Of a stretch of DNA of 47,707 nt, positions 1 to 47,707 are shown in pieces. Where the stretch lies: assembly GCA_026389365.1 (NCBI GenBank), contig JAPLHZ010000197.1, positions 1-47,707 on the forward strand. The letters run 5' to 3'. The stretch is from Cyanobacteriota bacterium. GTDB lineage: Bacteria; Cyanobacteriota; Cyanobacteriia; Leptolyngbyales; Leptolyngbyaceae. How positions within the stretch are numbered: the first letter of the stretch is position 1; the number at the start of each line of letters is the position of its first letter. Made by a program: the position numbers and the translations under genes. The notes under the pieces are model-generated. The model worked only from the letters and a program-made list of their open reading frames with translations. It had not been told where the DNA came from and did not search any database.

Positions 1-140
1 AGAATACTCTCTTCTAGGTATCGAAACAGGAGAAGGAGATTTGGATTAAGGTTAAATTTAATTGCAGGGATTTACAATTATGAGCTTAGTTTATCTTTAG
101 AACAGACGATTTCATGATACTTTCGCAGGAGGTCTAATGA

Positions 141-1016
141 TTACTTAAACAACGGCACAAATAAAGTCACAAAATAATAGACCAACGGTGCTGTAAATAA
201 ATAGCTATCAGTCCGATCGAGAATGCCGCCATGACCTGGGATTAAATCGCCCGAATCTTTGACTCCGGCATCTCGCTTCATCAAAGATTCGGTCAGATCG
301 CCTAGTAAACTCACCACTCCAATCATCAACCCAAACAGCACCCCCGTCACTCCAAAAAATCTCCAGCCCATTACTTTGGCTCCAACGATCGCCACCAAAA
401 TGCTGCCCAATGTTCCAAAAAATGCACCTTCCCAAGTTTTCTTTGGACTAATGTCAGAAAGCGGCGTTTTCCCAACCATTCGGCCCATCACATAGGCCCC
501 AATATCTGCGGCCCAAATACAGCTAAAGGCTAATAATGTCACCCGCAATCCTTGGGGTAGATCCGTTGTGCCCACGATCCAAAATCCATCAAAGGGCAAG
601 TTACTCACCGAACGCTGGCCCAGATCCCGCAGTCGAATCCAAAAACTAGGCAAAAAACCCGTATAAAACAAACCCATAACGGAGGCGGATAAATCGGCGA
701 TCGTGGCTAATTTTGGCTGAAACAAAAGATAAAAACAAATTACGGTGCCAGCGATCGGCAACAGCGCATCGGTCAGGGTCGGATTTGCGTGAGACATCAG
801 CATCAACGCTTGACTTAGGATCATCGTCGTCCGCACCGCTGGCAAAATTCCCTTGGCCGCCACCATACGAAAATATTCCAACTGTCCCAAATACACCAGC
901 ACCGCCAATGCGATTGTGAAGTACCATCCGCCCAAAATAAGCATGGTGATGGCTGCCGCGATCGCAACCACGCCGCTAATAATTCGCTTTAGGGTTTTCG
1001 CTCGCAACTCGTTCAC
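141..1016 (-). CDS. cdsA: Phosphatidate cytidylyltransferase
   Basis: Makes CDP-diacylglycerol from phosphatidate and CTP, the branch point to phosphatidylglycerol, at the cytoplasmic membrane. The 291-residue product is almost entirely hydrophobic segments. Near the C-terminus it carries the family signature, beginning SLMKRDAGVKDSGDLIPGHG and ending in a DR-TD motif; the charged residues bind the metal and substrate. Translation appears to start at GTG (1014-1016), as no ATG lies near. It is the last of four co-directional genes (dnaJ-like, DUF3143, cbiT, cdsA) and follows cbiT by 118 bases, so it may share their transcript. Confidence 0.95.
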   Translation of the reverse strand: MNELRAKTLKRIISGVVAIAAAITMLILGGWYFTIALAVLVYLGQLEYFRMVAAKGILPAVRTTMILSQALMLMSHANPTLTDALLPIAGTVICFYLLFQPKLATIADLSASVMGLFYTGFLPSFWIRLRDLGQRSVSNLPFDGFWIVGTTDLPQGLRVTLLAFSCIWAADIGAYVMGRMVGKTPLSDISPKKTWEGAFFGTLGSILVAIVGAKVMGWRFFGVTGVLFGLMIGVVSLLGDLTESLMKRDAGVKDSGDLIPGHGGILDRTDSYLFTAPLVYYFVTLFVPLFK

Positions 1017-1134
1017 CTGAAAATTAAGACTGAAGATTAAGGAATGACTAAAACATCGTCATTCTAGTCACTGTAACTGTACTGGATTCTTGGAAATTCT
1101 CGACTAGATTTATAATCTCCTAGATTCACAGAAT

Positions 1135-1734
1135 TCATAGCTTCTTACCACTCAACACAAACATCGGATCCACTGCTGCAAATACCTGCTGATTGCCTCG
1201 CTTTTCTAACCGATTAATCGCCGACTGTACAATCTCAATATTCCGCACCTGTAACTCGGCGAAGCTCTCTGAGACTTGATATAAGCTTTCCAGGCTCGGT
1301 GCAATGGTGACAATTCGTCCACCAGGTTTCAGCCGTTGCCAAACCGCACTCAAAATGGGTTTAATGGGTCGCCCTCCTTCCAAACAAATCCGATCGGGCG
1401 AGGTCTGCAACAAGGCTAAACACTCTGGGGCACTGCCCTCAATGACTTCCACATTCTTAACCCCAAACCGATCGCAATTTCGCTGAATCAGGCTGGCGAC
1501 TTCCCCATCACGTTCCACTGCCACAATTTTGCCCCTGGGTGACAAAAGCCCTGCTTCCACCGGAATCGTCCCTGTTCCCGCCCCAATATCCCACAGTACC
1601 GAGTCGATTTTAAGACGCAAGTAGGACAGCATCAACAAGCGAACTTCCCGTTGGGTGATGGGAATTCCCGGTAAAGTTTCAAAATAATCATCCGGGATTC
1701 CGGGCGTAACGTAAGGCCAAAGTGGAGCAGACAT
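1135..1734 (-). CDS. cbiT: Precorrin-6Y C15-methyltransferase (decarboxylating) subunit, CbiT type
   Basis: SAM-dependent methyltransferase of corrin ring synthesis, acting at C15 with decarboxylation. The 199-residue protein is the stand-alone CbiT form rather than the CbiE-CbiT (CobL) fusion. Motif I, DIGAGTGTIPVE, is at about residues 49-60; a later acidic E-RDGE stretch fits the SAM ribose contact. The N-terminal G-IPDDYF and PITQREVR motifs are typical of CbiT. It lies 95 bases after the DUF3143 gene. No cobalamin riboswitch or other cobalamin gene was seen nearby. Confidence 0.9.
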   Translation of the reverse strand: MSAPLWPYVTPGIPDDYFETLPGIPITQREVRLLMLSYLRLKIDSVLWDIGAGTGTIPVEAGLLSPRGKIVAVERDGEVASLIQRNCDRFGVKNVEVIEGSAPECLALLQTSPDRICLEGGRPIKPILSAVWQRLKPGGRIVTIAPSLESLYQVSESFAELQVRNIEIVQSAINRLEKRGNQQVFAAVDPMFVLSGKKL

Positions 1735-1829
1735 AATTCCCCGAGGACAAAATGATTTTAAAAATGATTAACTTGACTCACTATGATCAGCTCGATCGCT
1801 ATGGTCTTGATCGCTATGCTCCAGTCCAC

Positions 1830-2099
1830 CTATGGTCCCGCAAAGATTGCTTCCTCAATATCCTGACGACTCAAGGAATATTTAAACGATCGCACCACTT
1901 CCTCCACCCCGCCGCCAACGTATCGCACTATCACTTGTTCATTGTCCAATAACAGCTCGGCCTGCCAAGACGCTCGCATGACGGTCCAGCGATGTCGCAA
2001 TCGTTCATCTTGACGGCACCCCAAGGAGAGAAGCCACGCCTCTAACTGCGGCAGTGGATGATTGTAGAGGGCTGTATTCGATGGAGGCAGATTTAACAT
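1830..2099 (-). CDS. DUF3143 family protein
   Basis: An 89-residue protein that I recognise as the small cyanobacterial DUF3143 family. It starts at ATG (2097-2099). It shows NHPLPQLEAWLLSLGC near the N-terminus and a WQAEL-LD-E-I-VRY core, then a short basic-acidic tail. There is no signal peptide or membrane segment, so it is probably cytosolic. It sits directly downstream of a J-domain gene, a pairing I recall from other cyanobacteria, so a role with that co-chaperone is possible but inferred. The biochemical function is unknown. Confidence 0.8.
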   Translation of the reverse strand: MLNLPPSNTALYNHPLPQLEAWLLSLGCRQDERLRHRWTVMRASWQAELLLDNEQVIVRYVGGGVEEVVRSFKYSLSRQDIEEAIFAGP

Positions 2100-2156
2100 G
2101 AGGCGTAATTATGTGAATTGTATAGCTAGAAAAACAGGTCCTAAACCCCTACGGTA

Positions 2157-2654
2157 TCAAGTTTTGAACACACTTAACAAGATTACCAATCCAAGACATC
2201 CCACAAACGTCGCTCCCATCAAAAAAAGGGAAAACTGTTCCCCCGCTGACAAGGGCCGATCTTCCGCGTCTAAATAGGTGCTGAATTGAGGATCAAACTG
2301 ACTGTGGGGCTTGGCAGTGGGATGATTGGGATTAGATGATGAAGACCGTGAAGACTCTGAATATAGCGATGGAATCGATCGCACCATTGAAATAGATGAG
2401 TAGCCAATGGACCGATCGTAATGTAGACGACGTTCAGGATTGCTCAACGTGGCATAAGCTTCATTCAGAACTAAGAATCCTTGTGTCGCGAGCATCGGTG
2501 GCAAGCGTGTTGTATCCGGATGATATTGCCGACTTAATTCCCGGTACGCCCTCCGAATGTCTCCGCTAGATGCGGAAACCTGAATCCCCAATCGCTCATA
2601 GTGCGTTGGCTCATAGTGCGTTGGCTGTTCGGTTGTTGACTCAGAAAACCCCAT
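2157..2654 (-). CDS. J-domain protein with C-terminal membrane anchor
   Basis: A 165-residue DnaJ-type co-chaperone that should stimulate a DnaK/Hsp70 ATPase. The J domain spans about residues 19-85: helix I HYERLGIQ, the diagnostic HPD in RQYHPDTT, and helix III FLVLNEAYATLSNPERRLHYD. A Ser-rich linker follows, then one hydrophobic segment close to the C-terminus, so it is probably tail-anchored with the J domain in the cytosol. There is no zinc finger or substrate-binding domain. Just before the J domain a perfect 15-base tandem duplication (2595-2624) encodes THYEP-THYER. It is the first gene of the dnaJ-like/DUF3143/cbiT/cdsA run. Confidence 0.88.
   Translation of the reverse strand: MGFSESTTEQPTHYEPTHYERLGIQVSASSGDIRRAYRELSRQYHPDTTRLPPMLATQGFLVLNEAYATLSNPERRLHYDRSIGYSSISMVRSIPSLYSESSRSSSSNPNHPTAKPHSQFDPQFSTYLDAEDRPLSAGEQFSLFLMGATFVGCLGLVILLSVFKT
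2595..2624. repeat. 15-bp perfect tandem duplication inside the J-protein gene
   Basis: The unit ctcatagtgcgttgg occurs twice back to back, adding five in-frame residues just before the J domain. It looks like a recent replication-slippage event. Confidence 0.95.
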
Positions 2655-2953
2655 AACGATCGCCCAATATTCGCCCTTCTATTATTGGGAACTCCCTTCA
2701 GATAAGCAACCCTTGGATGCCACGATTTAATTCCGAGATCTAAAAATATACTACTTCACCAAAACTTAACCAGAATTCAATGTATTAATTACCTTCTCTT
2801 GAGCTTCAAGCTCTACATTGACCTTCAGAGATTGATTCTATAGTTTGAATTTTTACATATATCAACATCACATCGGAATCAACCCCTACTCAGTTCCAGT
2901 CTGCACCAAGTAAGTCAATATCACTGTTTCCTGTGAATTCCTAGGGTTAACTC
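2655..2953. other. Divergent intergenic region, J-protein / Crp-type regulator
   Basis: About 300 AT-rich bases with no convincing coding frame, presumably holding promoters in both directions. A short palindrome (gagcttcaagctc) lies near 2800-2812. No canonical CRP or NtcA box was recognised. Confidence 0.5.
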
Positions 2954-3598
2954 ATGCCATTCTCCTCAATCGGCCAAACAATGCTATCGACCCCTACCTT
3001 GCTTGCCCCCATCCAGGAACTTCTTGAAGCCCGCTATCAAGGCAGAGGCTTAAAGAGTTTCCGTAGAGGACAATTCATTCCCCTCTATGAACAAGATGTT
3101 TGGCTCGTATATCGGGGCGTGGTTCAACTCAGCACTCTTTACCCCAGTGGAGATGAAGCCATCTTAGGCCTGATTTCGCCGCTGATGCCCTTTGGTGAAC
3201 CGCTCAGCTTCCTCCAGCCTTACAGTGCAATGGCTCTTTCTGATGTGGATCTCATGCGCTTGAACTGGCAAGAAGTTTTACAGTCGCCTGAGATGATTCA
3301 ATGTATGTTTGGCCAAATGAAGCGTCGGCTTCAACAGAGTGAGTCACTATTGGCGATCGCAGGTTATCGCCGAGTGGAAGATAGACTTGTAGAATTTTTA
3401 GCCTTGCTGAAGCGAGAAATCAGCTCACCCATTACCCTTGATGGCAAATCGGTAAATCGCATCACCATTCGTCTAACGCATCAGCATTTTGCAAATGCGA
3501 TCGGGACCACTCGTGTCACGATTACCCGACTTTTAGGCCAACTCCGCGATCGGGGCATTTTGGATTTCGATGATACTCGTCACATCATTCTGCCTTAA
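2954..3598 (+). CDS. Crp/Fnr-family transcriptional regulator
   Basis: A 214-residue regulator with an N-terminal cyclic-nucleotide-binding-like beta roll (about residues 25-110), a dimerisation helix (about 115-150), and a C-terminal winged helix containing HFANAIGTTRVTITRLLGQL as the HTH. The phosphate-cassette region reads FGEPLSFLQPYSAMALSD: the Glu is kept, but the Arg that holds the cyclic phosphate in E. coli CRP (RSA) is Tyr here. There are no Fnr-type N-terminal cysteines. It may therefore sense another ligand or be constitutive. It is a single gene, separated from convergent sodB by a shared terminator. Targets cannot be read from the sequence. Confidence 0.85.
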   Translation: MPFSSIGQTMLSTPTLLAPIQELLEARYQGRGLKSFRRGQFIPLYEQDVWLVYRGVVQLSTLYPSGDEAILGLISPLMPFGEPLSFLQPYSAMALSDVDLMRLNWQEVLQSPEMIQCMFGQMKRRLQQSESLLAIAGYRRVEDRLVEFLALLKREISSPITLDGKSVNRITIRLTHQHFANAIGTTRVTITRLLGQLRDRGILDFDDTRHIILP

Positions 3599-3621
3599 AC
3601 AAATAAATAAATTAGAAAAAA

Positions 3622-3649
3622 GGCGATCTTCTAAAATCAGAAGATCGCC
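3622..3649. terminator. Bidirectional terminator between regulator gene and sodB
   Basis: An 11-bp perfect stem (ggcgatcttct / agaagatcgcc) with a 6-nt loop, flanked by A-rich sequence on the left and TTTT on the right, so it can terminate transcription from both sides. The arms contain part of a HIP1-type core. Confidence 0.85.
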
Positions 3650-3673
3650 CTTTTCAATCAAATCTTGAAGCGA

Positions 3674-4276
3674 TTACGCAGCTAAATTAGCAGCCACAAA
3701 ATCCCAATTCACAAGCTTATCCAAGTAGTTGGCAATGTAGCCAGGGCGAGCATTGCGGAAGTCGATGTAGTAGGCATGTTCCCAAACATCTAAGGTCAAC
3801 AATGGTTTTTGACCTTTGGTTAGAGGGTTGTCAGCATTCACGGTCTTAGTGATCTTTAGAGTACCTGCGTCTTCGACAAGCCATGCCCAACCACTGCCGA
3901 ACTGAGTCGCTGCTGCGGCTGCAAACTCAGTTTTGAATGCATCATAGCTACCGAATGCGCCTTCAATCTTATTTAGCAAATCACCGGTCGGTGCACCGCC
4001 CCCGTCTGCTTTCAGGCTGTTCCAGAAAAAGCTGTGGTTCCACACTTGAGCGGCATTATTGAAGATTCCCGCTTGGTCTGCGTTGCCCGCTGTCATGACA
4101 ATAACGTCTTCTAGGGATTTACCTACGAATTCAGCTTTGCCTTCTACCAACTTATTGAGGTTATCAACATAGGCTTTATGATGCTTGCCGTAGTGATACT
4201 CAAACGTTTCAGCCTTCATCCCAGCGGATTCTAGGGCATCAGGTGCGAAAGGTAAGGGGGATTGCTCGAATGCCAT
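3674..4276 (-). CDS. sodB: Iron superoxide dismutase
   Basis: A 200-residue cytosolic SOD that converts superoxide to hydrogen peroxide and oxygen. Metal-ligand motifs are visible: His28 in FEYHYGKHHKAYV, a second His in AAQVWNHSFFW, and Asp and His in TLDVWEHAYYIDFRNARPGY. AAQVWNH-FFW and the Ala-rich AAAATQFGSGW region favour the Fe over the Mn form. I start it at ATG 4274-4276, preceded by AGAGAGAA; the frame stays open upstream to 4357, but those residues do not fit the family and would require an unusually long N-terminus. It follows the RlpA-like gene by about 107 bases on the same strand. Confidence 0.95.
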   Translation of the reverse strand: MAFEQSPLPFAPDALESAGMKAETFEYHYGKHHKAYVDNLNKLVEGKAEFVGKSLEDVIVMTAGNADQAGIFNNAAQVWNHSFFWNSLKADGGGAPTGDLLNKIEGAFGSYDAFKTEFAAAAATQFGSGWAWLVEDAGTLKITKTVNADNPLTKGQKPLLTLDVWEHAYYIDFRNARPGYIANYLDKLVNWDFVAANLAA

Positions 4277-4383
4277 GTCAGTATTCTCTCTAAAATTAGT
4301 TTCAACTTCATCTCTCTTAACAATTTTAACAGATTTCACACCGGCTTGACCAAACAAAGACCCACGCGTCGTAGTCAGATTAT

Positions 4384-5625
4384 TTAAAGTGCTGTTTGAG
4401 CAATTTTTTGACCAATTCGTAGATTAGAACCAGGAGCGGGCTTCAAAATCACGGCATCGATCGGGACTACACCTGATTCATCGCTGCCCAAACAAGTGGC
4501 GGCACGATAGGACAGATCAAGAACTCGTAGATGTTCATCCACATAGGGACCACGATCGTTGATCCGAACAATGACCTGCTTGCCATTTTGTTTGTTTGTG
4601 ACTTTTAGATAGGTGTCAAAGGGTAATGTTCGGGAGGCGGCGGTTAAATCAAACTGGTTATAAACTTCGCCCGTGGCTGTAATTCGGCCATGAAAATATG
4701 GACCATACCAAGATGCTGAACCACTAATAGCGTCTTGTGTCTCTTCTAGACCGTACAAATTAGATTGGGCCTTGGCAAGCTCTATTTCTGGTTGACCGAC
4801 AGCAACGCGAAGGTGATTGACCCATTGAATGGCAATTAAATCGCCATGACGCCCTAATTTCTGGGAAAGTTCTGGGGTGATGACAAACACGACATCTTCG
4901 CCCAACATTATGACTGGGTTCTCCCCTTGGTAAACGGCTGACAACTTAGAGAGATCCAAGTTGTCAGCCCTCAGTAATTCGCTTAATCGCTTGGATAATA
5001 TCTCGGCAGATTGCCGGGTGGGTAGTTCTGCAATTTGACAGCCCTTCACCCACACTTGAAAGAGTCCGCCTTCCGTCGCCTGCGTTCTAGATCTAATGTC
5101 TTGACGCGGAGAACATTGCCAAAAAGCGGTCCGGAGTTCAGCAATAGAGGAGGGCATTTCGGGAGTCGATCGCAGCGATGAATCACCCTTGGCCACCACG
5201 AGTACTGAGGGCAGCACCGAGTTCCAATCTCCAGAAACACGATGAAACTGATCGAACCAACTTCCTACCGTTTGGGTCATGAGGCTATCGATCGAAAAGC
5301 CCTGAATGTTTTCGGGATTGCCCGTCAGAGAACCATCTGGAATTAATGCCTCGAACGACACATTCGTAGCTGAAGCGGTCACCGAAGTCGGGACGGTTGT
5401 GCCTTTCCTAATTAGTTCTTGGTCCAACGCTCCAATCCAGGCCGAAGAAGAACCAGAAACTTTATCCAGTTGTTCCGGAGGCGAGGTCGCGAGGGGTGAA
5501 AAGGTCTTCCCGATTCTTCGGCTAGATGCAACCGAAGAATCGGGAAGACCTGAGTACGATTTCGTACTTAGCCCTAGGATCCCCATAACAGCGGAAACAG
5601 CAGTAATTAACTTAACGAGAGACAT
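4384..5625 (-). CDS. RlpA-like double-psi beta-barrel wall protein
   Basis: An exported protein of about 413 residues. A signal peptide (SLVKLITAVSAVMGILGLS) is followed by a long variable region. The C-terminal double-psi beta-barrel (about residues 300-400) has GSASWYGPYFHGRITATGE, DLTAASRTLPFDT and VRINDRGPY, the RlpA signature including the catalytic-type Asp. E. coli-type RlpA cleaves peptide-free glycan strands; other DPBB proteins only bind wall polymers, so activity is uncertain. I prefer ATG 5623-5625 over an in-frame TTG four codons upstream. A perfect 20-bp inverted repeat lies at about codons 25-41, just past the signal peptide. sodB follows on the same strand. Confidence 0.85.
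   Translation of the reverse strand: MSLVKLITAVSAVMGILGLSTKSYSGLPDSSVASSRRIGKTFSPLATSPPEQLDKVSGSSSAWIGALDQELIRKGTTVPTSVTASATNVSFEALIPDGSLTGNPENIQGFSIDSLMTQTVGSWFDQFHRVSGDWNSVLPSVLVVAKGDSSLRSTPEMPSSIAELRTAFWQCSPRQDIRSRTQATEGGLFQVWVKGCQIAELPTRQSAEILSKRLSELLRADNLDLSKLSAVYQGENPVIMLGEDVVFVITPELSQKLGRHGDLIAIQWVNHLRVAVGQPEIELAKAQSNLYGLEETQDAISGSASWYGPYFHGRITATGEVYNQFDLTAASRTLPFDTYLKVTNKQNGKQVIVRINDRGPYVDEHLRVLDLSYRAATCLGSDESGVVPIDAVILKPAPGSNLRIGQKIAQTAL
5502..5551. repeat. Perfect 20-bp inverted repeat inside the RlpA-like gene
   Basis: Arms 5502-5521 and 5532-5551 are exact reverse complements (aggtcttcccgattcttcgg) around a 10-nt loop. In the mRNA this would be a very stable hairpin just after the signal-peptide codons. 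The reading frame passes through without a stop. Confidence 0.97.
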
Positions 5626-6114
5626 ATTTGAATTCAAAATGTAAGATGCGCTACAATTTCAACGTCTCAGGATTATAAAGATGTCATAAAAAATGGAGCA
5701 TCTATCCCAAGTAGCGTCTTCATGTCGCATGATCTTCCTTCTTGAGTCTTCAAGAAACAGTCTGTCCTGCGAGTAAAGGTGCCCTATCAGCAGATTTACC
5801 TAAGTTGATCGCCCTAAACAACTGCTGCTCACCCAACTCAAATTGTCATTGAATCGTGACAAAAAGCTGATTGATAAGCGGTAAAAACAGGCAAATTTCT
5901 CACTTGCTCAGTAATTTGTATAGTTTGATTCAGACTTAATTGTTATTTAATGGGCTAGTCAGAAACTCAAATTCCCGAAAATACGGCTTTATTTGAGGCT
6001 CTTTAAGGGACTTACCCCCCTTGTCCGTATATCTGTGGTTGCGAATTAGTTGCGAATATAATTCTTGAGAAATCTCGATAATATAGTGCGATCGGTCAAA
6101 ACTAGCCCTGCTGA
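5626..6114. other. Long leader region upstream of the RlpA-like gene
   Basis: About 490 bases with no convincing gene; both flanking genes are on the minus strand. It probably contains the 3' end of the ABC operon transcript and a long 5' leader for the RlpA-like gene. On the minus strand there are small stems (ttcttga-agac-tcaagaa at about 5738-5757; cagcag/ctgctg). I looked for a c-di-AMP (ydaO) aptamer and did not find its conserved blocks. Confidence 0.4.
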
Positions 6115-6828
6115 CTAACCTGCACTGACTAAGGCGACATCTTTAGGTGAGAGGTTTGATTCGAGAACTTGGCCGTCTTTAAACCAGATGACTCGGCGGG
6201 TGCGGCGGGCGACATCGGCCTCGTGCGTTACCATCACCACCGTCATACCGCTGGCGTTGAGTTCACCGAAGATATCGAGAATTTCTTCTGTAGTGGTGGA
6301 ATCTAAGGCTCCGGTGGGTTCGTCGGCCAACAGTACGACGGGGCGGTTGACGATCGCTCGGGCAATGGCGACCCGCTGCTGTTGTCCGCCGGAAAGTTGG
6401 GTGGGTTTATTTTGTAGACGTTGCTCTAGGCCAACTCGCACTAAGGCTTCACGGGCACGATCGCGGCGTTCTTGGACGGGAACTCCGGCGTAGATCATGG
6501 GGAGCATGACGTTTTCCCAAGCGGTCAGTTGAGAGAGCAGGTGAAATTGTTGAAAGACAAAGCCTAATTTTTGGTTACGAATCCGGGCCAGTTCGTTGTC
6601 AGGAAGAGTATCGACCTCAATGCCGTCTAGATAATAGCGTCCGGCGGTCGGGCGATCGAGGCAACCGATGATATTCATCATGGTAGATTTTCCAGATCCG
6701 GATGCGCCCATGATGGAGCAATATTCTCCTGCATTGACTGTCAAATCAACTCCGGCTAGGGCATTTACAATAATATCGCCGATGCCGTAGACCTTGGTGA
6801 TGGATTGGAGTTGGACGATCGTAGACAT
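6115..6828 (-). CDS. ABC transporter ATP-binding protein, MacB/LolD/DevA type
   Basis: A 237-residue ATPase of the type that powers mechanotransmission ABC systems. Walker A GASGSGKST is at residues 41-49, signature LSGGQQQR starts at 145, and Walker B VVLLADEPTGALDS is at 164-177, followed by the H-loop VMVTHEAD. It is the third gene of a set in the order adaptor, permease, ATPase, which is the devB-devC-devA order. It follows the permease gene by 81 bases that include a triple 17-bp repeat. Substrate cannot be inferred; family members export lipids, peptides or drugs. Confidence 0.93.
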   Translation of the reverse strand: MSTIVQLQSITKVYGIGDIIVNALAGVDLTVNAGEYCSIMGASGSGKSTMMNIIGCLDRPTAGRYYLDGIEVDTLPDNELARIRNQKLGFVFQQFHLLSQLTAWENVMLPMIYAGVPVQERRDRAREALVRVGLEQRLQNKPTQLSGGQQQRVAIARAIVNRPVVLLADEPTGALDSTTTEEILDIFGELNASGMTVVMVTHEADVARRTRRVIWFKDGQVLESNLSPKDVALVSAG

Positions 6829-6838
6829 AGGATTTTTC

Positions 6839-6886
6839 GAGTTTTAGAGAGGTTGGAGTTTTAGAAAGGTTGGAGTTATAGGGTTG
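6839..6886. repeat. 17-bp tandem repeat, three imperfect copies
   Basis: Copies gagttttagagaggttg (6839-6855), gagttttagaaaggttg (6856-6872) and a shortened gagttatagggttg (6873-6886) fill the gap between the permease and ATPase genes. Confidence 0.92.
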
Positions 6887-6909
6887 AGATTGCAGCACAA
6901 ATTAGATCT

Positions 6910-8127
6910 TTAAGCGCTGCGTAGGGCAACGATCGGATCCAACCGTGCGGCCTGACGGGCTGGAAACACCCCAAACACTAGTCCGATCGTCCCGGAAACC
7001 GTCACCGCTAGCGTAATCGCGACGGGCGAAACCACCGCTTGCAACGGCGAGAAGGCTGCAACTAGCAAAATTCCCCCAATCCCCACACCAGTTCCCAACA
7101 CGCCACCCGCTGCCGATAGCATCACGGCTTCGATCATAAATTGCATCAAAATATCTTGCTCCGATGCCCCGATCGCCTTTCTCAGTCCGATTTCCTGGGT
7201 TCGTTCTGACACCGATACCAGCATGATATTCATGATGCCAATGCCGCCGACCAAAAGCGATACTGCGGCGATCGCTGCCAATAGTGCCGTCAATCCACCC
7301 GTGATAGTGCCAACGATGCGGAGAATATCTTTTTGAGTTTGGACGGTGAAATCGTCTTCACTAATGATTTTGTGGCGACGACGAAGTAGGTTGGTAATTT
7401 GAAATTCGGCGGCAGGAATGTTCGCTTCGTTAACGGCTGATATTGAAATAAAGGTCAGATCTAAGCCAAAGGGAGAAGTGCGTCCGGTAAGCGATGTTGC
7501 GGAGGTTGTTAGGGGGATATAAACCGCATCATCCTGGTTATTGCCTAGAAAAGAGCCTTTTGCCTGCAAGACGCCCACCACTTCAAAACTTATGTTGCGG
7601 ATCCGAATTTTGCTGCCGATCGGATCCTGACCCTGAAAAAACTGCTCTGCAACTTCAGATCCCAAAATTGCAACGCGGGTGTTGCGTTCGAGGTCCACAT
7701 TGTTAATAAAACGCCCTTTTGCCACGTCGAAGTCCCGGACAATCAGGTATTCCGGTGTAGTCCCCATGATTAAGGTGGTTCGGTTCTTGCCGCCGTAGGT
7801 CACGGAAAGCTGAGACTGGCGCTGAGGTGCGACACTAGCAACACTGGGCACTTGAGCAGCGATCGCTTTGGCGTCATCCCAGACTAAATTACGCGGTAGA
7901 AATGTAGTGCGTTGTCGGGCACCTGGGGATCCCGGAGTGACGAATAGGACGTTGGGTCCAAGGGATTCAAACTGTTCTGATGCCAATCTTTGTGCACCTT
8001 GGCCAATGCCGATCATGGCGATAACTGATGCATTGCCAATAATCATGCCCAGCATCGTCAGTCCGGTTCTGAGTTTGTTGGAAGTCAGGGTTTTGACGGC
8101 CATGTTGCCACTTTCGAGCCAATCCAT
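6910..8127 (-). CDS. ABC transporter permease, MacB/FtsX family
   Basis: A 405-residue membrane protein with the MacB layout: an N-terminal transmembrane helix in KLRTGLTMLGMIIGNASVIA, a periplasmic domain of roughly residues 45-270, and three C-terminal helices. The cytoplasmic loop SVSERTQEIGLRKAIGAS between C-terminal helices is the FtsX-family coupling element. Unlike E. coli MacB, the ATPase is a separate gene (next downstream). The start ATG is at 8125-8127. Together with the adaptor and ATPase it should form a periplasm-spanning export pump using an outer-membrane TolC-type channel; none is encoded in this window. Confidence 0.92.
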   Translation of the reverse strand: MDWLESGNMAVKTLTSNKLRTGLTMLGMIIGNASVIAMIGIGQGAQRLASEQFESLGPNVLFVTPGSPGARQRTTFLPRNLVWDDAKAIAAQVPSVASVAPQRQSQLSVTYGGKNRTTLIMGTTPEYLIVRDFDVAKGRFINNVDLERNTRVAILGSEVAEQFFQGQDPIGSKIRIRNISFEVVGVLQAKGSFLGNNQDDAVYIPLTTSATSLTGRTSPFGLDLTFISISAVNEANIPAAEFQITNLLRRRHKIISEDDFTVQTQKDILRIVGTITGGLTALLAAIAAVSLLVGGIGIMNIMLVSVSERTQEIGLRKAIGASEQDILMQFMIEAVMLSAAGGVLGTGVGIGGILLVAAFSPLQAVVSPVAITLAVTVSGTIGLVFGVFPARQAARLDPIVALRSA

Positions 8128-8149
8128 GTTGAAGTCCTTTGTACGAGTG

Positions 8150-8172
8150 GGGATTATGAGTTGGGATTATGA
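8150..8172. repeat. 13-bp-period tandem duplication upstream of the permease gene
   Basis: The sequence gggattatga occurs at 8150-8159 and 8163-8172, with a degenerate third copy after it, in the spacer between the adaptor and permease genes. Confidence 0.85.
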
Positions 8173-8199
8173 TTGGGTATTACAAGTGGGTCGATCGGC

Positions 8200-8229
8200 C
8201 TAACTACTATTTGACTAACTACTATTTCT
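8200..8229. repeat. 15-bp tandem duplication over the adaptor gene stop codon
   Basis: The sequence ctaactactattt is repeated at 8200 and 8215. The second copy contains the stop codon of the adaptor gene, so the duplication copied the gene end into the spacer. Confidence 0.9.
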
Positions 8230-9778
8230 TATCTTTCTCGTCCTTGAGCAATTGATCTAGCTTTTGACCCTCTGGAAGATTAATAAAGACCCGATCGCCC
8301 TCTTTTAATCCTTCTGTAATCTGGGTTTTCCCGACGCTGCCCTTGCCTCCAGATTTATCTCCACCGTTATCCTGACTTTTGCCTCGACTACGCCCCGACT
8401 GAGTAGTACCAACCGTGACAGGTTTGAATTTTGGATTGCCTTTCTCATCCGGAACCAAAACGCCCGGTCTACCTTTTTTCGTCACGATCGCCACTGTCGG
8501 GACTAATAAGGCTTCGGACTCAGGCCCAGCAAACTCGATATCAACGTTCATCCCAGACTTGAGTTTACGCTGACCACTCAGCAACTTCAGCCGCACCTGG
8601 AAAAACCGCACATCCCGCTCTTCAATAGCTTCCGGAGCAATTAAACGAACCGTCGCCTTAAACGTCTCACTGGGGAATGCATCGACAACCATTTCGCCAC
8701 CAAGCCCGACTTTGACTTGGCCAATATCAATTTCTGGAATCTTGGCTAACACTTCTAATGCACTAGCGATCGCAACAATAGAGGTTGAGGTCGCGCCGCC
8801 TGTCGCCGAAGCCGAGGCCTGAGTTGTCGGGGTGACGAATGCACCCACCGACGCATATCGCTGGGTCACGAGTCCCGAAAACGGCGCACGGACAATCGTA
8901 TCTTCGATGCGGGTTTCAACAGCTCTAAGTCTCGCCCGTGCCTCTTCGACTTGGGACTCCTGTACGGCAATGTCCCCGTCGCTTCCAGATTGTTCCTGCT
9001 GGGTTAAGCCTTCTTGTTTGCTGGACACTTGAATCTCGGCTTGGACGCGCCTTGCATTCGCCTGTCGAACTTTTTCTTGGGCTTGATCTCGTTGGGCTAT
9101 GGTTTGACGAAGGGTTTGCTGCGCGCCTTGCAATTTACGCTCAAATTCATCAAGGGCATTAATGGAGATGGCTCCCTCAGCTCGTAGATCAAGATTACGT
9201 TTATATTGACGTTCTGCTAAAGCAAGTCCGGCCCGAGCATCTGCAATTAGCCCGTCACTGCGAATGATTTCGCTTTTGGCATTCGATATTTCACTCCCCG
9301 CATTAAAGACATCACCCTGCGATCGGTCCACTTCATTTTCGGCTTGACGTACCAACTCTGAACGGTTGGGCGATCGGAGTTGTTGAAGCCTTGCCTGTGC
9401 CGAGGCGACTGCCGCTAACGCCTGATTTCGCTCTCCCTCAAGATCTGAGGAATCCATGCGGGCAAGTTCCTGTCCTTCCACTACGGCATCCCCCTGCTCC
9501 ACCATAAGTTTCATCACCCGTCCTGCACTTTTTGGGCTGACGTTGACGGTTTGACGGGGGGTTACGGTACCACTGGCCTTCACTTTTGCCATCAACTTCT
9601 CGCGCTTCGCCTCCACCGTCAACTCGGCTAGCGCTTTATTGACCTCACCCCCTGGTTTGAGCCAGCCCAGTTGTGTTGCCCCGGCCAGCCCGATCGCCCC
9701 AGTCAGCAAGACTCCGCCTGCAATCAGAATTGGAGTGCGATAGTTTTGGAATAATTTAGTGAGTGAGTAAAATTTCAT
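8222..9778 (-). CDS. Periplasmic adaptor (HlyD/MacA/DevB family)
   Basis: A 518-residue membrane-fusion protein. It has one N-terminal membrane anchor (about residues 15-35), then the first half of a lipoyl domain (VKASGTVTPRQTVNVSPKSAG), a long alpha-helical hairpin with Ala/Gln/Arg/Glu heptads (about 110-290), the second lipoyl half (RIEDTIVRAPFSGLVTQR), and beta-barrel and membrane-proximal domains. A Gly/Ser/Lys-rich insertion (SGRSRGKSQDNGGDKSGGKG) interrupts the last domain. It is the first gene of the three-gene export operon and should bridge the permease to an outer-membrane channel. Confidence 0.93.
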   Translation of the reverse strand: MKFYSLTKLFQNYRTPILIAGGVLLTGAIGLAGATQLGWLKPGGEVNKALAELTVEAKREKLMAKVKASGTVTPRQTVNVSPKSAGRVMKLMVEQGDAVVEGQELARMDSSDLEGERNQALAAVASAQARLQQLRSPNRSELVRQAENEVDRSQGDVFNAGSEISNAKSEIIRSDGLIADARAGLALAERQYKRNLDLRAEGAISINALDEFERKLQGAQQTLRQTIAQRDQAQEKVRQANARRVQAEIQVSSKQEGLTQQEQSGSDGDIAVQESQVEEARARLRAVETRIEDTIVRAPFSGLVTQRYASVGAFVTPTTQASASATGGATSTSIVAIASALEVLAKIPEIDIGQVKVGLGGEMVVDAFPSETFKATVRLIAPEAIEERDVRFFQVRLKLLSGQRKLKSGMNVDIEFAGPESEALLVPTVAIVTKKGRPGVLVPDEKGNPKFKPVTVGTTQSGRSRGKSQDNGGDKSGGKGSVGKTQITEGLKEGDRVFINLPEGQKLDQLLKDEKDKK

Positions 9779-10132
9779 CGCACAATCAAAACATTAGGTC
9801 TGTTACCTATCTTAATACATGGCTTCCTCGCTTGTGGACTGGACATTTGGTTAATCATTAGATTGGGAAAATCAATATTTTTAGGGATTTGTAGCAAAGT
9901 AATCCTAAGTACCCCCTGAGAAATCAGTATCATGTAAGAATAAAGGCGCATCCAAAGGGTTGAGCATTGTGGCGATCGCAGGCTAAAGCAACGAATTTGA
10001 TTCGCTTGTTTTGTGTGAAATTTCCATACAGTTGCCAAATCGTACGGATCTCCTTTAAGTTCACTTGGATTCAGTACCATGGCTGATTCAAAACCTTGGC
10101 TGCTGCTCTGCCTGAAATAGTACTTAAGTCCC
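9779..10132. other. Divergent intergenic region, export operon / repeat protein
   Basis: About 350 bases between two divergent genes, expected to hold both promoters. An open frame on the minus strand (9775-10080) lacks family-like features and overlaps the adaptor start; I do not call it a gene. One HIP1 octamer is present near 9971. Confidence 0.5.
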
Positions 10133-11302
10133 GTGTCAAATCAACCTGAGTCTCTCCCATCTAAAGCTTCGGCTGAAGACCTCTTGCCAACTTTCAAGGC
10201 AGAGGAAACCCTACCATCTGGTCAGTCTATGAAGTTAGTCCGCCCGCCATCCCGGCCCGCACCTGTATCTGTGGAAAAAGCAATCCCTGCTGTTCCATCG
10301 GTCCCTGCGGTTGAATCTAAGATCACCCTTGAGCCAGTTCCGACTGATGGTCGTCAGCGTCCCATTCCGCCCCCCAGCGAACCGACTCAATATCGGGCGA
10401 TCGGAGTGGTGCGTGGTACCTACCATCCTTCGGATGAACAATTTACGCGGGGCAACATGGTAATGGCAGATGGTTCCCATGTGGAAGCTGTCTTGCTGGG
10501 CCGGGTCATGAGTTTGGTCCGAAATCATCTTCAACTAGACCAAGAGCATGTCTGGGTGGTCTATCCGAGAACTCGAGAACGGGAAGCAACCCTTCACCTT
10601 CAAATTGTTGGGGTGTGGGAGCCGGAGAATCTTAGTAACGAGCCGGATTCGGGCGAGTTGGGTGATGAGTTGACTCAGGATTCGATCGAGGAGGAGGTTC
10701 AAGAGGAATCTACTAAGGTATCAACTTCGGAGGTATCAACTTCGGAGGTATCAACTTCGGAGGTATCAACTTCGGAGGTATCAACTTCGGAGGTATCAAC
10801 TTCATCTGATGATGGCCTTCAGTATGTGCCGTCTTCTGAAGTAGACACCGATGTTTTTTCAATTCGGGGTGAAATCATTGCTCACGAACCCGAGAACCAC
10901 AAAGTTTCGGTGAAAATCCAGCAGGTTCTTCGTAAAAAAGGCGAGAAAGAGCCATCGATGAAGTATTTTAAGCTCAACCTTGAGGGTGATCTGAGGGGGA
11001 AAGTCTTAGGCTACTTCTGGGATCTGGATGTCAAACGAGATGGCCAAGATCTACGAATTCAGAGTGGTACTTCTATTGTCTTGGTAATGCCGAAGAAGTA
11101 TCCGAAACGTCCCATGATGGGCGGTCGTCGGCCTCTGGGGGGTGACGGTGGCAATCGTCGTCCGGGCGGTGGACCTCCTGGTCGGGGTGGCGATCGTCCT
11201 CCTGCTTCTCCGCCACCCACAAGGCGTGAGGGTGAGGTAGCTCCACCTAAGCCTGTGATGAAGCGAAAAGAAGATTCGGTGGAGACTAAGACTCCCGAAT
11301 AG
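10133..11302 (+). CDS. Conserved cyanobacterial protein of unknown function with VSTSE repeats
   Basis: A 389-residue protein that starts with GTG. It has a Pro/Ser-rich N-terminus (about 1-85), a conserved-looking domain (about 86-165: AIGVVRGTYHPSDEQFTRG, GSHVEAVLLGRVMSLV, WVVYPRT), an acidic linker with a pentapeptide repeat (196-225), a second domain (about 235-325: FSIRGEIIAHEP, VSVKIQQVLRKKGEKE, KYFKLNLEGDLRG), and a basic Gly/Arg/Pro-rich disordered tail. I recall homologues in other cyanobacteria, always without assigned function. The RG-rich tail suggests nucleic-acid binding, which is inference. There is no signal peptide. A terminator follows. Confidence 0.85.
   Translation: MSNQPESLPSKASAEDLLPTFKAEETLPSGQSMKLVRPPSRPAPVSVEKAIPAVPSVPAVESKITLEPVPTDGRQRPIPPPSEPTQYRAIGVVRGTYHPSDEQFTRGNMVMADGSHVEAVLLGRVMSLVRNHLQLDQEHVWVVYPRTREREATLHLQIVGVWEPENLSNEPDSGELGDELTQDSIEEEVQEESTKVSTSEVSTSEVSTSEVSTSEVSTSEVSTSSDDGLQYVPSSEVDTDVFSIRGEIIAHEPENHKVSVKIQQVLRKKGEKEPSMKYFKLNLEGDLRGKVLGYFWDLDVKRDGQDLRIQSGTSIVLVMPKKYPKRPMMGGRRPLGGDGGNRRPGGGPPGRGGDRPPASPPPTRREGEVAPPKPVMKRKEDSVETKTPE
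10718..10807. repeat. 15-bp coding tandem repeat (VSTSE), six copies
   Basis: Five exact copies of gtatcaacttcggag plus a sixth ending tcatct encode VSTSE five times then VSTSS. The lack of synonymous differences indicates a recent, probably length-variable expansion. Confidence 0.97.
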
Positions 11303-11318
11303 GTTATGTAGGTAAATT

Positions 11319-11340
11319 CCATATTAAATCCATATTAAAT
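11319..11340. repeat. 11-bp tandem duplication after the VSTSE-repeat gene
   Basis: ccatattaaat occurs twice in tandem between the stop codon and the terminator. Confidence 0.9.
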
Positions 11341-11380
11341 AAGTGCTCCTGTTGCCATCAATTCACAGGGGCACTTGTTT
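11341..11380 (+). terminator. Intrinsic terminator of the VSTSE-repeat gene
   Basis: Arms aagtgctcctg (11341-11351) and caggggcactt (11366-11376) pair over 11 bp with one T-G wobble; gtttt follows. The convergent hydrolase gene ends just beyond. Confidence 0.8.
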
Positions 11381-11402
11381 TAGGTTTTGTCCTCTAGGTT
11401 TT

Positions 11403-12263
11403 CTAGAGCGGTTGATACACGAGAAATCCTGCGATCGCATCCAATAATTTCTGAGGTTCATCGCTGCGGATTGCATGGCCGCTTTTTTCAAAAATACGTA
11501 AGTCCGATCGGGGAATTAGCTTCGCAATCTCCGTGCCAAATTCCGGCGCACAAATCCAGTCATGGCGACCTGCCAAAATTAAACTAGGCGCTATGATATT
11601 TTTTAATTCCGATCGCAAATCATAGGATCGCAAGAAACCACCGAAAGCTTCATTAATAGCCTCAACAGATAAAATACGATCGGTCCAGTCGATCGGTTGT
11701 GGGGGTTTTGACTGGTAGCTGTACAACGGTGCTAACAGGTCAAAATAAGTTTGTAATGCTTGAACTGATGGGAAATTACCATCCCAGAGCATTTGGGCTA
11801 TTGCAATCTGCTCTGGGGTGCCGCGATCGTTTAGCGTCTGTTGAGCCTTGGCTAAAAACTCGTAACTTGCAGCGGTTGCATAGGCAATCAGGTGTGATAT
11901 CGATGCGGGATAGCGGGCGGCATAGGCCATCGCCACCATTCCACCATAGGATCCACCAATCACAATAATTTGCTCTAATCCTAGGTAAAGTCGGAGCGCT
12001 TCAACATCTTCGACATTGTTATCAAGGGTGTAGGTCGATTGCGGTCCGCGTGCCGATCGACCTTGCCCCCGATGATCGATATAGACCAGTTGGAGCCGAT
12101 CGGCCAGAGCGCTAAAGGTTGGCTTATATCCGGTATGGTCAGCACCCGGCCCACCATGGAGCAGAAACGCTACAGGCTTTTCTTGAAAGCGCGGCCCCTC
12201 ACAGACAATAGATGCCCCTTCTACGTCAAAAAAAAGTTCTGTGCCTCGAAGTTTAGCTTTCAA
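11403..12263 (-). CDS. Alpha/beta hydrolase, proline-iminopeptidase-like
   Basis: A 286-residue alpha/beta-hydrolase. The oxyanion-hole motif HGGPGADHTGY is near residue 36. The nucleophile elbow GGSYGGMVA gives the catalytic Ser, Asp is in AGRHDWICAP, and His is in KSGHAIRSDEP. The HGGPG and GGSYGG pattern fits the proline iminopeptidase/S33 branch, but substrate is not predictable. The apparent start is TTG (12261-12263) behind gaggggtg; no ATG is close. There is no signal peptide. It is a single gene downstream of ribH on the same strand, 130 bases away. Confidence 0.85.
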   Translation of the reverse strand: MKAKLRGTELFFDVEGASIVCEGPRFQEKPVAFLLHGGPGADHTGYKPTFSALADRLQLVYIDHRGQGRSARGPQSTYTLDNNVEDVEALRLYLGLEQIIVIGGSYGGMVAMAYAARYPASISHLIAYATAASYEFLAKAQQTLNDRGTPEQIAIAQMLWDGNFPSVQALQTYFDLLAPLYSYQSKPPQPIDWTDRILSVEAINEAFGGFLRSYDLRSELKNIIAPSLILAGRHDWICAPEFGTEIAKLIPRSDLRIFEKSGHAIRSDEPQKLLDAIAGFLVYQPL

Positions 12264-12393
12264 ACACCCCTCGCTATGTCCATATATTTAATGTACGTAA
12301 GCGTTTAACATAGGCAGACCCGATCGCCCTACCCCTACCCCCTCCGGGCAGGCTACGTCACAAAAAAAGGGGGAACTAGAATTGAATTCAGGG

Positions 12394-12957
12394 CTATTCT
12401 GCGATCGTGTCTGCCGCTGCATAACTCAACGTTGGGAGTGCGCCCGAAGGACTGATGGAGCCTTGATGGGCGGGAGGAACCGATCGGATAGACTGCATCA
12501 AACTCGCCATTTCGAGCGCACTCATTGCAAAGTCCCACCCCTTGTTGCTCTTAATGCCCGCCCGTTCTAATGCTTGCTGCATCGTGTCTGTCGTGAGAAC
12601 GCCAAAGACAACGGGAACCCCCGTTTGGAATGCCGCCGCTGCGATTCCTTTCGAGACTTCCCCGGCAACATAGTCGAAATGTGGAGTGCTTCCCCGAATC
12701 ACAGCTCCGATGCAAATTATTGCGTCATAGCGTCCGGACATGGCCAACTGACGGGCCAGCAGAGGCAGCTCAAAACACCCTGGTGCCCAGGCGTAGTCCA
12801 CTTGAGTCCCTTGGGGATCTACATCGACTCCGTGACGCTTTAAACAATCTTGACAACCCTCTAAGAGTCTTGTTGTGACGAGATCGTTAAAGCGCCCAAT
12901 CACGATCGCATATCGATAAGTATTGGAATGTGCAAAAGTTCCTTCAAAAACAGCCAT
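12394..12957 (-). CDS. ribH: 6,7-dimethyl-8-ribityllumazine synthase
   Basis: Penultimate enzyme of riboflavin synthesis, condensing the ribityl-aminouracil with 3,4-dihydroxybutanone phosphate. The 187-residue protein has the N-terminal beta strand [12 protein letters not shown], the substrate loop [23 protein letters not shown] with the catalytic His region, and [21 protein letters not shown]. The fold ends near residue 160; the last ~25 residues are a Pro/Ser-rich extension. It lies 188 bases after psbZ on the same strand, with a strong terminator between, so it probably has its own promoter. Confidence 0.96.
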
Positions 12958-13069
12958 TGAGATCTTCTACCGTTAGTGCAGCACAGGGAATGCCTTGACC
13001 TTACCTAGATTACCTTGTTAGTCGAGATTGGTCGCAATAGATGTATCTTATGTATGAATTTTAATCAAA

Positions 13070-13108
13070 ATAAAACAGCCGATCGCATCGTTCGATCGGC
13101 TGTTTTAT
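13070..13108 (-). terminator. Terminator of psbZ
   Basis: A perfect 16-bp stem (arms 13070-13085 and 13093-13108, core aaaacagccgatcg) with a 7-nt loop, followed on the minus strand by a T-rich stretch. The CGATCG core is part of the stem. A strong stem suits a highly expressed photosystem gene. Confidence 0.9.
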
Positions 13109-13145
13109 AGAATTTATTGTCAGCGCTTCATTGCTAGCTCTAAGC

Positions 13146-13334
13146 CTACGCCACCAAGAAGTTCAATGCGCCCACAGCAACAACTAAACCACCCCAGATA
13201 ATTGACCCTAGCAAAATTAGCCGTTTGGATTGATCCCAGTTTTGGGGCGATGCGTAGGCGACGGGTACGTAGACGATCATCGCGAATGAGAAGAACACTA
13301 ATGCGGCAAGTAGCAATTGGAATACGACGGTCAT
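13146..13334 (-). CDS. psbZ: Photosystem II protein PsbZ (Ycf9)
   Basis: A 62-residue membrane protein of the photosystem II core periphery, near CP43. It has two transmembrane helices (about residues 4-26 and 38-60) joined by the loop [15 protein letters not shown], which is characteristic of PsbZ. The ATG is preceded by GGGAGAAAG, a good ribosome binding site. It is a stand-alone gene ended by a strong hairpin, with ribH next downstream. Confidence 0.97.
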
Positions 13335-13536
13335 GACTTTCTCCCTATGGACAGCAAGTTTAGTGATCTCAGCGATTATGAGTGAGAATGAACAGGCCGC
13401 CCCAAGGCACTAAAATGCACAGGCCATGCGCTGTATTTCCCATGTCTGTACCGTATCAGAAAACTGGTTTTGATTCTATGGAATCGAACCGTAACGTAAC
13501 TTTTTGTAAATCTGTCTCTCAGGCAAGAGGGTTTTC

Positions 13537-14880
13537 ATGGTGACGATCGAACGACTGGCTGCTTCTTTGCAAGAGGTTTTAGCGATCGCAGTAATGGCGG
13601 CTGAAGCGGAGGGATGGCATCTATATCTGGTGGGCGGCGGCGTGCGTGATTTGATGCGGAAGGGCGGGGAGGGTCCGGTGATGCTGTCGGATCTGGATTT
13701 GGTGGTGGAGGGTGCGGTGGGGGCCGGGGTGAAGCTGGCAGAGGCGTTACGATCGCGTTATCCAGAGGTGGTGCTGGAAATCCATGGCAAGTTTCAGACG
13801 GCGGCTTTGACCTGGCATGGGGATCCGGTGCTGGGGGATTTGTCCATGGATTTGGCGACGGCGCGAACGGAGAGTTATGCGTATCCGGCTGCAAACCCGA
13901 CTGTTGTGGCTAGTTCTATTGAATCGGATTTGTTTCGCCGAGATTTTTCAGTGAATGCGATGGCGTTGAGATTGACGGGTCCGGGGGCGGGTGTGGTGTT
14001 GGATTTACATCGTGGTGTAGAGGATTTGGCGGCGAGGGTCTTACGGGTTTTGCACGATCGGAGTTTGCTAGATGACCCGACGCGGGTATTTCGGGGGGCA
14101 CGGTTTGCAGCGCGGTTTGGGTTTGAGTTTCATCCCGAGACCAAAGATCAGTTTGCCTCCGCGATCGCCTCGGGAATCTATGAACAATCTCGTCAGGAAT
14201 TTGGTTCGGTTCCGGCCCTGCAAACTCGACTTAGATCTGAATTTAAATATTTGTTTTCATCTTCGACATGGAAAGGTGCGTTGCGGAGTTTGAGGTCGGT
14301 AAATGCGTTTCATTGTTTGCATCCTAGTTTGTCGATTTCCCAGAATTTGGATGATGTAGGTTGGCGGCGGCTGTGGCGATCGCTATGTCGGATGGATTTG
14401 TGGCTGAAGGACGATCGGCTGAATCCGGGGCTACACCGATGGCAGACGATGTTGGAATTGATTCTGGCGATGGCCGATGAACCCGAATTAATTGCGGCAC
14501 AATTGCAATTACCGAAAGCTGCGATCGATCGTTTATCAACGTTAAATAGGATTGAAGTTCAGATTCATCAATTACTGAACCAAGGCGATCGTCCGAGTCG
14601 AGTAGACCAAGTATTAAGTGCGTTTGACCGGGTTACATTGTTGTTAATTGCAGCGCGAAGTGATGACCCTTGGCGGTGTCAGATCTGGAAGTATTTGACC
14701 GAGTATGCCCAAGTTAAGCCGATATTGTCGGGTAAAGATATACAGGAATTTGGCTTTAAACCAGGGAAAGGGTTGAAGCTGATTCTGACGCAATTGCGGG
14801 TGGCGATGTTGGATCAGGTCGTGAACGATCGTTCTAGTGCGATCGAATTTCTAAAGAGTTTGAAACTAGGAGACCGATAG
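13537..14880 (+). CDS. CCA tRNA nucleotidyltransferase / poly(A) polymerase family protein
   Basis: Class II nucleotidyltransferase of 447 residues that adds CCA (or, in organisms with split enzymes, CC or A) to tRNA 3' ends. Visible motifs: LYLVGGGVRDL, the metal-binding DxD in LSDLDLVVEG, RRDFSVNAMALRL, and the DDPTRVFRGARFAARFGF motif of the neck. The C-terminal half is helical. The first ~450 bases are strikingly G-rich on the coding strand compared with the rest. It converges on the cytochrome gene with only 6 bases between stop codons. Whether it makes all of CCA cannot be decided here. Confidence 0.9.
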   Translation: MVTIERLAASLQEVLAIAVMAAEAEGWHLYLVGGGVRDLMRKGGEGPVMLSDLDLVVEGAVGAGVKLAEALRSRYPEVVLEIHGKFQTAALTWHGDPVLGDLSMDLATARTESYAYPAANPTVVASSIESDLFRRDFSVNAMALRLTGPGAGVVLDLHRGVEDLAARVLRVLHDRSLLDDPTRVFRGARFAARFGFEFHPETKDQFASAIASGIYEQSRQEFGSVPALQTRLRSEFKYLFSSSTWKGALRSLRSVNAFHCLHPSLSISQNLDDVGWRRLWRSLCRMDLWLKDDRLNPGLHRWQTMLELILAMADEPELIAAQLQLPKAAIDRLSTLNRIEVQIHQLLNQGDRPSRVDQVLSAFDRVTLLLIAARSDDPWRCQIWKYLTEYAQVKPILSGKDIQEFGFKPGKGLKLILTQLRVAMLDQVVNDRSSAIEFLKSLKLGDR

Positions 14881-14886
14881 ACCATT

Positions 14887-15498
14887 TTATTTCTCTGCCT
14901 GTGCCTCAGCTTCTGCCGACAATTTACGGAAATTAAATGCCTGGGCACTCGGATGACAGGTAATACAAGTGGTCAGCGTTGGCTTTGTTGCAAGTTTTAC
15001 TTTTGGATGGAGCGCTTTAAAATATCTCGATTCTGAAATTCGGTAGGGCACTCGTTCATCTGTGCTGGCCACCGGACGCGATGCATTTTTTATGTAGTTC
15101 CACATGATCCGCTTTTCTGGACCTTGGGGAATGTCTATTGTCACGCCATAATGTTGCGGATCCTGAAGCAATGCCTGCCAGGTTTGAGTGGGCATGACAG
15201 CGGGTGGAATTCCAATGTGGCAGCTTCGGCAGGACTCTAAGTAAAGTTCTTGGCCTAAACGATCGCGATCGCTCACCGGATCAACGGTTCCAATCTCTGC
15301 GCTCTGAACGCTTGGGCTGCTTTGAATATTAGGAGTTTGCAACTTAGGAGCTTGCAACAATGGATTGTTCTTTGGCTCTAGGGCTTGGGCAAGGCCGATC
15401 CCCATCATTAATGTAAACAAAATTAACAGCATCACCAATCCCATCACAGCAGGACCAGATTGACGGCGGGTTGTTCGGCGGGTGCGCGATCGGGACAT
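14887..15498 (-). CDS. Membrane-anchored di-heme cytochrome c
   Basis: A 203-residue protein with a very basic N-terminus (RSRTRRTTRRQ), one transmembrane segment at about residues 18-38, a Pro/Gln/Ser-rich linker, and two heme c sites: CRSCH at 90-94 and CITCH at 178-182. The region between them (about 120-170) has conserved-looking YRISESRYFKALHPKVK. I recognise it as the cyanobacterial DHC (di-heme cytochrome c) type. The heme domain should lie on the lumenal/periplasmic side; its electron partners are unknown. Confidence 0.85.
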   Translation of the reverse strand: MSRSRTRRTTRRQSGPAVMGLVMLLILFTLMMGIGLAQALEPKNNPLLQAPKLQTPNIQSSPSVQSAEIGTVDPVSDRDRLGQELYLESCRSCHIGIPPAVMPTQTWQALLQDPQHYGVTIDIPQGPEKRIMWNYIKNASRPVASTDERVPYRISESRYFKALHPKVKLATKPTLTTCITCHPSAQAFNFRKLSAEAEAQAEK

Positions 15499-15609
15499 GG
15501 GAAACCATCATAAATAAGAACAACAGCCATCAGCTATTTTCGACAGCCCCTTCACAAATCCGGGAACTGTCCCCACAATGATAACCACAACATTACTTAG
15601 GCGCATTAG

Positions 15610-16182
15610 ATGGGACAGTCGAAGTCGGAGCTGAAATCTGAGTCAAACGTTGGGTCAGATCCTTGGTCTATCCAACATCAGACCGTAGACAATATCAACG
15701 ATATTACCAAGGACGTGGATTGTCGAACCGTTCAGTTACGGGTTGGGCCTGAATTTGTTGAGTTACGAGCGCTTCAGGCATTATTTAATCTCGTCGCGTT
15801 TTGGGCTAGCGATCGGACTCTTGAGGATCTTCAGACGGCTCTCGACCATAGTGACCCGATCGTTACAGCATGGGACAATACGACGCTCATCGGCTTTGCC
15901 CGCGCCACATCCGATGGAGTCTACCGCGCCACGATTTGGGATGTAGTGGTCGATCCTAACTATCAAGGGGCAGGCATTGGACGTAAACTCGTGCAGACCT
16001 TAATCACCCATCCGCGTCTCAGTCGCGTGGAACGCATTTATCTGATGACGACCAATCAGCAAGCCTTTTATGAACGGATTGGGTTTACAGAAAATCAGAC
16101 TACAACAATGGTTTTGCATAGTCAGCCTTTAGAGATGCCGGCCTTTCTTGAAGTTGAACTTGAATGTGATGTAGGACAGTAA
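15610..16182 (+). CDS. GNAT N-acetyltransferase, Ycf52-like
   Basis: A 190-residue acetyl-CoA-dependent acetyltransferase. After a poorly conserved first ~45 residues, the GNAT core has LIGFARATSDGVYRATIWDV, then motif A VVVDPNYQGAGIGRKLV (acetyl-CoA pyrophosphate loop), then RIYLMTTNQQAFYERIGF. This matches the Ycf52 family of cyanobacteria and red-algal plastids, related to plant plastid NSI/SNAT enzymes. Substrate is unknown. It precedes the TPP riboswitch and thiC. Confidence 0.88.
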   Translation: MGQSKSELKSESNVGSDPWSIQHQTVDNINDITKDVDCRTVQLRVGPEFVELRALQALFNLVAFWASDRTLEDLQTALDHSDPIVTAWDNTTLIGFARATSDGVYRATIWDVVVDPNYQGAGIGRKLVQTLITHPRLSRVERIYLMTTNQQAFYERIGFTENQTTTMVLHSQPLEMPAFLEVELECDVGQ

Positions 16183-16206
16183 CCCTAGAAACAGTGTAGG
16201 ATTTTT

Positions 16207-16334
16207 AGGTAGCTAGGGGTGCCGAAGAAACGATCGGCTGAGAAACCACCCTTAGAACCTGAAACGGGCTACAGATTACGAGAAATGTTATCGATCTGTT
16301 GTCTCTGGGTAATACCAGCGAAGGGAAGCTGTTT
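16207..16334 (+). promoter_or_regulatory. TPP (THI-box) riboswitch upstream of thiC, with an inserted hairpin
   Basis: Conserved blocks appear in order: aggggtgcc, ggctgagaaa, acccttagaacctga, then tctgggtaataccagcg and aagggaagct. P1 pairs agct at 16211-16214 with agct at 16327-16330, extended by wobbles. Normally the cctga block (P4 side) runs straight into tctgg (P5); here 41 extra bases (16263-16303) separate them and contain their own stem acagat/atctgt with an inner cga/tcg. A clear ribosome binding site follows at 16340-16346, with no U-run terminator visible, so control is probably at translation initiation. Confidence 0.93.
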
Positions 16335-16352
16335 ATTTTAAGGAAGAGTCAT

Positions 16353-17744
16353 ATGTTGCGTTCAGACTGGATTGCGAAACGTGCAGGACATGGCAATACT
16401 TCACAAATGCACTACGCCCGTCAGGGTTTGATTACGGAGGAAATGGATTACGTTGCAAAACGGGAAAAACTTCCTCCAACGTTAATTCGGGACGAAGTGG
16501 CACGGGGCCGGATGGTGATTCCAGCCAACATCAATCACCCCAATCTCGAACCGATGGCGATCGGAATTGCTTCGACCTGTAAGGTTAATGCAAACATCGG
16601 TGCATCGCCAAACTCGTCGGACATCAGCGAAGAAATCGCCAAACTCACCCTAGCCGTGAAATATGGTGCAGATACGCTAATGGATCTTTCCACAGGCGGC
16701 GGCAACTTAGACGAAATTCGGACGGCCATTATCAATGCGTCTCCAATTCCGATCGGTACCGTTCCCATTTATCAAGCCTTAGAAAGCGTCCACGGAAATT
16801 TCGACAATTTCACTGAAGATGACTTTCTTCACATCATTGAGAAGCACGCACAGCAAGGCGTAGACTACATGACAATCCATGCCGGATTGTTGATTGAGCA
16901 CCTACCCCTAACCCGTACTCGCCTCACTGGAATCGTCTCTCGTGGTGGTGGAATCATTGCCAAGTGGATGCTTCACCACAAGCGCCAAAATCCTTTGTAT
17001 ACGCGCTACACCGACATCATGAATATTTTCAAAAAATATGATGTCACCTTCAGTCTGGGCGATTCATTGCGTCCAGGTTGTAGTCATGATGCGACGGATG
17101 CGGCCCAATTGGCGGAACTCAAAACCCTGGGTAACTTGACCCGTCGGGCTTGGGAAGATGATTTGCAGGTAATGGTCGAAGGTCCGGGACATGTGCCCAT
17201 GGATCAAATCGAATTCAACGTCAAAAAACAAATGGAAGAATGCTCCGAAGCACCTTTCTATGTTTTAGGTCCATTGGTCACCGATATTGCGCCCGGTTAT
17301 GACCACATTACCAGTGCGATCGGTGCGGCGATGGCGGGTTGGTATGGTACGGCAATGCTTTGCTATGTGACTCCAAAAGAGCATTTAGGGTTGCCGAATG
17401 CTGAAGATGTTCGCAATGGTTTGATTGCTTATAAAATTGCAGCCCATGCAGCGGATATTGCCCGTCATCGTCCGGGTGCCCGCGATCGGGATGATGAACT
17501 GTCCCGCGCTCGGTACAACTTTGACTGGAATCGTCAATTTGAATTGTCCTTGGATCCTGAGCGCGCTCGGGAATACCATGATGAGACGCTTCCCGAAGAT
17601 GTCTACAAAACCGCAGAATTCTGTTCCATGTGTGGACCGAAGTTCTGCCCAATGCAGACCAAAATCGAAGATGAAGATCTGGCTGAATTACAGGCATTCT
17701 TGGTCAAAGATGGCGATCGCTTAAAGGCTGCGGCTGCGGTGTAG
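16353..17744 (+). CDS. thiC: Phosphomethylpyrimidine synthase ThiC
   Basis: Radical-SAM enzyme that rearranges aminoimidazole ribotide to the HMP-phosphate pyrimidine of thiamin. The start is ATG 16353, seven bases after aaggaag, giving 463 residues, the usual cyanobacterial length; the frame is open further upstream, but that stretch is the riboswitch. Motifs: [27 protein letters not shown], and the C-terminal cluster motif [12 protein letters not shown] (Cys-x2-Cys-x4-Cys). It is a single gene under TPP control and followed by terminator hairpins. Confidence 0.97.
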
Positions 17745-17768
17745 ATTCAATTAACTCTCTAGACTGAG

Positions 17769-17817
17769 GAGCAATTTTGCTCTTTTGCCCCCGTTTTTCA
17801 AAGAGCGGGGGCATTTA
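17769..17817 (+). terminator. thiC terminator, two hairpins
   Basis: A small hairpin gagcaa-tt-ttgctc (17769-17782) followed by tttt, then a second stem tgcccccg/cgggggca (17786-17793, 17806-17813) followed by ttt. Confidence 0.75.
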
Positions 17818-17849
17818 AATTCTTGGCCCGATTACCGACTAATACGCGA

Positions 17850-18569
17850 ATGACACCCGAACAAATCCAGGAAGTTTTGGCACTGCGAGTCCAAAACCTT
17901 ACCCCTAAAGAAATTGCCCGTAAATTGGGACTTAGACCTGCTGAAATTACCGCCACCATTCGATCGCAGAGTGAACAATCTGCCCAAGATCGATTCGATC
18001 GCGGCGAAATGGCACCAATTTACGAATGCTTGGTCAGTGCAGGCTTTCCAGACGATCGATTTTTCACTCTCGGCCAACAGCGGCCTGAACGGTCCGACAG
18101 TATCGACGAAACTCAGGGGCTGACGATCGTGGTCGTAGCCCGAAAAAGCCGCCCTGGGAAATTGATGGTTTGCAGTTACCTCGTGGATTATTACTGTTTG
18201 GGGATTAAAAATGTAATTGGGCCGAAACAAATCCTTGAATCCGAATATCCTAAATTTAAGGAAAAATGTTTCCAAGTTTTCGATAATCACTCAAAAATGA
18301 TCACCATAGAACAAGCCCAAGCCATTGTGCTTAGTTCTCTTGCCTATGCGAATAGCTTGGAATTATCGCCACATTTTGACTTTACAGAAGCGGCCAAATC
18401 CCATCTTGGACGTTGGGATGAAAAATTAAGCATCTGGTGTGGAGACTCAAATGGCAAGCCGTGCTTTATTCCCGGACCAAGCGATTTCCCCGGCAAAATC
18501 ATCGCAATCCTCGATCGTAGCGTCGGGGATGGAAACTATAGATATATACCTCCGACGAGAATCAAATAG
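17850..18569 (+). CDS. Conserved HTH-containing protein of unknown function
   Basis: About 239 residues. The N-terminus has a helix-turn-helix-like segment (TPEQIQEVLALRVQNLTPKE, IARKLGLRPAEI). The rest is one domain with LTIVVVARKSRPGKLMVCSY then LVDYYCLGIKNV, AIVLSSLAYANSLELSPHFD and a GKPCFIPGPSDFP tail. I recall similar sequences (ARR-x-G, LVD-YCLGVK, AA-YA-SLG-PH-D) in other bacteria, always uncharacterised. I chose ATG 17850; an in-frame TTG at 17823 would add nine residues and starts just past the thiC terminator. No strong ribosome binding site helps. There is no signal peptide. Confidence 0.75.
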   Translation: MTPEQIQEVLALRVQNLTPKEIARKLGLRPAEITATIRSQSEQSAQDRFDRGEMAPIYECLVSAGFPDDRFFTLGQQRPERSDSIDETQGLTIVVVARKSRPGKLMVCSYLVDYYCLGIKNVIGPKQILESEYPKFKEKCFQVFDNHSKMITIEQAQAIVLSSLAYANSLELSPHFDFTEAAKSHLGRWDEKLSIWCGDSNGKPCFIPGPSDFPGKIIAILDRSVGDGNYRYIPPTRIK

Positions 18570-18641
18570 CGTTTGTTGTGCAATAGCCTCGGCAAATCCC
18601 CCCGAATCCAGACGGATTTGGGAGAATTTGGATAAAGGTGG

Positions 18642-19700
18642 TTACGGGTAGAACGCCAACTTCGGTAAGCCCAACATCTCATCCCAACCCTGCATAATAT
18701 TCAGGCATTGAATCGCCTGACCCGCCTGACCCTTCAGCAGATTGTCAATTACCGACATCACAATCACCCGATCGGTCCTCGGATCAACCTCAATGCTGAT
18801 GTAACAAAGATTCGTCCCCGCCGCCCATTTCGTCTGGGGATATACACCCGCAGGCAAGATTTTTACCCAAGGCGAATTCCGATAAAACGCTTTATATATA
18901 GTGATCAAATCCTCTCGAACCAACCCAGGATCTCGCAGATTTGCATAGACTGTTGCTAAAATGCCGCGCACCATCGGAACTAAATGCGGGGTAAATTGCA
19001 CACAGACTTCACGGCCAGCTAAATCACTACAAATTTGCTCAATTTCCGGCGTATGTCGATGCCTCGCCACACCATAAGGGGCGATCGCATTATCAGCCTC
19101 CGCCAACAACATGCCCACCTTGGCCGTTCGCCCGCCACCCGATGCCCCCGACTTCGCATCAATAATGGCAGTCTCTGGCACAATCAACCCCTGCTTCATC
19201 AAGGGGGCCAACGCCAACAAACTTGCAGTCGGATAGCACCCTGGACAGCCAATTAACATGGCATTACGGATCCGATCGCGGTACAGTTCGGGCAACCCAT
19301 ACACCGCCTGATGATTCACCTCATCATCGGTCCGATCGGTGTTGTACCAAGCCTTATAAGTCGCTAAATCTGTAAATCGATAATCTGCCGACAGATCCAA
19401 CACCTGACAGCCTTTCGCAAGAAGTTGTGGAGCTAAATTGCAGGCAATCCCATTAGGCAACGACAGAAAGACAATCTTTGCTCGTTCCGCAATCACCTCA
19501 ACATCCACGGCCTCCACGGTCTGCACCACCGCATGAGCCAAGTAGGGATAGAGCACCCCAAAATCCTGCCCTACCGTACTGTCGCCCGCAATATACGTCA
19601 GTTCCAAATGGGGATGGTCCTGAAGCAGACGCACCAACTGTACCCCGCCATAGCCAGAAGCGCCTACAATAGCAACCGGAACCCGCACTAAATCACCCAT
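18642..19700 (-). CDS. argC: N-acetyl-gamma-glutamyl-phosphate reductase
   Basis: NADPH-dependent reductase of arginine synthesis, third step, forming N-acetylglutamate semialdehyde. The 352-residue protein has the nucleotide-binding GASGYGG at 13-19, the active-site Cys in [11 protein letters not shown] (about 150), [11 protein letters not shown] and the catalytic His region [16 protein letters not shown]. The length fits the long bacterial form. It starts at ATG 19698-19700. It is a single gene, with ssb upstream on the same strand after 125 bases. Confidence 0.97.
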
Positions 19701-19825
19701 ATCTGACTCTTGAGGCCAATAATGCCTTGAACAATGTGATGAATTGTAGTGCGTTGTCTCCCGTTTTGGTATTTCACTTTCACCTGAAATTTACGTAATG
19801 TAGGCAAAACGGATCTCAACTGAGT

Positions 19826-20188
19826 CTAGAAATCGTCTGAATAGCCTCCATTCCCCGACTGTTGGCTGCCTTCATTGTCTCGACGAGATCCTAGTAAGTT
19901 GAGTTGGTCCACCACCACCACCGGAGACATTCGGTTTGCCCCTGTGTTGCGATCGACCCAAGTATCAAACTTCAGCACGCCCTTGACCCCAATCAGCGAC
20001 CCTTTATTCACATACTGTTCTGCAATCCCCGCTGTCTTACCCCAAATTTCCAAATTAAACCAGTCGGTTACATCCTTAGTGCGACGCACCGCTAGCGTCA
20101 AGCGACATTTCACACTCCCCGATTCAAAATGACGAACATCTGGCTCTCCGCCCACGCGTCCCACCAAAGTCACAACGTTTAAACTCAT
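19826..20188 (-). CDS. ssb: Single-stranded DNA-binding protein
   Basis: A 120-residue OB-fold protein: LVGRVGGEPDVRHFESG, LAVRRTKDVTDWFNLEIWGK, AEQYVNKGSLIGVKG. A short Gly/Ser/Gln linker ends in the acidic tail YSDDF, the partner-recruiting tip. The OB fold and tail are typical of cyanobacterial SSB, which is shorter than E. coli SSB. It probably acts at replication and repair forks as a tetramer. It is divergent from mreB across 360 bases. Confidence 0.93.
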   Translation of the reverse strand: MSLNVVTLVGRVGGEPDVRHFESGSVKCRLTLAVRRTKDVTDWFNLEIWGKTAGIAEQYVNKGSLIGVKGVLKFDTWVDRNTGANRMSPVVVVDQLNLLGSRRDNEGSQQSGNGGYSDDF

Positions 20189-20548
20189 GATTTCCGATCG
20201 CTTATTTCAATTGGTAAAGATATTCTAGCGTTAGCATCAGAAAATCCAGTAATATTTGGGGCCAAATTAAAGTTGATAAATTTAATTTGAGCTTTTATCT
20301 AGTCAGTATTATTGCTCACTTTAAAGTTTCAGACCTGTGGATCTGCCCGTCCGGTATCTCTTTCGGCAAATCTCTTTATCCTAAAACATCTCTCATCTCA
20401 ATAGTGCAGAAGTGGTGCAGTATTCCATGTGGCTAGACGAGGGGGAGGAAACGTAATAAGATTCAACATTGATTGACTGAGGGTTCATGTGAATTCCTGT
20501 AACCAATCATTTTTATACTGTTGGACTAAAGTTACTGAGGCTACTGTC
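20189..20548. other. Divergent intergenic region, ssb / mreB
   Basis: About 360 bases, AT-rich on the ssb side, with no credible coding frame apart from an in-frame N-terminal extension of mreB from GTG 20489. It should contain the promoters of ssb and the mre operon. Nothing else was recognised. Confidence 0.5.
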
Positions 20549-21586
20549 GTGAATTTTTTTGGCCGCTTCTCTGCCTCCCGAGACATGGGGATTGACTTAG
20601 GTACTGCCAACACCTTGGTATATGTTTCTGGGAAAGGTATCGTTCTGCAAGAGCCATCTGTGGTGGCCATGGATCAGCGCGAAGGAGTTCCCCTTGCAGT
20701 CGGTGAAGAGGCTAAGCGGATGCTAGGCCGGACTCCTGGAAATATCGTGGCATCACGTCCGCTGCGAGATGGTGTGATTGCGGATTTTGATATCGCTGAG
20801 CTGATGTTGAAGCACTTCATCACCAAGGTTCATGATGGTCGTCAATTGGTCTCGCCCCGTGTGGTAATTGGGATTCCGAGTGGCGTGACTGGGGTCGAAC
20901 GCCGAGCGGTGATGGATGCAGCAACCCAAGCTGGAGCGCGAGAAGTTTTTTTGATTGATGAGCCTGTTGCGGCGGCGATCGGTGCGGGGCTTCCGGTGCA
21001 GGAACCGACCGGGAACATGATCATCGACATTGGTGGTGGGACCACTGAAGTCGCGATTTTAAGCTTGCAGGGAACTGTTCTCAGTGAATCCGTCCGGGTT
21101 GCAGGCGATGAACTCAGTGAAGCCATCATGCAATACATGAAAAAGGTTCACAACTTGGTTATCGGTGAACGCACCTCAGAGGAAATTAAAATCGCTGTTG
21201 GCTCGGCCTATCCGAACCGTGAACTGGATGAAGAGACTATGGAAGTCAGAGGGTTGCACCTATTGTCTGGCTTGCCCCAAATCGTCACCATTAAGACACC
21301 AGAAATTCGGGAAAGCATGGCGGAACCGTTGGCGGTGATCATAGATGCTGTCAAACGCACCTTGGAACGGACTCCGCCTGAATTAGCCTCAGACATCATC
21401 GATCGTGGCATTATGCTAGCGGGTGGTGGAGCCTTGCTACGAGGACTTGATGCCTTGATTAGCCATGAGACTGGGATTGTGGTTCATGTAGCAGCTGACC
21501 CGTTGAGCTGTGTCGTATTGGGTACCGGGCGCGTCTTGGAAAACTTCAAGGAACTGGAGCGAGTCTTCAGCACTCGTCCTCGTTAG
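20549..21586 (+). CDS. mreB: Rod shape-determining actin homologue MreB
   Basis: Actin-like ATPase that forms membrane-associated filaments and directs wall elongation. The phosphate-1 motif [14 protein letters not shown], phosphate-2 [15 protein letters not shown] and adenosine motif [15 protein letters not shown] are all present. I start at GTG 20549 (VNFFGRF...), 8 bases after a GAGG; an upstream GTG at 20489 would add 20 residues with no family match. The hydrophobic-aromatic NFFGRF start fits a membrane-binding N-terminus. It is the first gene of mreBCD; a perfect 19-bp hairpin lies 16 bases after its stop codon. Confidence 0.95.
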
Positions 21587-21602
21587 GCTGGATGGTTTGT
21601 TC

Positions 21603-21645
21603 GATCAGGATAATTTCGACCTGTGGGGTCGAAATTATCCTGATC
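21603..21645. repeat. Perfect 19-bp hairpin between mreB and mreC
   Basis: Arms 21603-21621 (gatcaggataatttcgacc) and 21627-21645 are exact reverse complements with a 5-nt loop. No T-run follows, so it is not a classic Rho-independent terminator. It could protect the mreB 3' end or reduce mreCD expression. Confidence 0.95.
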
Positions 21646-21743
21646 TCTAGATACGAATGTGAAAGACCTAATAGCGAATGCATATATAGTTCTGTGTTAG
21701 TCGCTTTGAAATCCTTCATATTAATCCAAGTAATCATTATTTT

Positions 21744-22571
21744 ATGTTGTCAGTACGTCGTTGGTGGGAACGGTTTGGAACAACTACGCTGTGGACGGGC
21801 GCGGCGGTCGGCATCGCCTTAATTATTCGTCATACTCAAGGTGGTTTTTTGCTTGAGAGCTATCAACTGATCGCTCGCCCGTTTTATAGCAGTCCCGATC
21901 GGACGGCTCAACTGGAAAATGCCCAAGCCCAAGAACTTCAGCAGCGTTTAATCGATCTTCAAAACAAAAATCAGAAACTCGAAGACCTTCTCGGCTTCAC
22001 CCAAGCTCAAAAATCAAAAGGAATTCCCGCCCCAGTGATCGGGCGCAGTGCTGATCACTGGTGGTCCAATCTTGTTCTTGGGCGCGGCAAAAAAGATGGT
22101 GTCGAACTCAACAGTATCGTCATGAGTCCTGGCGGAGTTGTAGGCCGAGTTAGCAAAGTTTCGGACAGTGGTAGTGTTGTGACTCTTTTAAGTGATGCCT
22201 TTAATCAGGTGGGTGTCACCGTCAGCCGGACCCGCGCCACAGGATTTATTAAGGGCCAGAGCGGCGACAAGGCTGGTAGTCAAGTGATTATGGAATTCTT
22301 CGATAAAAATGTCGATGTTCGTCGCGGTGATACTGTCGTCACTTCTGCCTTTAGTAAGAAATTTCCATCTGGACTTCCCGTTGGACGCGTTGAATCTGTC
22401 GATATGGGTAAAAGTCCGTCACCCGAAGCCGTAATTCAGCTCACCGCACCGATCGCAGCCCTCGAATGGACTGCCATTTATCCCCACTTGCCTCCCCAGA
22501 CAGAAGACCTTACCCCAGATCCTGAACCAAGAAACAGTAAGATTCTAACCTCCCCCGCTGAGAAACCCTAA
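21744..22571 (+). CDS. mreC: Rod shape-determining protein MreC
   Basis: A 275-residue bitopic membrane protein of the elongasome. It has an N-terminal membrane segment (TTLWTGAAVGIALII), then a Gln/Leu-rich coiled coil (about residues 52-90), then a periplasmic beta domain (PAPVIGRSADHWWSNLVLGR, GGVVGRVSKVSDSGSVVTLL, SGLPVGRVESV). A Pro-rich tail ends the protein. It starts at ATG 21744, 157 bases after mreB, and its stop overlaps the mreD start (TAATG), so translation of the two is coupled. Confidence 0.94.
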   Translation: MLSVRRWWERFGTTTLWTGAAVGIALIIRHTQGGFLLESYQLIARPFYSSPDRTAQLENAQAQELQQRLIDLQNKNQKLEDLLGFTQAQKSKGIPAPVIGRSADHWWSNLVLGRGKKDGVELNSIVMSPGGVVGRVSKVSDSGSVVTLLSDAFNQVGVTVSRTRATGFIKGQSGDKAGSQVIMEFFDKNVDVRRGDTVVTSAFSKKFPSGLPVGRVESVDMGKSPSPEAVIQLTAPIAALEWTAIYPHLPPQTEDLTPDPEPRNSKILTSPAEKP

Positions 22572-23137
22572 TGCAATTTCCTGGTATGACGCAAATGCTT
22601 CAGACTGTCAAAACACCACCCAAAATTCGGTTAATTTTGGGTGGTGTTTTGACGGTGATGTCAGTATGGATTTGCCTCATGCTGCTTCCCACGCGTTTAC
22701 CAGGAATGGCGTTGGCTGGGATTGGTCCGAATTGGTTGCTGATATGGGTGGTGATTTGGAGCTTTAAACGATCGGTGTGGCAAGGTATGAGCGCAGGGCT
22801 AGTGTTGGGGCTATTACAAGATGCGATGACTGAAGAAAATCCGACTCATATTTTCAGTCTAATGTTTGTTGGCTATCTCACCTCACGCCTTCAAAAACAG
22901 AGATTTCTCCGCGAGAATTTTATTGTCATTACCCTCGTCACGTTTGGTATGGCCGTGGTGGGTGAGACCGTAATGGCGTTGCAATTCAGTTCTCTCGGCA
23001 ACCGTACTCTAATCGATATTTGGAAGCATCATCAGCTTATTGCATTGAGTTCGGCTATTTTGAGTAGTCTCTGGGCACCAGTGCTATATTTCCCACTCAA
23101 TCAGCTTTGGAAGTGGTCTGCGATCCCTCATGATTAG
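22571..23137 (+). CDS. mreD: Rod shape-determining protein MreD
   Basis: A 188-residue protein with about five transmembrane helices, the usual MreD layout, and the conserved-looking stretch MSAGLVLGLLQDAM in the middle. The ATG overlaps the mreC stop by one base. It should complete the MreCD membrane complex that couples MreB to peptidoglycan synthases. Codons 13-28, encoding the first cytoplasmic stretch and the start of helix 1, are a perfect inverted repeat, so the RNA folds tightly just downstream of the start codon. Confidence 0.9.
   Translation: MQFPGMTQMLQTVKTPPKIRLILGGVLTVMSVWICLMLLPTRLPGMALAGIGPNWLLIWVVIWSFKRSVWQGMSAGLVLGLLQDAMTEENPTHIFSLMFVGYLTSRLQKQRFLRENFIVITLVTFGMAVVGETVMALQFSSLGNRTLIDIWKHHQLIALSSAILSSLWAPVLYFPLNQLWKWSAIPHD
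22604..22656. repeat. Perfect 21-bp inverted repeat inside mreD
   Basis: Arms 22607-22627 and 22633-22653 are exact reverse complements (core aaaacaccacccaaaatt) around the loop cggtt. Two further pairs and a wobble extend the stem to 24 positions (22604-22656). The whole structure is coding. Confidence 0.97.
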
Positions 23138-23144
23138 GAACTAA

Positions 23145-23166
23145 GGCGCAAGAACGGCGCAAGAAC
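23145..23166. repeat. 11-bp tandem duplication between mreD and ndbB
   Basis: ggcgcaagaac occurs twice in tandem just after the mreD stop codon. Confidence 0.92.
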
Positions 23167-23217
23167 TGTAAAAACGCAGTAAACTAGTGAGATACATTCC
23201 TTAACACGGCTCGGCTC

Positions 23218-24423
23218 ATGTCTCGTATTTGCATTCTGGGTGGCGGCTTCGGCGGTCTATATACTGCGCTACGGCTGAGTCAGTTGCCGTGGACGGGGCA
23301 TGAGAAGCCGGAAATTACGTTGGTGGATAAGTGCGATCGGTTCGTCTTTTTGCCGTTGCTTTACGAAGTGGTGACGGGCGATTTGCAAAGCTGGGAAGTT
23401 GCGCCATATTACAGCGAACTTCTTTCGGGAACGGGTATTCGCTATGTTCAGGCTACGGTTGATTCTGTAAATCTGGCAGGCCGTACGGTTCAAATTACTC
23501 AAAATGGACAAGCTGAACGACTTTCCTACGATCGTTTAGTGTTGGCGATGGGCGGCGAATCGGTGATTGGGAATGTTTCTGGTGCGGCGGATAATGCCTT
23601 GCCATTTCGGACTTTGAATGATGCCCTGCGTCTTAGCGATCGGTTGAAAGATTTGGAAGCGAGTGCTGCGGACCGAATTCGGGTGGCGATTATTGGGGGG
23701 GGATATAGCGGGGTTGAACTGGCTTGTAATTTGGCAGAACGATTGGGCGATCGGGGACGAGTGCGAATTGTGGAATTGGGCGATCGGATTTTGAATTTTT
23801 CTCCTGATTTTAATCGTAAAGCTGCTGAAAAGGCGTTGACCGATCGTAAAGTCTGGACGGATCTTCAGACCAAGACTAGCAATGTGACAAGTGACGAGAT
23901 TACGCTGCAATATGATGATAAGTCTGAGACCTTGCCTGTTGATTTGGTGCTGTGGACGGTGGGGACGCGTATTTCTGAGGTGATTCAAAGTTTGCCGTTG
24001 CCGATGAACAATAGGGGCCAAGTTAAAGTCCAAACGACACTCCAAGTCGAAGGCTATCCTGAAGTTTATGCGCTGGGTGATCTGGCTGATTGTAAAGATG
24101 CTGACGGACAAATCATTCCGACGACGGCTCAAGCCGCGTTCCAACAAGCCGACTATGCTGGCTGGAATCTTTGGGCTTCTTTGACAGATCGCCCTTTGCT
24201 GACATTCAAATATCAACATTTGGGCGAAATGATGACCTTGGGTTCAGATGATGCGACGTTGGCAGGGCTTGGGTTACAACTTAATGGTGTTTCGGCTCAT
24301 TTGGCAAGACGGATGATTTATCTCATGCGAATGCCGACGTTTGCGCATCAAGTCAAGGTCGGTTTGAACTGGATTACTAAACCTGCGACTGACTTTTTGA
24401 AAAGCCTAACTAAAACCCTTTAG
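23218..24423 (+). CDS. ndbB: Type II NAD(P)H dehydrogenase, NdbB-like
   Basis: A 401-residue FAD flavoprotein. The N-terminal FAD motif RICILGGGFGGLYTALRLSQ is at 3-22, the second dinucleotide motif VAIIGGGYSGVELACNLAE is near residue 157, and the C-terminal FAD motif VYALGDLADC is near 284. It is a monotopic type II enzyme, oxidising NAD(P)H and reducing a quinone without proton pumping. The N-terminus (ICILGGGFGGLYTALRLSQL followed by PW) resembles cyanobacterial NdbB, which reduces demethylphylloquinone; the subtype call is from memory and less certain than the family. A G8 run at 23695-23702 encodes the GGG of the NAD(P) motif. Confidence 0.8.
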   Translation: MSRICILGGGFGGLYTALRLSQLPWTGHEKPEITLVDKCDRFVFLPLLYEVVTGDLQSWEVAPYYSELLSGTGIRYVQATVDSVNLAGRTVQITQNGQAERLSYDRLVLAMGGESVIGNVSGAADNALPFRTLNDALRLSDRLKDLEASAADRIRVAIIGGGYSGVELACNLAERLGDRGRVRIVELGDRILNFSPDFNRKAAEKALTDRKVWTDLQTKTSNVTSDEITLQYDDKSETLPVDLVLWTVGTRISEVIQSLPLPMNNRGQVKVQTTLQVEGYPEVYALGDLADCKDADGQIIPTTAQAAFQQADYAGWNLWASLTDRPLLTFKYQHLGEMMTLGSDDATLAGLGLQLNGVSAHLARRMIYLMRMPTFAHQVKVGLNWITKPATDFLKSLTKTL

Positions 24424-24433
24424 GCCCTTTAGG
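24416..24433. repeat. 9-bp tandem duplication over the ndbB stop
   Basis: ccctttagg is repeated at 24416 and 24425. The first copy carries the TAG stop codon. Confidence 0.85.
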
Positions 24434-24486
24434 AATGACAATTACATAAGATCGACTTTTTCTTGAAAATCTGAATACTATAATCT

Positions 24487-24534
24487 TCTCGTTGGGTTTA
24501 GGACAAGGCAGGCTATGCCCCAAACCCAACGAGA
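24487..24534. terminator. Bidirectional hairpin between ndbB and the flippase gene
   Basis: Arms tctcgttgggttt (24487-24499) and aaacccaacgaga (24522-24534) pair perfectly over 13 bp, with a smaller inner hairpin. It lies between convergent genes. Confidence 0.75.
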
Positions 24535-24592
24535 TAGTTTCATGTATTTCTCTACATTACTAAATTTGTATTCCTTAAAGTTGCCAAAAGAT

Positions 24593-25879
24593 CTAGGCTT
24601 TAGGAAGCCCACCAAACAACTTACGATCGATAAATAGCGCAAATCCCGGTACAAAGGTAGCCTGAGAAATTAACACCGTCACCGCCACCGTCAATAATGG
24701 AATCTGATAACTTCCATCAAGTACAAATCTCTTAGAAATTAAAATTGCTGCCGCGATCGCCCCGCTAAATACCCCCATGAATACCACACTCCAAATTAAA
24801 TCTAGCTTCATTCGATCCATTGCTTTCAAAAGCTGAGAAGTCGATCGTGAAATAGCCAATGGAATTGCCGATAAACAAATAATCATCACAATGGGAATTG
24901 CATCATCCCACCTATTACCCTTGGCCAAAATCGGAATATACCAATGAGCAAATGTCACTTGGAATAATACTAGCGGCAAAATTATAAAACCAATGGTTTT
25001 AAAACTATTCATCCATTTCGATCGTAGCGCACTCAAACTCGCCCGAGTCTCACAGAATTCTGGATACCACGCCGATCCTACTGCCCACAAAATACTTTGA
25101 CTAATCCCTAAACCCGCATTAAAGGCAAAGAAATATAGCCCTAACGCCTCGGTGCCCAACATCCCGGCCACTAACAAATAGTCCACATTCATCCGAACGC
25201 GATTTAGCAACTCTACGCCCAATACTCGACTTCCAAATCGAAAAATCTCACGCCAGCGAGAAATTGTAAAATACTTCGGTCTCCAAGACTCGTGGCGAAA
25301 CATCAATATAATCCAAGGCACATGACTCAATAACATCGACAGCACAACTCCTCGGATCCCAAACCCAGCGATGACTAGGCCGACCGTCAACACATTCGAT
25401 ACGATCGCAGCCGAGGCGATCGCCCAAGATTGAACTTCTAGACGATTTTTACGCGCCAACAGTGTCTCCTGAACACTGTAAATCGGTATCATTAAATAAC
25501 AAAGTCCCAAAAATACGAGCGGCAATGTTAAATCTGGATTTTTATAAAACAATGCGATCGGATAGGCAAGTACACATTGAATTAGAAAAATAGAACCCAA
25601 TAAAATCCAGTTGAGCCAATACACATTTGTAGCAATTTCATCAACATTCTCCTCATCTGCCTGAAGAATCGTACTGCCGATCCCTTCCATGGAGAATGTC
25701 AGACCAAATTCAAATACGGTGTAAATCGCAGAAAGCATCCCATAGTCAGCTTTGCTAAATAATCGAATTAACGTGATTGTTGTAGCTAATCTAAAAATAC
25801 GATTAATTAACTCCGCTATACCTAGCCATCCGACATTTTGAACATATCGGCTTGCGGTAAGCATTTTGAGCTTTTGCAT
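24593..25879 (-). CDS. Polysaccharide flippase, Wzx/MATE-like superfamily
   Basis: A 428-residue polytopic protein with about 12 hydrophobic helices and short charged loops, matching the polysaccharide transport (PST) branch of flippases: GIAELINRIFRLATTITLIR, FSKADYGMLSAIYTVFEFGL, GTEALGLYFFAFNAG. It should flip lipid-linked repeat units across the cytoplasmic membrane. It is the last gene of the exopolysaccharide cluster, with a 209-base gap before it. No good ribosome binding site is visible before the ATG at 25877-25879. Confidence 0.88.
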   Translation of the reverse strand: MQKLKMLTASRYVQNVGWLGIAELINRIFRLATTITLIRLFSKADYGMLSAIYTVFEFGLTFSMEGIGSTILQADEENVDEIATNVYWLNWILLGSIFLIQCVLAYPIALFYKNPDLTLPLVFLGLCYLMIPIYSVQETLLARKNRLEVQSWAIASAAIVSNVLTVGLVIAGFGIRGVVLSMLLSHVPWIILMFRHESWRPKYFTISRWREIFRFGSRVLGVELLNRVRMNVDYLLVAGMLGTEALGLYFFAFNAGLGISQSILWAVGSAWYPEFCETRASLSALRSKWMNSFKTIGFIILPLVLFQVTFAHWYIPILAKGNRWDDAIPIVMIICLSAIPLAISRSTSQLLKAMDRMKLDLIWSVVFMGVFSGAIAAAILISKRFVLDGSYQIPLLTVAVTVLISQATFVPGFALFIDRKLFGGLPKA

Positions 25880-26088
25880 AGGAGGTAAATATAATATAGG
25901 GAAAAACTCTCTACGGTTCGGATGAATCTGAATACCGAAGAGAAGTACTAGTCTAATGTAACCGAAGATATGGACTTGAAACTTCCTATTGATCTAAAGA
26001 AGTCTAAACAGGGCGAAATTGTGTACAACTCGATAACTAGAAAACAGATAAAGATCAATAGTTAAGACATTACTCGGTGTTCTGGTTC

Positions 26089-26637
26089 TTATGACATAGG
26101 CTCTGAGATGGACGGCTGAGAAACCTCTTCCACAACTCGAAGTAAGCGTGCTGGATTGCCCACCATGACTCCTCCGGGCGGTACATCTTTTAGCACTACA
26201 GAACCCGCACCAATGACAGCCCGATCGCCAATCTTCACCGCACCTAAAATTACGACATGACAGCCAATATCTACATAATTTCCAATGGTGGGCGCGGCGG
26301 AGAATGAACCATCGGCATTTTTTTTGTTGCCGATCGTAGTTGTATGTCGTAAGACACAATTATGCCCGATTATTGCTCCGTGGTTGATGACTAAACCATG
26401 ACCGTGCTGAAGCTGTAAGGAATGCCCGATATCGGTATCCCAAGGAATCTCTATTCCCAAAATCCATTCCACTAAAATTTGATAAATGGCCTGAAATGGC
26501 TTCGTGAATGGCCCTTGACTGGTCGAATTTTTAGGGTATTGTGCCGATCGAAATAAAACAAGTGACAATCTAGATTTAAGGCTGGTTTCACGGTTAATTT
26601 CCCAATCTTGAAATAGAAATGATTTGTAAGAATCCAT
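26089..26637 (-). CDS. Serine acetyltransferase-like hexapeptide transferase
   Basis: A 182-residue left-handed beta-helix acyltransferase. After an N-terminal helical part (about 1-65), hexapeptide turns run through [49 protein letters not shown] and [20 protein letters not shown], ending in [10 protein letters not shown]. The catalytic-type His residues are in the HGHG and NH segments. It resembles CysE/WcaB enzymes; within a polysaccharide locus it more likely acetylates sugars than makes O-acetylserine. An A8 run (T8 at 26320-26327 on the plus strand) encodes NKKN. It starts 6 bases after the upstream acyltransferase. Confidence 0.85.
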
Positions 26638-26643
26638 AAAATT

Positions 26644-27708
26644 CTATTTACTCCCTGTAATGTAGGATAACCGTGAACTTCGCCTCAGAATCAATACATT
26701 GAATAGCAATGGCCCACCAATTCCCATTGCACTTAGAATCAAAAAATATCCGATCGGCGTAATTCCAGGTGAAAATTTGGTAAGAATCAACGCACTAAAT
26801 CGGGTGAAATATCCATGGAAAAGGTAAATGACCATACTCATGGTGCCCACATGAACCAGACTTGAATGGATGGAAGGATAAGCCATTCGATCGGCAAAGC
26901 GACGCGATAGTCCACAAATCAAGTACAACAACACAAATCCTGGAATTCCTGTCACCAATCTCATGATTAAAAGCTGTGAGAGAAGTGGCATCTGTAGTTT
27001 TGTCGCAATCACAATACTGATACAAAATACTACTAGACTAAACCACACCCATAGTGGCTGATGCTGTAACCACCGATCGGCTACAGGTGATTTTTTGGCC
27101 ATCACAATTCCGATAGAAAAGTAGATATTCCAGTATAAATATGTTTCAAATGAATTGAAGGGTGGGAATAATGAAAGTCCTGTCAAAACGACAGAAATCC
27201 CAAAGTATAGCCATTTAGATGATGTAAATTTACTAAAAAGAAAATGAAATGTTATGGCAAATATCAATGCATGAAGAAACCAAAATATTTCATAGGGTTC
27301 AAAAATAGACAAAACCAAACCCATCAAATCAATAGAGCGACTTTTTGCCAAAGACTGAAAGATGAAAAATGGCGGTGCCCAGATAATCAGTGGTAGTAAT
27401 AATCGCGGTAATTTCTGTGTAAAAAAAGATTTATAGCTTCCTACCCCGCGACTAAAAAAAGCAGTCGCCAATCCAGAAGCGATGAAAAAGATTGGCATGT
27501 GAATCGTATTGATCCCGTCGCCGAACAGACCTAACCAGGATAAATCTGAATCGTAATACTTTCGCATTCCATAAGCACGATCGAACCCAATCACATGGCC
27601 AATCACGACCAATCCGATCGCGACCCCGCGAATCCAATACAGTGTCTCAGAAAGTTGGTGTTTAAATTTAGTGGCTTCAGGTTGAGAATTGACTGTGGAA
27701 GAAATCAT
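26644..27708 (-). CDS. Acyltransferase family 3 membrane protein
   Basis: About 354 residues with around ten membrane segments. The N-terminal motif WIRGVAIGLVVIGHVIGF contains the conserved R-G and catalytic-type His of acyltransferase-3 (OafA/WecH) enzymes, which add acetyl or other acyl groups to exported sugars. HMPIFFIASGLATAFF is the second conserved block. I start at ATG 27706-27708; a TTG five codons upstream is possible. It is followed closely by the hexapeptide transferase, so the polymer is probably O-acylated at two positions. Confidence 0.88.
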   Translation of the reverse strand: MISSTVNSQPEATKFKHQLSETLYWIRGVAIGLVVIGHVIGFDRAYGMRKYYDSDLSWLGLFGDGINTIHMPIFFIASGLATAFFSRGVGSYKSFFTQKLPRLLLPLIIWAPPFFIFQSLAKSRSIDLMGLVLSIFEPYEIFWFLHALIFAITFHFLFSKFTSSKWLYFGISVVLTGLSLFPPFNSFETYLYWNIYFSIGIVMAKKSPVADRWLQHQPLWVWFSLVVFCISIVIATKLQMPLLSQLLIMRLVTGIPGFVLLYLICGLSRRFADRMAYPSIHSSLVHVGTMSMVIYLFHGYFTRFSALILTKFSPGITPIGYFLILSAMGIGGPLLFNVLILRRSSRLSYITGSK

Positions 27709-27782
27709 ATGAATTAGAACCAATATTTAAGAATAAAATCAACTGCCCAACTATATTTAAGCGAATGTATCAAACCAAAATC

Positions 27783-29264
27783 TCAGGTTCTATTTTGGCC
27801 TAAAACACGAGGAGTCGTAGCTCTACCATCCGATTCAGTCGTATCCGACCAATCCCAACCTGCGATCGCCATAAATGTATACAGATAGAAAAGTAGCATC
27901 GTATGGGTCCAAATATTTTCTGTCAACATTGCAGCGGGTAGGGCCATAAAGATTGCTAATAATGCCAAACAAAACCCCCGTTGTACTGAGTTATTCCAAG
28001 CATTCCGCCAAAGCTGTACTAGTCTTACTATCTGCATAGTCATAAAGCTCATAAAGCTTGCAAACCCAACGACACCGCCTTCCACCAACGCTCGAACATA
28101 ATCATTGTGGGGAAGAAGATCATTGGTGCTGATTTTAATACTTACGCCTAAACCATACCCAAACCAAGGAAATAGGTTGAATTCCCCTAGCAGTTGATAC
28201 CACTGAGCAATCCGCCAATTAAAGCTATTATTGTCTCCTTTTGAAAGCAAAATGGCACGGGTAACGTCAATATCAGGATTAAGTAATGGTGTTTTTCCGA
28301 TCGAGCCAAGGCGTTCTTGGCCAAATTCAGTACTTCCAAACAGTGAAATTATTAATATAAAAAAGATAATTCCGCCAACCATTTTCAAAACACTCAATCG
28401 AGGGGCGATCAAGACTAAAATTAAAACTGCCAACATCATCAAGCTATAAAGCGCCTTAGCACTAACGAAGAAAAAAGCCAGTAAGCCAAGTAGCCCGCCC
28501 CAAAATAACTTATTTTTTTCCTGAGACAGTCGCCACTGAGTTAAGGACATAAACATAAAGGTATAGGTGACAAATGAGTTTGGATGGCCGAGAGTCCCTC
28601 GAATTCTGGCTCCTTCGGACGCTGGCCCGTCCATTCCCTGCATACTACTTCCATTGAGATTCAAGTCTCCTGGCAATACATTCGGTGCAATGATTTGTAT
28701 CACCGCCACGGTCAACGGCACAACCAAAGACCAGAACAATCCATAGATAAACGTTCTCGGTTTAATTTTCCCTTTCATTTGCATGGCTAGGAAGTAGGCC
28801 ACAACCCAGGAAAAAATACGAATCCATTCCCGAATACTATCGGCTAAAAAGCCAGCGCCCAGTCCTAGCCCGCCCAAGGCCATCAGTACAAGCCATAGTC
28901 CTTGAAAAAGCCACCAGCCCAAAAACCACCAAAAAAACCAATCGGTTTGAATCGTCTGTCGTCGAAATAATTGAACAATCAAATACAGAATGGTTAGGGC
29001 ATCGATTCCGATCGCAAACACGGTCGGTAATTGAAGCGTTATGAAACAATCGATCGCCGTTCGTAAAATCAATAGCCCGATGACCACCACTTCAAATTTT
29101 AAAAAGAAGGTCATGACAAATAAGATTGTACCGATCGCACCGCCCAAAATTAATGGTTGCGCACCGGAAGCCAGTCCTACTCCGGCTCCTACAACTAATC
29201 CCACTATTGTAAGCAGCCAGGGAAGCCAAATTGCCGCAGGTTTTGAGGGATGCTCTGTATACAT
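27783..29264 (-). CDS. O-antigen ligase / Wzy-like polymerase family protein
   Basis: A 493-residue polytopic membrane protein with about 12 helices and a large periplasmic loop. The loop (about residues 300-390) ends in LFPWFGYGLG and LLPHNDYVRALVEGGVVGF, where the Arg and His-Asn pattern is the Wzy_C/WaaL signature. In a locus with Wzx-, Wza- and Wzc-like genes it most probably polymerises repeat units. The gap to the Wza-like gene upstream is only 8 bases, so the two are co-transcribed. Confidence 0.9.
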   Translation of the reverse strand: MYTEHPSKPAAIWLPWLLTIVGLVVGAGVGLASGAQPLILGGAIGTILFVMTFFLKFEVVVIGLLILRTAIDCFITLQLPTVFAIGIDALTILYLIVQLFRRQTIQTDWFFWWFLGWWLFQGLWLVLMALGGLGLGAGFLADSIREWIRIFSWVVAYFLAMQMKGKIKPRTFIYGLFWSLVVPLTVAVIQIIAPNVLPGDLNLNGSSMQGMDGPASEGARIRGTLGHPNSFVTYTFMFMSLTQWRLSQEKNKLFWGGLLGLLAFFFVSAKALYSLMMLAVLILVLIAPRLSVLKMVGGIIFFILIISLFGSTEFGQERLGSIGKTPLLNPDIDVTRAILLSKGDNNSFNWRIAQWYQLLGEFNLFPWFGYGLGVSIKISTNDLLPHNDYVRALVEGGVVGFASFMSFMTMQIVRLVQLWRNAWNNSVQRGFCLALLAIFMALPAAMLTENIWTHTMLLFYLYTFMAIAGWDWSDTTESDGRATTPRVLGQNRT

Positions 29265-29272
29265 GACTGCTC

Positions 29273-30418
29273 CTAGCGCCGAATGAGGTTGATGAACGAA
29301 TTAAAAGGTGAAGTTAATTTCCCTAAGAAGTCCAGTATTTTGCTACTTCCAGTTTGGCCGACCACAATCAAATCGCCATCTCGCAAGGCAATGGAGTCTT
29401 TGCCAAAGTCGAATTTCTGAGATTCAACCCGACCTTCAGGACTCGTGCGATAGAGCACAATGTCACGACTTTTCGCATCTCGGGTTGGTCCCCCTGCCGC
29501 TGCGATCGCTTGACTCACTCCCGAATTTGCCGAGACTTCCACTTGGCCCGCCCGCTGCACTTCCCCCGCCACCTGTACCCGAATGCGAGTTGGGGCAAAG
29601 GTTGATTTGAGTAAGGCTTGTTGTTCTGGAGTGCTAATTAATGCGGTGGGAATTAAAATTTCGTCGCCGTAGTTGAGTCGTGGATCTGCATCTAGCTCGC
29701 CGCTTTGCAGTACTTGCCACAGGTCTACTTTTACATCCGATCGCATAGCAACCAAAGGCGCACCGGGACGCGGGGACTGTACGGTCGTTCGCCGAATGAT
29801 TACATTTCGTAGGTCTGCATTCGGGGTAATACCTCCGGCAATATTTACCGCATCGCTCAAGGTAATGGGTGAAATGGTGGGTAAACCAAAGCTACTGGTT
29901 TGATTTTTGGTGGGTTCTAAAGTTCGTGGCCCTGGCTGAAGCACTTCCCCAATCACATTTACCCGCAATGGACTCAGGGCCAATACGACAATGCTCACTT
30001 GGGGACGACGAACATAGGGCTGAAGTGAGCTGATGATGGCGGCACTGGCTGATCCCGGCGTGAGTCCTGCGATCGGAATAGATCCGGCTAGGGGAAGTTG
30101 AATGGTGCCATCGGAAAGAATGATTTGCTCTCCGGTCATGTCGGGAAAGCCCACGACTGTCAGCCGGATCCGATCGCCTGACTTCAACGGAATTACATCA
30201 CTAAGTAGCCCCGATTTAATAAGTTGCTCTGATTGCGGTGTGGTCGCCCCAGTTAAATGTAAGGGAATGGTTGGACTGGTTGAAAAAATGGGAGAAATTG
30301 ACGGGCTGACGATCGGCAGAGTTGATGATTCTGGAGGCATCAGCGTCGGGGCGGCGAGCGTGGGGGCGATCGAACTTAGAAAAAAAAGTCCGTAAGTCGC
30401 AGTAAGTTGAAGTTTCAT
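29273..30418 (-). CDS. Polysaccharide export protein (Wza/OPX family)
   Basis: A 381-residue exported protein with a signal peptide ending near APTLAAP. It then has the Poly_export domain (LKSGDRIRLTVVGFPDMTGE, IQLPLAGSIPIAGLTPGSAS, RPQVSIVVLALSPLRVNVIG) and two SLBB-like segments (VIGEVLQPGPRTLEP; VQVAGEVQRAGQVEVSANSG). There is no lipobox Cys after the signal peptide, unlike E. coli Wza. The C-terminus is a short amphipathic stretch. It should form the periplasmic/outer-membrane conduit for the polymer with the Wzc-like protein encoded upstream. Confidence 0.92.
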   Translation of the reverse strand: MKLQLTATYGLFFLSSIAPTLAAPTLMPPESSTLPIVSPSISPIFSTSPTIPLHLTGATTPQSEQLIKSGLLSDVIPLKSGDRIRLTVVGFPDMTGEQIILSDGTIQLPLAGSIPIAGLTPGSASAAIISSLQPYVRRPQVSIVVLALSPLRVNVIGEVLQPGPRTLEPTKNQTSSFGLPTISPITLSDAVNIAGGITPNADLRNVIIRRTTVQSPRPGAPLVAMRSDVKVDLWQVLQSGELDADPRLNYGDEILIPTALISTPEQQALLKSTFAPTRIRVQVAGEVQRAGQVEVSANSGVSQAIAAAGGPTRDAKSRDIVLYRTSPEGRVESQKFDFGKDSIALRDGDLIVVGQTGSSKILDFLGKLTSPFNSFINLIRR

Positions 30419-30428
30419 AGTACGAAAA

Positions 30429-30456
30429 TTTATAAAAATAGATTTACAAAAATAGA
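30429..30456. repeat. 14-bp tandem duplication upstream of the Wza-like gene
   Basis: tttataaaaataga and tttacaaaaataga lie in tandem, with a partial third copy, filling the 54-base gap between the Wzc-like and Wza-like genes. Confidence 0.9.
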
Positions 30457-30472
30457 TTTATAAGAAACAAAT

Positions 30473-32599
30473 CTACAAAATAGGCGAAACAGCGGTATCT
30501 GGACGAGGTAGCGATCGTAACATGGGTGGAATTTCGTGAGATGGCGCATCTGCATTGTGATTCACCACAAGACCCAGGGGTTCAATTTGTGTGTCTTTCA
30601 AATCTAATAAAAGCTGTTTCAAAATATCTCGGCGCGTATGGTCTGGGCGCGTCGATAAAATGATGCCGCCAACATGAGGATAGAGGGACACGGCATCCAC
30701 ACTACGACTCAACACCGAGGTATCCACAATGACTAGATCAAACTCATTTCCCATCGTCTCCAAGAGCTTGGGTAACGCTGTGGATTCCATGATGATGGCA
30801 GGACGTTTGGGCAGGTCGCCATAGGGCATGATAAATAAGTTGTCGATCGTGGTTGATTTGACAACATCCTTGAACTCGGCGCTGTTGAGGATGGCATTTG
30901 AAAATCCCGGTGTCGAGGAAACGCCCAGTAAGGTGTGTTGCATTGCCTGATCTGAATCCATATCAATGACCAAGGTGCGATAGGACAAGCTTGCTGACAC
31001 GGCTCCAAGATATGCGGCCAAATTAGATTTGCCTTCGCCTTCCATAACACTGCTGACCAAAACAATTTTGGGTCGTTGCACGAGGCGACGATCGAGTGCC
31101 TTGAGTAGCATTCGGTAAGGTTCTATTAGGTAGGGAGTATCGAGAAATTGATCAATTCGTCCATAGGTTGGCTTAAATGGTAGCTTCGGCAACTGGCTCA
31201 AAATTGGAAGATCCGTCAGTCTAGGAAGCTCTTTTGGGTCTCGCAGGGTATTATCTAGCAACTCTAATAACAACGATAGTCCCGTCGCTAGAACAAGGCC
31301 TGCTGCGATCGCGACAGCCAGAATTACAGGCTGCTGGGGAGAGGAGGCTTTGGTGGGAACTTCGGCCCGATCGAGTACTCGAATATTGCTAATTAACTGC
31401 GCTTCTGCAATCCGAGCCTCGTCGAGTTTGGTTTGAATGCCTTTAAGCGACAATGATGATTCTTCACGTTGACGAATGACAGCGCTCAGTCCCTCTTGTT
31501 TTTCTGGAATCTGGGCAATCCGGGCCTGCAGATCTACTTTAGCAGTTTGCAATGTTCTTAGCTTTTGTTCAAGCGCCGTCCGATCGACTTCTCCGGTGAT
31601 GTATTGAGACAGAATTCCTCGACTCACTTCATCTGTAGCGGCTTGGCTTGTGGGTGGCTGGCTTTGTCCGTCTGGCAACACTTCCGCCATTCGTGCATTA
31701 TAAAACTTCTGCATTTCGTCACGTTGCTCGATCGCCGCCAACAGGTCGGGATGTTGATCTCCGAGGCGCGATCGGGTTTCGCTAACCTTAATTTCAATTT
31801 CCGCCAAACGAAGTCTTAGCGCTTTAAGCTGATCGTCCTGCCCCACACGGGTTGCAGCATAGGCTGCTTGAGGATCATTCACGCCTGTGACTTGTTGCAA
31901 TAAGGCTCCTTTTGTCCCCGATTCTCTCAGTTGTGCCACGACGGTTCGTTCTTGGTTCTCTACCTCTGCAAGGCTGGTCACAAGGCTTTGAGTTTGGCTC
32001 TCTAACGCTACCGCCCCTGTCTCCTGACGGTAGCGGCTTTCTATTGCCTCGGCCCCGCGTACCTGAGATTCCTGAACTGGAACCTTTTTCTCTAGAAATT
32101 CACGGAGGGTTGAGGCTTCTCGACGAATGGAGGCAGCATCTTCTTGAACCGTTGCGTCTGCTACAGCGTTCAGGACTTTGGCAACCATCTCAGGATCACT
32201 ACTCTGATACGAAACATCTAAAAGATTAGTTGCAGGAAGAATTTTCACCTTCAACTTACGACTTAGATCTCCAATGGTTAATTTGCGACTGGGATCCTCG
32301 CTCTGACCGGGTGGTAATATGCTAACAAGAGCACGTTTCAAGACTCGTTCAGACTTAATTAGTTCAGCTTGGGTCGCGATCGCTGTGGACCCACCAGGTA
32401 CAGTGTCAGCTACTTTTGTTAAGTTGCGGCCCAGTTCAGAAATACTCCGGGGCCGATCGTCCAGTAGCAACCGGGCAGATGATTCATAGCTACGGGGTGC
32501 TTTTTGCCCATAGAAAAGTGCCGCACCGATAGCAGCACAGAGCGTCACGAGAACAGGCAAGGCGTGACGTTTCAGGATGGTGGGAGAAAACTGGGCCAT
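30473..32599 (-). CDS. Wzc-like polysaccharide copolymerase with BY-kinase-type ATPase domain
   Basis: A 708-residue protein. An N-terminal helix (about 15-30) and a second one near residue 425 flank a periplasmic Wzz-type domain with long coiled coils (about 130-410). The cytoplasmic domain has Walker A SSVMEGEGKSN, Walker A' LVIDMDSD and Walker B FDLVIVDTS. The usual DTPP after Walker B is DTSV, and the C-terminus (HEIPPMLRSLPRPDTAVSPI) has no tyrosine cluster, so autophosphorylation on a Tyr tail is not possible as in Wzc. It probably controls chain length and export with the Wza-like protein. Confidence 0.9.
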   Translation of the reverse strand: MAQFSPTILKRHALPVLVTLCAAIGAALFYGQKAPRSYESSARLLLDDRPRSISELGRNLTKVADTVPGGSTAIATQAELIKSERVLKRALVSILPPGQSEDPSRKLTIGDLSRKLKVKILPATNLLDVSYQSSDPEMVAKVLNAVADATVQEDAASIRREASTLREFLEKKVPVQESQVRGAEAIESRYRQETGAVALESQTQSLVTSLAEVENQERTVVAQLRESGTKGALLQQVTGVNDPQAAYAATRVGQDDQLKALRLRLAEIEIKVSETRSRLGDQHPDLLAAIEQRDEMQKFYNARMAEVLPDGQSQPPTSQAATDEVSRGILSQYITGEVDRTALEQKLRTLQTAKVDLQARIAQIPEKQEGLSAVIRQREESSLSLKGIQTKLDEARIAEAQLISNIRVLDRAEVPTKASSPQQPVILAVAIAAGLVLATGLSLLLELLDNTLRDPKELPRLTDLPILSQLPKLPFKPTYGRIDQFLDTPYLIEPYRMLLKALDRRLVQRPKIVLVSSVMEGEGKSNLAAYLGAVSASLSYRTLVIDMDSDQAMQHTLLGVSSTPGFSNAILNSAEFKDVVKSTTIDNLFIMPYGDLPKRPAIIMESTALPKLLETMGNEFDLVIVDTSVLSRSVDAVSLYPHVGGIILSTRPDHTRRDILKQLLLDLKDTQIEPLGLVVNHNADAPSHEIPPMLRSLPRPDTAVSPIL

Positions 32600-32695
32600 T
32601 TCGAGTAAACCACTGAGGTGGAGCGCTACAGATTAAGGTGCCACGATTTTAACGATTATTGGGGGTATTTTGTCTAAGAACAGAGACTTAGCTGA

Positions 32696-32727
32696 TTTGA
32701 TAGTTCACAATTTTGATAGTTCACAAT
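32696..32727. repeat. Perfect 16-bp tandem duplication upstream of the Wzc-like gene
   Basis: tttgatagttcacaat occurs twice back to back, about 95 bases before the Wzc-like start codon, in the spacer after the glycosyltransferase gene. Confidence 0.95.
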
Positions 32728-32805
32728 AGGGAGATAGATCATACAGTTAGCTGTTCTTTTCTCCATATTGTGAAGTATGCCGGATTTTATTGACTATAGT
32801 TTCTA

Positions 32806-33963
32806 TTAAGCAGATATCGCGACTTTTTGACTTACGGGGCTGCCTAGAAGAGAATTGTAGAGATTCAAGTTGTCACGGGTGATTTGGTCCCAGGTGTAAT
32901 AGGACTTGACATGGTGTTGCCCACGATCGCCCATGACACGCATTTCAAGAGGATGATCGACGGCCCAAGTCAAGGCGGCAACGCAGGAATCAATGTCTCC
33001 AGCTTGGAACAATAGGCCGCGATCGTCGCCTATTAATTGACGGTGGGGTGCAATGTTGCTGGCGACGACAGGTAAACCTTCTTGCATTCCTTCGAGCATG
33101 GCAAGCGGTAAGCCTTCTAGATTGGAGGGTAAGGTAAACAGCCCAGCACCACGGACAATTTCAGCGAGTCGTGCGCCTTGCAATTCGCCGGCAAACACGA
33201 TGTCTGGGGAACCCTGCGCTAGGGCTTGAAGCTCGGATGTAAAACCATTAGTGTCGCTAGTACCGCCGACTAGGACTAATTTCCAGCCTGTATTTTTTAG
33301 CTTACGGAAGGCTTGGATCAGCAGGTCGGGGCATTTTTCAGGCACCAAGCGACCTAGATAGATCATGTATTTGCCTTGTTCGAGACCTAGGGACTTGCCA
33401 AACGCAAAACTAGAATCAGATGCGGCATAGGTTCCGGGTGCGTTGGGAATGTACATTGCATCGCGGGAATAGGTGCGTTGGAAGTATTGACGGAGTTCAT
33501 CAGACACCACGACTAAACCATCTGCATATTTTGCAGCAGCCTGTTCTCCAAGACGGATCAATCGGCTGGGAAGCTTACCCCATTTAGCTCGTTGCCAGTC
33601 GAGTCCTTGGCAGGTAACGACAATTTTGCTGCGGGTGGCTAGCTTGGGGAGACAGGTGAATAGTGATGGGCCAAGGGCATGGAAATGAATGATGTCATAG
33701 TGTTTCCGGCTGGACATCAATGCGCCCATGGCAGAACTGACAAAGGCGTCCATTCCGCGCATTCCCAACGAGGGCATCGAAATGGTCCGCACGCCTTGGA
33801 AGTCATCACGGTGGAATGCCGGGGACTCGGTGTAGGACGATCGGCCAAATAAATCAACCTCATGGCCTTGCGCGACCATACGAGGATAAACGCCTGCACA
33901 ATAGTGCTCAATGCCGCCTTGTCTGGGAGGAAGACCTTTAGCGCCGATGACTGCAATTTTCAT
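32806..33963 (-). CDS. Glycosyltransferase family 4
   Basis: A 385-residue GT-B-fold enzyme. The N-terminal acceptor domain begins MKIAVIGAKGLPPRQGGIEH, with the GGIE loop near residue 16. The donor domain has MIYLGRLVPEKCPDLLIQAF and the catalytic E-x7-E in LPSNLEGLPLAMLEGMQEGL. There are no membrane segments. It should add a sugar to the growing lipid-linked repeat unit from an NDP-sugar; the sugar cannot be read. It is the second gene of the cluster, 75 bases after the other glycosyltransferase. Confidence 0.92.
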   Translation of the reverse strand: MKIAVIGAKGLPPRQGGIEHYCAGVYPRMVAQGHEVDLFGRSSYTESPAFHRDDFQGVRTISMPSLGMRGMDAFVSSAMGALMSSRKHYDIIHFHALGPSLFTCLPKLATRSKIVVTCQGLDWQRAKWGKLPSRLIRLGEQAAAKYADGLVVVSDELRQYFQRTYSRDAMYIPNAPGTYAASDSSFAFGKSLGLEQGKYMIYLGRLVPEKCPDLLIQAFRKLKNTGWKLVLVGGTSDTNGFTSELQALAQGSPDIVFAGELQGARLAEIVRGAGLFTLPSNLEGLPLAMLEGMQEGLPVVASNIAPHRQLIGDDRGLLFQAGDIDSCVAALTWAVDHPLEMRVMGDRGQHHVKSYYTWDQITRDNLNLYNSLLGSPVSQKVAISA

Positions 33964-33981
33964 GATGAAGAGTGTCCTAAG

Positions 33982-34017
33982 TAAGTAAGAGTGAAAAGTT
34001 AAGTAAGAGTGAAATGA
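33982..34017. repeat. 18-bp-period tandem duplication between glycosyltransferase genes
   Basis: taagtaagagtgaaaagt is followed by taagtaagagtgaaatga, 15 of the first 15 bases identical, directly upstream of the second glycosyltransferase gene. Confidence 0.9.
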
Positions 34018-34038
34018 GTAGAGTCGGAAATTTGAGTG

Positions 34039-35268
34039 CTATGCAGCGATCGGAGTTCGCCGTTGTCCATGCTGTTGGATACGCCATCGGTGAAGCATGG
34101 ATTCGTAAACTTGGCCGACAACGTTACGGGCACTATAGGGTTCGGCAACTTGAACACATGCAGTTTGGGTATAGTGGTCCGGATTAGATATCACTTGATT
34201 CAGCGCACGGGCAATGGCTTCAGGGGTCCGATCATCGCTAATCACACCGCTCTGGTTTGTGAGAAACTTTGGCGTTTCGCCGCATCGTGTCGTCACAATG
34301 GGCGTACCACAAGCCAGCGATTCTAATACCACCAGGGGTAATCCTTCAAATTCACTCGTCAGGATTAAGGCACTGGCAATTTGGTAAAGCCCGACAAGGT
34401 TAGCTGAATTAACGGCTCCCACCATCGTGACTTGAGCAGATAGATTCAGGCGGAGAATTTCAGCCTTTAGGTCGGGGGCGAGTTCTCCGTCTCCAGCGAC
34501 GAGTAGATGAACTTGAGGATCCTGAAGAGCTGCAATAGTTTTAGCTAATAGTAGCGGATCTTTTTGAGGGTGGAGCCGCCCTGCAAACAGGACATATTTA
34601 GTGGTTTCGGATAGGGAATGATCTCGGGAGAAGTTGCGTCGAGCTAGTGAGCGATCGCTCTGATTAAGCGGTTTGCATACCTCTGTATCGACGGTATTGC
34701 GGATGAACGAGACGCGATGTGCTAAGTCTGGATATTGTTGCTTATAAAGGCTGACGGATTCAGAGTTGCAGGAGAGGATTTCGTCAAATTGTTTCACGAG
34801 CCAGCCTTCTAGGGTGAAATAGGCTTTCGGAAACCGTCGCCACAGAATCGCATTTTTGCCATCTTTTGCCGCCATTTGCTGATGAATATCGTTATGGACG
34901 AAAAAGGTCTTGTCTCCCCTCCAGCCTTTTGCTGCCAGGGTTGGCTCTAGACGATGGAAATGCATGAAGTCCGACTCGATGCGGTGGTTCATTAAGGCGG
35001 CGGTGTACTTAACTGTGGTTGGAATTCGGCCTCGTACATTATCTTTCGGTAAATCTAAAACGGGGAGAAAGCTTAGTTTCTTGCCTGCGAAGGTTTCGTC
35101 GTGCCACTTACCGATCGTCATTTCCTCTGAGTCGCCCGTGCCTACCAGTTGAAGATTGAAGTCGTCTGGAGCGTACTTAATGAACGATCGGATGACGGTT
35201 TGAATGCCGCCGATCGTACTGTTCCAAGGGTTGAACTGATAGAAAATACTGAGGGTAGGATTACGCAT
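34039..35268 (-). CDS. Glycosyltransferase family 4
   Basis: A 409-residue GT-B enzyme with the N-terminal loop TIGGIQTVIRSFIKY and, in the donor domain, YVLFAGRLHPQKDPLLLAKT and the E-x7-E motif in LTSEFEGLPLVVLESLACGT. The cytoplasmic sequence has no signal or membrane segment. It begins the minus-strand exopolysaccharide cluster, so the promoter should lie upstream of 35268. No phosphoglycosyl transferase that would start the repeat unit is present in the cluster. Confidence 0.92.
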   Translation of the reverse strand: MRNPTLSIFYQFNPWNSTIGGIQTVIRSFIKYAPDDFNLQLVGTGDSEEMTIGKWHDETFAGKKLSFLPVLDLPKDNVRGRIPTTVKYTAALMNHRIESDFMHFHRLEPTLAAKGWRGDKTFFVHNDIHQQMAAKDGKNAILWRRFPKAYFTLEGWLVKQFDEILSCNSESVSLYKQQYPDLAHRVSFIRNTVDTEVCKPLNQSDRSLARRNFSRDHSLSETTKYVLFAGRLHPQKDPLLLAKTIAALQDPQVHLLVAGDGELAPDLKAEILRLNLSAQVTMVGAVNSANLVGLYQIASALILTSEFEGLPLVVLESLACGTPIVTTRCGETPKFLTNQSGVISDDRTPEAIARALNQVISNPDHYTQTACVQVAEPYSARNVVGQVYESMLHRWRIQQHGQRRTPIAA

Positions 35269-35653
35269 GATTTTAAGGAACTGTCTGAGTAGTAGATATA
35301 GGCAGTAGCATCCGAGGGATTGATAAAATGTAGCCTGCGGTGTGCCCTTCGTTACTTAGTTGATAACATCTGGAGCTGAGGAGATTGAAGTCTGGGGTGT
35401 CAATCTTTACCGTATTGTTATTTACCACCAAATTACTACAAAGATAAAATAAATCTGCAAGCTCTCTATAAAATTTGAGCCTAAAGAGAGATGTCTTGGG
35501 GGAGTATTTCACTAAAAAGTCTTAGAACGATGTCTATTGTCACGAAGGAATAAGCCTTTCAAGGCTCTATCTGTTTGCAGTGAACAAAAAGTATTTTCCA
35601 TACCTCGACTCAAATAGCGCTTAAAAATAGATGAATTTTGTAAAACTTGGAGC

Positions 35654-35830
35654 TTACTTATTTTTTATACGGCAAATTTTATATTCATCTAAATCTAATA
35701 AAAAGTCCTCGTAAAATTCCGGATAAGTTACGTAAAGCTCAGTATATAGAACCCATTTGAGATCTAATCCTGAAACCAGAAGCCTTGCAGCTAGCTGGTT
35801 TTCTTCATTTTCTGGCAGAAAGCGGTTTTG
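35654..35830 (-). pseudogene. 3' remnant of an unrecognised small protein gene
   Basis: A 58-codon open stretch runs from an in-frame TAG (35831-35833) to TAA (35654-35656) with no ATG, GTG or TTG start. The translation is clearly protein-like: FLPENEENQLAARLLVSGLD followed by LKWVLYTELYVTYPEFYEDF and LLDLDEYKICRIKNK. Upstream, another frame gives FDALKEAVTLRSVVEPAYLA, so a frameshift near the AAAA at about 35826 may have broken one gene. I do not recognise the family. Confidence 0.6.
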
Positions 35831-35902
35831 CTAGGTAGGCAGGCTCTACCACTGATCGCAGAGTAACGGCTTCCTTCAAAGCATCAAATGGGTTCTATAC
35901 TG
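35740..35902. repeat. Near-perfect inverted repeat spanning 163 bp
   Basis: The left arm (35740-35760) and right arm (35884-35902) are inverted copies of cagtatagaacccatttga, differing only by an extra TA in the left arm. They flank about 123 bases. They could be terminal repeats of a small MITE-like element or a fold-back rearrangement; the left arm overlaps the coding remnant. Confidence 0.8.
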
Positions 35903-35951
35903 CAAAATTAAGGGACAGTTTATGACTTAGTGCTGAACTCTGATTGGGATT

Positions 35952-37697
35952 TTACGGTTGTTCAAGACCATGGCTTTTTCCGATGACCCAGGGTCTACGA
36001 AAAAATTGAGCTAATGCGGTTTCTTGGAGGACTAAATAAATTGGGCGACCATGGGGACAGGTGTGTGGGTTGCGAGTCTGTTGCCATTGTTCCAGTAGGT
36101 GACGCTGCTCAGAGCTTGATAAAGGTGTGCCATTGCGGATAGCAGTACGACAAGCGATCGCGACTTGGGCAGTTTGCAAATCCCCGCCCAGACTCAGTTC
36201 TAGGATGGCTGCTGCACAATCTTCTCGGTGAAGCAACGGTTCTGGGATGGTCCGGATGGCCCATAATCCATCGCCAAATTCGTCCACGAGTAGACCTATT
36301 CCTTCCAACTGTTCCAATTGACGGGTAGAGAGCTTACTCAGTACAATTGACGGCTCAATGGGCACGGTATTCCACCGATCGCAAATCTGTTCGTACAAAA
36401 CCCGTTCGTGAGCGATATGTTGCTCGATTAGATACATGCCACTGATATGTTCAGCCAATATATAGGTGTTGCGGACCTGAGCGATTGCTTTTAAGCCGCT
36501 CGGTAGCGATCGGACGCTAGCGTTGGGCATTTGAGAATCGGGTGCTATCGGGCTATCGGGGTTGTCAGTTGGGCTGTCTATATTATCTGTTGCGTGATGA
36601 ATCGATCGCGATCGGCCATACCCGGCACTTTGCTCGGCGGCCCGAAGAAAACTTGTGGTTCGGGTACCGGATGACAACTGGTCTGATAATTGAAGTGCTT
36701 GCTGGATGCTCTGGGTGATTAGGGTTTGCCAGTTGTCTAGTTCTTGTAAATATAGTGATGATTTAGCGGGATCTCGGTTCCAATCCACTTGTGCGGGTGG
36801 TACTTGTAAATGAACTAGGACAATTGGGTAACGATCGCGGGGCAACATTTTCCGTAATGCTGCCATGATGGTTTGAATCACGGCGGGCAGTTGAACGATT
36901 CGACCGTTTACTGCAATTTTGATCCAATCGGGCGATCGTCTGGAAATTCGATCGGGCAATCCTAGTATAAGTTCAATCTCATTTGTTTGAATAGTACTGA
37001 AATCATTTAAGTTTCCAGTCGGAAGGATTTGTAGCAATCGTTGAACCCATTGTTTGGTCGGGCCAAACATCAACCATTCACGATCGTCCTGAAAAACTTG
37101 AAAGGTTAGTTCTGGATGAACGACGGCGATCGATTGAATACAGGTTTGGATTTGTTTGAGTTGTTGTTTGATTGAACGCGATCCGGTGCGGCGGGTTTCC
37201 CAGTTTCCAAATAAATCTGTTACCCGAATGATTGTTCCAGGGGCAATCGCGGCTTCTTCGAGTTTAATCAATTCACCGTCATTGTTGTATTGTGCGCGCC
37301 AACCCGAGTCTAGAATGCAACTTAAGATTTCCAATTTTGAAAATTGGGCGATGCTATGAATAGCTTCTCCGCGAAACCCTAAGGTTGTGATATTTGATAA
37401 ATCAGATTGATTTGAAATTTTATTGGTGGTGTGGGGACGTGCGATCGTGGTTAGATTCTCGACATCAATGCCACAACCATTATCCATGACGTGAATTTTC
37501 CACTGCTCCAGCCATAGATAAACAACAATTCGGGTCGCTTTTGCATCGATCGCATTTTCCACCAATTCGCGAACGACAGCCGCCGCCGAATCAATCACTT
37601 CCCCTGCGGCCATCCGATGAATCACATCTAATGACAGCGGACGAATGGTACTGATTTCAATTGAATTGGGCTGATCTGTCGTCCTATCTGTCATCAT
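35952..37697 (-). CDS. mutL: DNA mismatch repair protein MutL
   Basis: A 581-residue GHKL ATPase. Motifs: ELVENAIDAKA, VMDNGCGI, TTNKISNQ and TTLGFRGEAIHSI. The C-terminal domain has EQHIAHERVLYE, a variant of the DQHAxxExxxxE endonuclease motif, plus ACRTAIRNG and CPHGRPI, so it is probably a nicking-type MutL, as expected without MutH. The start ATG 37695-37697 overlaps the stop of the SbcD-like gene (ATGA), so translation is coupled. No mutS is in the window. Confidence 0.95.
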   Translation of the reverse strand: MMTDRTTDQPNSIEISTIRPLSLDVIHRMAAGEVIDSAAAVVRELVENAIDAKATRIVVYLWLEQWKIHVMDNGCGIDVENLTTIARPHTTNKISNQSDLSNITTLGFRGEAIHSIAQFSKLEILSCILDSGWRAQYNNDGELIKLEEAAIAPGTIIRVTDLFGNWETRRTGSRSIKQQLKQIQTCIQSIAVVHPELTFQVFQDDREWLMFGPTKQWVQRLLQILPTGNLNDFSTIQTNEIELILGLPDRISRRSPDWIKIAVNGRIVQLPAVIQTIMAALRKMLPRDRYPIVLVHLQVPPAQVDWNRDPAKSSLYLQELDNWQTLITQSIQQALQLSDQLSSGTRTTSFLRAAEQSAGYGRSRSIHHATDNIDSPTDNPDSPIAPDSQMPNASVRSLPSGLKAIAQVRNTYILAEHISGMYLIEQHIAHERVLYEQICDRWNTVPIEPSIVLSKLSTRQLEQLEGIGLLVDEFGDGLWAIRTIPEPLLHREDCAAAILELSLGGDLQTAQVAIACRTAIRNGTPLSSSEQRHLLEQWQQTRNPHTCPHGRPIYLVLQETALAQFFRRPWVIGKSHGLEQP

Positions 37698-39130
37698 AGC
37701 AATCTCAACTGAACATCCGCCGTATCTGACGTGTCTATTGAGAAATCGATCGTTTCTATTGAACGATTCGTTGGAACTGCGACATTAATACCAAACATTG
37801 GATCACCGCTGGACCCAAACATCACGCCTTGTTCATCGCCTATTAAGGCCCGCGCTGCTTCTAAAATAGGTGATTCTAAATCTCGTAAATCTTCGCGATT
37901 TATTAAATAGGCTTGTAGGGCTTCCATGGGCGTAATAGTTGCTCCTACTCCGAGTTCTGGTAATCGAGATCTGGACAGTTGTATGACTAAATCGGCTTGA
38001 ATTGTATAGCTATGGGCTGCGCTCAAGGCCGATCGGACGACCATATCTTGAATTAATTCCACTTGTTCTGGTCGTAGATGATAAATCAATCGTACGACTA
38101 CATCTTGAATCGTCGATCGATGAATGGCCATTAATAAGTCATCCTGTGGCATGGTCGAGTTGCAAAGATTAATTTCTATAGTGCAAAACGATCGGGCGGG
38201 GACAGGACAAAATTCATAGGTTGTTTTAAATAGATTTTGTGACGTAAGATTCTGGCGGTCAGTGGTTCTAGAAGATTTGGATGAATCCTGTACGATCGCA
38301 TTTTCTTCTTCTTCGTTGGGTGCAATTTCAAGCATCACAAAACCCTTCAGTTCTTTCTCTTCGCTGAAGTCAACGCGTTCAATGCTTCCGGGATAGATTG
38401 TCAATGGGTTTTCACATAGAACTTGATGTTTATGAACATGACCCAAGGCAACATAATTAAAACAATCTCGGGTCAAAATATTCAAGGGCACCGTGAATCC
38501 TTTCCCAACCGCCAAAAACTTCTCGGCTCCAAAGGTTGCAGCATCTGCCATTAAATGTGCCAACAAAATGTGTGGCATAGTCGGCTCAAGCTGTCGAATT
38601 TCACCTTCTAATGCAATTCGCAGCCGATCGAGTAATACTTCACTCACCTGCGCCATCGACATGCCATCGGTTTCAGTCTTACTCATGAGGGTCGATCGGT
38701 TCAACCAGGGCAAGGTCGTCACCTGTAATGGACCCGATTTTGTTTCAATCCGATAGGTTGCTAGGGTATCCCCGACGATGATATTTGGTACACCCAGCGA
38801 TCGGTATATCGACAAACTTGCGCCCCCCTCGCCTTGGGAATGTTGATCGTGATTGCCGACGAGTAGAATGGTAGGAATGTTGGCTGCACTTAGCCGACAA
38901 AATTGCTTTGCGAATGCCTGCTGAAGGTAAGGCGCAGGCACGGCATCCGGAAATGCATCGCCGCCAAATAAGACTAAATCAACTTGATCGTTGATGGCTC
39001 GATCGATACAAAATGAAAGTGTTTGCACAAAGTCTTCAAAACGTGTATTTAAACCTGTTTCAGGATTCAGACGACCATGGATATAGCCGCTTCCCATATG
39101 AATATCTGAAAGATGTAAGACTTTGAACAT
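37694..39130 (-). CDS. sbcD: SbcD/Mre11-like DNA exonuclease subunit
   Basis: A calcineurin-like phosphoesterase of about 478 residues. Metal-binding motifs: VLHLSDIHMG near the N-terminus, LVLFGGDAFPD, LLVGNHDQHS, LLAHLMAD and VALGHVHKHQ, in the SbcD/Mre11 order, followed by YPGSIERVDFSEEKE, the SbcD cap motif. I start at ATG 39128-39130 because homologues begin right at this motif; an ATG seven codons upstream (39151) is possible. It normally works with the SMC-like ATPase SbcC, which is not present here. It is the first gene of a two-gene unit with mutL. Confidence 0.85.
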   Translation of the reverse strand: MFKVLHLSDIHMGSGYIHGRLNPETGLNTRFEDFVQTLSFCIDRAINDQVDLVLFGGDAFPDAVPAPYLQQAFAKQFCRLSAANIPTILLVGNHDQHSQGEGGASLSIYRSLGVPNIIVGDTLATYRIETKSGPLQVTTLPWLNRSTLMSKTETDGMSMAQVSEVLLDRLRIALEGEIRQLEPTMPHILLAHLMADAATFGAEKFLAVGKGFTVPLNILTRDCFNYVALGHVHKHQVLCENPLTIYPGSIERVDFSEEKELKGFVMLEIAPNEEEENAIVQDSSKSSRTTDRQNLTSQNLFKTTYEFCPVPARSFCTIEINLCNSTMPQDDLLMAIHRSTIQDVVVRLIYHLRPEQVELIQDMVVRSALSAAHSYTIQADLVIQLSRSRLPELGVGATITPMEALQAYLINREDLRDLESPILEAARALIGDEQGVMFGSSGDPMFGINVAVPTNRSIETIDFSIDTSDTADVQLRLL

Positions 39131-39288
39131 GGGAGTCAAGAATTTAGACATTAGTCCAATAGTACTACACTTCCCCGAAAAAGTGATTAAAGTGTTTTGT
39201 ACGGATATGCTTTTTCATATTCTAAATTTGATCAAATACATGCAAATAAATTCACTATTTAGACATAAGAAGTCAACAAGCTTAGCAA

Positions 39289-39308
39289 GATTTGATTTGA
39301 TTTGATTT
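39289..39308. repeat. Simple repeat (gattt)4
   Basis: Four exact copies of the pentamer gattt, about 200 bases upstream of the first surface-protein gene. Confidence 0.95.
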
Positions 39309-39393
39309 AACAACAAGCCATGATACGGGTGCCAATTATGACTCAGTATTCTACACTTATATTATCATTCCTTAGGTAAGTATGAGATTTTTT

Positions 39394-39437
39394 CTGTGTA
39401 TATTATGTATTATTACTGTGTACATTATGTATTATTA
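39394..39437. repeat. 22-bp tandem duplication upstream of the surface operon
   Basis: Two copies of a 22-base unit (ctgtgta-t/c-attatgtattatta pattern) differ at one base. They lie about 75-115 bases before the start codon, in the likely promoter zone; each copy holds a TATTAT sequence. Confidence 0.95.
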
Positions 39438-39509
39438 TGGGCTGTCATCGGGGTTAAGTTGTTTCTTCTAAGTGATTATGCGTCTATCAGCTAATACGTA
39501 TAAAATCCT

Positions 39510-40475
39510 ATGGTAAGTGTGAATTCAATGCAGTCCCCCTTCTGGTTGGGGGGACTTTTAGTCATGAGTATCTGCGGAAGTTCCCTTCCGGCTGTTGCTC
39601 AATCGACCTCGACAATCATTCCGAATACAGCGACGGCTGAATTTAATAGCCCTGGGAAACCGCCGAAGTCTATCTCTTCTAACACTGTAAAAATTCCAGT
39701 TCAAGGTGGAACTGCGGCTTTAGAAATAATTAAAATTGGCGATCGCGCTAGCATTGAACCGGGTGATGCGATTAGTTATCGGTTGCAGATTCGTAATACG
39801 GGGACTGCAACTATTACGGACTTGAGTATTAAGGACACATTGCCGCTGGGGTTCAAATTTTTGGCCAAGTCGCCCGTGGGTGCGATCGCAAATGCAGCCG
39901 GAACCCCCGTCACAAATCCGTCACCAATTACAGCAACGGTTTCGGGATCTGTCGTCACTTTTAAGTATCCAGAATTACAACCGCAGCAATCTTTGATTAT
40001 TGCCTATGCTGCATTGACCAGTCCGGATGCGGTGCGCGGCACTGGACGAAATAGCGCGATTGCATTTGGGTTGTCGCCGAGTGGTCCGGTGAATAGCAAC
40101 ATTGCCAGTCACCGAGTTCTAGTTCAAGCAGGTATTGTTTCTGATTGTGGAACCCTAATTGGCCGGGTGTTTGAGGATCGCAACTTTGATGGAGAGCAGC
40201 AGCCCGGAGAACCGGGAATTCCTAATGCGGTGGTGATTTTAGAAGATGGGAATCGCATCATGACTGATGCTGATGGATTGTATTCATTGCCCTTTGTACT
40301 TGCTGGATATCATACCGGAACCCTTGACCTGACTAGTTTACCGGGGTATACCATAGCTCCAAATTTATACCGAATTGACAAAAATAGTACATCCCGATCG
40401 GTTCGTCTAGAACCAAGTGGTATGGCCAGAATGAATTTTGCGGTTACGCCAACTTATCGGGAGGGAGTGCGCTAG
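39510..40475 (+). CDS. Exported DUF11 and SdrD B-like domain protein
   Basis: A 321-residue secreted protein. The signal peptide ends in LPAVAQS. A DUF11 domain follows (about residues 70-205): TAALEIIKIGDRASIEPGDA, YRLQIRNTGTATITDLSIKD. Then comes an SdrD-B/Cna-B-like domain (about 212-310): TLIGRVFEDRNFDGEQQPGE, with ILEDGNRIMTDADGLYS as its calcium-binding-like core. There is no sorting signal or membrane anchor. The next gene starts 5 bases later in a different frame. I recall the same domains fused directly to large outer-membrane barrels in other bacteria, so this protein may be the detached N-terminal part of such a barrel protein. Confidence 0.82.
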   Translation: MVSVNSMQSPFWLGGLLVMSICGSSLPAVAQSTSTIIPNTATAEFNSPGKPPKSISSNTVKIPVQGGTAALEIIKIGDRASIEPGDAISYRLQIRNTGTATITDLSIKDTLPLGFKFLAKSPVGAIANAAGTPVTNPSPITATVSGSVVTFKYPELQPQQSLIIAYAALTSPDAVRGTGRNSAIAFGLSPSGPVNSNIASHRVLVQAGIVSDCGTLIGRVFEDRNFDGEQQPGEPGIPNAVVILEDGNRIMTDADGLYSLPFVLAGYHTGTLDLTSLPGYTIAPNLYRIDKNSTSRSVRLEPSGMARMNFAVTPTYREGVR

Positions 40476-40480
40476 TTACT

Positions 40481-43400
40481 ATGAAAATTTTAATGCGGAT
40501 GCAAATACCAATGGCTAGACACGTTTTGTTTGGTAGTAAATTGGGTACGAATACGGGTGCGAGTACGATCGGGCTTGGAATTGCTATTTTTAATATTGTT
40601 GCAAATAGTTTAGCGATCGGAGTGGCTAATGCTAAAACCGTTGCTCCGATCGTGACGAATACAACAATAAATCAGGCCGCGAAATCAGAAATAACCCAAT
40701 TAGAATTACTTCCAGTACGATCGTCCCAAGTTGCGGCTGATGGACGATCGACTGTGAAATTTGAAGGGCGATTATTAGATAAAGAAGGGCAATTAGTCCC
40801 GTCTCGGGCGATCGTCACCTTAACCAGTAGCGCCGGGAAATTCATTGGCGCAGACCAAGATACGGATTTACCAGGGTTTCAGGTACTGGCGATTCGTGGG
40901 AAATTTACAGCAGAATTGCAGTCAGATTTAGAGGCGAAAAAAGTTCGAGTTCGTGCCGCGATCGCAAAGCACTTATCAGACACTGATCCAACGCCAAAAC
41001 CGCTCGCCCCAGACGCTTCTTTCACCGTTGCGCCAAACTCTCAAAATAATCCCAACGCCATTGTCGCAGCTTCAACTAATTTCCAAGACATTAGTACCTA
41101 TACTCAAGTCGAATTTATTCCTAATTTACGATCGCCCATTGTGGCCGGAATAATCAATGTCCGCATTGGTGCGTCAGGAACCGATTATTTTGGGAGTTAT
41201 CGTGACTTTCTCAATCCCGATCGATTGGCGGAAGGCACTAGGCTAGATGTGGATACGGCAGTTTTTGCCACTGGGAAAGTCGGCGATTGGTTGATTACGG
41301 GTGCAATCAATAATCAACGGCCCTTAAATCAAACCTGCGATGGAAACTCTAGACTATTCCGCGATACCCAATCTTGCGATCAGGTTTATCCGGTATTTGG
41401 GGATAGTTCAAAAGTTGACTACTTAGCCCCCTCTATTGATAGTGTCTATTTTAAAGCTGAACGTCAGTCGCCTATCCCAAATGCGGGTACTGACTATGCG
41501 ATGTGGGGAGATTATAACTCTCAGGAATTTGCCACCGCATCGCAGCTTTATAGTGCAACCACGCGTCAATTGCATGGATTGAAAGCTAATTATAATTTTG
41601 GCAATTTGCAAGCCACCATTATGTATGGCAACAATTTACAAAGTTTCCGCCGAGATGCGATCGCCCCCGATGGAACCAGTGGCTATTACTTTTTGTCCCA
41701 GCGATTGGTCATACCGGGCAGTGAAAATGTATTCATTGAAACTGAAGAACTGGGTCGTCCTGGAACAGTGATTGAACGTAAAAGTTTAACTCGAACGGCA
41801 GATTATGAGATTGATTACGATCGGGGAGCATTCATCTTCCGGCGACCCATGTTGCGAACGGAGTTTGATTTATTTGGGCGATCGTTGGTCCGTAAAATTG
41901 TCGTCACCTATCAATCCGATTCTCAAGGCAATGACGCGAGCTTATATGCTGGGCGATTACAGTACAATCTGTCTCGTGCCTTGGGCCGTGAAAGTTGGCT
42001 GGGAACTAGTTATTTGAAAGAAAGTCAGGGAATACGCAATTTTGAACTGTATGGCGCAGATGCAATTTTCCCCTTGGGCGATGGCGGCCAAATTATTGCA
42101 GAAATCTCAAAATCAAACAATGATTCAATCTATCAAGGTGCCATATCCGGAACAGCTTATCGATTTGAGGTGAATGGAAAACTCAGCGAGTCAATTCTAG
42201 CGCGGGCCTATTATCGAACAGTGGATCAAGGCTTTTCAAATACTGGAACCTTGAGTTTCAATCCGGGTCAAACCCGCTATGGCGTGGATGTTGCTAGCAC
42301 TATAGCCAGAGGCACAAGGCTTAAACTCCAATTCGATCGTGAGGAAAACTTTGGAATTGCTAGTGCCGATCGTAGCCTATTTGGATTTAGTGATTTATTC
42401 AATCCTCAAGCACAACCGATTCCGGGTAGCCGAGTTGATAATAATCTAACCACCCTTCGAGCCGGACTCAGCCAAACGGTTGGGAGTGCAGAACTCGCTG
42501 TTGATTATGTCAATCGAACCCGGAGCGATCGGAGTAGCTCTAGTCTGCTGAATAATTCCAGCAGTCAATTGGTTTCATCATTCTCATTCCCGATCGCCAA
42601 ATCTCTCACCTTGCGCGCTCAGAATGAATTGAATCTGGGTGGTAGTAGTGACTTCTTGTATCCCGATCGGACCACTGTAGGGCTGGATTGGGCGGTAATG
42701 CCGGGAATCACCATGCGACTTGCGCACCAGTTTTTCACAGGCGGGGCCTATCGACAGGGTGCGATTACGAGCTTGGATACCTTAATGGATCAACGGCTTA
42801 CCGACGACACCAGTGTAACCGGACGGTATTCATTATTAAATGGGGCAAATGGTCTGACGGGACAAGGCGCACTGGGTTTAAATCATCGAATGATTCTTGC
42901 ACCGGGACTGCGGATGAACCTAGCTTATGAGCATATCTTTGGTGACATTTATACCTACACTGGAACCGGACAACAACTCATTACGCCCTACGCTGTAGGA
43001 CAAAGTGGTGCATCACTAGCGACAAACTCTGGAGATAGTTACAGTATTGGTTTAGATTACACCGACAATCCAAATTTCAAAGCCAGCACCAGATTTGAAC
43101 ATCGCTTTTCCAGTATCGGGACAAATACTGTGTTTTCCGCTGCGGTCAATGGGAAAATTTCACCTGCATTAACGACGTTATTTCGCTATCAACAAGCAAA
43201 TTACAGCAATGTCGTGGGTTTGGGTGACACGTCAAATCTCAAGCTGGGTCTAGCGTACCGGGATCCGAAGAGCGATAAATTTAATGCGCTTTTGCGGTAC
43301 GAATATCGTAAAAATCCTAGCTCAATTCCCGATACACTTTTGTTTGGGACCGGGACAGGTGCGAACATTCATCTCTTTTCTACTGAAGCGATTTATGCCC

Positions 43401-43819
43401 CAAATTGGCGTTGGGAATTCTATGGGAAAGTGGGATTGCGGAGCACCGAGTCTTATCTCGCAAGCAATCTGATCAATTCCAACACTATTCTATTTAGCCA
43501 GCTTCGCACGACTTATCATTTCAACGATCGGTGGGATGCGGTCGGAGCTATTCGCAGCATCACCCAAACTACCACCGGATTTAATGAAATCGGGCTAGCG
43601 CTTGAAGCGGGCTACTATCTAACGCCAAACCTTCGAGTGGGTGCGGGCTACAGCTTTGGACGAGCGAGTGACCCAGATTTGGGCGATCGTAGTCGGGGTG
43701 GATTCTATGCTGGCTTACAGTTCAAGTTGAATGAATTGTTTGATGGATTTGGGTTACAAAAAACAGCACCGCCTCAACAGCAAGAATCAAAAAATCAACC
43801 GATCGCGATGGAGAAATAA
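40481..43819 (+). CDS. Large outer-membrane beta-barrel protein with N-terminal Ig-like domain
   Basis: A 1112-residue protein with a long signal region (hydrophobic about 25-50). An invasin/Big-like Ig domain lies at about 85-165 (SSQVAADGRSTVKFEGRLLD, VTLTSSAGKFIGAD). From about residue 205 to the end there are alternating amphipathic strands with aromatic girdles. Near 410-450 is a GSENVFIETEELGRP element followed by DYEIDYDRGAFIFRRP, a pattern I recall from very large outer-membrane proteins. The C-terminus has GAGYSFGRASDPDLGDRSRG then FYAGLQFKLNELF, ending in barrel-like strands. There is no TonB box or POTRA domain. Function is unknown; I infer a scaffold or conduit for surface proteins. 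Confidence 0.75.
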   Translation: MKILMRMQIPMARHVLFGSKLGTNTGASTIGLGIAIFNIVANSLAIGVANAKTVAPIVTNTTINQAAKSEITQLELLPVRSSQVAADGRSTVKFEGRLLDKEGQLVPSRAIVTLTSSAGKFIGADQDTDLPGFQVLAIRGKFTAELQSDLEAKKVRVRAAIAKHLSDTDPTPKPLAPDASFTVAPNSQNNPNAIVAASTNFQDISTYTQVEFIPNLRSPIVAGIINVRIGASGTDYFGSYRDFLNPDRLAEGTRLDVDTAVFATGKVGDWLITGAINNQRPLNQTCDGNSRLFRDTQSCDQVYPVFGDSSKVDYLAPSIDSVYFKAERQSPIPNAGTDYAMWGDYNSQEFATASQLYSATTRQLHGLKANYNFGNLQATIMYGNNLQSFRRDAIAPDGTSGYYFLSQRLVIPGSENVFIETEELGRPGTVIERKSLTRTADYEIDYDRGAFIFRRPMLRTEFDLFGRSLVRKIVVTYQSDSQGNDASLYAGRLQYNLSRALGRESWLGTSYLKESQGIRNFELYGADAIFPLGDGGQIIAEISKSNNDSIYQGAISGTAYRFEVNGKLSESILARAYYRTVDQGFSNTGTLSFNPGQTRYGVDVASTIARGTRLKLQFDREENFGIASADRSLFGFSDLFNPQAQPIPGSRVDNNLTTLRAGLSQTVGSAELAVDYVNRTRSDRSSSSLLNNSSSQLVSSFSFPIAKSLTLRAQNELNLGGSSDFLYPDRTTVGLDWAVMPGITMRLAHQFFTGGAYRQGAITSLDTLMDQRLTDDTSVTGRYSLLNGANGLTGQGALGLNHRMILAPGLRMNLAYEHIFGDIYTYTGTGQQLITPYAVGQSGASLATNSGDSYSIGLDYTDNPNFKASTRFEHRFSSIGTNTVFSAAVNGKISPALTTLFRYQQANYSNVVGLGDTSNLKLGLAYRDPKSDKFNALLRYEYRKNPSSIPDTLLFGTGTGANIHLFSTEAIYAPNWRWEFYGKVGLRSTESYLASNLINSNTILFSQLRTTYHFNDRWDAVGAIRSITQTTTGFNEIGLALEAGYYLTPNLRVGAGYSFGRASDPDLGDRSRGGFYAGLQFKLNELFDGFGLQKTAPPQQQESKNQPIAMEK

Positions 43820-43821
43820 TC

Positions 43822-45864
43822 ATGAAAACCCCAAAATGCATCTATCAATTCAGTACTATCCAAATTTTGTTGTTATTGGGACTCTCTCAATCAGCCATTT
43901 CGCAACCAATTCCATTTTACAAAACAACTGTAACTAGCAACGCTGATGAGATCAAGGCTGACAATGGCTTAACTCTCAGAGAATCGATCGCATTAATTAA
44001 TGGTGAATTGAAACTTGAAAATCTGAGTAGCGCCGAACGATCGCAAGTCACTCCCGCATCTCAAGCCTCCACGATCGGTTTCAATCTGCCCTCCGGACAA
44101 ACCCAAATTGCTCTTAAGTCTGAATTACCATCAATTACCATTCCCGGCACCACAATCGACGGCACCACTCAACCCGGTTATGACGCAACCAAATCTGCAA
44201 CCCAAGAGATTAACATTGCGATTCCCGTTGTTGAATTGATTCCGGCGGCGAATGTGGATGTGTTGCGCGGGTTGACTATTGTGAGCGATCGCGTAACCAT
44301 TCGGGGGTTAAGCATTCATGGGTTTTCAGCCGCCCACAAATCCACCGCCATGACCCCGCCCGCCGATATTTTTATTAGCCATGCAACCCCACCGCCCAGC
44401 ATCGAAAAGCAGAAAATGCCTGCAAATTTTGCCCCTTATTATCCCGATGACATACCGCCTAAAAATACCATCATTGAAAACAACTGGTTGGGCCTTTCTC
44501 CGATCGGTAAAACTGACCGACCATCAGCCTTTGGGGTATCGGTCTTTCATGGTGAAAACACAACAATTCGACGAAACCGGATTGAGTTTCATGACGGGAG
44601 CGCAATCATCACGAGTGTCGCTGTGACCAATACTGACGTAAGTGAAAATATTATTGTTAATAATGGCCTCGCCGGAATGCCTGATGCAATTAGACTCGAA
44701 GGCAATGTCGATCGTTCTCGTATTCATGGCAATCTTATGTGCGGAAATGATGGTGCAGGCGTGTATTTGTTTAAACCGGAAGGTACTGTAAAAATCAGTG
44801 ACAATCAAATCCGATATAACGGTCGCAGACTCCGCCGAGCAGCTATCTACCTTACAGGTTCTGGCCATGAAGTGACAGACAATCAAATCTCTCATCAATC
44901 GGGATCTGGGGTTGTCGTTGGGGCTTATCCTCAGAGCGATCGGAACATTATCACCAATAATCGATTTGATGCCCTTGAAGGAATGAGCATTGATCTCAAC
45001 ACTCAAGAGAATACCTACGCGCAAGCTTGGCAAACGGGAGACGGACCCAATCCAAAACGCAAAGGGAGTTATCGTCATCTCGAAACGGGCAACGCTGCGA
45101 TCGATTCCCCTGAATTTACAACGGATGAATTTACCAACGCTAGCGTGATTACTGGAACCGCTGAACCCAACAGCCAAATTGCACTTTATAAAGTCCAATC
45201 GAATCCGGAAGACGATCGCGGACCATTAAGCCAACCGATCGGGCAAGCCACTGCCAATGGGGACGGGAAATTCACGACGCAACTGACGGGATTAGTCAAG
45301 GGTGATCGGATTAGTGCAACAGCAACAGATCTCACAAAAGGAACCTCAGAACCCGCGATTAATGCTGCGATCGGGACTTGGAATGATGTCAAAATAAGTC
45401 GTAATCCTACGGCGATTCCGGCCTGCACGACTCCGCCAAATCCTCCTGCGACTGTTCCACCGCCTATTCTTCCCGTCAAGCTCAAAGCCCCGACTCGGAT
45501 TCATTTCGCCCTAGATCAAGACTTTATTAGTCCGGTGAGTGCCACAATTCTCAACAGGATCGCTACCGTCCTAAATCAGTATCCCGGCGTGAGTATTGAA
45601 CTCGAAGGCCACACGGATCCCCGTGCAAATAACGATTATAATCAAGCGCTCGGAATGCGCCGTGCGACTAATGCCCGAAACTATTTACTAAGGCAAGGCA
45701 TTAGCGCTAGCCGGATGACATTACGATCGTTGGGCGAAACCAAACGAATTGCAAAAGGCGATTCCAAAATTGATTATGCTCGCGATCGGAGAGTGGAAAT
45801 TATCTATCGTGATAGTGATGGTTTTGAACTCACAGTGGAAGAGAGTGATTTACAACTGGAGTGA
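43822..45864 (+). CDS. Parallel beta-helix protein with C-terminal OmpA domain
   Basis: A 680-residue exported protein. The signal peptide is near LLLLGLSQSAISQP. Residues about 90-440 are a NosD/pectate-lyase-like right-handed beta helix with N-rich turns (TIIENNWLGLSP, RRNRIEFHDGSAI, NDGAGVYLF, NIITNNRFDAL). A Thr/Ala-rich domain follows, then a Pro linker. The OmpA peptidoglycan-binding domain (about 555-670) has LEGHTDPRANNDYNQALGMR and RATNARNYLLRQGIS, then YARDRRVEI. It should be held to the wall by the OmpA domain. The start ATG lies 2 bases after the barrel gene, with ggag inside that gene as ribosome site. Confidence 0.85.
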   Translation: MKTPKCIYQFSTIQILLLLGLSQSAISQPIPFYKTTVTSNADEIKADNGLTLRESIALINGELKLENLSSAERSQVTPASQASTIGFNLPSGQTQIALKSELPSITIPGTTIDGTTQPGYDATKSATQEINIAIPVVELIPAANVDVLRGLTIVSDRVTIRGLSIHGFSAAHKSTAMTPPADIFISHATPPPSIEKQKMPANFAPYYPDDIPPKNTIIENNWLGLSPIGKTDRPSAFGVSVFHGENTTIRRNRIEFHDGSAIITSVAVTNTDVSENIIVNNGLAGMPDAIRLEGNVDRSRIHGNLMCGNDGAGVYLFKPEGTVKISDNQIRYNGRRLRRAAIYLTGSGHEVTDNQISHQSGSGVVVGAYPQSDRNIITNNRFDALEGMSIDLNTQENTYAQAWQTGDGPNPKRKGSYRHLETGNAAIDSPEFTTDEFTNASVITGTAEPNSQIALYKVQSNPEDDRGPLSQPIGQATANGDGKFTTQLTGLVKGDRISATATDLTKGTSEPAINAAIGTWNDVKISRNPTAIPACTTPPNPPATVPPPILPVKLKAPTRIHFALDQDFISPVSATILNRIATVLNQYPGVSIELEGHTDPRANNDYNQALGMRRATNARNYLLRQGISASRMTLRSLGETKRIAKGDSKIDYARDRRVEIIYRDSDGFELTVEESDLQLE

Positions 45865-45921
45865 TGGCGTTGATGTTTCACATCGTATTTTAATTTTTTA
45901 CTGTGAGTTAAGGTGAATCCC

Positions 45922-47595
45922 ATGAGTTTTTTTATCAAGCCCGTTCAAGTCCGATCGATTCAATGTTCTAAAAATAATCTACTTGCCGCTTCTATTACCA
46001 TTCTCAGTAGCATTCTAGGTGTCGCTAACTCTGCCCATGCTGAAGGAAGCAAAGACCTCTATCCATCGGGTGCCACGGGTTCCCGCGCTAACATTGAATG
46101 GCGGGCGGCAAGTGACGGATTGTATGGCGGAATATTAATTAGACGATCGCTCTTCAAAGTTTATGCAAGAGCAGGCGAAACAATTCTGCTGGGTTCTAGT
46201 GCAGTTGGCGTTAACAATGGGGATATTCTTCTTTACAAACCTGGGGATGTCATCGGGGCAATAGGTGCCGAAACTGTCCTAGCCCCAGCGTTTGCCATCC
46301 TAAGATGCAACATCGCCCAACCCGGTAACGGAATCATCAATAGCCGCGCCAAAGAACTCGCTGGACCGACCCCAGCCGCAGGAGGCTATACACCATGTAC
46401 CTACACCGTACCCATAGGTGGTGATGGAGTTTATGATGTGGTTTTCACGGGACCGAGTGGGTTTGGGGCGACTGGAGACGGAGGTGTTACAGGCAGTATT
46501 GCGGATGATCCCGGAAATTTTAATGCGGGGCAAGGTTCTAGCATATCCACTTGGGATGTGACGGTGCGGAATAGTACGGGGACGAATCAAAACGGGCGGC
46601 TTTTTACTTACTATCTCACGGCCTTCACTGGGGTCCCCACCAATGGCTCTGGACGACCTATCAACTCCACTATTTTCCCCGTCACCACGGATGGCTATCA
46701 GTATGAAACCGCCTTTAAGGGATTAGATCCCAATGGATTCGTCGCATTTGCCAACCGATCGGGCTTTCTAAATAGTGATGGAACTCCGCTTTACCGCGAT
46801 GCGCTCGGGGTCGTGGGTGGGCCAAATCCAGCTCTAATCCAAACGATTCAGGGGGGGGTAACCATGGCCCGCCCTGAATTTCCTCTTTTCTTCAATCAAG
46901 CTGACTCAACAGCTCTCTCAGCCCTTGGCATTCTAACCCCCACGTTGCCCGTTCTCTCTAACCTGACATTTGCCGGAACCGCCCCCGCCGCCAACACCAG
47001 TACTGAAAACACGGGTGGTACATTCACGTTTCAGACCAATGTTCTCGGTAGTTACGAGTTGGTGATTAGTAGCAATGGTACGGATTTTGACCCGACCAAT
47101 CCGCTCAACCGCACGATTCGGAAACAAACGACCGGACCGCAGAATGTTGTGGTTGTGTGGGACGGGAAACGCAATGATGGTACATTTTTCCCGGTCAATA
47201 CAACTCAGCCTAACTATCCTGTACGAGCCAGCCTTCGCAACGGAGAATATCACTTTCCACTCCTAGATGCGGAGAATAGCACCAACGGTGGTCCGTCATT
47301 TACCCTCCTTAATGCTCCAGGACCCTTTGCGCCAGGGTTCACAGCAACCACAGCGTTTTATGACGATCGGGGCTACATTACAGCAAACGGTACAACGGTC
47401 GGGACTGCTCTGAATGGTCCGCTTTGTTCGGGAACTACTAACTTGCCAAATCCTATTTTCAGCAACACCACAACGGGCTATGACTCCACTACGTCAGTAA
47501 GAGCTTATGGCCAAGCCTCAGGCGGCAACAGCAATGTCCCCTGTGCTGGCTCCTTTGGGGATGCGAAGCAGGGTGGTTTCATACTAGGGAAATAA
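45922..47595 (+). CDS. Secreted cyanobacterial surface protein of unknown function
   Basis: A protein of about 557 residues. The signal peptide ends near GVANSAHAEG. The mature N-terminus SKDLYPSGATGSRANIEWRA is typical of large cyanobacterial extracellular proteins I recall, which continue into DUF11 or similar repeats; this one stops at GGFILGK with no further domain. There is a FlgD-Ig-like part (about 350-440) with VVVWDGKRNDGTFFPVN. ATG 45922 behind aaggtg is preferred over GTG 45913. A G8 run lies at 46851-46858 inside the gene. It follows the OmpA gene by about 57 bases and is probably the substrate or surface layer of the module. Confidence 0.72.
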   Translation: MSFFIKPVQVRSIQCSKNNLLAASITILSSILGVANSAHAEGSKDLYPSGATGSRANIEWRAASDGLYGGILIRRSLFKVYARAGETILLGSSAVGVNNGDILLYKPGDVIGAIGAETVLAPAFAILRCNIAQPGNGIINSRAKELAGPTPAAGGYTPCTYTVPIGGDGVYDVVFTGPSGFGATGDGGVTGSIADDPGNFNAGQGSSISTWDVTVRNSTGTNQNGRLFTYYLTAFTGVPTNGSGRPINSTIFPVTTDGYQYETAFKGLDPNGFVAFANRSGFLNSDGTPLYRDALGVVGGPNPALIQTIQGGVTMARPEFPLFFNQADSTALSALGILTPTLPVLSNLTFAGTAPAANTSTENTGGTFTFQTNVLGSYELVISSNGTDFDPTNPLNRTIRKQTTGPQNVVVVWDGKRNDGTFFPVNTTQPNYPVRASLRNGEYHFPLLDAENSTNGGPSFTLLNAPGPFAPGFTATTAFYDDRGYITANGTTVGTALNGPLCSGTTNLPNPIFSNTTTGYDSTTSVRAYGQASGGNSNVPCAGSFGDAKQGGFILGK

Positions 47596-47641
47596 AATAA
47601 ATGGGCCTAGATTTATATCATTCAGTGCTAAGAAAATGAGG

Positions 47642-47674
47642 ATGGACTGATATTGTAATCGTTGGTCAGTCCAT
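47642..47674 (+). terminator. Possible terminator hairpin after the surface operon
   Basis: Arms atggactga (47642-47650) and tcagtccat (47666-47674) form a 9-bp stem with a 15-nt loop, but no T-run follows, so it is a weak terminator call. Confidence 0.4.
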
Positions 47675-47707
47675 GTCCCTCATCACTCAATTAAAACAAA
47701 TTTCCGA

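Follow-up and report, generated by a model that had tools for sequence, protein, structure and literature searches.

J4/5 of the TPP riboswitch, which has been described as compact, binds the pyrophosphate in an RNA pocket that is among the best studied. In fungal TPP aptamers, the spacing between the two J4/5 guanines is conserved at 18 nt (PMC5882874). Most variation among TPP riboswitches falls in P3 and P1 (PMC6414600, PMC8786325), in agreement with a remark in a first-pass annotation of the locus described here that size variation normally lies in P3. According to one paper that treats variable insertions in riboswitches, long and poorly conserved stem-loops are tolerated at particular sites, a P3a stem-loop is present in 552 TPP sequences and absent from 355, and genuine low-scoring riboswitch matches with insertions at unusual positions exist (PMC2258182); its text as searched here does not name the J4/5 site in TPP. 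In the open-access literature searched, no TPP riboswitch with a helix in J4/5 is described; an earlier notice, for example in the early THI-element surveys or the alignment of the Rfam TPP family (RF00059), is possible.

The window analyzed here, a 47,707-nt stretch of DNA from a cyanobacterium of the Leptolyngbyaceae, very probably carries a thiC-controlling TPP riboswitch whose pyrophosphate arm is turned into a three-way junction by a facultative hairpin in J4/5 (Table 1). With relaxed thresholds, cmscan matches 16205–16343 of the forward strand to the full length of RF00059 (model positions 1–105, E 2.2e-8), and this is the sole TPP match in the 4.54 Mb genome. The score of 47.2 bits lies below the gathering cut-off of 54.3, which is a curation threshold and not a biological feature, set for a model without columns for the insert; at the gathering threshold, Rfam has no match anywhere in the window. 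The RF00059 alignment skips 46 nt as unmodelled, made up of the insert and the interior of P5. The full-length match bears out the initial call of a TPP riboswitch with all core blocks, whose interval was drawn slightly short.

The CUGAGA block of J3/2 is present, and the P4/P5 arm (16258–16324) carries the GCG of J4/5 and the UAAU of L5. The residue numbers G60, A61, C77 and G78 follow the numbering of the E. coli thiM aptamer and were placed through the RF00059 alignment. ACCTGA occupies 16257–16262, and CTGGGTAATACCAG begins at 16305. The first-pass annotation had placed a 41-nt insertion between P4/A61 and P5; its coordinates proved exact, and the insertion does lie in the 5′ strand of J4/5, adjoining the pyrophosphate pocket. 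The J4/5 guanines are 59 nt apart and not at the compact spacing of 18 nt, which describes the fungal set and is not a curated RF00059 criterion.

Table 1. Features of the TPP riboswitch and the thiC gene in the window.
Feature	Position	Strand	Basis or remark
TPP riboswitch match, RF00059	16205..16343	+	cmscan 47.2 bits
P1 5′ strand AGCU	16211..16214	+	pairs with 16327–16330
P2 5′ strand AGGG	16215..16218	+	RF00059 alignment; pairs with 16249–16252
P3 hairpin GCCGA/UCGGC	16221..16238	+	RF00059 alignment; covariation helix 3
CUGAGA pyrimidine-sensing block, J3/2	16238..16243	+	sequence, RF00059 alignment
P2 3′ strand CCCU	16249..16252	+	RF00059 alignment
P4 5′ strand CCU, then J4/5 G60 (16261) and A61 (16262)	16258..16262	+	RF00059 alignment
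J4/5 insertion, 41 nt, extra hairpin GGGC.ACAGAU..CGA / UCGAUCUGU.GUC	16263..16303	+	fold; covariation
U between insert and P5, last nt of J4/5 5′ strand, may pair with G16266	16304	+	sequence; fold
P5 hairpin CUGG-GUAAUA-CCAG, conserved UAAU in L5	16305..16318	+	RF00059 alignment
J4/5 3′ strand C77-G78 (16319–16320), P4 3′ strand AGG (16322–16324)	16319..16324	+	
P1 3′ strand AGCU	16327..16330	+	
Putative Shine-Dalgarno AAGGA, 8 nt 5′ of start codon	16340..16344	+	sequence
thiC, phosphomethylpyrimidine synthase, 463 aa + stop	16353..17744	+	TIGR00190 709.7 bits, cut-off 460

The insertion had also been credited with a hairpin of its own, and this hairpin is part of the MFE structure and is supported by covariation among relatives. 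The insert of the window folds at −10.9 kcal/mol, with ACAGAT/ATCTGT and CGA/TCG stems and a basal GGGC/GUCU helix across a U-U mismatch. Taken alone, this fold is only suggestive: 3 of 200 shuffled sequences were as good in one test, and two other tests gave p of 0.035 to 0.05. Several single inserts are only marginal against their shuffles (p 0.06–0.09). In pooled, alignment-free tests, inserts are more stably folded than their shuffles, with a Fisher p of 4.8e-9 for 9 cyanobacterial inserts and of 1.4e-15 for 18 inserts from four phyla.

All 12 cyanobacterial carriers form a stem at the insert despite mostly unrelated insert sequences. MAFFT misaligned the inserts across mixed carriers, so we aligned the 12 with a covariance model built from the four genus members. 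In this alignment, which includes close relatives (G000–G003) and, being fitted to the structure, yields counts that lean towards it, the insert helix has eight aligned pairs, of which seven show double changes, and pairing holds in 96.3% of cells. P2, P4 and P5 are invariant there, and the CCU of the P4 5′ strand and G60-A61 are invariant in carrier alignment A1. The whole-structure covariation score is 0.302, compared with 0.100 for shuffled and at most 0.060 for slid-partner controls. Because the alignment is fitted to the structure, the alignment-free shuffle test serves as independent support. Given conservation and covariation across relatives, the hairpin is well beyond chance.

Core and insert differ in their rates of change. 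Within the genus, 70–71 of 71 core positions are identical; the sister species G003 retains 70 of 71 core positions and 27 of 44 insert positions. Most inserts are one hairpin that starts 0–6 nt after A61 and ends 0–4 nt before P5, and some non-cyanobacterial inserts are two short hairpins. Inserts are 21 to 71 nt long, and apical loops are unrelated between lineages. On this comparative evidence, the insert has been kept as an RNA helix, and its sequence changes much faster than that of the core of the aptamer. The G003 locus (L036, 191–337) also has a 24-nt expansion of the P3 loop besides its J4/5 helix.

A TPP match is found in 369 of 390 sampled genomes of the class, and a J4/5 insert in at least 12 of the 390, as counted from pattern matches after false ones were removed by reading the sequences. 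This count is a lower bound because the patterns tolerate only limited departures from the core. The carriers are all four genus members, G010, G013, G026, G039, G040, G074, G161 and G185. They have the insertion point in common, in a background that keeps CCTGA, CTGGGTAAT[A/G]CCAGCG and AGGGAAGC, with CCTGC in place of CCTGA in the pair G161 and G185. A pattern scan of GTDB genomes yielded at least 17 further carrier loci in the Bacillota, Actinomycetota and Omnitrophota, with thiD-, thiC-, thi4-, thiS/thiG-, thiM-, thiE- or thiT-like frames downstream, as assigned by reading translations, except at L084, whose frame is N-masked. Several pattern matches were rejected: in those of genus g7, G181 and G205 a normal aptamer lies downstream of an ACCTGA-like string, that of G310 is without TPP landmarks, and in most of the at least 116 loci of the GTDB scan the true ACCTGA directly abuts P5. 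Neither of the two outcomes that the first-pass annotation named as refuting it is seen: in cyanobacteria the insertion is not common, and it does not align as a normal P4/P5 variant. The initial description of the insertion as unusual holds as to rarity but not as a one-off, since a whole genus, other cyanobacterial lineages and loci in three more phyla carry it.

In a ThiC tree, seven carriers that are family members fall in one group (SH-aLRT 100), and G039 and G040 lie elsewhere. The tree needs three insert changes, of which strongly supported branches force only one; several separate gains of the insert probably occurred, which is likely but not proven. In G161 (L239) and G185 (L240), the J4/5-insert switch precedes a frame for an SSS-family sodium/solute symporter and not thiC, and a similar SSS-type frame lies downstream in G074 (L238). 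The G161 frame matches TIGR00813 with an E of 7.7e-30 but under the cut-off of that family, and the G074 and G185 frames were judged by eye. This symporter may transport thiamin or one of its precursors.

In the window, the riboswitch lies directly upstream of thiC, and this gene context and the intact core indicate that TPP sensing is probably retained. We found no terminator-like or promoter-like sites near the switch (15900–16450 was scanned for terminator-like sites). This, together with the short distance from P1 to the Shine-Dalgarno sequence, suggests translational control of thiC. Against this, folding gives no clear sequestration of the Shine-Dalgarno sequence when bound: in ViennaRNA predictions for the window leader, its unpaired value is 0.81 when forced bound and 0.72 when free. 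The apo TPP riboswitch is reported to have an extended thiamin-sensing stem and to lack order in P1, J2-4 and P4 (PMC11751092), and the predicted free fold of the window agrees with this description. The complementary segments CUAGGGGUG/CACCCUUAG (in the window, 16213–16221 with 16247–16255) would form an extended P2 that is an alternative to P1; this pairing recurs in most of the cyanobacterial TPP leaders read and resembles the same apo conformer. A further pairing in the 5′ leader of the window MFE structure, UUUUUAGGU/ACCUGAAA, was rejected, as the G001 and G002 leaders are without AGGU. Upstream on the same strand, an ORF for a GNAT-type acetyltransferase (15610–16182) ends ∼20 nt 5′ of the riboswitch. 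Elsewhere in the window, ORF 10133–11302 contains a perfect 15-bp tandem repeat (10716–10803, 5.9 copies) that encodes a repeated STSEV pentapeptide.

We propose that the facultative hairpin, which follows G60-A61 directly on the J4/5 5′ strand, would make a three-way junction of the P4-J4/5-P5 arm. TPP would bind as usual, P4 and P5 would form its pyrophosphate pocket, and the extra helix would point away from that pocket. Binding would close P1 just 5′ of the Shine-Dalgarno site and repress ThiC translation. The added junction may make the bound fold somewhat costlier and could tune the TPP concentration of the response. In models of 12 leaders, the insert made the bound fold costlier in all 12, on average by 2.5 kcal/mol. 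Most of this increment is what nearest-neighbour models generically charge for one more junction, and it takes no account of ligand, magnesium or tertiary contacts.

The same uniform increase in modelled cost would also fit a hairpin that is itself an active part, selected because it tunes affinity or kinetics or docks elsewhere on the aptamer; the first-pass annotation had raised a change in affinity, or another binding partner, as a possibility. We regard this as possible if rather unlikely. The helix is kept with compensatory changes and has apparently been gained repeatedly at one point, but its unrelated apical loops and wide range of lengths speak against this reading, no shared receptor motif is seen among carriers, and maintenance of the stem may simply reflect avoidance of misfolding. 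It is unlikely, too, that the repeatedly evolved helix defines a distinct TPP riboswitch class with a three-way pyrophosphate arm, actively modulating affinity or adding a second input. Architecturally, we describe a variant of the TPP riboswitch that is rare and maintained, not a new class.

A two-input switch, in which the insert recognizes a protein or a second ligand, would suit the position adjoining the pyrophosphate pocket, and the inserts of two family members, G013 (L040) and G026 (L041), have the loop string GCCAAACCC in common. No loop motif is conserved beyond this close pair, however, and the insert diverges fast within the genus, which makes such a switch very improbable. A peripheral helix that is tolerated seems to us more likely than a second binding site, because the lineages share no apical motif and the core that contacts the ligand has not changed. 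Still less credible is an insertion that broke the riboswitch, leaving it to decay: eight of the nine scored thiC carriers fall under the Rfam cut-off, but the genus core stays nearly identical as the insert diverges, seven genomes of one ThiC group retain the insert, and the thiamin-gene context holds throughout the carriers. Least probable of all is that a small element, mobile or repeated, inserted itself into the leader. The insert is self-complementary and recurs at one site in unrelated lineages, but its sequences differ between lineages and the genome holds no second copy (best other match 26 bases, 85%, E 1.7).

The low scores of the carriers have a practical consequence. The standard RNA-family model undervalues them because of the extra J4/5 hairpin, and annotation based on the cut-off would therefore miss carriers of this kind. 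Natural variants that tolerate a whole helix in J4/5 mark where the TPP fold can be extended, and they can readily be compared with TPP switches that have no such helix.

Set beside known systems, the riboswitch of the window is closest to the E. coli thiM/thiC-type RF00059 aptamer. The two have P1–P5, CUGAGA, the UAAU of L5, the GCG of J4/5 and the thiC context in common, whereas the window differs in its 41-nt hairpin in the J4/5 5′ strand, the wide separation of its guanines and its sub-gathering score. In eukaryotes and some bacteria, TPP riboswitches have P3 expansions (PMC6414600, PMC12632268), which likewise vary in size outside the ligand contacts, but these lie in P3 and not in J4/5. 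Variable insertions of riboswitches, as described in PMC2258182, resemble the J4/5 helix in being long, poorly conserved stem-loops, and P3a resembles it in being a facultative hairpin of the same aptamer that leaves the core unchanged. P3a, however, belongs to the pyrimidine-sensing arm and is common, whereas the J4/5 helix belongs to the pyrophosphate arm and is rare.
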